Below are positions 1 through 64,000 of a DNA stretch of 64,000 bases, in pieces. Position numbers and translations under genes: made by a program. Each line of letters opens with the position of its first letter. Position 1 is the stretch's first letter. The notes under the pieces were generated by a model. It did not search any database, was not told the DNA's origin, and worked only from the letters and a program-made list of their open reading frames with translations. The stretch comes from Liolophura sinensis (lineage: Eukaryota > Mollusca > Polyplacophora > Chitonida > Chitonidae): positions 72,018,984-72,082,983 of the forward strand of contig NC_088300.1 in NCBI RefSeq assembly GCF_032854445.1. The letters run 5' to 3'.

Positions 1-1224
1 GGTTTTATACACGTTGGGATACATGAACAGCTGTGATAAATACGCCAATGAGATACATATTTGGATTATCGACAACTTATATATTAGCGTGGTACTCGAT
101 TTAAATACAGTGTTTCATTCATTCTCCTAGAACATTCCTGGCGTCTTCCATTGAAAATCATTGAAAACTCTTTACTATCCCTTCTTGTGTGATTGCGTCC
201 TAATTGCGTTCTTTATATATACTTTGTTTTTAATTCTGTGGTCTTTTTGTGTTACACGTCGTTTTGGGAATTGGCATTGCTGTATTGACCATGAACGTCC
301 ATTTTGGTTGGTGGCTCGTATACGAATGTCTGTTTCAACGTGTAGATTTATAACTCGTCCGACAAGACCAAAATTTTAAAAAGGGTCGCATATCAAAATC
401 TTCATGAATAACATATGCTGGTCCATGTCTTCGTAATGGTCTTGCGAATTTGAAAGGTGGTTAAATTATGAGTTTCTGGACAACATGACATGCCCTCTTA
501 GTTTAAGATGCAAAAATGCTTAAATGTGGACGGAGCATACAGAATCTCTTGTGCTCAGCTTCATAATGCAGACACCATGCATGAATGTATGAATACTTGA
601 ATCTGAAGTGCAGTTAAATCAGATATTGTTGATTACCGACATATGAATTAGCATAGCATACCATCTGGTTACTCATTCAATCTTCGCGCCCAAAACATTC
701 CCTTGCTTCTTTTCAGGCTAAATGAATGCCGATGTCTACCTCTTTTAGGGGGCTGCACGTATACTAATTACTAAATCTATTTACTTTATTAACTCTATAG
801 TGGTTTGTGGTGAAAGTCGTTTTGAAAGGTGGTATTACGTTTATTGACATGAAACTTACAGTATAAACGACTAGCACATGGAGAGTAAAACCAGAGTAGC
901 AACCACAGTGTGATAACTGGAGAATGATCACGCTTAACCAATGAAATCCGGCGTCTTGTCACTTTACCTCAGTTAGGGTTTTATTGACACTGGTCCATGC
1001 AAATGCTTAATAGTAACAATATACACGTCCCTAGCACTATGGCTCTAAAACCAGACTGAGGTCCAAATATGCGGTGAGGTTAATTACAATTTATCAGACG
1101 CCATGCACTGAATATAGAATATACAATTACTGAAGTCTTAGATTTTCTGAAAATATTCGATTTGGTGATATTGCACTGTTCCAGACCAGTTGAAAACTTT
1201 GAAGATTGTGTAGAGTGACTGTAG
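1..1224. other. AT-rich stretch, upstream intron or exons of the unnamed membrane-protein gene
   Basis: No exon could be supported here. The gene that ends at 2597 must continue upstream, because its first visible exon at 1225 starts inside a codon. The first ~100 bases resemble 52511-52610 and so look like part of a dispersed repeat. Confidence 0.4.
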
Positions 1225-2075
1225 CCGAGTGTGGCCAAAAGGCAGGGGATCTGGTCAGGAATTATTACCAGCAGTCAGGACTCAATCCGCTGGTGGACAC
1301 CGACCCGGATTTGGTTTGTCCAGTCATAGGTGAGTCAAGGGCGCACTACACTCGACCCTCGCATTACCATTCATTGGGAAGATGAGCAATCCGCGTTCTT
1401 CAAAAGAGGATCCTACGTGGAAGATCTGCCAGCAATGTGAAAATCATGGTGGGTTTCCTCTGGGTTCTGCTCTGACTCCACCATGGTGCTGGCCGCCGTC
1501 TCATTTAAGTGAAATATTCCAGAGTACAACGTACTCCTATCAAATAAATAAATAAATTTTTCATTATAGGGCGCGGTTTCACAATTATCACAACTGTATT
1601 AAATTAAATTTAATTATATCATTAAATTCATGAGAGTTTAGAGGGATTATGAGAAGGACACTCTCTTCTGTTGTAAATAGTCTAGCAGTTATATTTTGTC
1701 TGGGTACACGCTAAGGAAAATCCCTTTTATGACGGTCTTGTACCATTATGTTGGCAGGAATAATTAACGGTGTCGCCTTTGTTTTCTTCATCACAATGTA
1801 CTTGAACGAGGGAAAACGATGGGTAGGCTTACTGCAAGGGATATAGAACAAGTGAACAATCTAATTAATCAAGACTTTTTATTGTCTTTTTACAGAATCT
1901 TTTCAGCAAGAAGATGGTGAGTACGCTGGTAATTTTAGTTATGTAAAACTGGTGTAGGAATTTGATCTTGACAATAATATTGATATATGATATACAATCG
2001 ATTATGGTAAGAATTAAATAATAGAGAACATACATATGAGATATATGTGTAACAAGCGGCTTGACAAAAACAATA

Positions 2076-2135
<60 letters not shown>

Positions 2136-2597
2136 TTTCATTTATATTGTCACCTATATTGTATGACAATAGATTAGTACAGATATATGATGGCATTCTT
2201 AATTAAATTAAGGAGATAACCGGTTTCCTCCCACCATAATGCTGGCAATATACGTGGAATAATCGTGAGAAAGGCGTAAAAAACTTATCAAATAAATAAG
2301 ATTAAGTATTTTCTGCTGTTGACGGAAATTTGTAATAACACAGTTATTTTTGTTAGCATTAAACATTATCACATCTTTTCTAGGTAGGTCATGCACACGT
2401 CAGCAAATATTTACCTTTCAACAATCCCGCTTTGTGCTCTGTTGATTATAGGTACGCCCGATCGACAGAAGACGGTGCTGGCAGTTGGACTGACGCTTGC
2501 GGGCTGCGTGGCGCTGGCAGCTGGTGTAGTCATCTCCGCTATTGTGGGAGCCCACAAGAGAACGCAAATGGCCCATTACATCCTCCAAGACGCCTGA
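1225..2597 (+). CDS. 3' end of a single-pass membrane protein, unidentified (partial)
   Basis: Three consecutive exons fit together in phase 1: 1225-1329 (ends ATA G before gtgagt), a 21-base microexon 1896-1916 (between tttttacag and gtgagt), and the terminal exon 2452-2597 ending in TGA. The junctions read PVIESFQQEDGTPDRQKT. The partial product has an extracellular-looking part with two Cys (AECGQ, DLVCPV), then a Gly/Ala-rich hydrophobic segment of about 23 residues starting TVLAVGLTLAG, then a short tail KRTQMAHYILQDA. This suggests a type I membrane protein with a short cytoplasmic tail. I do not recognise the family. The acceptor of the first exon (gactgtag) has a weak pyrimidine tract, so that boundary is the least certain. 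A SINE lies in the following intron at about 1408-1558. Confidence 0.55.
1408..1558 (+). mobile_element. SINE (family A), 3' part
   Basis: The copy reads GGTGGGTTTCCTC, then GCTGGCCGCCGTC, then GTGAAATATTCC, and ends in ATCAAATAAATAAATAAAT. These are the body and tail of the element that is complete at 47106-47366. It lies in an intron of the unnamed membrane-protein gene. Confidence 0.75.
2080..2133. repeat. (AT)n microsatellite
   Basis: Uninterrupted alternating TA of about 54 bases. Tyr/Ile-repeat reading frames on the minus strand here are artefacts of the dinucleotide. Confidence 0.95.
2218..2308 (+). mobile_element. SINE (family A), eroded tail fragment
   Basis: Contains CCGGTTTCCTCCCACCATAA and TGCTGGC followed by TATCAAATAAATAA. 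It is a degraded copy of the family A 3' region in the intron before the last exon of the membrane-protein gene. Confidence 0.55.
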
Positions 2598-3989
2598 TTA
2601 AACAAGTACTTAGCACTGTACAGTGTACTTTGTCCATGCGGCTGTGTACACAGGATACACAAATAACCCATTTGATACATTTAAGTTAACTCTGAACTGG
2701 AATGAGATAGATGTACAGGTTAGTGCACTGTCTTTAAAGAGGCTGACGTTTCTCTCAGTTTTATTTTTGTGCGTGATTACAAGAAATGAGCAGGGTATAT
2801 GGAGAATAGATTATACAAAGTAGGCCGTCTTTGTATCATGGAGGTCAAAGGGTTAACTGCTTTTTAAACATGATCTCAGGCTATTTGCATATTCACCTCA
2901 GTTTAATCAAGTTTTATCATAAACATTTCTACATCCTAACCTCCGTCAAATAAACCCGTCACAAAAGTGTTTACACTTAAAACAACCATTATCACAAACT
3001 GTTTTACAAACTAACTTCAGCCTAATGGAGCCTTGTTATGAACGTCTTTATAGTTTGCCATTAGTCCAATAAAGTCAATTTTCATAAACTGCATTACACA
3101 TAAGTTAAAACGAAGCCTTCCACAAATTACTTTACTTCTTCACTTCAGTCATATTAAACCTCACCGTGCTATTTTTCACGCTTAAACACAAGTCAGATTT
3201 TTAGTGTTAGAATTAGTGCCTAGACTTGAATATATGGAGACCCAAAGTGTGCACATATGCCTGACACGTTGTTAAAGTCCCTGGTGTTTTTATATGGACA
3301 TGTTCGAAATGATTCAAAATTTAACGCCGCAGTCGAAAGTGTCCACTTATAAGATGGCATACAGGTCTTTAACCCAAACTGGTTGATACATGTGGCCAGT
3401 GTGCAAATTCACCTTAGCTAAATTGCATGCATGCAGGGTACATTTTGGTATACAACTTCTCCAATAAGGACAATGAACACTCTGTATATTTAAAGCCAAA
3501 GAAAACACTAATGTGAAGTATATATCAGATGAAAGAGCATTGAACACTGTTGACAAAATAGTTGGATTTATTCTTTTAGAACTGTTTCATCCCAGTAAAA
3601 TACATTTGATTTGTCCACAGATTCTACAGTGGCCTTTTCTAAACATACTGGGATGTAAAACACATAGACCGCTATATTTCATCATTCTGAATGCATATAC
3701 AAGTAGATCTATGAAAGCACTCGCCGAATGAACCTTGGCACGAACTATTTCACTGATACCTCCTGAGTCACTACTACCACTATAGAATCTGATGTTTTAA
3801 TTAAATGTTTTTTTTTTTGCCTTTGAGAAGTGTCTTACAAAATGCACAACCTAATTTATTTAATGTATATATGGTTGCGGAGCGTAGAAAAGGGCAAACT
3901 CATGGGTTAAAGGATTCACTAGAACTGTAATACTATTTGTCACCCAGAAATACCCTGAAGCTTATCTAAACACAAATTTAAACACAACA

Positions 3990-4142
3990 GTTATTTATTT
4001 ATTTATTTGATTGGTGTTTTACGCCGTACTCAAGAATATTTCACTTATACGACGGCGGCCAGCATTATGGTGGGTGGAAACCGGGCAGAGCCCGGGGGAA
4101 ACCCACGACCATGCGCAGGTTGCTGACAAAACTTCCCACAAC
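3990..4142 (-). mobile_element. SINE (family A)
   Basis: On the plus strand it starts with TATTTATTTATTTGATTGGT, the reverse of the tail. It runs through ACGCCGTACTCAAGAATATT and GGAAACCGGGCAGAGCCCGG to a truncation before the tRNA-like head. It is well preserved. Confidence 0.85.
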
Positions 4143-5047
4143 AGTTTTGTACGTCATGTCTACTCTATATCAAGACTGACGTCTCAAAGGTGTATATAAC
4201 ACACATGTTAGCATTCAGAAATCTATATAGGCCCTAGGCATACTTAAACCTTACCTGTTGTAAATAAAATAAATGTAACACCAATATTTTGCAAAATCCA
4301 ATGCTAACTTTGAATTGCAAAGGGAGCGCACCAGTGATTAAGTCATGGAGACCTGGTTTCATGAAGTAAACCCAAACTATTTTAAAAGTTCACAAATGTG
4401 ATACTTTTTTCTTTTACTCCAGATGATTTCATTCATTACTCTAACGGTTGTGATAGATCGATGACACTTGTCCAAGCATCATTTGATAGACCTTGTCGTC
4501 GCGCTTACTTTTCTATATTTGAAGAAGAAAACAATCTTACTCAATCTTACACTTCACTTAACTATTTGTGATCATGAACTTATGCCAGTCATCGCGTAGT
4601 TGTTTGTATTGATGAAACCACTGTGGTGAAAGTGCACAATACAGTTTCTAAGTGATATATTGTAAGTGTTAATGGATATTGTTTAGAAACAAATTTGTAC
4701 GGTTGTTATTATTTGTCTCAACTTCATTATTATATGCATATGGCACATATTTTATATTGATTAATTTCGCATATGTATACTGTAATAGCATCTTACGCAA
4801 AGCCAATATATGATACGTGTATACTTTATCAATATTATAAGCGATCATTCCCACAATATGGATAATACTGACACAAGCGTACAATGTTAGAACATTTCAT
4901 GTGACTACTTGTACAAAAGGCTGGATTTTGCAATATCAGAATTAAATTTATTTTTTAACGGTTTAAATTTAAATTATGTCCATATATCTGATATGGAAAT
5001 TTGTCATTAAAGGCTGTTTTTCGTCAAACATGAGTTCTCTTTCATTT

Positions 5048-5192
5048 CCTTATTTATTTGATTGGTGTTTTACGCCGTACTCAGCAATATTTCGCTTACA
5101 CGACGGCTGCCAGCATTATTGTGGGAGGAAACCTGGCATAGCCCGGGGGAAATCCACGACCATCCGCAGGTAGCTTCCAGACCTTGTCATGT
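5048..5192 (-). mobile_element. SINE (family A)
   Basis: Reverse-oriented copy with tail, ACGCCGTACTCAGCAATATT, and the GC-rich body up to TGTACGGCCGTAG. The head is missing. Confidence 0.85.
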
Positions 5193-5694
5193 ACGGCCGT
5201 AGTTGTCTTTCAGCTATATATTAAAACAGTGCACTTCTGCATGATGGTAGAGAAAAACATTTCTCACAAAATACGGTAGCCAGATTAGTCATGTCACATG
5301 AAAGAAACATACCAAATATATCTGACAAAGATAACAAAGGTAAAAACTATATAAGAAGTAGATCTAAGAACTGGATTGACTGTCCAATGCAGAGGGGCTA
5401 TCAGCATAACAAAGTGACGGCAGCATTTTCTGACCTCACGATTATCCGGGGCCGCTTGCTCTAAGCGATTGCAAGCTATGGTAGTTACAATCAACTTAGT
5501 GTATGATCGGTTTGTGCAAGAATGAGTCAAGTTAAGGACAGAATGGTAGCGTGGTATTATTATGGAAGAGCGATTCGAAAATGGTTTCCCATTTAGTTCA
5601 CCTGCAAAACAATCGCTTCACATTACAGATTACATCAAAAAAAAAAACGAAGAAGACATGATACAGTGGACATAATGGTAGTCACAGCATTTGA

Positions 5695-5830
5695 TTAATT
5701 TATTTATTTGATTGGAGTTTCACGCAGTACTCAAGAATATTTCTCTTACAGACGGCGGTCAGCATTATTGTGGTAGGAAACCGACCAGATCTCGAGGGGA
5801 AAACCTATGACCATACCTTCCGCAGCACTT
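5695..5830 (-). mobile_element. SINE (family A)
   Basis: Reverse-oriented copy beginning TTAATTTATTTATTTGATTG, with several substitutions relative to the better copies. The head is missing. Confidence 0.8.
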
Positions 5831-8800
5831 GCAAATACATGCATAAAACAATGTAGAAGATATTTTGAGCTAAAGCTGGAAGCTACAATTAAATAAAGGT
5901 CTATTCTGTTTCGGAATGCAAAACAAACTAGATACTTACAACTAGATCTGAGAAAACTGAGCACAGGAACATTTGTAGATTGCATATATATCCACAACTG
6001 ACGTCCACAGTAGTGATTGTATCAAGGGTATATCAAGAAATTTCTTAGAATTGCATGGCAGGGTAAGTACGTATACTTTCAACAGAACATGCGCGTTGCT
6101 ATTCGACGTCTTTTCTTCCATCAAATTTCCCTGACTCATTTTAAACACGGTCATATAAACAGAAAAGATCAACAAAAACGAGAAAGAAAGTTTTAAAACA
6201 TACCAAAAACCCGATCTCTTGGTGTGGATTCATGCAACGCTAAGTCTAGAGTACCCTATAAAATCCATTACCGCAGAATGTTTTCCAGAGTGAAACAGGT
6301 GTTAGATATTTCAGAATTCATTCAAGGCGTTAACCGATACATTTTTATGACATTTTATGATGAAATCTTTGGCAATAAGAATATCTAAGGAAAGTACAAT
6401 ATGCACCTTTTACAGAACTGTGGAACATTCTTGCGAACTTCACACCCGCTAATTATGTATATGATGTGAGAACATGCAGATTAAAAATTCCCACATGTAC
6501 ACCCAAGGTTGCTTCTGGACAAGCTTGATCAAGTGCTCCCTTATTCAACACCAATATATGGACTTTAATGTGCAGTTTAACATGTACATATACCAGTACC
6601 ACGTTTTATCGGTGGAAGGTTTCTTTGATGGTTACGTTCAAACGTATGGGCATCTCACTGATAACTGGATGTTGTTTGCTGCTGCAAAGAGCTAGTTTAC
6701 CTAGGTTCTCTAAAGTTATCACTTGCATGCCAAGCTGTTGGTAACGGTCAAGGCAATATGCCTATAACGTTTACTTCAGTACACCGTTTCTACATGCACG
6801 TGAAAATTTGACTTGAAAAATACACGATCATTCACAGGGTTTCAGAGATTTTCCTGTTTGTCTGGAGCTTACATGGTTGTGGTATGAAGAGGTTTAAATT
6901 TCCATCTCCCTGAACATCCATAAGCTCTTAGATGTTCAACATGGATCATAGAGTGATAGCCTGGAAATCACAAAATCTGGGGTGTATATGGGTGGGAATA
7001 CCACGGTAAAGCTGGCTATCGCCCCTTGCCTAGTTGCATAGTATGATAGCATCCACAAATGAAGGACTGTGTCCATCTGGCAGTTGTGAAATAAGACATG
7101 CTTGCACATACTGGGCGAGGACACCACGATTGTCGTGCATGGAACCACGAAAGGCAAAGTACACCCATGACCCATGCACTGTTGCACATTTAGGGGTTTA
7201 CACGCACATGTAGCAGCCTACCCTAGTAGTGAACAAGTTTTATTCACTAGGTGGAGTACTCAAAACATTACGAACTACCTGTTATAATAAAATCCAAGTT
7301 AACATGACCAGATCCACGTGGTTCACGGTTTAACGGCTCAGAGTTGCTCCACTTACAATGCTGTATGTTAACCAAACTGAAATATGTACACAGATCAAGT
7401 GCACTGACTCACTTGTCACTTACCACATTAACAAGACCCCTGCATGGGCAAAGCGTGTTATTTCTGGTCTGGAGCACAAAGCGGACTTCTTGCATTTGGA
7501 TAACGCAAGTTTTCCATGCATCATTTCTGAACGGCTTTCGTGGTAATGTCATCGCTGGTGTTATGCATACGCAATACATCAGGCAGTATATATGAATGCA
7601 TGAAACCAAACTACATAGCAGTTGCAAAGCAAACATTTCTGAACATTTTAAGCCGAAGCCTCATTTATAGACATTTATTACAAAAGAAGGCTGAGATTTA
7701 TTACAAGTTCACCAAGCACACTGAATCACCCTGATTGTCATCTGAACACAGAAATATGAAGGAGACACCTACGTCAATCAGTCACAGTGGAATACAGGTC
7801 AGTTTTAACACGTTCACTGACAATACCTACGCTTATACACTGGTGTCGTTTCACACGGCGGCTTCAGAGCTAGCTGGGGATTGCCTTCATAAAACTTTCC
7901 ATAGAGTGTTTATACGTAATGATCTTGCCTACCTTGCCTAGGTCCAAAGGCAGTGTTAGTGCATGCTACATGCTAGATGTAGATGAACAAGAACACGGTA
8001 TCACAGTAACACAATACAAACTGCTAACCATGACCGCGACTGTACCAACGGACACAAAATCACACAGATCTGCCGACATTGCACATGCTGTATTTACAGT
8101 ACTCGTTTTTTTCACCACACGTATTGGCTAACAGGCTAACTCCTAAGAATGATCTAACCGGGCATATCATCATATCTGTACAATGTGACTCATATAAAAT
8201 AACATACAAGTATAAGCATTACAGTATACATCAGTGGTGTAGAAAATATTACTCTGTCATAGCTCTCTAGTGAACAACCACATCCTGAAACAGTACTGCC
8301 TTGGGTTTGTTGAAAAACACAAACTAAAAACTGTCAAAATCATCACACTAACATGATAACCACACGACCATAATCATCGCAATCTTGGATACCACTGAAA
8401 AGTGTATCCATCAAAAACGGAAAATGTCCATTTTTGTTGCTCATTGGTTCTTGCCAATGCATGCCTGTTTCAATGTCCACATTAACAGGAAACCATTTTA
8501 GTTCCCAAAGCAAGACATCAGTACTACAACAGTCGGCCAAATCGCTCCCAACTTCTTTTGATCCAATAAGACATAAATAGCATAATTCCAAAGCATAGAT
8601 ACTTCAGGTAAAAAATGAATAAAAAAAGTCACATATTTGACAATTCAATATTTGGACAAAATCAGTTGGACTGTCATCTTGAGGATATGTACATTTACTA
8701 AAAATGACAAATAAGGGTTTGTTGAAATTTGGACTTCTCAGTCTTTTGTGAAGTATCTATGCTTTTGCATCATGCACTTGACTCTGTCACAGAATGTATT

Positions 8801-11649
8801 CAAGGTAGGCTGGTGAAAACATGGCAGCAATACAGTTTGGAGGTAAAATACAAAAGTCATTTGTAAAAACACATCAAATTAGAAGAGATTTGAATGAAAA
8901 TAAACAACACTCAGAGAATGCAGATGTGATGGTATAATGAACTCGAATCTCTGTCCAAAAATCATAATTTTCAGAATTATACAAGTCGATACTTCCAAAA
9001 CACCCAGTGAAAGTGACTTCATACTGTTTTTTCTTCTACAACTTATAATATGATTATTTTTTTCTTTACCTCAACACGTTTATAAATTGTTTGATATTAA
9101 AACCAAAACTACTGTTCACAACAAATTCTTTGAAGTTCATTCTGACACAGGTAAATTGAGGTTCGTTTCATTAAAAATGCATACAATTTGTTTTATTAGC
9201 ATAAAATATACCATATTATTTCAAGAAAAAGAGATGTATATCATGACCAGCCTGCCTGGTGAATAACAAATTATATATTAAGAGTTTGCAGAAGAAAGCA
9301 TATATGAATTTTTGTTATATACTGTACATATCTTCACAAAGATTGCACTCTACCATATCAGTTCTGTTTTCATCAACAGGCATCACAAGAAAACAGGTTT
9401 TCACAATGTCCCTAATAAATTCTCAGGCACAAATTATCTTTCAAAAATGTGTAAAAAATAAAGCACTGGATACAATATACAAAATTTATGATACCAGAAT
9501 ACATAAAAGAAATTTAAAACACAACAAGTCATTATAAAACAGTGCACACAATTATAGCTACAAGTATGATGTACAAAAAACATGGGCTTTCAATGAAAAC
9601 ACTAAATACAGAATAACGAAGAAAGGTGAAAGAAATGAAGACAGTAACAGGTAGCAATACAGACTTCTGAGTTGTACAGTACCCGCAATGGAGAGACATC
9701 TTTCTGTGTATTATCAGTTATTACACTACAATTTGACATGATAAACTTTCATGCAGCTTACGGAAAGAAGCTATGTACAATGATGTATCCAGAGATTTTT
9801 GGTACAAAATTGATCAGTGTAAACCCAATCAAATTTTGCTATTATTTTAGGCCAGCCCAAATAATTTGAATACTACAAATAGCAGAGGCATGGGTCTGAT
9901 ATTTACTGAAAGGCAATAGTTTGAGCCATTCTTGATGTAAGTACGTAAAATTTTATATCATTACCGAGTACAGATATTTTGCTAAAAATCTCTGGCACAG
10001 CCTCCTTAACATTAGGTAGTATATACATGAACGGTAATTATCTCATAAAGTACAGTGTAGTTGTGTAAAATCAGGCAATGGTGATTCAATGACTTTGAAG
10101 GCTGTGAAATTCTGGTGGACTTATAAACTCTGTAAACGTGTGGCCTCAACTAAAGCCATGGTCTACATTAAATTACCATTCCATACGTAGAAAGATGTCA
10201 CTCAGTTGCCGAAACATCACAACTTACGAACCATGCACTGGCATTGAGAATGTTGAGTTTAAACATTTCTGGTATACATGTAATACATATGTTTAAATGT
10301 ATGTATCTATACACTATACAGATATGTGCAGATAGAATGTATACTAAACATGTGTATACTGTTTTATACACATGATGTACATAAAGGTTAAGAACTTATC
10401 TTGACCTACAGAGAAACATGAAAAAAGAATAAATACATATCTACAGATTAAACAAGTGTAAAGACCATAGATTAAATGTAGGAATAGCTTAAATTCTATT
10501 CATATTTAATTACCACCACTGCTTAGCAAGACAGCTGTGTTCAGAGCAGTGCTTACAGAGTTTATTTTACACTGAATAAATATATCCATCGTTCACACAT
10601 ATAATATTACCATAAATATACAGATGTACATGTATAAAATCAGTGAGCTAATTTACATAATATACTCTACCACAGGACAACAGTTAGACTGTTGGCAGGG
10701 GGTGGGGTGGCGGGGATGAGGGATGCTTTGGTTTCTCTCTCTTAGTTTGGCATGTTTGGTTAACCTTTACCATGGACACACTGTGTCACTCTTCTTACCA
10801 CAGAATATTGACATTTCCATTGCTAACATAATTAATTCCATCTTCTTGCCACAGAATACTGACATTCCCATTGCTAACATGACTAATTCTATCTCTATCT
10901 CCAGTCATGACAACACATTATGAATCTGCCATATTATTCATATATAAAGATACCAAGGAGTTTGAAATAGCAATTCTTTCATAGAAACCAAGAAACTGTC
11001 TGTGTTGTAATCAGATGATGCCATTCATTTAGAGCCTTGCCTTAGAAACAATCAGATATTTCTGATATGTGTAATAAATAAGCAAAGTCACTCTGAAGAA
11101 ATTCATTTTGACGATCTCAATATTTCAACTTAATTAAGTTATCCTCAGGGGAATTGTGCCCTGTGAGGCACACTTTAGCTATTTATACATGCGCACAGCA
11201 TATATAGCTGTATGAATATCACAGTTACATGTACTTCGCTTATTTATTGTGCTAAGCTGTTCAGTTAATCAACTAGATTCTTATGATCTTACTACTTGTT
11301 TTAATTTAATGTTACATGTATATGTACACAATTTTTTAATAGCTTTCCATCGAACTATAATCAGACACATACTTCTGTGTAGACCAATATAAATGGTCTT
11401 TAGTGCTGTTTTTTGCTCAATTTTAGACAAGGGTAAGCGACCAACCTAATACCACCCCCTGCCTACCTTCACATGTAAACGCTCTGGTCAAGACTTCTTT
11501 CTTAGGAGTTAACTAACAGCTGTGGCCCCTTTTGACTCACTATTATTAGAATATACCAGTATAATTGATAATGTTTTAGCTTTTTTTTTTTTTTTTTGTT
11601 AATTTGATTTAAGTGAGGCTGGAGTAGCATAAGCCATTGGAATATGGGA

Positions 11650-11715
11650 TCTGAATGGCGACCAGACAATATGACAATATGACAATATGACAATACGACA
11701 ACATTGTCATATTGT
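11650..11715. repeat. Short 10-bp tandem repeat with inverted partner
   Basis: Four to five copies of ATATGACA-type units (GACAATATGACAATATGACA) are followed by CAACATTGTCATATTG, which is partly complementary. It is a small local expansion with fold-back potential. Confidence 0.6.
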
Positions 11716-12450
11716 AATGTAATGTATTAATCTGGATTATCACTACCACAAATTGAAACACAACACTCAATTTGATTATTTATCATAGCAATACAGATAA
11801 AGGTAGTTCACATATCACAAATGCTGCAACAACACATGAAGTTTTACAGATCATGCATGTCACAGCAACACAATCTTTGCATATCACATCTCCATACATA
11901 CAGGAATTTATGCAGCGTGCAATTCAGATATTTTTTAAAAAGTCTGCACGTCAGCACATTTGTGTACATATATCTTTAGTATAAAGCAGATGAAAGCTAC
12001 AGATACTCTGTAGCATTAGACGAAGATTGCTATTCACAACGGAGCCAGAAGATTAGCTCAGATATCACCAACACAGGTAAACAATCATAATACATGTACA
12101 TACATGTAAGCAAATCAAATACAGTAAATCTGCTCACTGAGTATACCAAGGGTGGATGATGCCTTGCATACACTGAATATATATATTTATTTATCTATAC
12201 AAACCAAGTACACACACCTCAATTCTTCAAACTCTTTGTACAAAAAAAAAAAAAAGAAAAAAACACAGGGTTTTTCATCATGACATTCTCAGAATTTTCA
12301 AGGTTCCACTTTCACTTTTACAGAACCATACATTTTGGCAAATTCCTACATGCAAGCCTGCCTTCAACATGAACGTACTGCTTTTAATCTAGTTTTAATA
12401 CAAAAGGTTTGAAGAATTAGGGAATGGTGTATGATCTAGGTACTGCCACC

Positions 12451-14539
12451 TCAAGGGGAATATGCGGGTGGAGGAGGCATCTGTGCCAAGGCAGAAGCTT
12501 CAGGTCCGGTGGGAAGCAGTGCCTCCACCCCATCGTAGTCATCCAGCAACGACTCTGTCTGACTCTCCTCATAGATCGGATAACGACGCAAACAATTTGA
12601 TGCCGTCGCAAGAACTGCCACACCTCCCGCTGCTGCCACCAGATAGAAACTTACATCGAAATCTACCTCAACTTTGCTACTCTGTTTTATTTTTGTATTT
12701 CTCTGCAGCCTTTCGATTTCGGTGGTCACCCAGTATGTAAATCCATTTACCACAACGCAAATCACAACTGAAAAGCAAAAAACAATAACACTTGTTAATC
12801 TGACTTTCCTTCCTCACTGGTCTTCCCGCAACATGCGGATATGCCTGGTTTTCTCCCACAATAGAGCTGGCCGTCGTCGTATTAAAAGTGAAATACTCCA
12901 ATCAAATAAATCGCTAAATAATTTGGTTTTTCAGTTTACATAATAGGAAAGATCAGAAAAATGGAGAATCGAATTGTGAAATAATGAATAAAAGGAATGG
13001 CCAAATTTCACTCAAGGGGTTCTAGTATCCTTACAGGGAGGGGCAGACAACTCTGAAATTAGTGTGCACATGAGCTATGAACACTGAGATTATCTCTCTG
13101 TGAAGTTTAAGGGCATTAGGGCAAAGACGATTTGCTATTTGTTACAAACGCAATTCTCTGGAAATCTTCTGATTTACACTACATACCTGATTTTCACAGT
13201 ATTGTCACTAAATTACCGAGTACCATCAATTAACATGTACTGTTAAATCCCACTGGGTTACCTCCCTTGGTGATCACATTCCAGTGGTAGAATGACCAGT
13301 TTGACCATGGGCACTGACAGGTATTATTTATTACAGATTCTTTCAAGAGACTCAGTGTAAATAGTTAGCACAAAACTAGTAACTAGCTTCTGTTCTTAAA
13401 CAATTACATCAGTGTCCTTTGTTTTTAATGTACTTCCTGAAAAAACCTCCACCAAAGCACTCAAATCTAATTATATCAAACACATAGCTTACCATTCATA
13501 AATGTTTTTAATGCAATAACATGTGGAATACATTCAAATAAGATAAAAAGGTAATAATAGATATTATATTACTTCTATGATTTTGTAACATATGTATATT
13601 AAGATCGTATTTGTATTATCTGTTGTGATAATAACAGATATAACACTTGCTAAAAACAAAAAGGAAATGTCAGCCTTACAAGTTGCCAAGACTTTCATGT
13701 GAACAAATTTCTCATGCATTACCTGTTAGAATACTTAAGAAAGCATTGCGTCGAATCATTTTCAGAGATCGTCTCAAAGGCCCAATTAAATCCAAAAGGA
13801 AGGCGAAAAAGCTGCACAGTATCGCAAAGAAGATGAACCCAATGATAGTTTTCATCAGAGCCACAGCCTTTGGGGTTACACAATTTTTCATAACTGTGAA
13901 GAAAGAAAATGGAACAATGAATAAATACATGAACATGTATTTTATAACCATAAAAACTTACGAGGAACGCTTTCAGTGTAATCTCCAAAAGCAATAAATA
14001 TATTTACATGTTTATAATACTTAACTACACAGTTTATTTGTTCAACATTTTTCAAGGATACCCTAAATGACCTGAAATTTTGTCCAAAACTAAGATGCGC
14101 ATTTTTCCAGATTTTACGAGTTCTATAGATTTTAGAAAGGTGCTTTGAGGTGTTTAAAATGTGGGATGATATCCTACTGGAAAAATGTAAATTTTTAGCA
14201 CCAGAAGTAATATTTCAAAGAGATTTATTTGCCTCCAAAAATGCTCTTTTGTGGCTGAATTTCAGGCCATTTAGGGTATTTGAGATTTCAGCCGCACAAA
14301 ATATAGTCTAAATAACACTGAAGTTAATACAGTCCAAAATTATGTTTTTTGATGTTCACAACTTACGTATACTTTGTGGATTGTTGTATTGTATAACATT
14401 CTATAATTTCCGGTTACGAAAATTTCGTTTGTTGTTCTCCTATGCCCAATACTATCCCATCGATCCTGTATGATCTTTCAACTCTTCGTCCGCTATCCAC
14501 TTCTGCAGGCTATGTAAAGTGCCTCGATATGCATGGTCG

Positions 14540-14592
<53 letters not shown>

Positions 14593-15413
14593 CAGCCAAT
14601 ACAAAAGTGTTGCCATAAATAGATTGGAAAAGAAACCCTGGCGCCCAGCCTAGTACATCACAAACCTACAATTTAAGCATTGGCTAGGACAGTTGTAAAA
14701 CAAGTCACACTAATAGGATTCATCACTGGGTTACATCACTTTTGTTCATCACATTACCTCTACGTATTCTATTTAACTTTTTTTCCCATAAATACCTGAG
14801 TACTGCAATAACATGCTATAATCATTGACATTAACAATACTGACATTTACTTTTCTTAGCTAAACAACAGCCAGCATTACATGACGGGAAATGTGAAAAC
14901 GAACACAAGGAAAAGCAAGGAAAGTGCACCAAATTCTATCAGATCTCCTAGAAACAAAGTCACTGGGGTCAGATTTAAACTCTGATTCGCTACATCACTT
15001 GGCAATTTAATTCAAACCATAGATTCTTATATATACTTACTTCTACCAGAACCGTAGTGATAAATTTTATCTGCAGACTGAGTGTACTGAATGGGAAGAT
15101 TTTGAGATTTGTGTGGACTGAACGACGTCTCAAAGAAGCCACTGAAGAAAAACTGATAGGCTCCGATGTATCTGAGATTGCAGCCTCCGCCGCTCAGTGA
15201 AATCCACTTGGACTCAGCCAGGGCTGTACACAAGATTACAATCACAATCATGCTGCAAACGGCCGCAATAAAGTTCCTCTCCTTGTGTTTCAGACGAAAT
15301 CGACGGCTTCTGTTACTGTTGGAACTTCGGTGGCGATGCGGACGTGAACCGCTACTACTGCTCTCCCTGTGGACGCCAGAGTCGCGATTTCGTCTGCTAG
15401 ATCGACCCGGCAT
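12451..15413 (-). CDS. TMEM127: Transmembrane protein 127 (TMEM127)
   Basis: In vertebrates this is an endosomal/lysosomal four-pass protein that restrains mTORC1 signalling and is a tumour suppressor. Coding exons are 15413-15041, 13893-13723 and 12767-12451, with GT-AG sites and phases that close (1, 1). The product is 286 residues against 238 in human; the excess is a basic Ser/Arg-rich N-terminus. Matching blocks recalled from the human protein are CTALAESKW with a GG.C motif after it (about residues 62-76), FAILCSFFAFLLDLIGP (around 147-163), VSFYLVAAAGG and LATASNCLRRYP in exon 3, and a C-terminal PPPPAYSP. That last element holds a PPxY motif, the class of motif bound by NEDD4-type ligases. 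Four hydrophobic segments are visible. The start was taken at the Met before PGRSSRRNR; an in-frame Met five codons upstream is possible. An eroded SINE lies in intron 2 beside exon 3. MED28 starts 226 bp away on the other strand. Confidence 0.94.
12828..12912 (+). mobile_element. SINE (family A), eroded tail fragment
   Basis: It reads ATATGCCTGGTTTTCTCCCA, then GCTGGCCGTCGTCGTATTAA, then GTGAAATACTCCAATCAAAT. It sits in TMEM127 intron 2 about 60 bp upstream of the exon 3 acceptor, in antisense orientation to the gene. Confidence 0.7.
14058..14279. mobile_element. MITE-like element with 22-bp terminal inverted repeats
   Basis: The left end reads ATACCCTAAATGACCTGAAA and the right end, reversed, reads ATACCCTAAATGGCCTGAAA, one mismatch over 22 bases. 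The 222-bp element has no coding capacity and lies in TMEM127 intron 1. A TA at each border could be a target duplication of the Tc1/mariner type. A related interior occurs at about 27896-27990 (shared GATGATATCCTACTGG and TTTGCCTCCAAAA), so the sequence is dispersed. Confidence 0.65.
14545..14588. repeat. (AT)n microsatellite
   Basis: Alternating TA run of about 44 bases in TMEM127 intron 1. Confidence 0.95.
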
Positions 15414-15639
15414 TGTCACCTCAAACAAAGATCACCTGCGGCTGAGAGCTTAACAAGACAATGGGCAAAGAAAGATGTCGATATCACACATCTGGTCGTC
15501 CAGAAAAGCGTCAAAGTTGAGAGTTTGTCTTCAGGTAATTTATCACTTCCTTCCACGATAGCTTTCATTAGTAATGACAACGCTAGGTGGCGCTAGTTTC
15601 AGACTTCCGTTTCCTTTCAATTACCAGAACAAACAAAGC
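15414..15639. promoter_or_regulatory. Divergent (bidirectional) promoter of TMEM127 and MED28
   Basis: The two start codons are 226 bp apart on opposite strands, so both 5' UTRs and core promoters must lie here or overlap. No TATA box is evident. At 15603-15610 ACTTCCGT is the reverse of ACGGAAGT, an ETS/GABP-type site common in bidirectional promoters. At 15584-15595 TAGGTGGCGCTA fits the core of the CTCF consensus. Site functions are inferred from consensus alone. Confidence 0.7.
15584..15595 (+). promoter_or_regulatory. CTCF-like core site
   Basis: TAGGTGGCGCTA agrees at all twelve positions with the consensus core YAGRKGGCRSYR as I remember it. Two of the four preceding consensus positions also agree. 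It lies 45 bp upstream of the MED28 start codon. Binding is not shown. Confidence 0.4.
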
Positions 15640-17661
15640 ATGGCAGGTCCGCCAACCACTTCGTTTCCTTCTACGAACGCTTCTGGTGGTCATTTGGTGG
15701 AAGATTTAGAATCAGCTTTTCAGGTAGAAATATGATGAGTAAAGTACATGCAGAAGAATATCAAATTTGTATATGGGAAATAAATTTGTTCCGTCAACGA
15801 CAAATGTGGACTGTTGGAAATTGGCACTTGAGTAAGCTTACAGGTACCATCATTTTTGGGATTGGGGCACCGCTCTCGAGCACATCACAGACCCTCCTGT
15901 CGATCTAGCACTCCATCATAGCTTCCATGACTGATGTTATTTACATTCTCACATACATGTCTGTAATATGTATTTGCTTTCTTCACATAGGACTGCATAA
16001 AGACCCTCACTGCCCAGGAGTATTTTAATGCAAGTGATTCTGATGAAGTGAAATCAAGTAAGAAATCATGCCATGTCTGATGTTAAAGGAATGTAATTAA
16101 ACTGTTCGTATGGATGTCGCAGGACGAATGCAAAGGATGTTGCAAAGTGCATGTTTAATTACCAAAATACAATTGTAACAACTTTATTGCCCGATGCCAG
16201 AAAAATTTCAAGATGTCAGGGATCGTCCCCGCTGTGGACACTGGCACACACGGTGAAAATACTTGGTATGAGAACTTTCAACTTCCACTCTAAGTCAATC
16301 ATTCTTTATGTGGGAAGGACTTGCTGCAGGTTTCCCCTAGGCTGTGAAATGAATTAGTGCACACTCAAGCCAAACTGGTACACTTGGGGTACTTATACAT
16401 TCATGCAAAGGTTTTCAATTGTTACACAGGTGTAGAGCAAAACCTTCAGAAGTTTCTAGACCTGGCCAGGCAAACTGAGGCAGTATTTCTGCAGAAAAGG
16501 CTGTTGGTGTCAGTGAAAAAACCTGAACAAGTTGTGAAAGAGGTAAATTCCCAGAGGCTCAAGGTTTAAACAGTTTGTTTTTATCATAATATTTTGTGGC
16601 AAAGTGTTTACATCAGTGCATTGTTAAAATGTGATAGTTGGAGTGGCAAAATATACGTGCGATGTAAGGAAAATGTATGATCAAGTAACTGTATGAATGT
16701 TAAATTATATTTGTAATGGTGCATAGACAGCACATAGACACAAAATGTACATATGGCGTTAATTTGGTTACATGTATTTCAGGATACTCAACAAGTCAAA
16801 TTTACAATACTAACAAGAAATGTTCTCACTATGTTATGAATTATTACAAGGATGAAAGTTTGTATATCCTGTATTATCGAGGGCTTCCCGATGACGATCA
16901 TCAGAAATGTTGTTCTCAGTGCAGACAACAAGTCCTGTATGATGTAGGTTGTGGGTTCAAACCCATGCTGATACTGGTTGCACCCTCACTTCGCTGTATT
17001 CTCCACCAATAAACGTAGGGATACTGACAGAAATGCTCAGCACTGAGAGGTTAGAGCAAGGAAACAGGACTGATTGGCTCGACGTCAGTGTAATGTGACT
17101 GGGGGGTGTTGTGTGTGGTGCCTCAGTGGCGGCATGGACACACACACTTAATGACTCCCCTTCATCATACATGACTGAACAATTGTTACATACAATGTAA
17201 AAACTTAAGCATATGATGCACACATATATTTATATAAATAAAATAATAACACATACATAGACTCATGTATGGGTTCATCACATTTTGTACATGTACCAAT
17301 ATAATGTATCATTTTTTCCAAGGACATCCAAGAACTGAGGCAGGAGTTAATGCGAAAGGAAGCAATGCTTGTAAAACACCAAGAGAAGCTTCAGCAGTGG
17401 CAGAACCTGATGAGGTCTATACAGTCTGGACAGCCAGTGCCTAATCAAGCAGCAACAGGCCTATCTCACCCAAACCAACCGTCCCAACAGGGCATGCCCA
17501 CAAACTTACCCCACCCAGGACAGCACTCCCAACAGGGGCAGCAGCCTGCCTCCCAGTCTATGATGATAGGTGGGCAGGGACACCCATATAGTGGGGGACC
17601 AGGACCTTTGGCCTACCTGGAACAGACCATGTCAAATATTGGTATGCCAGAGAGACGATGA
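15640..17661 (+). CDS. MED28: Mediator of RNA polymerase II transcription subunit 28
   Basis: A head-module-associated subunit of the Mediator complex, which bridges activators and RNA polymerase II in the nucleus. Coding exons are 15640-15723, 15991-16057, 16430-16542 and 17323-17661. Phases close and the product is 200 residues (human 178). Diagnostic blocks recalled from human MED28 are LVEDLESAF near the N-terminus, [15 protein letters not shown] and [20 protein letters not shown] in exon 3 and its junction, [20 protein letters not shown] at the start of exon 4, and [11 protein letters not shown] near the end. The core should form a coiled coil. The stretch from about residue 125 to 180 is Gln/Pro/Gly-rich and longer than in human. 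The last codons (NIGMPERR and TGA) are the first unit of a 45-bp minisatellite that fills the 3' flank. The start is the first ATG after the shared promoter. Confidence 0.94.
16870..17150 (+). mobile_element. SINE (family B), eroded
   Basis: In MED28 intron 3. It carries a B-box-like GTGGGTTCAAACCC at 16948-16961 and shares CAGCACTGAGAGGTTAGAGC and AAGGAAACAG with the element at 28935-29168, which shows a tRNA-like head. The body differs from family A. Confidence 0.55.
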
Positions 17662-18540
17662 TATCTGGGACATGGGTTCTTTGGTATCCCTGAGAGACTT
17701 TGACTCTTTGTGCAGAACGACAGCATTTGTGTGGTTCATAGGTTTATTGGTTTATTGCCAGAGAGGACACTGTGTGGGACATACGAGTAAGTCCTGAGAG
17801 GCTCGGACACTGTGTGGCACATACCAGTCGGTCCTGAAAGACCTTGACACCGTATTGAACATTGACACTTTGTGAATTATAGATTTACAGGCATGCCAGG
17901 GAGAACAAACTCTCACACATTGCAGTGGTATCCTTTAAAGACGACGCTTTGTGTGGAACACTTATCGGCATACCAGACAAATGCTGACACTATGACATTT
18001 TCTGTAAATCATAGGTCTGTTGTTACGCCAGAGATGATGACACTATGTGTTGATCATGGGTCTGTTGGTATGCCAGAGGTGATGAAACTTGTGTGCAGAT
18101 CATAGGTCTATTGGTATATAGGGATGATGACACAGTGTGTGGATCATAGGTTTATTGGTGAGCCAGAGATGATGACAGTGTGTGTGGATCATAGGTTTAT
18201 TGGTGAGCCAGAGATGATGACAGTGTGTGTGGATCATAGGTTTATTGGTGAACCAGAGATGATGACACTGTGTGGATAATAGGTCTGTTGGTATGCCTGA
18301 GATGATGACATTTTGTATGGATCATGGGTTTATTGCTAGGCCAGAGATGATGACACTGTGTGGATCATAGGTCTATTGGTATGCCAGAGATCATGACAGT
18401 GTGTGTGGATCACAGGTCTATTGGTATGCCAGGGATAATGACACTTTGTGTGGATCAAAGGTCAGTTGGTGTGCCAGAGATGATGATACTGTGTAGAACA
18501 AAGGTCTGGTGGAAGTCACGAGAATTAAACACTTTGCATG
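17638..18540 (+). repeat. 45-bp minisatellite overlapping the MED28 stop codon
   Basis: About 18 units of 43-46 bases. The best preserved two, at about 18151-18240, are identical and read ATTGGTGAGCCAGAGATGAT, then GACAGTGTGTGTGGATCATA, then GGTTT. Units near MED28 are the most diverged and the central ones the most alike. The first unit contains the last MED28 codons and the TGA. The array lies in the MED28 3' UTR or just beyond. Confidence 0.9.
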
Positions 18541-18642
18541 GAGTATACAGATATTATAGTACCATTAATGTGTAACCGGTAAATCTTGTGCTAAATGCAT
18601 CAGCTTATTCCACCTACATGTACATATAATTACGCCCGGCTT

Positions 18643-18696
18643 GGATTTATCTCCCTTTAATCTGTTGTCCAGATTGAAGGGAGGTAAATCCCAAGG
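18643..18696. repeat. Near-perfect inverted repeat (hairpin)
   Basis: Arms 18643-18664 and 18670-18691 pair over 22 bases with a 5-base loop. The only two deviations become U-G pairs in a plus-strand transcript. About five further pairs follow after a one-base bulge. The arms carry TTATCTCCCTTT and AAGGGAGGTAA. It lies about 100 bp after the 45-bp array, so it could be in the MED28 3' UTR or be a minimal MITE. Confidence 0.7.
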
Positions 18697-19999
18697 CTGT
18701 TTACATGGACAAGCTTTTGAATGAATGTTTATCAATAATTTTTGAAGTAATATGATGTCCAGGATCTATATTGGTGCTGTTTTGAGAGATCCATTTGAAT
18801 CTCCTTCTGAACCTGTGTAATTGTGAAAACTTTCACTATGTTTATATGGTTTCTTGATGTCCTGAAATAGACTAATCCAGCCGTCATTTTGTCTCTAGGA
18901 TCAAATTATAAAAATGTAAAATTGCATCCGTTCCTTTTTTTCTTTTTAAAATTAAGACTGGGGGCAGACAACGCTGCATTCCAACAAAATACATGGAAAT
19001 AACACTTCTTAAATGAGCTTATGAGAACTGTTATTGTCTCTGTAGGCTCTGTGTACAACCAGGCTCTGTACAATAATGACCATTGGTAGCCCGCTGGCTG
19101 GCTGGCTGACTGACTGGCTGGCTGACTGACTATCTGGCTGGCTGCAACTATCAGGCCCTTGACCATTGAGGTCACCTTTTTAAATCAGATTATTGCTGAT
19201 TGGGCTGTGGTTTAAAGAGATTTGCCAGGTACCTGTTCGGTAGTTTTCTCTAGCCTCGCACTCCAGTTTTCTCCAACCATAAACTTTACTGCCATCGTAC
19301 AAGTGAAAAATTCTCGAGCACGGCATTTAATACCAGTCAAAGGAATCGACAGCTCCGTGTGCTTGAGATGCGTCGCAGTGTAAAAGTATACAGCACAGAA
19401 ACGCACAGTAGTGATGCCAATGTGAATTTTATACATCATTAACGATTTTATTCTTACTGTTTAAAAAAAAAAAAAAAAAAGTGCAGTGATGCTAGTATCA
19501 ATTTATTAGGCGTCCCTGGTTTAGAAATAATCAAAATGCCATGTTGTCATCACATTTGAAAGTTGTTGTGAACAACCTTGTACCCATCCAGGATAATACA
19601 AGCATGAATTTTACCAAACAAAATGGAATGTAGAGTTCTGCCAGTTACAGATAAAAAAGAACAAATCCGAACAGAAGTGACGGAAGCATTTGTACTTGGG
19701 CATATCTGTTTGGTGTCTTGGTCAGTCTCATTTTCACATCCCGCTGTGAACCCAAACAATCATCAATAACATAAAGGCTACAATCCTGCAAAAATAATTT
19801 ATTTGCATTTATTGGGAATGTCTTAATATCTACTTTTAAATTTGTGTAAATGTACAAATGTATCATTCAACAAGTTAAACACGTACATTCATACATGTAC
19901 TTATATTATGTGTTCATTTATTACACTGATGTCTTCCATCATACTTACGAACATTTAACTGGTATAATGACAAGCTGGTGTAAAAGAGTCTAGAGGTTG

Positions 20000-20222
20000 A
20001 AGACCGACCACATCTCCCCAGACACCCTGAGGGAAAACCATCACACCTCCCAAGGCAGCCAGGAAGAAACTTATCACACCGCCCCAGGCAGCCTGAATCA
20101 GCCACACCTCTCCATACAGTCTGAACCAACCACACCTCCATAGACAGTCTGAACCAACCACACCTCTCCATACAGTCTGAACCAACCACACCTCTCCATA
20201 CAGTCTGAACCAACCACACCTA
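20000..20222. repeat. 28-bp minisatellite
   Basis: Four good copies of a 28-base unit starting GAACCAACCACACCTCTCCA lie at 20110-20222. Weaker copies (CACACCTCCCAAGGCAGCC, CACACCGCCCCAGGCAGCC) precede them. Trp/Arg/Val-rich minus-strand frames here are repeat artefacts. Confidence 0.85.
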
Positions 20223-20797
20223 AACCAACACCATAACGCACATACACTGTAAGACTGAGCAGTGAAACCCACAGATTTATGAGCTCCATGAACAGCTTAT
20301 TGTCACCAATTTTCCAGGAATGATGAGAACAGAGAAACACAAGGAGAGCTAGATTAAAAAAAAACAATGAAATTGGTCAAAAACCTGTAATATGACTTTA
20401 CATATTGTTTAGTCACCCCTAATGCTTCCAAAACAATCTACCTCAAAATATTGTCAATGTGAACCATGTTGTACACTCCTATGGTTACCAATGAGCGGGT
20501 CCGTGGTTTCTCTACACACACTACCCTCATTTCTCAACCTTTTCCCACAATGAAAGGGCAACTTTCAATGCAATTTAAGCACATTTTTATTTTGATACTG
20601 GAGACAAAAAAATACATTGGTTGGGTTGGCCAATTTCAGAACTTCACAAAAAGTATAATTTTATCAGTCTACACAGAATGATGCCTTCAGAATATGCTTG
20701 AATATGCACCTTACAAACATGCGAAAAGGTTGAAAAATTACAGTACATACGAAACAGAATTAAAAACCATATCTGTCTTGTAGACTTGTATATAAAT

Positions 20798-20798
20798 A

Positions 20799-20829
<31 letters not shown>
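20798..20829. repeat. (AT)n microsatellite
   Basis: Alternating TA run directly before the 57-bp array. Confidence 0.9.
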
Positions 20830-20832
<3 letters not shown>

Positions 20833-20842
20833 TTACATTACA

Positions 20843-21287
20843 ACATGGAGACCATCAAGCATACTATACACATACTATACTATAACTGTATAGTATGTAA
20901 CATGGAGACCATTAAGCATACTATACACATACTATACCATAACTGTATAGTATGTAACATGGAGACCATCAAGCATACTATACACATACTATACTATAAC
21001 TGTATAGTATGTAACATGGAGACCATCAAGCATACTATACACATACTATACTATAACTGTATAGTATGTAACATGGAGACCATTAAGCATACTACACACA
21101 TACTATACTATAACTGTATAGTATGTAACATGGAGACCATTAAGCATACTACACACATACTATACTATAACTGTATAGTATGTAACATGGAGACCATCAA
21201 GCATACTATACACATACTATACTATAACTGTATAGTATGTAACATGGAGACCATCAAGCATACTATACACATACTATACTATACAGT
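20843..21287. repeat. 57-bp satellite, about eight copies, each with a 10-bp palindromic stem
   Basis: The unit begins ACATGGAGACCATCAAGCAT and is repeated nearly identically 7.8 times. In each complete unit CATACTATAC and GTATAGTATG are exact reverse complements separated by TATAACT. The period is 19 codons, so one frame stays open for 202 residues. That is not evidence of coding. Confidence 0.95.
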
Positions 21288-21790
21288 AGCGCATGATTAC
21301 TCCAATTTGTGGAGATGTAAAGTGAGAAGTCTGAAACTCATTTATATCAGTTACACAGCACAGATTAACAACAATGTAGCAGTACTAGATGGTTTAGTAC
21401 AGGACTTTTTAGTACTAAGACTACATAAACATCACTGATGGGAAAATTCCTGGTGCGAGAATAGGCATTCATGAAATTCATTAATACCTCATGACAGGAA
21501 AATTCTACTTCAAATCTTGTCTGTGTAGTCCTTATGTCAAATTTTGCGTGAACTGATTTATTTATCTAATAAGTGTACATTTGAGCGAATTGTTACTTGC
21601 ACACACTGTAAAAGTGGTCAAGTTGAATTGTGTAGGTATAATAATGAGTGAACCTTGAGCCTCTTGTCATGTCACTGTCCCACACTTCATCAGAAACAAG
21701 CCAGGAAAAGTCAATGTGATATCAAATCACTGGTGTGTTTACATGATCTAATGTTATGTTACGCAGCTGAAATGTCCAGTCACTGGTGCT

Positions 21791-21796
21791 TTTATT
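21791..21796 (-). promoter_or_regulatory. Candidate ZDHHC16 poly(A) signal
   Basis: AATAAA on the minus strand, about 290 bp after the ZDHHC16 stop. It is a plausible signal by position only. Confidence 0.3.
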
Positions 21797-22083
21797 GTAT
21801 ATGAGCTAGCGTTGTATAACTGACATAATTGATCGTTTTAAACATTTGATTCATAGATCATGAAGCTAGTATCAAAATCGTACATGTACACATAGAACCA
21901 GCAGTGTGTACACATAGAACCAGCAGTGTGTACACATTTTTTTAACACACAACAACATGCAAGACTATGACAATGTTTGTTCTCCGCAATATTACAGGGT
22001 AAATAAAAACAGCACTAGTCAATTTTTGACACTCACAGAATGGCTGCTGACACATATAAAAAATATTTCTGGAAACAATACTG

Positions 22084-25000
22084 TCATAATTGGGTTACTG
22101 TAGTGTCTTCCTTTACACAGACGTCATGATCACTCCTTTGCCATATAAGCCCCTCTCCATATGGACTGTGGGTTGACGGAAACAGTACATTTTTAAAGAA
22201 TGTTCTGCAAAAAAAAATAAGAATACTTAATAATGCATTCTGCATTTTACATATTCAAAAACTAAAACAAACTAAAATGTTAATTATACAATGCATATGC
22301 ATACATGGTAACCCCAATGTCCGAGTTTTCTTTCTATTTTTCCCTTGATTTCTATTCGCAGGGATAGAATTCATCTATGTTTTATTTCACGTATGCAAAG
22401 GGAGCAAAACTTCGCAGAGCCCATGGGAAACCCACGACCGTCTGCAGGATAATGTGACCGTGCTGTAGATGTATTATTAACAAAATTTAATAACAAAAGT
22501 AAAACACAACTAGGGTACAATATTCATTTTCAAAATATTTACCTCCCATCCTCTAACCCAAGGAATATTTCCCAGTTTTTTCTCCATCCAAAGTCATAGG
22601 GATTTTTAAATACCTGCAGAATGGTAATAAAGAAATGTGACAACAATTACACAATTACTCCAAGGATCCACTAGATTATGTATACTGAATGCTAGTCGAC
22701 ATTCTAGTTTACCAGAAAATGGCACACTGATTATATTACATGAACATGTTAACACAAGTCAATCCCCAGAATCCTTTCAAACTTCAACAAACAGCTGGAA
22801 TAACTCTGCAGGGTGGAATCCCACGTCACATGCCGATGACAAAAACAAAAACCTGTTGTACCAGATCTCTTTACATGTCTTATATCCAAAGTTGCCATGA
22901 AGATCTAGAGAGTGACAGTCAAAAAGGGGCATAATTCCATATGCATGAATCTAGAAATACTGCCTTTCCAATATCCCTTTTGATCATACCTCATATATGA
23001 AAAGTCATATATCCAAATTGAGTTTTCTCAGTATCTCTGTTTCTCGTAACTTTTCACCTAATTTTGAGATGAACACTTCCTTGCCTTGGAAGACTTCAGA
23101 ATTATTCAGAATTATTGAGAATTCTTCTGGATAATAAGCGTGGAGAGTAATCAGTTTTACTACAGAAGCGCCCAGCTGAGCTCATGCTGGCTTTGTCTCC
23201 AGTTGTGCGTGGGAAGGTTTGGTACCAACCTGCGGATGGTTGTGGGTTTCTCCCAGGCTCTGCTTGGTTTCCTGGTTTCCTCTCACCATAATGCTGGCCA
23301 AAGTTATAAGAGTGAAATATTGTTGTATACAGCTTAAAACACCAATCAAATACAATGTAAATAAATAAATAAAACAGTACACCATGCAAAAACAAAGCCT
23401 AAACTACTTTCAAAGAATAACAGAATTTCCTAACATCAAAACCATCCTTGTGTAAACCAGCTATCTGCACTACCATCTGATATTGTGCAGTAAAGACATC
23501 TGCAGGTCTAGTCTTGATTTCTTAAGGGGTGAGTCTTTAAAACATAAACTCTCAAGTTAACTGAGTTACTCTCACTGCTCTCCTCAACAATGGTGCATTG
23601 GTTTTCACTCACCAAGCCTTTTTCCTTCAATCTTTTTCTCTCCTTCTTGTTAATATGAGCCTCAATGCTGGTCTGTCCAGTGGCAATAAGCCTCGCATGC
23701 CAGACAGTCAGCAAACCAAGGGCAATAACCACACCACTGCACAACATAAACTCATACACTATGGCACTGTGGACTACTTTTTCTGGGGTCCAGTCTGCCT
23801 CACTGACATGATCTCCTGTGACTCCCTCTGCTTCAGCAATAGTCTCATTCTGCAACAGTTAAGAGACATCAGTCGTTAGGCTGCTGAGATCACATTATAA
23901 CCATCTATAGCATCATCACAGTTAGATATTAACTGTTTAAGTTTATGATCACACAGTTAATTTATGTAGTTTTATGTACATAAGAGCTATTAATATTCAG
24001 TCAAGGTCATGGTCCCATATCTGTCAAACATCTGAAGACTTAAAGTCAAAAATTTAAACACTGCTTATAAAATGTTCTGCTCTAGCTAGGAAGTTTAAAA
24101 TTAGCACACTGATTTTGTAATGCAGAACATGGTACAAACTACGACTTGGGTTCATCCTCTCCTGAAGTCAGTGTTTTCAGGACCTGTATACAAGTATGAC
24201 TTAAGTCATTATAAGCTGTTTGATAAATAGGAACCCTGCTTCACAAAGCAATTATAGCATTACATGCCTGTAACCCTGATGACATAAGTCATACAGAATT
24301 TACTTGTATGCACATGGTACACTACTCAAGATTTTTGAAACAGGCACCAAATCATTTTTCAATTTCAGTCGTTTCTGTCCAGTTTTGGTCACCATCCATT
24401 CTCCGCAGAGATCTATTTTTTATTGATCTGATTGGTGTATGTATCTGAATAGCGTACTCAAGAAGTTTTCCCTTCTGTAATTGCTCAGGTTTCAGCCCTT
24501 CAGACCGCAGTCTCAGAGACTGAGTTCTCAAAGTTGGCAATAAGTCTTGTGGCATCCAGAATGGGCCATCTTGAGTCAAAACATACAGGGGTAGACAACT
24601 CTTGAAAGTCGTCCCGTAAATGTGAAAAGTGAAATGAACACCATAACTGTATGACAACTGGATTCAGATTTGCCCTACCATTCCAGGCCTGCTATCTCCC
24701 ATCACCAAATGATGAGCCATGTTCAATGGGTAGAGGGCACCAGGAAAATAAACATCCTGTAACAACAAGTAAAGCATAAAGTACATATTAAAATAATTGA
24801 ACATTGTTTAATCAAATACCAGGCTATCAAACACACACATGTACATACAAAAATACTGCACATATCATTATGAAAAGTTATATTCGTCATATACTTCAGC
24901 ACCGTTGGATAATGTGATGATTTCTTTATTAATCTGATTGGTGTTTTACGCCGTACTCAGGAATATTTCACTTATACAACAGAGGCTAGCATTATGGTGG

Positions 25001-27695
25001 GAGGAAACCCCTGACCATCTGCGGGTTGCTGCCAGATCTTAACACATCAGACCGGAGACAAAGCCAGTATGAGCGCAACATGAACTGATGACATGATGAG
25101 TCTGACACACTAGGCAACACAAAGTAGCTGGAATCTATACTGTAAATACTGCACTTTACATAAGCCAGTCAGAATCTTAAACAGCATCGTAAAACATCCA
25201 TGCAACGGCACAAAAAGTGAATCTTTCAAAAACCAGACAGGATATCTTTCCAGGTCTTGCCATGCTGGTGAGGCTCACTGAGGTGTGACAGAGGTATGAA
25301 CTGCTGTCACTGATCGACTACTGATAATTCCCCACTCCCCACAGAGAGATTACGACAACAGCCTTCAAAAGGCAGCATGGTATAAAGACGGTACACTACA
25401 TATGGCGAACAGAGGTACCTGTTGGTAACAAAAGTCCTGACCCACTTTCACAAAACTTCTTAAGTCTTTATTTTTCTTCACATTCCTCTGAAATTTCATT
25501 ATCTTATGGTGTTTTAATTCCAAAGTTTTGCGAAACTGACCTCTATATCAAACTCATAGTCCAAGCACTACATCTCAACATTAACAACAAATCACCCCGA
25601 CACCGGTAGTTAGATCCACTTTACAGTCCCCTACCCTTGATCCATAGAAGTGCTCCCTGAAGAGGTCATACCCTGTGATACTGACATACACAGTCCCTGT
25701 CCACATGTATACACAGAACAAGAAAAAATAGCGGTGGTTGAAAAATCCAACACAGTTGTTCAACCAAGCTGAGCACATTATTAAGGAGAATGTAATGTTG
25801 TTACCAATCATGTAAATGTACATGCGACATAGTTACTATAATTTTCACTCTTGTTCATCAGTATGTGATTGCTGCATATGTACACATAAACCAAAACAGT
25901 AAGAACATTTATCGATTAACTGATCCAACTAATAACTGCATTTTAATAACTAATTGTTTAATAAAATGTTTAATAAAGGTGTTTTGTTGTCAGCTTCTAT
26001 TTGTCTAGCTCACTAAAAACAACAGTACATAATATTTATAGTTTTTTTCATCCACATAAATCAGTATGTTTACACAAACATATTTACAATGGCCTTACCA
26101 TAACAAGCTCTCACACTGTGAAAATTGTTTTCTTTTTAAAGTCACAGTTAACAACACCTGCTTGAATGCTTTTATTTTAAACATGACTGAAGTTTTCAGA
26201 AGGATACGACAGTGATGGTCCATCTTAAGCACACACATCCTGCAGACACTACAGTGATGGGTGCGCGGAGGTTTGGCAGATACGCACTTCTTACACAAAG
26301 ACACTGTCTGGGGCACTTCCTGAAACAATCAAGAAAACAAGAAAATTGAATAAAGGTCCTCCTGTCAGGCTGGATCATCAAATTTTATGTTCTCTGAAAT
26401 CACATGTGATTTATGGAGAAAGATCTAAACCAATACCATCAATACATCCCAGATCATTGATTAATTTGAACATTCTGCTCAGAAAATCAAATTTTACCAC
26501 CATGTTTGGTTAAAATCATCAGTCGTGTTCAAGAGTTTCAAAACAATTTAGTGCACTTGAAGATCTGCCAGTAATCTGCGGATGGACGTGGATTTTCCCT
26601 GATTCTGCCTGGTTCCCTCCCACCATAATGCTGGCTGCTGTTGTATAACTGAAATATTCGACATAAAACACCAATCAAATAAATAAATAAACAAAAACAA
26701 TTTATAAACAAATTACAATGACTGACAGATAAGAAATAAATGAGGATATGTGTCAATCAGAGGTACATCAATGCTATATTTTACCTGTGTTCTTAAATTA
26801 CCTCAAATGATACTAAGAGTATCTACTAAAGCTAAATCCCAGCTTACTGTTGGAGGTTTGCCTGGGTCTGTGAAGGCAGCCATGACATAATGAAAGATGA
26901 TGTTGACCAGGAGCCAATGGCCAAAGAGCAGGTGAAATAAGGTCCAGCCAATGCTGCGGTTAAATATATCAGGCAGTATACACAGGTAAAATATGACCAC
27001 TACAGACGTTGTCAGGCAAACAACCAAAAGCATGAAAATCTGAAAAAGAAAGTATAAGTCATTTTATTAAAGCTAACCACATAGCAAATCACTTATGAAT
27101 ATTCACTCATTTGTTATCTGATCTTTAATCTTAGGAGACCAGATTTATTTTTATAGCTGAATCTGCAATAATTGACTTATAATCTGATAAATCACCAGAT
27201 TCAAGCAAAAGTGAATGTAAGCCAATAAAACTGACCAAACATAAACTTATTCAGGTTTCTTAACACAGCTGATGTTGTGTGCTTATTTCAATAGCACCAG
27301 TTACAGTTCAAGTTAGCTCAAGCTACAAGAGCTTTGCACAAGATCATCCTACAATGCAAGACAATGCATGTGCAAGAGCCATACATCCTGATATGTAAAC
27401 TTTAAACTTTTTTTTTTCACTTTGAACACACAATGACAGTCAAACACGAAAGTATAACATTAACAATCCTAGATGTCTGTACTTACTGGACCGAGATATC
27501 TGGCAAAATGATCCACGAACCAAAACAATGGTTCCATGCTCAACTCGAATGTAGAGCTCCATGTTGTAAAAGAATTAAAGCACAGAGTAAAATAGAGTAA
27601 CTTGAGGAGGTGCCACTTTTCTACAAGTTTAGCCCACAGTCTGCATGGAAAGCGAGTCACTGTCCATTCTAATCTGGGCATTACGGTGTTCCTGG
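22084..27695 (-). CDS. ZDHHC16: Palmitoyltransferase ZDHHC16
   Basis: A multi-pass ER/Golgi DHHC S-acyltransferase that moves palmitate to cysteines. Exons are 27695-27487 (ATG at 27681), 27039-26848, 26319-26208, 25768-25635, 24756-24679, 23849-23613, 22613-22543 and 22204-22084. All phases close, giving 379 residues (human 377). The Cys-rich domain reads [20 protein letters not shown] and VLKMDHHC, then PWLNNCVG. The catalytic DHHC is at about residues 163-166, and the exon 3/4 junction falls just after its Cys. Other family blocks are LTTSVVVI with GHW in exon 2, NHRYFFLF and YDLFREHF in exon 4, LTVWHARLI and [14 protein letters not shown] in exon 6, [16 protein letters not shown] in exon 7, and [14 protein letters not shown] in exon 8. 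Exon 5 (26 codons) fits in phase but lies in a variable region, so it is the least certain. A splice acceptor before the first coding exon implies an upstream 5' UTR exon. Confidence 0.93.
22384..22448 (-). mobile_element. SINE (family A), fragment
   Basis: GCAGAGCCCATGGGAAACCC and ACGACCGTCTGCAGG match the reverse of the family A body. It lies in the last ZDHHC16 intron. Confidence 0.5.
23150..23375 (+). mobile_element. SINE (family A), nearly complete
   Basis: It includes the linker after the head (CTCATGCTGGCTTTGTCTCC, GTGCGTGGGAAGGT), the body and the tail ACACCAATCAAAT followed by AAATAAATAAATAAA. It lies in a ZDHHC16 intron, antisense to the gene. Confidence 0.85.
24922..25085 (-). mobile_element. 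SINE (family A)
   Basis: Reverse-oriented copy from TTTATTAATCTGATTGGTGT to the linker CGGAGACAAAGCCAGTATGA. It has a deletion in the body and lies in ZDHHC16 intron 4. Confidence 0.8.
26567..26695 (+). mobile_element. SINE (family A), 3' part
   Basis: Body with GGTTCCCTCCCACCATAATG and tail AACACCAATCAAATAAATAA. It lies in ZDHHC16 intron 2. Confidence 0.8.
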
Positions 27696-28519
27696 CTGAA
27701 AATACAGAAGAAGGCACTGAAGAATGTCCTGCCAATCAATCATTTGAAACATTTGAGACATAAGTACATATAGACAAAACATTTTACCCATTTCCCTCAA
27801 ATCAATCAGTTTTAAATGTTACTGGGAATTACTTCATGTTATGTACGAGGTAAACATCCTAAAATTCCCCAATGCTGAAGATTTCCTTAATAGAAAGATG
27901 TTTTGAGGTTAGATTGATGATATCCTACTGGGAAATGTAAGTTGTAGCTCCAAAAGTAATATTTTATGAGATTTTTTTGCCTCCAAAAGGAATTTAATTG
28001 TAATTGTACGTCATATAAACAAAAATAAGCTTTCTTGTGTATTCTGTACATTTATCGTTTTCAAGTGCATGCTTTGTGAGGAGTAGGCTTATGGAACAGA
28101 ACAACTGTGCTCACAGGAATCTCTTTTTCTGGGCGGATCTGTGTTTTGACCTCTTATGTTCTACACATGTAATTATAAAACTATATAATAATATAATTGC
28201 TTTTACTCATAAATAGTTTACAGGTAACATTTGCTAAGCAATTTGAGGATTTATTCACCTAGGCAGATACATGTACCTTTAGCATAATCATTAATCTAAT
28301 GTCTAATTCACACAGCTATTTTAAATAATATACCGGTACTAACCTATAAAATCATTTGTTGATAAGAAATATGTCACACCTCAACTGGAAAAGAAAATAG
28401 ATTGTCATTATCACATATTTGTGAATATATACAGTTACATTAGGCCCCAATATCAAATTACTAAAAGTAAACATCTAGGTAAGAAAATATATCCAGAGCA
28501 TAAACATCACCCAACAAAA

Positions 28520-28642
28520 TATGTATTTATTTGATTGGTGTTTTATGCCGTACACAATAACATTTCGCTTATATGACAGTGACCAGCAATATGGTGGGAT
28601 GAAACCAGGCAGAGCGCAGGGCAAACCCAAGACCATGCACCC
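28520..28642 (-). mobile_element. SINE (family A), eroded
   Basis: Starts GTATTTATTTGATTGGTGTT. The body is recognisable with several substitutions. Confidence 0.75.
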
Positions 28643-28934
28643 AACGAAAAATTAGCTTCCTCAGTTGACCTAAGATTGTCATCAGTAAGTTCAGTGATGA
28701 CATTATTTCCCATCATACATGGAAAATATGTATAGAATAGAAGAGATACATCCTGATACAAAAACCGGAATCTTCATTTTGAAGTTACTTTTCAAGTATT
28801 CCTTAACGTCAAATGTATGTACTGGTACTAGTATGTATGCTTGTGGGTTTACTTCACAATTTTTTCAGTCATATGATGACGAGAAGTCATTAGGTATGTG
28901 TACATTTGCATATACTATGCCTTCTTGTGGCAGG

Positions 28935-29168
28935 GCGAGTCTATGGCGCCACAGTGCTGTCACCACTTATGTATCATGTCAAAGACAACAGACATGACAC
29001 CTCACCCAATCACATTCTCCTGACACTAGGTCCTAGCTGTTTCCTTGCTCTGACCTCTCAGTGCTGGGTTCCAAGCGAGGTAGCAACAAGTGCCATTTTT
29101 AAAATCTCTAGTATGACCCACGTCTCCTGACTTCGAAGCAGACACTCTAACCATTAGCCACCAAAGCA
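28935..29168 (-). mobile_element. SINE (family B) with tRNA-like head
   Basis: On the minus strand it begins GGTGGCTAATGGTTAGAGTG, an A-box-like head, followed by a degraded tRNA-like arm. It then has a body with CAGCACTGAGAGGTCAGAGC and GTGTCATGTCTGTTGTC. The body is shared with 16870-17150 and differs from family A. Confidence 0.6.
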
Positions 29169-30339
29169 GAACATCAAATACAGCCTGAGATATACTTGTA
29201 CTATCGAAGATGTAACCACTCCCCCATCAAAATGTGCAACCAACCACTGAGTATCAGCAACACTACACTATCAGTAATTACCAAGCCAGCTAGGTGCATT
29301 ACAAACAGGAGTGTCTAGATGTTTGTCAACATTAGTTAAGTTCTCCTTAAAACCACGCACAAAGCCAGAGGCAGGGTTTCTGGGGGTACGGATGCAGCCC
29401 TGTTCAGAATCAGCCAGCTCGTAGTCCACATTGGTTCAGATATTTTTAATAATTAAGTATTAGGCTCCGCTCATAACTGTCTATACACACTGTATTTTTA
29501 TTGGCCTTTTAGAACCCCTGGTGTCTCACGGTATCCAGACCACATGATCCCCCCCCCCCCCCCTCCCACCCTCCCCACCACCCTCTAAATGCTGGCTATG
29601 GGCCTGATAAATGCCATACAGCCGGCTCGGCTAGCTTTAGCCAGAGCATAGCGGTACCGTATGTATATTTTATCTCCACCATTCCCATGATCAGAGTGGC
29701 TTGCATTCAAAAGTGCTTAGGGTCATATTTTTATAACTTTTTGGGACCTGAGTTCCCACTTGATATTTTTAAATGCAAGGCATTCAGGCTAGCTCTTAAC
29801 AAGCCGTAAGACGCTACGTTAACATGATAGTTTTTTGTAGAGTCTTAGGACTCATGGATTAGGAAGCATCTTTGCAAGCGACAGAGTTATTGAGGGCCCA
29901 TTTTTCGATACGCATTTCCCAGCGCTTCCATTTTCATACATGGCTAATTTGACAGTTTCTGTATCAGTGATGCATTTTTAACAAACACTAAACGATGGAC
30001 GCCTTCAGTACATGCAACCAGCACTGAATAAAATGATTACAACCAATTAAATGATATCCACTTACAAGATGCAGAGTTTCACTTCTTCACGTATATCAAA
30101 CTGCGCACAGTGACAGGTCATGTACGCCCATGAATATTGCCGGACAGGAGTTCACACCACACGAGGTTCAGGACAATGGTGAAATAGGTTTTCACTAAAA
30201 TTTTGGCACAGCTGTTCAAAAATATTGTATCGTACTGGTACGATGTTGTAAAATATGATTCATTCATATTATTCATAAGAAATTTATCAATACCGTTCTT
30301 TTTACTAACTATATATATACAGGTCTACATTGTGTGTCA

Positions 30340-30402
30340 TATACGTACAAGTGAAATATTGTTCAGTACGGCGTAAAACACCAATCATATAGATTAATAA
30401 AA
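30340..30402 (+). mobile_element. SINE (family A), tail fragment
   Basis: GTGAAATATTGTTCAGTACG and GCGTAAAACACCAATCATA only. Confidence 0.7.
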
Positions 30403-30739
30403 TCTACTGGTAATCTAACGTAGGCCCAATATCTAGTCCTAGCGTTTTGACATTTTTATCTTTTAGTCATCGGTTCAGAATGCCGCTATTAATATATCAT
30501 ATGGATAAATGCATATCAATGGTTCTAATCTGCATCTTCGTGGAAATTCAGCAGCTGTTGAAAAGCACAGGCTTTCATATAGGCATAGCACACAACGTGC
30601 ACCACATGAATGTGGTTCAAACAGCTTAAGACAGGCACTACATGTAGGCCTTGTAACTGTAGACGTATATTTACACAGTAATCCGGGGCGTAAGTAAACG
30701 GACTTTATTTCTCGCTGACACCAGTGTTAACAAATAGAT

Positions 30740-30912
30740 TTGATTTTTTTTTTTTTTTTTTTGATTGGCGTTTTACGCCGTACTCAAGAATATTTCACTT
30801 ATAAGACGGCGGTCAACATTGTGGTGGGTGGAAACCGGGCAGAGCCGGGGGGAAACCCACGACCATCCGCAGGTTGCTGACAGACCTTCTCACGTACGGC
30901 CGGAGAGGAAGC
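30740..30912 (-). mobile_element. SINE (family A), well preserved
   Basis: A poly(T) tract replaces the usual tail, followed by GATTGGCGTTTTACGCCGTA, the body and the linker CTCACGTACGGCCGGAGAGG. The head is missing. Confidence 0.85.
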
Positions 30913-31586
30913 TTAACAAATAGAAATTTCCATTTTAACATGGCCGGATGTACGGCGCATCGTCTCAACAGAGTGAATGTGATGACCTACATGTACGTGT
31001 GCAATGGTAGTTATCCCCCCTGAATTCGGTTATGGCTACATTTTAGAGAGCGTTTGTTTTTCTGATCATTTTCGCTTAGCAACGATGCGCAAGATAAAAA
31101 TCAAGAAAAAATCTTTGTACGGAATTTTCAATGAAATATCAATGGGGACCAGCCAAGCCATGGGGGCTCTCATACGACAGGACAGTTATGGGTGGTTTCT
31201 TGTGATTCATTGTTTCTTCTTGCTGTTTCTATTTTGATTTTGATTTTTCCTGTTTGTTGCTTTAGGGTAATTTTTGATTTTGATTTGTTGATTATTTTTC
31301 TTCTTCTTCTTCTTCTTCTTCTTATTATTATTATTATTATTAAAACTGTGCATTATTTTCACCATCGTCATAAACATTACAGGTTATTAGGCCTATTGTT
31401 GTATTATTTCCCTTTGGTTTTAAGTTGTGAAAAAGACTACATGCAGCCGATGCATAAAATAAATCATTGCTACATATCTTATGTAGGACTAAGCCTCCAT
31501 GCCAAGCAGATTAAATAGACTTCTTTACCCATTGCATTAACAGGTTATTGCAAATGGTGCATATGTCTAGAGCTAATCCGTGAGCT

Positions 31587-34500
31587 ATGTCGGAAGTGAC
31601 CAGGCCTGCCACCGTGGTGCTAGTGGGGTGTGGCGTGAGAGGCCAAAATTACGCGTCATATGCATTAGCGCATCCCGACCGACTCAAGGTACGTCTGACC
31701 TGGGATAAAACATGCTGTGCGCAATACAAAACAACAGTCCTGCCCTTCCAGTCCGGATTGCCTCATTGACCTTTATCGTTAAGCCCTGGCTGGCTAATTT
31801 AGTAACGGCGTCACTCTCATAGCTCAGCTAATCCGGTTTTGATCAGTGCGAACGTCAGCTGCTTGAAACAGTCCCTAATGAATCGGCTGCACCTTTGCGA
31901 AAGACAGGATGTTAAAATCAAAGGACACCACATGCATCGTGTAGCGGTACTCCAGAGTACAGCCTTAAACGCCATATGTAGGCTATAGGGGCCTATCAGA
32001 TCAATAAATTATAGGGAAATAGAATTGTCCTCCGTCGATTTGATACCACGTGAACTATTATAGACAATTAAGCACAAAGGCTGAGGTGAAATTTAGAAAA
32101 GCTGTGCAAGAGAAAAAGTGAGCGTGTAAACTGATTTACGAAAAGCTTTGAATTCTGACTGAATAGGGAAAAGAAAGAGAGATATAATATATCTATATAC
32201 AGTACTGGTAGATTGTCCCTGGCCTTACAAGAATAACATGTATTTGCATGTAACTCATCCACGATATATAATTCATTAGGACATAAAAAGGACACAAAAC
32301 ATCATTTTCATTCAAATGAGGTAATCCAGGAAAATCAGAATTTCTCATTTTCAGTTGTGCTCTGTACATGTGCGTTATTCAGTTGCTATTCGTCTTTGAT
32401 TTCCTCCAGATTGTGGGTATAGCGGAGCCACGGGAGTACCAGCGCAACCTGGTGAAAACCCACCACGGCATCGAGGACGACAAAGTCTTCACAGGTTAAG
32501 TATAACCACATTCCCATTAAACAAAGGGTATTGTTAAGTGCTGAACAATAAACTCTGACTATATCGTGCATGGGAGTGATATGTTGTACATGTGATATGT
32601 GCGAGCGCTACGGTACAATTTTTTTTTTATTCTGATTGTTTCAGTGGAATTACAGAGGTCGTTAGAACTACTGGCATCCAACTGATGGTTGCTGATCTGA
32701 ATAGGGTCAGCTTGGATAATTGATTGAATCGATCATGAAGTAGCCCAGTGACCAAGCACATGGATAACGACCAAATCCTTCAGCACTTTTAGATTATTAC
32801 TTACCTACTCTTATATACCCTTTTCGCAGACTGGACGAGTTTGGTGTCGCAGCCTAAGTTTGCAGATGGTGTCATCATTGCTACCCACACTCGGCTTCAC
32901 CAGGTATATAGGTTATATATACCCTATATGGAAATCGCCAGGATCAGTTGCTTATTTGAGGTGGTACTTTCTCGAGATTTGTATATAAACCAGCCAATCT
33001 AAATAGGTGGATATATGTTTGTTTTTAACCTTTTATACCTTAGTTCTTATGTCCGTGCAGTATGTAAAGGATGGAGTTCTACAAATTTTACCATAACAAA
33101 ACGTACTGAATTCACCAGGAAGAAGATAAAACCATGTACCGGTAGTGTAAACATTATTAGCCTTCTCTATCTGCTGATGCATGTACACCAGCTCTCTGTG
33201 GACTGGTGATGCAGCTAGAATTTCACTGTCTCTTAGCATTCTAATATCAACTCATATACTGTGGACTGCCGAAGAGTCTGCAATTCCAGTTTTTTTCTTC
33301 TCACATATCAGCTCCCAAAGAACTCAGAGATATGCTCCACTTTCTTTTTGATGTATCAACTCCAAGTGAACTTGTGGAGAGTCTAGAATCCAGCAATATT
33401 TGCTGATGTATCAGTTCCCATTGGAGTTTTAATAAGCCTAAAATTCTAGCTTTTTCCTGAATTTTGATATCAGCTCACTGTGGACTGAGGAAGATTTTGG
33501 AATTCCAATTTTTTTGTTCAGACTAAGTGTTAAAATTGGATCTCGGCTTCATTTATGTGACCCTTCAGATTCTGCTGCATATAGACAGGGACACGGGTAC
33601 TTTTATAGTCGCCTATCAGTCTGTACGCAAAGAAAATAGTGCTGTTAACACTGCATGTAATAAGTGATTTGTGTGGGCATCCACACCACACTGGGCAATT
33701 TCCTTTCTTACATGTATGCAGGCTCCGGCAGTGGCATTTGCTAAAAAAGGATACCACATGATGCAAGAGACGCCCATGGCGGTGAGTTGACGACAGTACT
33801 TGTGAGCAGTTGGTTATCTGTAGCTTATGTTTGGCGATGGTCATGAATCATGATTACTTTAAATCGTAAACCTGATTTCACTTGCAAAAATGGTCATACG
33901 TAGTGAAAACTGGACAGGCGGTACCAGTAAGTATCCTAGATTGACTTTGGTGACCACTGCAATCCACACTCCTCTCGCTGTAATGCACACTCAACGAAAT
34001 CCACTCTCCTCTCGCAGCAGTCCACGCTTCTCTCACTGTAATCCACACACCTCTTGCTTTAGTCCACACTCCTCTCCTAGTAACCTACACTCCTCTCACA
34101 GCAATCAACATTCCTCTCACTGCAATCCTCATTCTTCTCCCTGTTATCCACAGTCGTCTTACAACAATCCACACTCCTTTCACTGCAATGCACACTCCTC
34201 TCCTAGTAACCTGCACTCCTCTCACAGCAATCAACATTCCTCTCACTGCAATTCACAGTCGTCTCCCTGTAATTCACAGTCGTCTCACAACAATCCACAC
34301 TCCTTTCACTGCAATGCACACTCCTCTCACTGCAGTCCACACTCCTCTTGCTATAATCCACACTCCTCTCGCCATAATCCACACTCCTCTCGCTGTAATC
34401 TACATTCCTTTCACAGCAATCCACACTCCTCTCACTGCAGTCCACACTCCTCTTGCTATAATCCACACTCCTCTCACTGTAATCCACACTCCTCTTGCTG

Positions 34501-37500
34501 TGATCCACACTCCTCTTGCTGTAATCCACAGTCGTCTCACAACAGTCCACACTCCTTTCACTGCAATCCACACTCCTCTCCTAGTAACCTGCACTCCTCT
34601 CACAGCAATCAACATTCCTCTCACTGCAATCCACATTCCTCTCCCTGTAATCCACAGTCGTCTCACAACAATCCACACTCCTTTCACTGCAATGCACACT
34701 CCTCTCCTAGTAACCTGCACTCCTCTCACAGCAATCAACATTCCTCTCACTGCAATTCACAGTCGTCTCCCTGTAATTCACAGTCGTCTCACAACAATCC
34801 ACACTCCTTTCACTGCAATGCACACTCCTCTCGCTGAAATCTTACAGTCCTTTCACAGCAATCCACACTCCTCTCACTGCAGTCCACACTCCTCTTGCTA
34901 TAATCCACACTCCTCTCGCCATAATCCACACTCCTCTCGCTGTAATCTACATTCCTTTCACAGCAATCCACACTCCTCTCACTGCAGTCCACACTCCTCT
35001 TGCTATAATCCACACTCCTCTCACTGTAATCCACACTCCTCTTGCTGTGATCCACACTCCTCTTGCTGTAATCCACACTCCTCTTGCTGTAATCCACACT
35101 CCTTTCAGTGCAATCCACACTCCTCTCGCTGTAATCTACACTCCTTTCACAGCTGTCCACTCTCCTGTCACTGCAATCCACACTCCTTTCACAACAATCC
35201 ACACCATCTCGCTGCAATTCACACACCTCTGACTTCAATCCACACTCCTCTCAGCGTAGTCTATACTCCTCTTGCTGTAATTTACACCTCTCTCGCTGTA
35301 ATCCACACTTGTCTCACAGTAATCCATACACCTCTCACTGCAATCCTCACTCCTCCTACCCCTTCCATCCATCCTCTGATCACACGTCCACTTCACCTTT
35401 AGTCTCGACCGCTTATGATCTGCCTGCCTGACGGGACTGGCGGTTTCTGAAAGCCTTTTCCATCATTTTTTCTAGCCTTTCCTTGTAGAATCGTGTTCGC
35501 CCTTCAGCTTTCACCCTCTTAACCTCAGCTTGCCCCTGTATGGCCGAAGTGGTTTGGACTTTCCTTCTCACTCGTCGCATTGTTTCCTTTCTGAGTCTGG
35601 CTGCATTGGCCATTCTGTGGTCCAGGTTATCTTTTACTTTTGCACGTTTCTGCTTTAGTTCTATGGGTTCCAGGAGGCATGGTTTCCGAGACGAGAAGGG
35701 GTTCCCGTCAAGAGAAACGCAGAAGGTCACAATGCCATAGTCCTTTCTTGGAGGGTCTCAGATATGCAATATGCTGTCTTCTTTGCTCTAGAACCTATTG
35801 TTCTGTCTCTCTCTTTAGCGGCTTCTCGAGCGCAGTCTGGAGAGAAAGAAGGAGATAAATATTTTCCACATGTACGTGGGTTCATTACGCCTTTGTCAAC
35901 ATATCACGTGACACCATTGTTTACGTCACGCTCTTTAAGTCAGGGTCGCATGAGAAAATGTTACTTGGCATAAAGGGATAATGTGACGCTGCAATACAGA
36001 TAGGGATGTTGTGTGACGTCACAATACAGACGGGGATAATGTGTGACGTCGCAACACAGACAGATAATATGTCACCCAACCTTCACTGAAAGGTGAAGTA
36101 TGCATAATAACGTGTTTAGTATCTGTGCATCGGTGAACAGGACATACCAAAGACTTTATTAATTGTACCTCGCTTGACCCTCACCATTGTGCGATTGGAG
36201 TAAGGAAACATAAGTGGCTGGCAGGGTGTCGGTATAATGTCACATTGTTTCCTCTGGCTATTCTGCCGTTCTCCTAACCCATTATGATTGCTGTGGCTAT
36301 TCTGCCGTTCTCCCAACCCATTATGATTGCTGTGGCTATTCTGCCGTTCTCCCAACCCATTATGATTGCTGTGGCTATTCTGCCATTTTCCCATCCCAGT
36401 GTGTCTTTTGTTTTCTCACCCAATTAAGGTTTGTGTGGTTATTGCTCCATTTCACACACCCCATTATGTTTGCTCTGGCTATTGCTTCGGTTCTGCTGTG
36501 GGATGGTCTGCCAGAAAGCTGCGGATGGTCGTGAGTTTTCCCCGGGTTTCCACCCACTATGATGCTGCCCGCCGTCATATAGGTGAAATATTCTTGAGTA
36601 CGGCCTAAAACACCAATCGAATAAATAAATAAATAAATTATGTTTGCTGTGGCTATTGCTCCGTTTCTCCCACTCCTTTATGTTTGCTGTGGCTATTGCT
36701 CCGTTTCTCCCACTCCATTATGTTTGCTGTGGCTATTGCTCGGTTTCTCTCACTCCATTATATTTGCTGTGGCTAGTGCTCCGTTTCTCTCACTCCATTG
36801 TGTGTGCTGTGGCTATTGCTCCATTTGTCACATCTCATTATGTTTGCTGTGGCTATTTCCCCGTTTCTCATACCTTATTATGTTTGCTATACTGTCCCAC
36901 CGAGCTGCTGCTTACAGTTAAGCTAACCACTATTTCAGTAGACCGAAATATCACGCGAAGTCCAGTTGTAACTTCAATCCAACAAACATGTGTACTTTAA
37001 TCCTGTGGTTTTAAAAGAGTAGAAAGCTGTAGCGAAAAGCTATTAATAACAGTGTTTCACATTTGCAGAGAATAACGATGAGGCAATACGACACATACAT
37101 TTTGTCATAACAAGTTGTTCCACTTGTAAGATAATGCTTTATTCCAGCATGAGTTATCTCCCTTTATTCGGTAAAACTCTACAATTAAAAATACTAAATT
37201 CCAGGGCCTATACATAACTCAAAGAATATGTGTATGAGCGTAATACATAAGCACACCTAAAATAAGACAGCAACAGATATGTTAAGCTCACAAGTTCTCA
37301 GACAACTGTGCACAGATGAGGTGTACCGAAGAGATACCGATGGGTTAGAAACAAAAGTCTCGATGCCACCGTAGCGTTCATGGCTACATTCTCAAAGGTG
37401 CGAAGATTTTAGGAAAAAGGTGATGAGTCGTAAAGTTAATGTAGGTATTTGAGCACAAAAAGTTACACTGTGGATGGCTGCAAGAGTGAAATTTAGGGTT

Positions 37501-40500
37501 AGGTCCGTTAGCGTCTGTTCTGATGTCAAATGTCAAAATACAACTAAACGTTCCTTTAAAACTGGAGAACGGTCACGATATCAAAGAAGAAGAAAAAACA
37601 CGAGACGGGTGGCAGCACATTCCTCGCCTGATATATCTCTGATAGATCACTGAACTAACTTCATAGAAATGTCAACAAGAAATGTTCTGGAAAAGAATGT
37701 AAACTCAATAAAATAATGAAAAGTTAATTCTGTAGAAACAAGAATTATCATCTCCGTGACAGGAAGAAAATTGGCCTTGGATTCGCCATTCCTCACCACA
37801 CGAATGTATCTGTCATTCCATCTTCTCCTGGAATGATATCAACGATGAATCCAGATGGCCACTGATTTCTCTGAAGATTTTTCACCTTGAGAAGTAAATC
37901 TCCGGTTTGATGTTTGGTTCATCAGATTTCCATTTACGACGCGCTTGAAGTGTATGGAAATACTCTCGTCTCGAACGAGTGGAGAATGAATCTGCTAAGA
38001 GTTGCACACGTTTCCAACGGTTTTTGTACATGTCCTTCAGATTGCACTATTCTATAAACTCATCACATTGGCCTGTTTTCTGATGCAGCAGAGTTCCTGG
38101 AGTTAAGATGAAGGGGTCCAGTAGATCTATCGAGAAGGGCACGATAGGACGTGCACTTACCATGGCACATAATTCTGCCGTGAAAGTGGATAAGACGTCA
38201 TGAGTGATATTTGATGCAGCAACGCCGATCTTCATGGACTCCAAGATCCTCTTGGTGACCCCAGTGAGAAGCTCTCACGAGACTGTCAGTGAGACAAACC
38301 GCGGTCTCATCTAAACTGTTTTACCGGTCCTCTAAGAGAGTGAAATCTATGGTGTGTATTTATGAAACTGGATGAGCTGAGTTCTTCAACCAGTTCAATG
38401 TGAATAGCTCTGGTAGTGAGACAGGTGAATAGAACTGCCCAACGCTTGCTGTTGATTTGGCCTGCTGTGGTGCGTCGAGTAACGATACACCAACGTCCAA
38501 AAATGTTGACCCCCAAGTAGGTGAGCGAGAGAAGCTATCCGACTGTCTCTGTGAGGAGGTTTGCTTTCCCGAAGTAATTTCAGTTCCCGGTTGTAGAACT
38601 CTTGTTGGGCTTGCTTGATTACATGTAGCTTGACGTCTCTGTAGAACTAGGTACTTGGGCTTCAAGCACGTGTGCCAACCTTTACAATGACCCTTACCCT
38701 TGAAAGACTGAGCATTGTGAACAGGCTAGCTATTGCCCTTAGAAGTGATCTCCACATAAAAAAATCGTTGGAATCTATGAGTTCCTACTAGTGTGTCTGA
38801 AGAAACGTTTGATTTCAAGCATGTCATCAGAGGTCTGACCTCTCAGTTTTAGTCATGTTCACTCAGCCTCTCCCAGAGGCATATGTTCCAAAGCACTTTG
38901 GTCCCGTTAGCCAGGAGGTAGACCCTATGTTTGCTGCTGGAACTGCTCGCCATCATCTGGATTAAGATGAGTTGGAACATATGACCATTTGTGTGGACTT
39001 TTGTGAATTTTCTGATACGTTGTACTCTGTTGGCCACGTATACATAGAATCTTCTAGACTCCTTATGGAGATATCCCAGTGCTACCTTACTGTCAGGGTA
39101 GAATTCCATTTCCTCCACTGGGACGTCCAGCTTCTCCGATACATTTCTGCGACTTCAACTGCCAGTAGTGCTCCGCAGAGCTCCAGACGAGGAATCATTT
39201 GTGCATCGGATGGAGCAACTTTCGCCTTACCAAAGATAAATGTGATACGATGTGTACCATCATCTTGTGGTAGTTTCAGGTATGCTACTGCTGCAATGGC
39301 CTTTTCTAAAGCATCGGAGAAAACATGAATCTCCTTTTGAGTTGAACACAAAATGGGGTTCTGACGTGGAATCTCTAGATTTTCAAGACAGGTTTTAGAT
39401 TCCTTCCAACATTGTCATTCCTCTTTCCGTTCTGGAGGTAGAGGTTCGTCCCATCCGATAGCACTGTCCATCAGTTCTTCCCTTGGATAATTCATTGATT
39501 CCACGAGTCCTGTGGGATCGAAAATGCTGTTTATTGTGGATACAATCCCACGACGTGTGTGTGGTTTGGTATCTCTAGAAATGTGAAGACATCCTGTTGT
39601 AGAGCCCATGATAAGCCTAAGCTAAGTTGTAGTGGAACTGTGTCGATACCAAGGCCTAGTTTCTTAGAGCCTTAGCATGGTGGTCTGATGGGAATGCGTT
39701 CATAACATCAGGGCTGTTAGAAGCAATCTAGTCACAAGTTCCCTCCCTGCTGCAAGGACTCCTGTGTGCGTTTCATGAGGCTGACAGCCTCTTCTACTGT
39801 AGGCCGAATACTTTGTCCATCGTCGACATAAAAATCTCTTTTAACAAAGTCTACTACGCCTTGCCCAAATTCTTGTGTCCCCGTCATGGCAACATGACGA
39901 AGACCTTAAGTTGCAACAGCTGGTGACATGAACACAGTTCCTATAATCAGCCAGTCCGTTGTCAGGATTGTTGTCTCGATACCACAGAATCCGGAGGAAT
40001 TTTCTGTGATCCTCTCGTACATGGAAACTGTCGAACATCTGTTCAATGTCAGCAATCACGGCGATTTCTACATTCCTGAACCGAAGAAGGATGCCTAACA
40101 AACTGTTAGTGAGGTCAGGTCCTTTCAGAAGAACATCATTTAAGAAAACACCCTGATTCTTAGCCGACGAATCAAAAACACCCCTAACCGGGTTGGGTTC
40201 CGTTGGATAATAAATCCCAAATAAGGGCAGATACCAGCATTCCTGACCATCTTCAAGAGGCGGTGTTAGTTCTGCGTTAGTCCCTTATCAAACACCTTTT
40301 GCATGAGGTCGACAAAGTGCTGTCGTTTGATTGGGTTTCTCATATTGTGATCAGGTGACTTGGCTCTTTGAACCGCTAGAGGCCTATTGTTCGGCAATCG
40401 CTCTAAACGGAAGAGGAGCTACCAAAAGGCCCTGTGAGCCTTTTGTAAGTCTCTTATCCATGATTCTGAGGAACTGACGATCCTGTACAGGTATGCCCCG

Positions 40501-43500
40501 TTTTTCGTCGTTCTTTGTAATCTGGGAGATAGACTCGTCTATGTCACTCTCTTTTAATTAGAAAGTATCCTTCACGTCGAACTTCTTTGGACATGGTTTG
40601 AACAAAGTTGTTCTTCCATATGCTAGAAGCCGTGGCTTCTTGATATTTACGCTGTCTGGCTTGTGAACCTTTCCCAGGTAATTTTCACCTACGACTACCC
40701 AACAAAGAGGTAGTTTTTGGCCATAGGGTGAATTACGTGCCTGTACGCTGATAACGTCTGCTCAACAGCAGAATATATGCTTCGTCGTCTGCGGGAGGAA
40801 TCTGTCTTGCGATGTCATGGAGATGACGATGGCGGAATGGTACTTCAAGAGTACCTATTTCTTCCGTGATCTTATTGCATTCAATGAGAGTAGGGAGATC
40901 CATTCTGAAGTCCTTTTGCAAGGCTTCAAAAACGAAGTCACTTATACTCTTGGCTCTTATACCTGACGTCTGAACACAGCCAGCACAAGATGAAAGGGAG
41001 TTGGGGATGTCGTTACCTTGCACATTAAACATCTCAAAAAAGTCTGATCTAGCCAGGGACACGTTGATCTTGTCGTCTAGAACAGCATACACTTTCTGCG
41101 CTCTTTCCCGTGCCACTTAGGTAAACTCGAACGAGGAGGAAGCGCAACAATGGTAGCAGATGCGATGTACCTTGATCGCTGTCTTCCTATCCTCAAGCGA
41201 CTTGGTTCCGAAGCCTTTGCTGTCATTCAAAGACTGTATAGTTTTGTGCATCGGGCATTTTGGTGTATGAGTGTTAATCATGGATTTTGCTTCATACATA
41301 ATGTCTGTTTCTGAGCAAAGACTACTGACCTCAGGTTTGGGTGGCCGGGTTTCGGTCTACCGTCAGTCTGGTTACTTACATACAGAAAACTGGGCTCGTT
41401 TTTGGTCTTACTGACATCTAAATTCTACGAAGAAGGAAAATGGTGGATAGGTGACACCTTTCTGTCTCTTGTAGATCGTAGCCTGATTTGTCCATTTCTC
41501 CTGAATGTTGTATGGCAGCTTACTCATTATAGGAGACACACCAGGTGAAGCGCCAAAGCACGAGAGTACAGTTTTGTGTCTCAAATCTTCCTTCGTGGCA
41601 TTACACAGGAGTTGGGCGAGGTCATATAGCCTCCTATGGTCCTTGTTGGCAAGCTTAGGAAAATTCTGCAGTTTTGTCCTAAGAACAGCTTCGACTAACT
41701 CTGGGGCGCCGTAGCGCTAATCTAGCCTCTCCCATACCCGACTCAGACCTCGTGGTGGGCTGCTGGTACTGGCGGCTCTGAGACTCGTGGCGTATTTTGA
41801 TGACTCAGGACATAAATATTTGACTAAACAAGTCTAGCTCTTCTATGGAGGTGACTTGTAGTTCTTTCACAATCACAGCAAAGCCTGCTTTCCATACAGA
41901 GTAGGATTTCGGCAGGTCGTTGTAGGATATAAGTCGAGATAGTAGGAGTTCCTTATTCAACAAGAAACGACTGATATCCAAGAAAAGTACTATCTGTGCA
42001 TGAGGCCAATTTAGGTGATGTGCTGTCATTAGCCGATGGGTGCAAACTTAGCGCCTTGGGGTTTAGTGCGGTGTGGAATCGGCGTAGTGTTGGTGATAAC
42101 TGCTTCATTAATAGGTCGAGGGATCTCTGTGTAGGAAGTTGGTATAGCCCTTGATGATGTATTTGAGTTCTGTACCGGTATAGATTCCACGTAACGTTGG
42201 GCACGTTCTTCGCTGTGGTCGACTGGTATGGAGATGCTTCCTTCTTGCTGAATTCTATACCATCCTGAGCAGCCTCAGCCTAAGTTCGCTCTGTAGCCAA
42301 AATGGAGTTTATAGAAGATTTCACAGAATGTCCTGATTTATTGACCTTGATATTCGCGTAGACACAAATGAGTAGCTTGACTGCCTCTGGTGTTAGCTTT
42401 AGCCCCGCTTGCCAGCAGTTTCTGCTGTGGGTTCATTGGCTTTCAATAAAGAGAGTCACGTTGACTTTCTTCTATACCATCCTGAGCAGCCTCAGCCTGA
42501 GTTCGCTCTGTAGCCAAAATGGAGTTTATAGAAGATTTCACAGAATGTCCTGATTTATTGACCTTGATATTCGCGTAGACACAAATGAGTAGCTTGACTG
42601 CCTCTGGTGTTAGCTTTAGCCCCGCTTGCCAGCAGTTTCTGCTGTGAGTTCATAGGCTTTCAATAAAGAGAGTCACGTTGACTTTCTTGTACGCTTATGA
42701 CGTATACGTTACGTGTGAGGAAAGTAATATACTGCTGTGATTGTGGATAATATGTCTCCATGCTATTCCTGATATTACTTTCAGTCTGGCGAAGAGATTT
42801 AACATTATTAACATAAGGTGTTGTTCCACGTTTTTCCATAATTTCTGTAACTTGTTACATTGTTTAATGCAGACGTTTTCATACTGTTCTCTCCCTGTAT
42901 CTGTAAACCCCCGCATACGTAACTGTCTATCAAGTAATGTCAGGTCTAATTCACTGTCAAGGTTATGATGCAAAAAGAACTGTCGGGTGACATAATGAGA
43001 TTATATATACTAATAAACCTCATTTTACAACATATTGTACATGTATATCTCTAAAGCACACTCTATAGGCATTGTCCGTTGCCCGTTGTGTAATCTTCTG
43101 TTGGGATATCTATCAACACTGCTGTGATGAGGTGCGGCTTTCGCCTGCTTCCTCTAGGATAGGTTCGTCATTGTCTATTTACTATACTGTCTCACCGAAT
43201 TGCGCCTTACAGTTAAACTAACCACTATTCCAATAGACCGAAAAGTCACATGAAGTCCAGTTGTAACTTGAAACCAAAAAACATGTTTACCTTAATTCTG
43301 TTGTTTTAGAAGGATGAAAAGCTGTAACAAAAGAAAGAAAAGCTATTAATAACAGTGTTTCACATTTGCAGAGAATAACGATGAGGCAATACCATGCATA
43401 CATTTTGTCGTAACGAGTTGTCCCGCTTGTAATCTAATACATTACTCCAGCGTGAGTTATCTCCCTTGATTCGCTAAAAATCTTGACATTTGTACAATTG

Positions 43501-46500
43501 AAAATACTAAATTCCAGGGCCTATGCATTACTCAAAGAATATGTGTTAAGCGTAGAACATAGGCACACCTAAAATAAGACATCAACAGATATGTTAAGCT
43601 CACAAGTTCTCAGAAAACTGTTCACATATCAGTACAGACGTACCGAAGAGAAAGTTGTAGGTTAGAAACAAAAGTCTAGATGTCACCGTAGCGTTCATCG
43701 CTAAAATCTCATAGCTGCGACAACTTGAAGAATTTAGGGAAAGGGTGATGAGTTAAAAAGTTATTGTAGATATCTGAGCACAAAAACTTATACTGTGGAT
43801 GGCTGCAGGAGTGAAATTTAGGCTTAAGTCAACAATTCAGTCGAGAGTGTCTGTTCCGATCTGAAATGTCAAAACATAACTAAACGTACCTCCAAAACTG
43901 TAGAACGATAACCATATCAAAGAAGAAGAAAAAACATGCAACGGGTGGCAGCACAGTGGCTATTGATCCGTTTCCCCACGCACAGTATATTTGTTGTGGC
44001 TATTGCTCCGTTTCTCACACCTCATTATGTTTGCTGTGGCTATTGCTCTATTTCTCACATCCCATTATGTTTGCTGTGACTATTTCTCGGTTTCTTGCAC
44101 CCCATTATGTTTGTTACAGCTATTGCTCCGTTTCTCGCACCCCACTATGTTTGCCGTGGTCATAGCTCCATTTCTCACAGCCCATTATGTTTGCTGTGGC
44201 TATTGCTTCGTTTCTAATTCCCACAATATTATGTTTCCTGGGGCTATTGCCACGTTTCCCTCACCCCATTATATTTGCTGTGGCTATTGTTCCGTTTCTC
44301 TCACCCCATTAGCTTTTGATTCACGGACGCCACATAGGTAGAGTAGTAAGGCCTTGAAACGACATACACCAAAGACATGCAAAAGTAACGCTATGGTCAC
44401 ATGAGGAACGGTCTATATGTCCGGGAAATAACTTAAGAAAGAATTATTCCTGAACTTTCAGTTGACCATGGAGGGATGTCAAGAGGTTTACAACGCATGC
44501 GTGGAGAATCAAGTGATGTTTTGTTCCTGTCACGTACTTCGGTACTCCCCAGCAGCCAGTAAAATAAAAGAATTAATCGACTCCGGTGCTGTGGGGGATG
44601 TTGTCAACATACAACATATAGAAATGGTAACGGAAATCTTTGAACACGTTTAGCAAGAATCGTTATTGACGGAATTGTAGCTAGCATACGTGTAATGGGG
44701 CCTAGCCTCATGTTTCCCTCGTTCAGATGTGTCGATCTCTATTGACAAAGATGTGCCTAATCACACTCATCATTTAAAAAACCTTACAGTGAATATTTTG
44801 AATTATTGGACCTTATTTATTCTAGCATTTAGTGAAAGGAATACACAGTTAAAACGCCAATTTGATAACCAAATCAAATACCACGTTAGTACTTAATAAT
44901 GAGATTGTTTTGACCGTATATGTTTGTTTTTTGGCCGTGTCCGAAGTACGAAAATGTTCCGAGCATGAAGCTAGGAAGTGTTTGTGTTTTTTTGTTTTTG
45001 TTTTGTTTTTTGACTGCATATGAAGTAAGGAATTGTTTGTTATTTACCGTGTAGGAAGTAAGGAACTGCTTGTTTTTTGGACTTGTCTGAAGTTCTAAAC
45101 TGTGGATTTGTACCATGTATGGATCTAGCTAGGAACTGCCTGTTTTTGACCATGTTTGAAGTATCAATGTGTTTGTAACTTTTTTTTTTTTTGGCCGTGT
45201 ATGAAGTACGGTACTATATACAGTACGCATGCCACAGTCCGGGGCTATCACCGTCGCCAGGAGATGTGTGGAGCTTTCGTGCTCGCTAAGTCCTGCCACG
45301 ACCTGGATCTCATCTCATACTGGATGGGCGATAAGAAATGTACGAGTCTCTCAGCATTTGGCCATCTAAGCCACTTCACGAAGGCCAACAAGGTAATTAA
45401 TTTAATGCAAAGAAAATAGGCAACGATACATGCGCCGCAAAAATAGTGCCACGTAATCAACGTGTAGATTGTGACCACAACAGACTTCAATTCAGCATGA
45501 CTGAGGCAGTAGTCTGAGATATTGAGAACAAACTGAGCGAATGCCAGAGTGGAAGCACCTTATTGCCCAGTATATTTTTGATACTTCAAACTGAATGTCG
45601 CAGTAACCATTCAAATTAAGCCATGTTTATGAGGTATAAGTAAGTCTAGTAGAAAACAAATAGTGGTAAGATCTATTATATAACGTTTGGCCCCAAAGCC
45701 GTAATCAGTAGACAATGTGAATTTCCTATATCTGTTTTAAATGAAATGACCAATCAATTGGGTTTCATATGTAAAGGTAATGAATGCCAGCCCGCGCTGA
45801 ATGCATATCCACTGAATGTCTGTCCACTGAATGCATATCCACTGAATGCATTTGCACTGAGTGCATTTGCACTGAATGCCTAATTTAAAAACTTTGAAAA
45901 TCTATGTTCTTATAGACGCTATTGGTAATGGCTTATCTTAGCCTAGACTACTGCTCAGAGTTGCCTTGAGTAACAAGAAAAATGACAATAGACTTATTTG
46001 TGGCTGTAGATCTCTGATTTGGCTGATAGGGTGTGTAAGTGTACATCCAGGAAAGTTACTTTCAGCATGACTGAAGGATTGCTGTACCATGTATCATTCC
46101 AGCCTCCAGAAGCGAGCAACCGATGCTGGGAATGTCCTGTGGAAAGGAGATGCCCATTTTCTGCCATTAAGAACTATATCGAACCAGTTAAAAACGTAAA
46201 TACAGTTCCTAAGACAGGAATACTTTAATAGATGAATGCATGAGGAAGCTTTCTACATAAAAGTACATTTAAGATGTTACACATACAACCAGATGTGTCA
46301 TATGATCTCACAATGATCAGCATATAATTGTTTATTTGTTTTAACATTGGATTCAACTTTTTATTTCCAACCGTTTTTCTTACCGTGACGGACGTTTTCT
46401 TTCACGTTTTATCATTTTATCTCTGAATTTATAGTCATGCTGTTTTATTTTATCCATTTAACATGTAGGGTTTCACTGGATTTCCAGTAAATAACGTATC

Positions 46501-49019
46501 AGACGTCCTCGACGTTGAACACGTGACAGAAGCGATTAAAACAGGGCCTTTTGGGAAGTGCGTTTATGACATGGACAACGATGTTCAAAACCATTTGGTA
46601 AGCTTTTCTCCATCTACCAGACTTTCAATCTATATATTTCGTTATGTTTTCATTTTTACAAAAATTTATTTTCCAATCGAATTGTTAGATCCAAAGTACA
46701 TGTTCTAAATAAGCAGTTACTTTTTAATCAAGTGCAGTCCCTCGATTTGAACAACTTTTTCGTAAAGAAATTGTTGTAAGACTAACGAAATACTCATTCA
46801 GATTAGTACTCATTTAACTTTCAAAACTTTCACTTTTAAATCCTTAAACACCTAGGTGATAGGCTTACAATTCGAAGACGGTGCAACGGCAACCCACACA
46901 GTTGTGGCTTTCTCGGAGTTAAACGGAACGCGTGAAACCAAGATATTCGGGACAATGGTAAGACCTACCTACCTGTATGAGGTATCTTACGCTGACAGAG
47001 AAAACTTTGCATTAGCATTTCATTCTATCATCTTAAAACAAGGACTTCTTTAAGCCTCCTGTCTGATTTACCAAGCGTCTTAAAAATGAGAGGGTGCCTT
47101 GGGGGGATCCGTGGCTCATTTGGCTAGCGCAGCGTAATGACCTAGGAGCCTTTCACCAATGCGGTCGCTGTGAGTTCAAGTCCAGCTCATACTGGCTTCC
47201 TCTCCGGCCGTACGTGGGAAGGTCTGTCAGCAACTTGCGGATAGTCGTGGGTTTCCCCGAGATCTGCCCGCTTTCCTCCCACTATAATGCTGCCCGCTGT
47301 CGTATAAGTGAAATATTCTTGAATACAGCGTAACACACCCATCAAATAAATCAAATAAATAAAACGACAGATTTTCGTCTCCCTAACAGTTCTAGCATGC
47401 AGTGAGTTGCTAGGTTGAACCCTATCTCGAGATCTCGTTTCTGATGTATCTATAAGCACAAAAACTAGATAGAATAACCTTCTTAGACAAGTAGAGCCAG
47501 GCAGGTTGAATTACAGGTGTCCATAGTCTTGTAGTTGTATTTTTTCCCTCGCCCGGCAGAGTTTTGACGTCCTGGCCCAATTTCACAAAACCTCGAAGGT
47601 TTTTTTTTTCTTTCGTAATTTGCCTCGTAAATGATGTCGCCTTGTGGGACTATAACCTTTAGCTTACGTCATGTACGAACATTTTACGAGAAATCCGACT
47701 TACGAAGTTTTAAGAAAGCGGGACCCGTCTACTCAAATGGGTTACTCACTGAGCAGTTGACGTGCAACACGACATCAATATTTTGCGGGATGTTTCAATT
47801 ATTGTGAATTTGCACTTCTCAAATTTCTTTTTAGGGTGAAATTCGTTGTCGATTTGGCGAACCTCTGCAATATACTGATTTTCGTACAAGGAAGACTAGT
47901 AAGTGCATTTCTATTTCGTGGGTTTACAGTATTTTGAAACTGTTTTCGCCACACATCGAAAACTTGTCTCGACGTCTTATTAAGGAAAAGTTACCTTGAA
48001 AGAAGTCGTCTTTTGACGAGATTCAGAGATGAAAAAACAGGCATTATATAAGTCACATCATTCAGAATAATCGAGGGTTAGTAAACAACAGAAAGTGATG
48101 AATTATTTGCGGTATATTCTGTTGTTTGGTAAGGACATAAGCCAGATATGGCATGTAGAGCATATTGAAGAATTGCGGGTATACACCAGGCTTCTGGTTT
48201 TACAGCGACGTATACCCTGGAAGCACCCGGGCAGGACGTCCCTGAGCCTTTAAAACACTATTGGGGGTCGGACTATAACGTGATACACTGCTTCACCAAG
48301 GCGCTTAGGGTAAGTTATAGATAACTCTGCCATATGAAACAGATGAGTCATACACTATTGGGAATCAGACTGTAAAGATACACAGCCCCACAAAGGGTGC
48401 TCAGAATAAGGTGAGTAATAAACTATCGTGGATCGGACTATAGCGTGATATACAGCTTCGTCAAGGGTGAGTGACAGACTATTGGAGATCGGGCCGCAAC
48501 CTAATACACTTCTTCACCAAGGCACTGGCTGATAAACTGTTGGAGATTGGACTATAACGTCATATAACATGATACACTGCTTCATCATGGCGCTCAGCCT
48601 AAGCTGAGTCACAAACTATTCGAGATCGGACTATTCACCGAGGCACTCAGGGTAAACTGAGTCGTAAATTATTGGGGATCGGACTGTAACGTGATACACA
48701 GCAGCAGACAAACATGAATTAATTAAGAGCGCGCTGTGTGAGAGTGTTTTATGTTCGTAGCATGGTTAAATACGCGAAAACATTAGTCAGACAATGGTAT
48801 GGAATCAGTCTTTGCGTAGCAAGGGATCAGTTGTCTTGACGTGATTTAGATCACTGGTAACCGTGAGTTCGTCTGGCATACATTGTGTAATCCTGTTCTG
48901 TATTTCAGGAAAACAACGCGGCATCGATACAGACTGATGTTGCAGTTTCCTTGGCTTCCCACCAGATGGCGTTTGCAGCGGATCAAGCTTTGACACACAA
49001 GACTGTTGTTAAACTGTAG
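31587..49019 (+). CDS. Gfo/Idh/MocA family NAD(P)-dependent oxidoreductase
   Basis: Twelve exons: 31587-31688, 32410-32494, 32830-32903, 33722-33781, 44462-44626, 45207-45392, 46103-46195, 46469-46597, 46856-46957, 47835-47898, 48206-48309, 48909-49019. All phases close, giving 424 residues. The N-terminal Rossmann fold shows VVLVGCGVRG (residues 10-19). The EKP-like motif is QETPMA, with E103-T104-P105. The substrate domain has LAKSCHDLDLI (K190, H193, D194) and a Cys cluster RCWECPVERRC (231-241), then TGPFGKCVYDMDNDVQNHLV and FEDGATATHTVVAF. Family knowledge: the fold oxidises or reduces sugar-like substrates with NAD(P), and similar ~420-residue proteins with the AKSCHD and Cys-cluster motifs are common in bacteria. 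The substrate cannot be inferred. No signal peptide is seen, so it is probably cytosolic. The exon 6 acceptor was chosen at 45205-45206 for phase; the nearby cag at 45221-45223 would break the frame. Intron 4 is 10.7 kb and repeat-filled. Confidence 0.9.
33950..35345. repeat. 21-bp minisatellite with higher-order structure
   Basis: About 65 units of the type TCCACACTCCTCTCACTGCAA, in intron 4 of the oxidoreductase gene. Variant strings recur in blocks: 34197 onward recurs at 34701 (504 bp, 24 units), and 34331 onward recurs at 34878 (about 26 units). Because 21 is divisible by three, frames stay open on both strands for up to 404 codons. These are not genes. Confidence 0.93.
35413..35730 (-). 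CDS. Basic, charged reading frame of unknown identity (possible nested gene or retrocopy)
   Basis: An open frame of 105 codons, starting at a GTG rather than an ATG. It does not derive from the neighbouring repeats. It is rich in Lys, Arg and Glu (MRRVRRKVQTT, ERLEKMMEKAFRNRQ), as in a helical or coiled-coil protein, and ends in TGA just before the 21-bp array. Upstream in another frame, about 35740-35845 minus, lies a similar stretch (CAREAAKERDRTIGSRAKK) ending in a stop. One protein broken by a frameshift is therefore possible, which would make this a pseudogene. It is antisense within intron 4 of the oxidoreductase gene. I do not recognise the family. Confidence 0.35.
   Translation of the reverse strand: MTFCVSLDGNPFSSRKPCLLEPIELKQKRAKVKDNLDHRMANAARLRKETMRRVRRKVQTTSAIQGQAEVKRVKAEGRTRFYKERLEKMMEKAFRNRQSRQAGRS
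36243..36892. repeat. 39-bp minisatellite, left part
   Basis: The unit is close to TATGTTTGCTGTGGCTATTG followed by CTCCGTTTCTCCCACTCCT. The first few units form a variant (TTCTGCCGTTCTCCCAACCC). A SINE interrupts the array at 36508-36640 and the LTR element begins at its right end. It continues after the element at 43956. Confidence 0.93.
36508..36640 (+). mobile_element. SINE (family A) inserted in the 39-bp array
   Basis: Body (GTCTGCCAGAAAGCTGCGGA, CGCCGTCATATAGGTGAAAT) and tail CACCAATCGAATAAATAAAT, with minisatellite units on both sides. Confidence 0.85.
36893..37619 (-). repeat. LTR (3' LTR of the minus-strand element)
   Basis: About 727 bp, with TGT at one end and ACA at the other. 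It aligns along its length with 43188-43955, for example AGACCGAAATATCACG against AGACCGAAAAGTCACA and CCAGTTGTAACTT in both. Many substitutions and small indels separate the two copies, so the insertion is old. Confidence 0.85.
38047..38700 (-). pseudogene. BEL/Pao integrase remnant
   Basis: Stretches such as VVTRRTTAGQINSKRWAVLF and LTTRAIHIELVEELSSSSFI are typical of BEL/Pao integrase cores. The frame changes several times. A C-terminal piece lies at 38047-38244. Confidence 0.8.
38849..39609 (-). pseudogene. BEL/Pao RNase H and connecting-region remnant
   Basis: Pieces include HVFSDALEKAIAAVAYL and MIPRLELCGALLAVEVAEM (RNase H-like), and TRRGIVSTINSIFDPTGLV (connection domain). They lie in separate frames. 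Confidence 0.75.
39841..40260 (-). pseudogene. BEL/Pao reverse transcriptase remnant
   Basis: LLRFRNVEIAVIADIEQMFD followed by FHVREDHRKFLRILWYRDNN is the palm-domain region that contains the first catalytic Asp. The frame is lost soon after. Confidence 0.8.
40733..41299 (-). pseudogene. BEL/Pao protease-region and zinc-knuckle remnant
   Basis: A 127-residue frame (KVYAVLDDKINVSLARSDFF) resembles the aspartic-protease region of BEL/Pao polyproteins. It is preceded by a frame with CYHCCASSS, a degraded CCHC-like site. Confidence 0.6.
41505..42250 (-). pseudogene. BEL/Pao gag remnant
   Basis: Broken frames on the minus strand at 41805-42204, upstream of the protease region of the element. This is the position of gag. 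Identity is by position and weak resemblance only. Confidence 0.5.
42255..42688. repeat. Direct tandem duplication, 217 bp
   Basis: 42255-42471 and 42472-42688 are nearly identical (both start CTATACCATCCTGAGCAGCC). The duplication lies in the 5' part of the retroelement. Confidence 0.9.
43188..43955 (-). repeat. LTR (5' LTR of the minus-strand element)
   Basis: About 768 bp, partner of 36893-37619. Both copies end GGTGGCAGCACA on the plus strand. The neighbouring bases CTATAC before the TGT are also shared, so the exact boundary may lie a few bases further out. Confidence 0.85.
43956..44320. repeat. 39-bp minisatellite, right part
   Basis: Continuation of the array at 36243-36892 after the LTR element. 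Units such as TATGTTTGCTGTGGCTATTG occur up to about 140 bp before exon 5 of the oxidoreductase gene. Confidence 0.92.
45785..45885. repeat. 15-bp minisatellite
   Basis: About six units of the type CCACTGAATGCATAT in oxidoreductase intron 6. Confidence 0.85.
47106..47366 (+). mobile_element. SINE (family A), full length with tRNA-derived head
   Basis: The head shows an A-box-like TGGCTCATTTGG at 47112-47123 and a B-box-like AGTTCAAGTCC at 47173-47183. Next come the linker TACTGGCTTCCTCTCCGGCC, the body, GTGAAATATTCTTGAATACA and the tail ATCAAATAAATCAAATAAAT. It is the only copy here with head, body and tail. It lies in oxidoreductase intron 9. Confidence 0.92.
48260..48705 (+). repeat. Tandem array derived from the end of oxidoreductase exon 11
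   Basis: The end of exon 11 and its donor (CTATTGGGGGTCGGACTATA to GCTTAGGGTAAGT) recur as six diverged copies starting near 48355, 48422, 48478, 48537, 48616 and 48669. Recognisable pieces are ATCGGACTATAGCGTGATA, CACTTCTTCACCAAGG and GCACTCAGGGTAAACTGAG. Spacing varies from about 53 to 95 bp. Several copies keep a donor-like GGTGAGT or GGTAAA. Confidence 0.85.
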
Positions 49020-49878
49020 TTTGGTACTTTATTATGGATAGTGGAACGTTTGAAGAAATATATTAAGAAGGACAAGAGACACCAGTGTTATTATACTTCA
49101 AAAAGCATCCGATGCCATGATGGTGGTCACGATGACAACAAAACATTACTGCTGACATTATACTTCACGGACAGACTATTAATAAGTATAAGAAAATCTA
49201 AACCCTTGTAAAATTTTTATATTGTAACTATTTTTGCCGAATTACAATTGCAGATATTCTGAATGGGACAAAACGATAATACCGCTTTTAAGATTCAACG
49301 TATATTTTTAAGAATAAGTGGTGTGCACGACACAAGAGACCAACAGAAATGCACAATTATAAACTTTTTGGGATGTAGTGGTTTTTGTGGGGTTTGTTTT
49401 ACAAGAAGGCTATATGTGATAGTTACAGTGCTCACACTGAGCCTCTCGGTTCAGTATAAACGTTCAGAAGAAACGTACATATATGGTTGCCTAAACCTGT
49501 AGCGTACTGTATATCACAACATGGAAAAAAACCTGTAAATCAAAAGTAATGGTTTTGACTTTTGAAATACCACATTAATTGATCTTTGCTAGACTTTTGT
49601 CGCAAGTTCTGTGAAGATTTTATTAGTTGTATTTGATTACTGTTTTCCGCATTAGTCAAGAATTTATAGCATGGAGAAAAGTGAAAAGCGCGGACCGTGC
49701 TTTGTCATCTATCTGACCAACCGCCAGATTTAGCGCTCTGTTTATCCACTCATGAAGTTTTGTCCACTGATGAAAAAATCGACACTTTTGACATATGGAT
49801 AATGACACTAATAAGGAATAGTACTCATAATAAGGAAAAGTACACACCAATTACCTTAGCACCTCATCCGCGATCGTC

Positions 49879-51087
49879 TCATCCTGCATGTAACATCCTG
49901 ACGGTGCTGTTTGGATACTGATACCGCTTAACATATTTTAGTATTTCAAACCCTCCAAAATTAAACACTTCGCACTGGGAATGGTAAACTACAAATTCCT
50001 CAGACCACAAAGTGGATTGGAAGGTTAAAGTGACATTCATTGGAAGTTCATTATTGTTACAAAAATCACGTAGCCGACGCAACATTGATTTATAAAGTTT
50101 GAGTTCTTCCCAGAAGTCACTGCTTTCTTCTGAGATTTGCCTATCAATCCTTTTAACACTGAACTCGTAAAGCAACATGTCGGCCATTGACATTTGCCTA
50201 AGCTTCTCCTTCTCATGATCCGTTAAACTAAGTTCAGGTTTTTCACTGTTGCTGTTCCTTGGTATGTAGAGTATATCTTGTAGGCTCCAGCACATGAATC
50301 TCCGAATCAACAAAAGAGACTCATCCATTTTTTCCATAACAATTATAACAGAAAATTCTCTATTCAGTTTCTCGAGGTGCTTTTGAACGTTTGTGACATT
50401 GTAAAAGTCTTCTTCCGGTAAGTCAAATTCATATGACATCGTGTTGATCAAGAGGCGAGTACTTTTGACAATCCCGGGATTTTGAACAAAGGATCGTAGT
50501 TTATTTTCACCTGGAATTATTTTGGGAAAAAAGAAATATACGGCGGACTGAAGAAGAGAAAGTGGCTCTCGGACGATTCCGACATACACGGTGTCCCTGG
50601 CCATGACAGCCTCCATGCGCTGGCGGGAGTACACGGCATGGCTACACAGTATATCGTAGCTCTTCCCTGTTGGAGGTTCCATGAGGCTTAAAGGCTGGTC
50701 TCTCCACAGTGATATAATCACTCCTTTCTTGGGCAGCGCAAATGTAAGCTTCCTGGAAACTCCAAATCGGAACAGGATATTTGCAATGGTGGAACTTCCG
50801 GCTTTATGCACCTTGATGAACACTAAATGATGTTTCTCTTGACATGATGAGGGAGGAGTTATCTTTCTTGGCGTCGACAATCTTACCTTCCGATAAGGAG
50901 GGTGTGGTAACTTCTCTCCGCTACCAGTCCTTGTCGTGAATTGAAGTCTGGGTCGCTGTGCTGTCATCACTATGATAACAACGAATCCGACGACAGTGGC
51001 AAGGACAAATGTTATCTTCCTGAAGAGAAAAGCAATTAGTATTGAGGACATTGAGCTACACCTCGACATAATTGATACAATACACAT
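49879..51087 (-). CDS. Galactose-3-O-sulfotransferase (GAL3ST) family protein
   Basis: A Golgi type II membrane enzyme that transfers sulfate from PAPS to the 3-OH of galactose on glycans or glycolipids. The single exon has 402 codons, close to the usual 400-490. A short N-terminal tail is followed by a signal anchor at about residues 25-42 (FVLATVVGFVVIIV), a stem, and the 5'-phosphosulfate loop VFIKVHKAGSSTIANIL (89-105). The 3'-phosphate site is VGIVREPLSLLQSAVYFF (about 169-186). The acceptor subtype cannot be told. Met1, Met7 and Met13 are all possible starts; the first was kept. The gene converges on the oxidoreductase gene, with the two stops 860 bp apart. Confidence 0.9.
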   Translation of the reverse strand: MCIVSIMSRCSSMSSILIAFLFRKITFVLATVVGFVVIIVMTAQRPRLQFTTRTGSGEKLPHPPYRKVRLSTPRKITPPSSCQEKHHLVFIKVHKAGSSTIANILFRFGVSRKLTFALPKKGVIISLWRDQPLSLMEPPTGKSYDILCSHAVYSRQRMEAVMARDTVYVGIVREPLSLLQSAVYFFFPKIIPGENKLRSFVQNPGIVKSTRLLINTMSYEFDLPEEDFYNVTNVQKHLEKLNREFSVIIVMEKMDESLLLIRRFMCWSLQDILYIPRNSNSEKPELSLTDHEKEKLRQMSMADMLLYEFSVKRIDRQISEESSDFWEELKLYKSMLRRLRDFCNNNELPMNVTLTFQSTLWSEEFVVYHSQCEVFNFGGFEILKYVKRYQYPNSTVRMLHAG

Positions 51088-54000
51088 CGACCTTTATTGG
51101 AAGCGGACACACTTTGTGTAACTTCAAACATGTGTGACAAATCTTTCTGCTGTATTCACTGTAACTCAATAAGCTTCCACCTTCCTCTGCGTTATTTCAA
51201 AGAAATGAAAAAGTCTGATGTTCTCGTTTAGCGTTGCACTAAAAGGGAGAGATAATGGTACTATATGCGGCTGGCCTCTTTCCAAGTTGTTATATTTTTT
51301 CGCTTAAGGAGCTAATGTAGTTTCTTCAGTGACGGTTTTTTTTAAGAAAGAACCTGGTGCGGGAAAGCTGCCAATTTTCAATTTTATGACCTATACATCG
51401 CTAGCATAGATAAAGACTCTCTTTAGTGCCAGTTTGGAACTTGCTTGCCATATAACACCAAAAGAGGAGTAAAACAACTGAGAAAAAAGTGGCCTTTCGA
51501 AGCTGTCAGCAGCTCTGAGTGGTAACTGTGGTCTGTTTCGCTTCTTGAAGTGCACATTTTCTGGCACAGGGGCCGATTCCCCGTCTGACCATACCGTGTC
51601 CTTTGTTTCTGACTCTCAATTATATGCAGGTGCGCTTCAGACTCAGGGACGGATTTCTTAAAGTGTAACTGTTATATGTCATTCATATAGGCCTTACTTA
51701 ATACATGCCAGACGGACAATGAAACGGCACATGTACCAGTGAACTCAACTCTTGTCTGCACTAAATTCTTTAAATTTTCTTCAAAAACATAATGATATTA
51801 TATGAAATTGCAGAGAGGTATTTTATTTTCGGAAATGACTCTTTCTAGGTTAGATATGAATAAATTTCGAACGAGACAAAATTTAAAAAGACAAACTATT
51901 GTTTGCGGGTCGAAGAGGTTACGCCTGGATGTACACGTTTTACCTATAATAAGCCTATAATAAAGCAGTTTGAATATCTGAAAGGAAGACGGCTTTTGTA
52001 CATGGACTTTCTAATACTATTTTTATTTATTGATTTGACTGGTGTTTTACGCCGTACTCAAGAATATTTTACTTAAAGTCAACCATATATTGACACTCGT
52101 GAAATTATTACAGGAAATTTCACAATTTCCCATAAGTCTACCATCCAAGTACTTTACATTTCGATAACCCCTCTATAATTCCCAAGTTTCATACAGCCCA
52201 GAAAACGACTGTTTCGTGGATCTTATTGGTAACGGACACAGTCCTTCTCATTTTATCATTCATTTCGCCATGGCATTGTCGTCGCACATTGATAACGTTT
52301 ATCAGTATTGACATTCATTAATTTTTAAGTGTCTGTCCCTCCCTGGGTTTAAACATTTAATTTCCAATAGTAGATGGCTGACAAACTATTATATGCATAT
52401 ATGATTAATATGGACAGTGTCCAGAATCTCTGGTACTCTGCTTATAATTGTGCCTGGTTCCGCTTACCCGAGACCAGGGGCTGTATTTACAGCATGTTGA
52501 AATATATCACCACGTTGTATATATGAACAGTTGCAGTCAACGCACAAATAACTGAGATACATATTTGCTAAACGACAACTTATAACCCAGCATGATGTGC
52601 GACTTGTATAGTGATTTAGTTTATACACCTGTTCTTTGTCTTTTTCCGTTCAGCACTGAAGACTATTGCTCACTTCTCTTTGCACGAATACATCACACTT
52701 CCTTACCTGATATCCTTTCCTAGTTCTTGGTGGTTTATGTCGAACTTGATCGTATAATTAAGAACTTCAAAAAGCTACTAGCTACTAAAAAAACAGTAAT
52801 GACGGGTTCAAGCTGGCATTTCTTTTTTGAACTATTGGTACATTTTGATTCAGCTTCCAAAACTGCATTACGACAAATCGCTAACGGTGTAGAAATATAT
52901 GACTACAAACGAAATTGAAGGTCACATGACACTTTCAACGAATATGCCTAGCCTCTGTGCACATGCAGTTTAAATTTCAGCTCAGTCGGTTGAGTTGTTT
53001 TAGGGAAAGGGCTTTCGTCTAAAAATCACACCAAAAGTTTTATATACCCATATACTGGTCTATAACAAAAGAGGTTTCATTAATTTCTGTTTTTGCTGCA
53101 GACATGACACAAATTAACTTCCTGAGTCCTAAGCATGAAATACATTAAAAACTTTTTGAGACGTCATGTTTTCGGCCAACTTTAAAGGTTCAACGAATTT
53201 TCAATGCAATTAGTTCATTGACAAAAGTTCACAAAATGCAGAAAGTCACGTGACCAAATTTGCCCCATTTTCACATCGCAATGCTTTTAGGTCTACCCTA
53301 ACACATACCTGTCTTATTAAAATCGGATAGCATCTACTGCCACTATTGCCGGTAATAAAAATACCTAGAACTAGACATACTAGACACACCATTCAAATCT
53401 ATCAACTCTATGCTCTTTTGAAAGATGCCAGGTTTTTCTGATGCGATTAAGAAACAGACGTAATCCATATTGGACAATGAACTCTCCTCCGCACGAGGAA
53501 ATTACATTTACTTCGGCAAACGAGTACAAATTTTCATAAGTCGAAGTAGAGGTGTGCCTTCATTAATATTCAGATAACTTACCCAAAGGCAGCGTGTCGA
53601 CCACGAAGTCTCGCATTCTCAACGACAAAAAAAGTTAGCAATACCAGAAATGCGTGTTATTATACGGCTTCCAATCGTTCTTCACACACGGTTTTCGGCG
53701 TCTGCTTCCGAGCAAATCTCAGTTATGAACAAAGTTAATCTTCACGCTCATATTTTTTTCTGTTTTCGTACAAAACTAACATTGTATGATGGAAATTGCA
53801 CATATGTTGGAAAAGTAAAATTGTTTTATGCATGATTATGTACAGAGATAGAGTAAAAGATACATTTGAACAGTGCAACGGCTCTAACATGGTGGCAAGA
53901 AGGAAGTTATCATTCAAAATAATGAATAGTACAGGTGCAAATGTGTATATATTACACGTACACTCACCCAAACGGAAATGTAAGTATAATACAGTGTTCG

Positions 54001-54369
54001 TAAATCGTATAAACCGTTTTGCGTCATTGATGAATTTGCATACGTGGCTCTGTGATCGAGATGTTTAAAGTTTTATTCAAATTCTCACCACCATAAACAA
54101 ATAGGATAGTAGTGACCTGACGCTCTTACATAATTACACACTGTACGACTTTGCTCTGTATATAAATGACAATGGATCAAGTAATGTTTTTAGATTTTTC
54201 AGATATCCACATTTACAATTATCTCTGTCAAATGGTTATTAAAAAGATCTCCATTAAACTACTAACACAGTTTCTAAGTCGGTTAAATAGCATAGCACAT
54301 GATGTGTTTACTACAAAGTATCAGCAGGGTATTTTCAGTAAGCTGAACATATTATTTAACTAAACTTTA
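51088..54369. other. Stretch without a supported gene
   Basis: The right edge of the sulfotransferase 5' flank, a SINE tail at 52020-52078 and a sequence resembling window positions 10-110 at 52511-52610 are visible. Short frames show no family features. Confidence 0.5.
52020..52078 (-). mobile_element. SINE (family A), tail fragment
   Basis: TTTTTATTTATTGATTTGAC then GGTGTTTTACGCCGTACTCA and AGAATATTTTACTTA only. Confidence 0.75.
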
Positions 54370-55480
54370 AATTCTTCAGTCAACGTCCCGATGTAATATT
54401 TTCTGGTATGGTGTTCCAGTCCTTAATGGTAGTAGGTAGAAAGGTCTTCTTAAAATGTTCTGTTCTACAATGTACAGAGGTTAACTGATTTGACGATCCT
54501 ACAGAGTACGGGTTACGATCTACTACGTGTTCTGGCAGGAGTATAGCCTCACAAAGGTCTGGGTTTTGAATAATGCAATGTAGATAAGCCAAACGATGAA
54601 TGCCTCTTCCCTTGTGAATAGGAAGTAGTCCAGATTCCTGGTATAGCAAATTAGTAGCGATACTAATGGTCAGTCCCGTAATTATTCGAATGCATTTTTC
54701 TTAATTGTTTCCAGCCTGATTATATTATATCTGGTGAGATTGGCCCAAACTACATCTGCATATTCTAGGCATGGCCTAATAAAGCTCGTGTACATAACAG
54801 ACAGATTTCCAGTTCAATATATATTTCAATCCTATAAGGAGAGATTTTATTCGCTGTTTGAACGAAGATAAAATATGATTATTTTAAGTTGTCTGAGTAT
54901 TCAAAGTAATGGCAAAATGCTTATATGTTTGGCACGACGGAATAGCTGCATTTTAGAAAGTCAACTGAGGGCATGGAGGCGTCCTACGTCTAGACACAAG
55001 GAAAGATTTAGTTTTATTAGCATTAAAAATTACCAAAATACCGTGAATGACCACGAGTTAATATTGGATATACCTTGCAACAATGTTTGGTTGAACTGTG
55101 CTTGATAAAGAATTATCTAACACAAAATACAAAATAGTGCGGTCAGCAATGAGTTTGATTTACAATACCTAAGGGTAGGTCATATATAAACAATCAAGAT
55201 AGCAAAGGTTAAAGTACAGGACCTTGTGGCACACCACCATTTGTAATCTAATTTGTAATGTAACAAATTCAGACCACCCTCAACAACTCTGTTTTCTATT
55301 ATTCAAAAAACTTCATTTAAAGTCATCATCAATCCCAAAACTTTTCATCGTGGCGATTAATCCCTTATGCTATACTTTGTCAAACTCTTTGAAATGTAAA
55401 AAAATATCTTAACTTCGTTAAGTGCTTTAGCTATGTCAGAATATGTATCAAGGCGTTGAAGTGCGGCCGCTAAATTTGGA
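54370..55480 (-). pseudogene. Non-LTR retrotransposon (LINE) reverse transcriptase, dead 3' fragment
   Basis: Read on the minus strand, broken frames show in order FDKV with HKGLIATMKSFGIDDD, then GVPQGPVL (the usual RT motif) near 55220, then RPCLEYADVVWANLTRYNII, and finally the C-terminal type TFLPTTIKDWNTIPENI at 54380-54649. Stops and frame changes separate them. The order and motifs are those of Jockey/CR1-like RTs; the family is not resolved. Confidence 0.75.
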
Positions 55481-55756
55481 AGAAAATCATATTGTTTCTT
55501 ACATACTTAAAAAATAACTTTTTCAACAGTGACAGTGAGAAATTATCCCGATATACTGTCATTTTGTGAAGACCTAATACCTTCTTCTCTGTCCCTGGTG
55601 ATATTTCCTGAATACAACTTGAGGGAGTGCGACTGACCATTATAAATACTTTGCCTGCCAACAGCCAGCTACACAAGTATCTGTGGAATTCCACATACAA
55701 ACTTGACAAACTGACGACACCAACATAAACACCTGCCGAGTCACATACATTTATTA

Positions 55757-55865
55757 ATTTCTTTATTTTATTTGATTGTTTTTTACGCCGTCCTAAAGAA
55801 TATGCCACTTATACGGCAACAACCAGTATTATAGTGGGAGAAAACCGGGCAAAGCGTGTGAAACA
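55757..55865 (-). mobile_element. SINE (family A), eroded
   Basis: TTTTATTTGATTGTTTTTTA and CGCCGTCCTAAAGAATATGC, then a recognisable body. Confidence 0.75.
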
Positions 55866-57927
55866 CCGTGCATCCTGTGTACATTCACTGCCAAGCACAG
55901 CATAGCGATTTAAAATACCAAAGGGCGGATTCAGGACATATAAATTATATAGTCTAATATTAACTAGTGCTCTCATCGCGTGAGGATACCTGTAACTGTA
56001 GGCGCCCACAGGTCTATATAGAACGGGATGGAGTATTTGATCTACAACGAGATGGAGTATTTTACCATGTTCATCGAGTATCATCGCTGTACTTATGGAC
56101 GGCTGCTCATTTTAGTCACAAATCAATGTCCCTGAGCTATTTAATAATTGTTGATATTCCTCTGCTTCCTTTGTTGGTTGAGCTTTGGTGGAAATCGGTT
56201 GACAGTACTCATCAGAGATTCATACCGCTATACGTTAAGCTCATTAGAGATCACTTGTCTTCCACAAATGTCATACACGATAACCTTCTTCAGCATGGGA
56301 AAGTTGGTAAGATATTTGCTAAAAGACCTGTGGTTTACACCGGGATCTCCGATTTCATTTACTCATATATTATATGTGGCCTGTATAAATAAACAGTTCT
56401 TGAGAATGACTCTAACCATTTATGAAATGAATAACCTGAAAATATAAAATGCGAAAAGGTTCAAACTTACCGGAAATTCTGCACACACATCGCTTGAGCA
56501 TTCATGCTGTCTGCATCCAGTGTTACGCTGCATGCACCGCAACTGTGATCTTCACAGTTGACACGCTTTAATCAGTATACACAGTATGGCGGGTATTCAA
56601 ACCATGAAATGTATAGAGAATAATACCGTCCGTACAATAAATGTAAAATATTTCATGTGTAAATGTTATATTGCAGCTAATAACTGCAGGGCTTATCACG
56701 GACGTATCCGTCAGTTAATGTTCGTTTTGTGAACTTGATTCAGCTGTTCACACACACACGCTATTGTATAGTGTGAACAGGGAAATAGGGGAGGCCTCAT
56801 TTGTTAACAGTCTCACCACCAGTGTTACCGAGATCGTGTTATAGAAACGTTTCCTCTTAGTTTCAGTGCCGCTATATACACCCTCAAATAACTCGGTGTT
56901 ATATTTTCCGCCCCTCATGTCTATCGTATACATTTTTTCTGCTTCAACAGAAATTTATAAATATACCTGTACGTATATGTCCAACGTTGACAACGCACAA
57001 CACATTAATCAGTTTATTAATGCTCCATCCCACGACTTTAATGGTTGGTTGGAGGGTGCTATATATCCGTTCGTTCGTTCATACACACACACATATATAT
57101 ATGTACACAACTGAACCATTATAAAACGTATTCGATTATCTAAAACGTCTTGAGACGAAGCACCGAAGAAATACGTTTTCAGAGTGATTTTCACTCAGAT
57201 AACGCTGGAGGATTAACAAAATCCCAGTGAAAAGCGTTTATTTCGGATCATAACTGGGGAGTTGGAAAATCCTTTTGCCATAAGGGGTTCTCTGTCCACC
57301 CCACCTCAACCCCCACCCCTCTTCTCTCTCCCCGCATGGCATTTTCTATTGCACGCCTTAACAACTAATTATGTTTCGGAGGTTAAAACTAACACATTTT
57401 CACCACTGCACATTTTCTAAATTATAATTTTTTCATTTCATTAGTGATTAACCTCGAATTTTTCACCAACGTACATGACGGGAGTTGAAGAGACCAGAGT
57501 GCTCGAAATAAACTGCTGCCCCAAGCCAGGTACCTGACAAATTTCCTGACGAAAAACTTCAGATCAGGCTTCACTGATTTATTGATTGTTTGTATGACTC
57601 CAATATACCCGCGGTATGGTCACGTGATTGATTGAAATCAAAAGCCCTCCGTGACAAACATTGTGGATACGATTCATGAAGACGGTTTGTGAAACTCGTG
57701 CGTTGAGCTCGTAACATAAAGCCCTACAGATGAAGATTAGTCAGATTTATGTACATGGAAGGCTGATGATAGCTTTTGTGCTGGCCGCCTCGCGATTTGA
57801 TTCAAGATTCGCCAAAAATCTACTGCAATTTTTCGCACAATCCACCACGTCTTTTTGTACAATCATTCCATGACTTACGACAGCCCCCTTCCCCACAATT
57901 TTCCGCTTGTTGGCTACCTTAACTAGT

Positions 57928-58016
57928 CGTAAGTGTAGGCGTGACTGAGTAAGTGTAGGCGTGACTGAATAAGTGTAGGCGTGATTGAGTAAGTGTAGGC
58001 TGAGTAAGTGTAATTG
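57928..58016. repeat. 20-bp minisatellite
   Basis: About four units of AAGTGTAGGCGTGACTGAGT, with truncated units at the right end. Confidence 0.9.
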
Positions 58017-58647
58017 AGTGATTGAGTGACGGCAGCGGCCAAAATAAAATAAACCACCGACGTTCAACATGACAAACCTCTTCGCTTAAAGCCACAGTGG
58101 AAACAGCAAAAACTGGATTCGAATAGTCGGCGTACTTGGCCCAGCGCCTGAATGTCGCAGAGCCAGCGTTAAGTGACTGCCATACCTTATGACTGAAGCT
58201 GAAAGAAATAATGTATTTTGCACGATCATTAAGAACTTCCGTTCGGGTCACAAAACTTCATGACCTTTATGCGTGCAGAGCACGTAAATCGAGGCTTTCT
58301 TAACTGAGCATGATGTGTAGTGGCTAGAGCGTCTGTCTCACAGCCCGAAACACATCTTGTTGCCATGGAGTCAAAACTAACGAAATTTCGCCCAAACAAG
58401 GAGTGAACCAAGGGTAAAGTTGAGATATATGGTGCACAAGTACGAATTCTGATCCACGAAGTCTAGAAATATTTTACCAATTTGTCATATCAGATTTTCA
58501 GAAGAAAAACTGGTCAGTATCTGGTTTACATCAAAAATAATTGTATTTTTAACCAAATATAAATATATTTCACTCTGCAGAGTAAAGCTTGTTTCAGTGG
58601 CAATTCCAGTGAATAAGTAATATAGTTTCAATGAAAATCTTGAAATC

Positions 58648-61170
58648 TCACGCAACTTCAGTAATTTCAAAGTTCGGGGCCTGACCCAGAAATAATTTCG
58701 ATCTACTTTCCTCTAATAGAATTTTCTTGATTCTCTTCTGGATTTCAATCATTTTATCTGCGGACGGAAAGAGTTTCCGCACAAAGAAAATGTGGACTTG
58801 GTGCGTCCAGAAATTGAAGAGTCTAGTAGCTTCATCTAATTCTTCTTCTTCGTCTTCATCAACAGCGGTCACAGTGTCATCCTTATCACCAGCCGTGAGT
58901 GACGCAGAGCTTTGCACAATTAGATGGTTGTCCTCCAGGGCGGTTTGTGAGCTGGTCAATGGTGGGTTGCTCTGTTGCTCGCTGATCGCTCTCAGATCGC
59001 GCCCCTGTTTGGCGCTGCCTTGATTGCTGTCGCCTTGACGAACGATATCCGAACCAGACGCAGAAGTTTGACCCTCGCCCTTAACTTCGGTTGCTGACAT
59101 GCCACGCCCAACGCTTGAAGAGTTGTCCGGGGTGTTAGCCTTTTGTGGCGACGACTGAATATTGTGATGGTGTAATTCTATGTTGTCCTCCATTCGACTG
59201 TTGGCTTCCCTTGACGGCGAGGCAGGCATTGAGTACATCATCTGTTCAACTGTGAGGGCTGTACTTGGACGAGGTGTAGTTGGATCTTTAACCACCTTTT
59301 CAGTCACAAAAATTTCAGCACACCCTATAAGTGCCTCGAAAAACTCTAGAAAGGTCATTTCCAGTTCCAAATTACAGCAGCCATCGTCGTCGCCCACATT
59401 CGGGTCGTCTGATTTGAGAACACCTATCACAGCTTTTGCCGTCAGATCCTCGTTGATCAACTTGAAGTCGTTAATCATATGTAGAAATTGGCGCATCTTT
59501 ATGACAGGTTCCTTGGGTTGGGATTTCCTGGGCAAGGCAAGCTTTTGGTAAACGTCGTAAGCTTGGTCAAGGTGCACTAAAGCATTGATGGCCCTCCGTG
59601 TCTCGTAATAGAAGTGACCTTTGACTTTACAGGCATGTTGGAGGACTTTATCGGAGATCAGCCTTGAAAGACACCATCCAAGAATCGGAATGGAACCATC
59701 ATGTTCGTCGCCGTAGATGTGGTAAGCCAGTGTGACCAAGTTGTTGATGAACTGACGCTGGAGGATTCTCTCATAAGGGTTGTGAAGCTCAGACGGCCTC
59801 TTCTCTCCTCCTGTCAACCTGTCCATTTCCGTTAGGGTGACACCAGTTTCATGAAGCCGACAGTCCTTCAAGAATCGCCAGAACTGCATTTTATTCATTA
59901 TGAAGGTGTTATCCAGGCTCTCTTCGTGACCCAGGCCGCTATAGAAAGTGTAGATCTTTTTCAGGCCTGTGATATATCTGGTGATAACACAAAGAACTTG
60001 GTTCACTTCTTCATCAGGATCAGTGTCTGGTAACATAGCCAACAGATGATCGATCTCTAGCTGGAAACTTGGGCCGACCGTATTCTTGCTGCTGTTACTG
60101 TGGACAGACGCAGCTTCGTGGGCCATAGGAGTTCTTGTGCGGAGCATACTGATGTCAGGTGTGTTTGTGCCATCCATGCTGAAGTCAGGGAACTCCACAA
60201 TGTGGTCCTTCTCGAAAATACCTTCGTAGATTCGACCGTTCTTGAAGGTAAATTTCCCCTTTCCGTGTTTCATATTGGTTTTCCAGCCGCCTTCATACTT
60301 TGCCCCGCTGGCGTAATAGAAGGACCCTTGTCCATGACGAAGTCCACCAACGAATTCTCCGTCGTACATGTTCCTCAGAGGATACTGAGAGCCTGCTATG
60401 CGTGGCAGCAACCAGATATGCTGTCCCATCCCGTGCTGTATGCCATTCTCCCACTGGCCAGTGTATATCTGGTCTCGATCCAACCACTTCATAGTGCCGT
60501 CCCCATGTCGCACGTTATTAAACCACATCCCTTGGTAGATGTTACCTGAGGGGTACTGTCGTGTACCATAGCCGTGTCGGATGTTATTGACCCAGTCCCC
60601 GTCATAATATGATTTACCTTCGTCATCGTATTCCATACGTCCTTTACCGTTTCTCTTCCCAATTGTCCAGTTGCCCGTGTACAGCATTTTATTTCCCACA
60701 CATCTGAAGGTCCCAAATCCATGCCGTTTGCCATCACAGACTTCACCTTCGTAGGAGCTTCCATCAGGCCAGAGGTAACACCCTTTACCAGTGATATGGT
60801 TCTTGTCGAAGCCTCCCTCGTAAGAGAGTCCATGTTCCCAGGTATATTTGCCCTTTCCGTGCATAAGACCCTCTGAGAACTCTCCTCGATACTCGTTGCC
60901 GCCTTTGAAGCTAGCTGTTCCTTCCCCAGAGTAAAGACCTCGGAGTTTTTCTCCCTCGAACATTTCTATGATCAATTCTGACAACACAGGTTCATCATAC
61001 ACTGGTTCTGGTGTAGGTTCCTTCGGTGGTTCCTCCATTTGCGTGGTTTCGGAGGCTTGTTCCTCCGGAGTGGGATCAGGAATTGGGCATTCCTTCTTCT
61101 CCTCTAATGGAGTTGATTCTTCGGACTTCTTGGCGCTTTTGCGCTCACTTTTTCTTCCCTTGGACGACAT
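58648..61170 (-). CDS. RSPH10B: Radial spoke head 10 homolog B
   Basis: A component of the radial-spoke apparatus of motile cilia and flagella. The 840-codon frame is uninterrupted (human ~870). After an acidic/Pro-rich N-terminus (1-65), about ten MORN repeats run from about residue 80 to 330, such as YRGEFSEGLMHGKGKYTW, YEGEVCDGKRHGFGTF and YQGMWFNNVRHGDGTMKW. Then come family blocks SQYPLRNMYDGEF, YTFYSGLG with SLDNTFIMNKMQFWRFLKDC, and MRQFLHMINDFKLINEDLTA. The C-terminal third is Ser/Glu-rich and ends with a conserved FWTHQVHIFFVRKLF-type segment. The start was put at ATG 61170 (MSSKGRK). The open frame continues 26 codons upstream, but TTTTCCCAG just before it (exon start about 61177) looks like a splice acceptor, so that part is probably intron behind a 5' UTR exon. 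Codon use and GC are higher than in the surroundings. Confidence 0.96.
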   Translation of the reverse strand: MSSKGRKSERKSAKKSEESTPLEEKKECPIPDPTPEEQASETTQMEEPPKEPTPEPVYDEPVLSELIIEMFEGEKLRGLYSGEGTASFKGGNEYRGEFSEGLMHGKGKYTWEHGLSYEGGFDKNHITGKGCYLWPDGSSYEGEVCDGKRHGFGTFRCVGNKMLYTGNWTIGKRNGKGRMEYDDEGKSYYDGDWVNNIRHGYGTRQYPSGNIYQGMWFNNVRHGDGTMKWLDRDQIYTGQWENGIQHGMGQHIWLLPRIAGSQYPLRNMYDGEFVGGLRHGQGSFYYASGAKYEGGWKTNMKHGKGKFTFKNGRIYEGIFEKDHIVEFPDFSMDGTNTPDISMLRTRTPMAHEAASVHSNSSKNTVGPSFQLEIDHLLAMLPDTDPDEEVNQVLCVITRYITGLKKIYTFYSGLGHEESLDNTFIMNKMQFWRFLKDCRLHETGVTLTEMDRLTGGEKRPSELHNPYERILQRQFINNLVTLAYHIYGDEHDGSIPILGWCLSRLISDKVLQHACKVKGHFYYETRRAINALVHLDQAYDVYQKLALPRKSQPKEPVIKMRQFLHMINDFKLINEDLTAKAVIGVLKSDDPNVGDDDGCCNLELEMTFLEFFEALIGCAEIFVTEKVVKDPTTPRPSTALTVEQMMYSMPASPSREANSRMEDNIELHHHNIQSSPQKANTPDNSSSVGRGMSATEVKGEGQTSASGSDIVRQGDSNQGSAKQGRDLRAISEQQSNPPLTSSQTALEDNHLIVQSSASLTAGDKDDTVTAVDEDEEEELDEATRLFNFWTHQVHIFFVRKLFPSADKMIEIQKRIKKILLEESRSKLFLGQAPNFEITEVA

Positions 61171-62527
61171 GATGATTCTGGGAAAATGAAAAACAAATGT
61201 TACGTAAGTAAACAGTACAGCTGAAATAAAACCGAAATTCCGTCCCATACGGGGCCGTGATCGTGCGATGCAGTATGCGGGCTCGCGGCCTGTAAAAAGT
61301 TCATATTATGACACACAGGGAACAGTGCAAATGTCTAGCAATAACATATAACCTAAGATGTTCCCCGTTCTCCGATTTCCAGAAATGTGACATCATCCAT
61401 CAAAATGTATGTAGCTGACGTAATAAATAGGAACATTTGTGGTTAACAAAGCTGTACATTTTAAAAACAGCTCCAAAGATGAGTACACACATCACAGTTT
61501 ACTGAGCATCACAAATGTGAATACTTTTAAAATCATTCTTACTGAGGGATTAAAAATAAATAAAAAAAGAAAAAGAAACAAACGTATTTAGAGAATCCTG
61601 ACAGTTTGTCCCACTGAGCAGTAAGTAAAAGTAAAAAGTGATATTAAAATACAGACACACAAAAAGGCTTAATAGAAAGGCCAATACTGTGCCAGAGTAT
61701 ATATGCATCCATAAAGTATGCCACATAAACTTTAAAAAGCATTCTTTTCTTATTTTTGTAATGGTGCATAACCATAACAACACAGACAATATCGAAGGCG
61801 CCGCCATGTTATCATTTTTAATCACTCAGGGAAGTTATTTCTGTCATTCGAGAACGCAGCAGTTTCCGATGACGTAACCAGAACTCTGTTTTGCCTTTTA
61901 GTCATTTAAATATATGAGCTTGTGGTACGAGTAACGCAACGTCGTATTTTCGGTTTATCAAACATGGCATATAACATATGTATATTTTTAATATGCTCAT
62001 TAATATTGTCATACTTCAGTTTTAACGCCTGTGTTTGGATATAATCAACAAGTTTACATTTAAAAACTTCCAGCATACCAACAGGTGGTCCCAAACACTT
62101 ACCATACAAAAATTCTTTTGAAATGTTATTTTTTATTGACAAAAAGGGAAGACTATACTTAAAATAACCATTACACCTTTCATATGAAGTTCGCATCATT
62201 TATAATTGGCCTTTTCTTTAAACCACACAGCTCAGTGTAATGACATAGTCTGGGATAAATGCAAGCCAGAAAAATAATTCTTTTACATTCATTTGAAAGA
62301 CTGGATTTTATTTTGTGAACATTTTACGTGAGTGGGCCAAACCCTACCACTAAAGCTTATATCTTATGTTCTTTAGTTGCACAAGCAATCAAATTTAGCC
62401 AGTTTCAAACAAAAATCTACAGTACAGTAGTTTTAATATTTATATCCTGAGGCAGATCAGATATTTCACTAATCAGGTATCCCTGTTTACATATGAATAT
62501 GTTTTAATATAGTAAGAATGAATAAAA

Positions 62528-62528
62528 G

Positions 62529-62593
<65 letters not shown>

Positions 62594-62643
62594 GTGTGTG
62601 TGTGCGTGCGTGTGTGTGTGTGTGCGTGTGTGCGTGTGTGTGT
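62528..62643. repeat. (AT)n then (TG)n microsatellite
   Basis: An AT run of about 22 bases, then about 94 bases of TG with some CG interruptions. His/Thr-repeat frames on the minus strand are artefacts. Confidence 0.95.
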
Positions 62644-63094
62644 ACATACTGTATATTTACAAATATGTAGATAATAAAATTTATTAGTATGCATCTTGAG
62701 AAAAACCAGTAACACATTTACATATGGAGTAATTAATAATTATTATTTTACTGTACTAGATAGTTTTACATTACGACTATAATCAAGATATAAATGAGAG
62801 CAATTTGCAACCAGGTTTGTTAAATATTATTTTATAAATTTAATTTGAATGCATACAGTACAAAACATCAGTATGTCCAAGATTTTACTAATAATATTAT
62901 TTCTTTGGCTTGACATGTCACGAATGTAAATTTACATCAGAGATAGAATGTAAAACTGTTCCATATATAAGGCATTCTACTGTATTATCCATACATCCTA
63001 TAGACATAGCACCTTCGATACCTAACAGGTTATTTTATTTTCTCCTTTAAAACACGTATAGAGCAGCGAACTTGCCAATCCTCGTGCGTTTTTC

Positions 63095-63200
63095 TATATT
63101 TATTTCCTTGATTAATGTCCAATGCCTTGTTCAAGAATTCTTCATTTATATAACGACAGCCAGGTTTATGTGTGGAGGAAACCGGAGTGCACATTCCTCA
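63095..63200 (-). mobile_element. SINE (family A), strongly eroded
   Basis: ATTTATTTCCTTGATTAATG, ATTCTTCATTTATATAACGA and TGTGGAGGAAACCGG keep the order of the reversed family A element. Confidence 0.5.
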
Positions 63201-64000
63201 AGATTCCCTTTTCCCCACGATTCGCTAAACCTGAATCAATCTTTTCACAACTAGGGTGACGTACAACGTGCTGTTGACATTGTTCATTTGTTGTTGTTGT
63301 TGTTGTCTCTCAGACTCCCGTTCGACTCCTTAAACCTGACAAAGAAATAAGCAAATACTAACCTCTTATCTTGCTTATTTCAATCCTTCTGGTAATTTAT
63401 AAGTGAACGATCAAAGTTAATGCACTGGACAATCGGTTTCCACAGAAAATGACGGTCTAGTTGATGTTATTCTCAGACTGCGATGAACGATTTAGCCCTG
63501 TCCGCCATGCTCTCTTTGTTTACAGTATGCGTCGCCAGGTGACGGCCGTGGCTCGCACACAGTGCTCAGTGTTCGATATCTCTATCTCAACTGTACATAT
63601 CGGGACGTGCACATTAGTGAGAGTTTGCACGTGCTGCGGCCTTAGCCTTGGGGTATTTATAGCGAGGTGCGATGGTTTCCTAGTGTGCGTCGTTCTTTTT
63701 TCCTTACCCATTATAAACGTGATAACCATCGTATACTCGTGAAGTACGTTGAAAAAGTATAGATTTACAGTTAGGCTTATATAGACCTGCACGGGCTTAT
63801 ATAGGGCCTACATGTAGGCCTACCATATTTATGCTGAGCACATAAACAGTAAATAATAGCCTACTCCTTTATATCCTTACCACAGTAAAAAAAAAAAAAA
63901 AATAGGAAAGAGATAACACCTGCATTAACTCCAAAGCTAGATGGACTTTCACCTGACACAGAAATCGGATGAGTTTATGCTGGGAATTAAACATGTCCCT

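Follow-up and report, generated by a model that had tools for sequence, protein, structure and literature searches.

A minisatellite at the end of the MED28 gene of Liolophura sinensis, probably derived by tandem duplication of a segment spanning the stop codon

The coding end of the MED28 gene of Liolophura sinensis, together with its stop codon, is the first unit of a minisatellite in the stretch of 64,000 nucleotides analysed here (the window). Very probably, tandem duplication of a segment at the end of the gene spanning the stop codon gave rise to this minisatellite in the presumed 3' UTR and left the protein unchanged. A short segment of the last exon, made up of its last codons, the TGA and adjoining bases of the 3' UTR, would have been duplicated first; since this segment contains the stop codon, the first copy would end the protein at the same place, and selection on the protein would not see the extra copies that follow the stop. 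Slippage or unequal exchange would then have enlarged the array in the presumed 3' UTR until it had about 20 units. A net 2-nt change that arose in a later unit would have propagated across the 3' part of the array, where the inherited TGA would then no longer lie in the unit frame. Continuing exchange would have kept the middle of the array homogeneous, the units on the gene side and at the far end would have decayed, and selection on the protein would hold unit 1 near the original sequence. The features are summarized in Table 1.

Table 1. Positions in the window of the MED28 coding exons and of the parts of the array at the end of the gene
Feature	Position	Strand	Basis
MED28 exon 1, coding part	15640..15723	+	inferred from frame and GT/AG sites
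MED28 exon 2	15991..16057	+	inferred from frame and GT/AG sites
MED28 exon 3	16430..16542	+	inferred from frame and GT/AG sites
MED28 exon 4, coding part including the protein end	17323..17661	+	inferred from frame and GT/AG sites
Array unit 1 (MED28 coding end and stop)	17637..17669	+	wraparound alignment, core profile
Decayed proximal units	17662..18006	+	wraparound alignment, score against shuffles
Array unit 2, core part (FGIPERL-TGA)	17680..17703	+	MED28-frame translation, sequence match
Core array, 11 units of 43-46 bp	18007..18495	+	TRF, wraparound alignment
Last decayed unit (68% to consensus) and 7-base partial unit	18496..18547	+	wraparound alignment

The window carries an apparently intact MED28 gene on its + strand, whose four exons, when joined, encode a predicted protein of 200 amino acids. 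This protein belongs to the Pfam family Med28 (PF11594; E 8.5e-34, 116.5 bits against a cut-off of 29) and matches three solved chains of Mediator subunit 28 in the PDB (E 1.1e-34 to 3.4e-34). On the - strand of the same window lies an exon of TMEM127 (12454-12813, Pfam E 4.9e-21), and an open stretch at 15030-15431 on that strand, which has no Pfam match, may be the first exon of TMEM127, an arrangement that would set TMEM127 head-to-head with MED28.

The printed whole-protein alignments with the PDB chains end at residues 129 and 121, and the tail of the MED28 protein lies outside them. One solved chain, 7emf_1, which we take to be the human MED28 chain, reads ...GSLAYLEQASANIPAP four residues before the chain end, and the aligned tail has its counterpart three residues before the end of the protein; a second chain, 8t1i_W, has AFLEQ where 7emf_1 has AYLEQ. 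Past LAYLEQ the likeness is short, consisting of N, I and P only, which lie inside or at the edge of unit 1. The tail pieces score 4.6 and 3.1 bits in the two chains that have a tail (the third is truncated), values that are not significant alone, and the equivalence of the tails is argued from their collinearity with the strong domain match, the tail score being weak. A vertebrate MED28 chain of known structure thus stops at the equivalent place, although the likeness in the tail itself is weak. Since a solved chain has an equivalent tail, the MED28 coding end in the chiton was probably not made by the array. Searches for MED28 relatives in a viral collection (three stretches fitted a pattern, none confirmed) and in a prokaryote collection (13 stretches fitted, none confirmed) are uninformative about conservation in animals.

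The array was detected by TRF at 18008-18494 with a period of 45, 10.9 copies and 82% matches, and wraparound alignment to the unit widened it to 17637-18547, or about 20 units including the decayed ones, which make up roughly half. These positions are essentially those of the preliminary description, which had been made from the letters of the window and placed the array at 17638..18540. With head-to-tail units of at least 7 bp in one local array, it is a minisatellite. The successive core units measure 45, 46, 44, 45, 45, 43, 45, 43, 45, 45 and 43 bp (45 in six of the 11), with a mean pairwise identity of 0.83 and 82-96% identity to the consensus, and the adjacent units at 18142 and 18187 are identical. 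The core is more homogeneous than both edges of the array, and this, together with the two identical adjacent units, is as expected under continuing exchange. When the decayed zone between the coding end and the core was aligned with the unit, it scored 100, far above both 60 shuffles (22 +/- 4.4, at most 34) and 60 stretches taken at random from the window (26 or less), and this zone is therefore also derived from the array; several of the proximal unit boundaries are uncertain.

Several comparisons identify the coding end of MED28 as a unit of this array. The 17 consecutive bases at 17637-17653 are identical to the core consensus, and a profile built from the 11 core units alone finds 17637-17663 with E = 0.0022 in the 64 kb window. 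This is the second-best place outside the core; the best is 17736-17776 (E 3.1e-5), the third, 17671-17695 (E 0.35), lies at about the beginning of unit 2, and no other place in the window has an E better than 1.3. These results agree with the preliminary description, in which the last codons of MED28 were taken to be the first unit. All 16 bases of ATTGGTATGCCAGAGA match in unit 1, compared with 13, 10, 12, 5 and 12 in five proximal units compared without gaps and 9 to 16 in the 11 core units, one of which has all 16. In local alignment, unit 1 scores 28 and 35 against two core stretches (tiles up to 37) and 30 and 33 against units 2 and 4, and a tile outside the array at 51696 also reaches 28 against unit 1. 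Unit 1 is therefore about as near to the core as to units 2 and 4, or nearer, which is expected if unit 1 and the core consensus stayed near the ancestor and the proximal units decayed, although it is not proof. A global MAFFT alignment gave unit 1 identities of 0.22 to unit 2, 0.59 to unit 4 and 0.52-0.57 to core units; it misplaced the decayed units and was unusable there, and the local alignments and pattern counts were used instead.

The stop codon is common to units 1 and 2. The sequence of unit 2 at 17681-17703, TTGGTATCCCTGAGAGACTTTGA, is identical at 19 of 23 positions to the MED28 coding end with its stop, lies 42 bp further on and, in the MED28 frame, gives FGIPERL-TGA. No other + strand place in the window matches the 23 bp of coding end and stop as well; the next best score, 16, was obtained at six places, of which three belong to the array, and the best on the other strand is 15. 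When the 64 bases that follow the stop (17662-17725) were base-shuffled 5000 times, 19 of 23 was never reached. Three proximal units, at 17689, 17793 and 17833, have the form CCTGARAGRC...GAC, which unit 1 resembles. A pattern made from these three, drawn up with unit 1 already seen, has two mismatches to unit 1 over its 14 set positions; with two mismatches allowed, it has eight matches in the window, where 1.44 are expected and none of 100 shuffles reaches eight, and four of the eight are unit 1 and the three source units, with none in the core.

At the site of the stop, the core units lack a net 2 nt relative to unit 1, so the inherited TGA falls outside the frame of the unit itself. Since unit 2 has its stop in the same frame as unit 1, the TGA is not a private change of unit 1, and the later units probably lost an in-frame TGA, rather than unit 1 having gained one. 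The preliminary description had proposed that unit 1 acquired its TGA by a small change relative to the later units; the difference is real, and its direction is probably the reverse, unit 2 having kept the in-frame TGA. The 2-nt difference and unit 2 are the main basis of the proposed order of events, since the local scores do not favour the proximal units.

The same evidence bears on the opposite order, in which the C-terminus came from a minisatellite that the 3' flank already contained: the old stop would have been lost, translation would have run into the first unit, and a new TGA would have arisen there. The 17 bases common to unit 1 and the core consensus, the 2-nt difference at the stop and the weakness of the cross-species tail likeness when it is taken alone all fit such an order. 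However, N, I and P are shared with the solved MED28 chain, whose end is at the equivalent place, and unit 2 also has the stop in the same frame, so that the stop is not private to unit 1; we regard this order as improbable. The preliminary description had left two alternatives side by side: growth of the array from the coding end outward into the 3' flank, and creation of the present C-terminus by the array. The equivalent tail of the solved chain and the in-frame stop of unit 2 speak for the former, and no support was found for the latter.

A search of the window with 17662-18547 by blastn gave no hits outside the array, at a threshold that also misses the coding end. In a search of the whole genome (609 Mb, 632 contigs) with a dimer of the unit, all five matches were in the core of this array; one candidate region was scored and common words were skipped, so that the counts are lower bounds, and the coding end and the decayed units are likewise absent from the matches. 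No second allele of the array was seen in this search of one assembly. By these window and whole-genome searches, the latter giving lower bounds, the array does not belong to a dispersed satellite family, and no copy elsewhere as an independent satellite, which the preliminary description would have held against a derivation from MED28, appeared among the genome matches, again lower bounds.

Dispersed repeats do occur in the window. Arrays at 36255-36398, 36637-36888 and 43956-44311 have a related unit of 39-40 bp (TGTGGCTATTGCTCC...), are 69-84% alike in the hits printed and form, as judged from these hits, a dispersed minisatellite family. Among the other repeats, an array at 20842-21283 (57-bp unit, 7.8 copies, 97% matches) lies within an open stretch of 212 codons and also aligns with its own reverse complement (67-69% in the printed hits), and an array at 33955-35355 (21-bp unit, 67 copies) has an open stretch of 472 codons and shows strong strand asymmetry (GC skew -0.48 over 34001-36000). 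A 217-bp unit is present in two tandem copies with 98% matches at 42253-42688, and a remnant of a Pao-type retrotransposon lies on the - strand at 39085-39414 (Pfam Peptidase_A17, E 1.8e-21).

The three related arrays give some ground for supposing that the array at MED28 was likewise brought by a mobile element or is part of a dispersed satellite family, its likeness to the coding end being due to chance or conversion. Against this stand the lack of any copy beyond the locus in the window or among the whole-genome matches (lower bounds) and the position of the likeness, which is at the edge of the array, in register with it and reaches into unit 2, and we give such an origin very little credence.

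The array extends from the stop codon to the neighbourhood of an ATTAAA at 18524, which lies within the last decayed unit. This is the only ATTAAA from the stop codon to 20000, where there is no AATAAA, and weaker variants of the signal start at 18907; it is likely the poly(A) signal of the gene, and the array thus probably lies within the presumed 3' UTR. The ATTAAA sits where the consensus has ATGATGACA, and the putative signal may itself stem from a repeat. The core folds slightly better than its shuffles (z = -1.69, with 4 of 100 shuffles folding as well), no Rfam family reached its gathering score in the window, and a tRNA scan of the window found nothing. The fold energy is the point in favour of a present regulatory role of the array as RNA structure in the 3' UTR, whatever its origin; the weakness of this signal and the lack of an Rfam family at gathering score in the window make such a role very unlikely, although it would be compatible with duplication of the MED28 end.

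The preliminary description had the minisatellite keep the reading frame with a period of 15 codons. This does not hold for units of 43-46 bp: a motif search, which overlooked the core unit at 18110 and several decayed ones, located 14 units, of which eight are in the MED28 register, two are shifted by one and four by two. Read in their own registers, the 14 units meet stops at 17659, 17701, 17985, 18103, 18277, 18368 and 18573, and the core has 6 to 14 stops in each of the six frames. The 50 substitutions from the consensus in the core comprise, in the frame of that description, 40 nonsynonymous and 10 synonymous changes, compared with 37.7 and 11.9 expected without constraint, and the variant cells are distributed 18/18/14 over the codon positions; no coding constraint was thus seen in the core repeats. 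The array is not a constrained coding tandem repeat in frame without stops. Its period divisible by three is unremarkable: 7 of the 14 arrays of the window, hand-listed from TRF at a period of 15 or more with one row per array, have such a period (P = 0.15 for one in three).

No support was accordingly found for the suggestion that the tail was once longer. Of the explanations considered, the least probable is a longer MED28 tail of 15-residue units, with the repeats translated in the past or even now in some alleles: the consensus unit has one open forward frame and stop-to-stop stretches reach 79 amino acids on the forward strand of the array, but we calculate that a given frame of a 45-bp unit would be open about half the time, and across the core the other strand has the longest open stretch, 73 codons against 57. 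The core has no synonymous excess, and register shifts and stops recur along the array.

Duplication of the MED28 end followed by amplification looks like the birth of a minisatellite of the ordinary kind, a clear example of a known process in which the seed is identifiable. Minisatellites are described as originating by slippage or unequal exchange when a unique sequence is duplicated and then amplified (PMC6947457; PMC2820488), and in the model of Haber and Louis short direct repeats of 5-10 bp flank the seed. The MED28 array resembles this model in the duplication and amplification of a unique sequence; flanking direct repeats were not identified, the first junctions being decayed. The 3' VNTR of human SLC6A3 (DAT1), given as a 40-bp unit in 3-11 copies (PMC9909461), is likewise a short-unit minisatellite after the stop codon of a gene. 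Unlike that comparison, the first unit of the MED28 array is the coding end itself with its stop, and the array is known from the sequence of one assembly. In titles and abstract openings among the matches listed for minisatellites, stop-spanning repeats, MED28/mediator and molluscs, the array is undescribed, and the phrase 'spans the stop codon' for repeats is absent among the matches listed (best 12 of 4,644).

Since unit 1 is both the coding end and a repeat unit, exchange with a later unit could give MED28 a new tail. Entry in the homologous frame into the 13 later located units would add 7 to 72 residues before the next stop. We see a small chance that unequal exchange or conversion between unit 1 and a later unit has swapped the stop, and that natural alleles with differing MED28 C-termini exist.

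The seed of this minisatellite would still be identifiable because its first copy is coding and was apparently kept while its neighbours decayed. The array would thus illustrate a simple rule, namely that a tandem duplication including the stop codon leaves the protein unchanged, and arrays can therefore arise at the ends of genes without being exposed to selection on the protein. The case raises the question of whether gene ends may be favoured birthplaces of minisatellites, with first units that overlap a stop codon.
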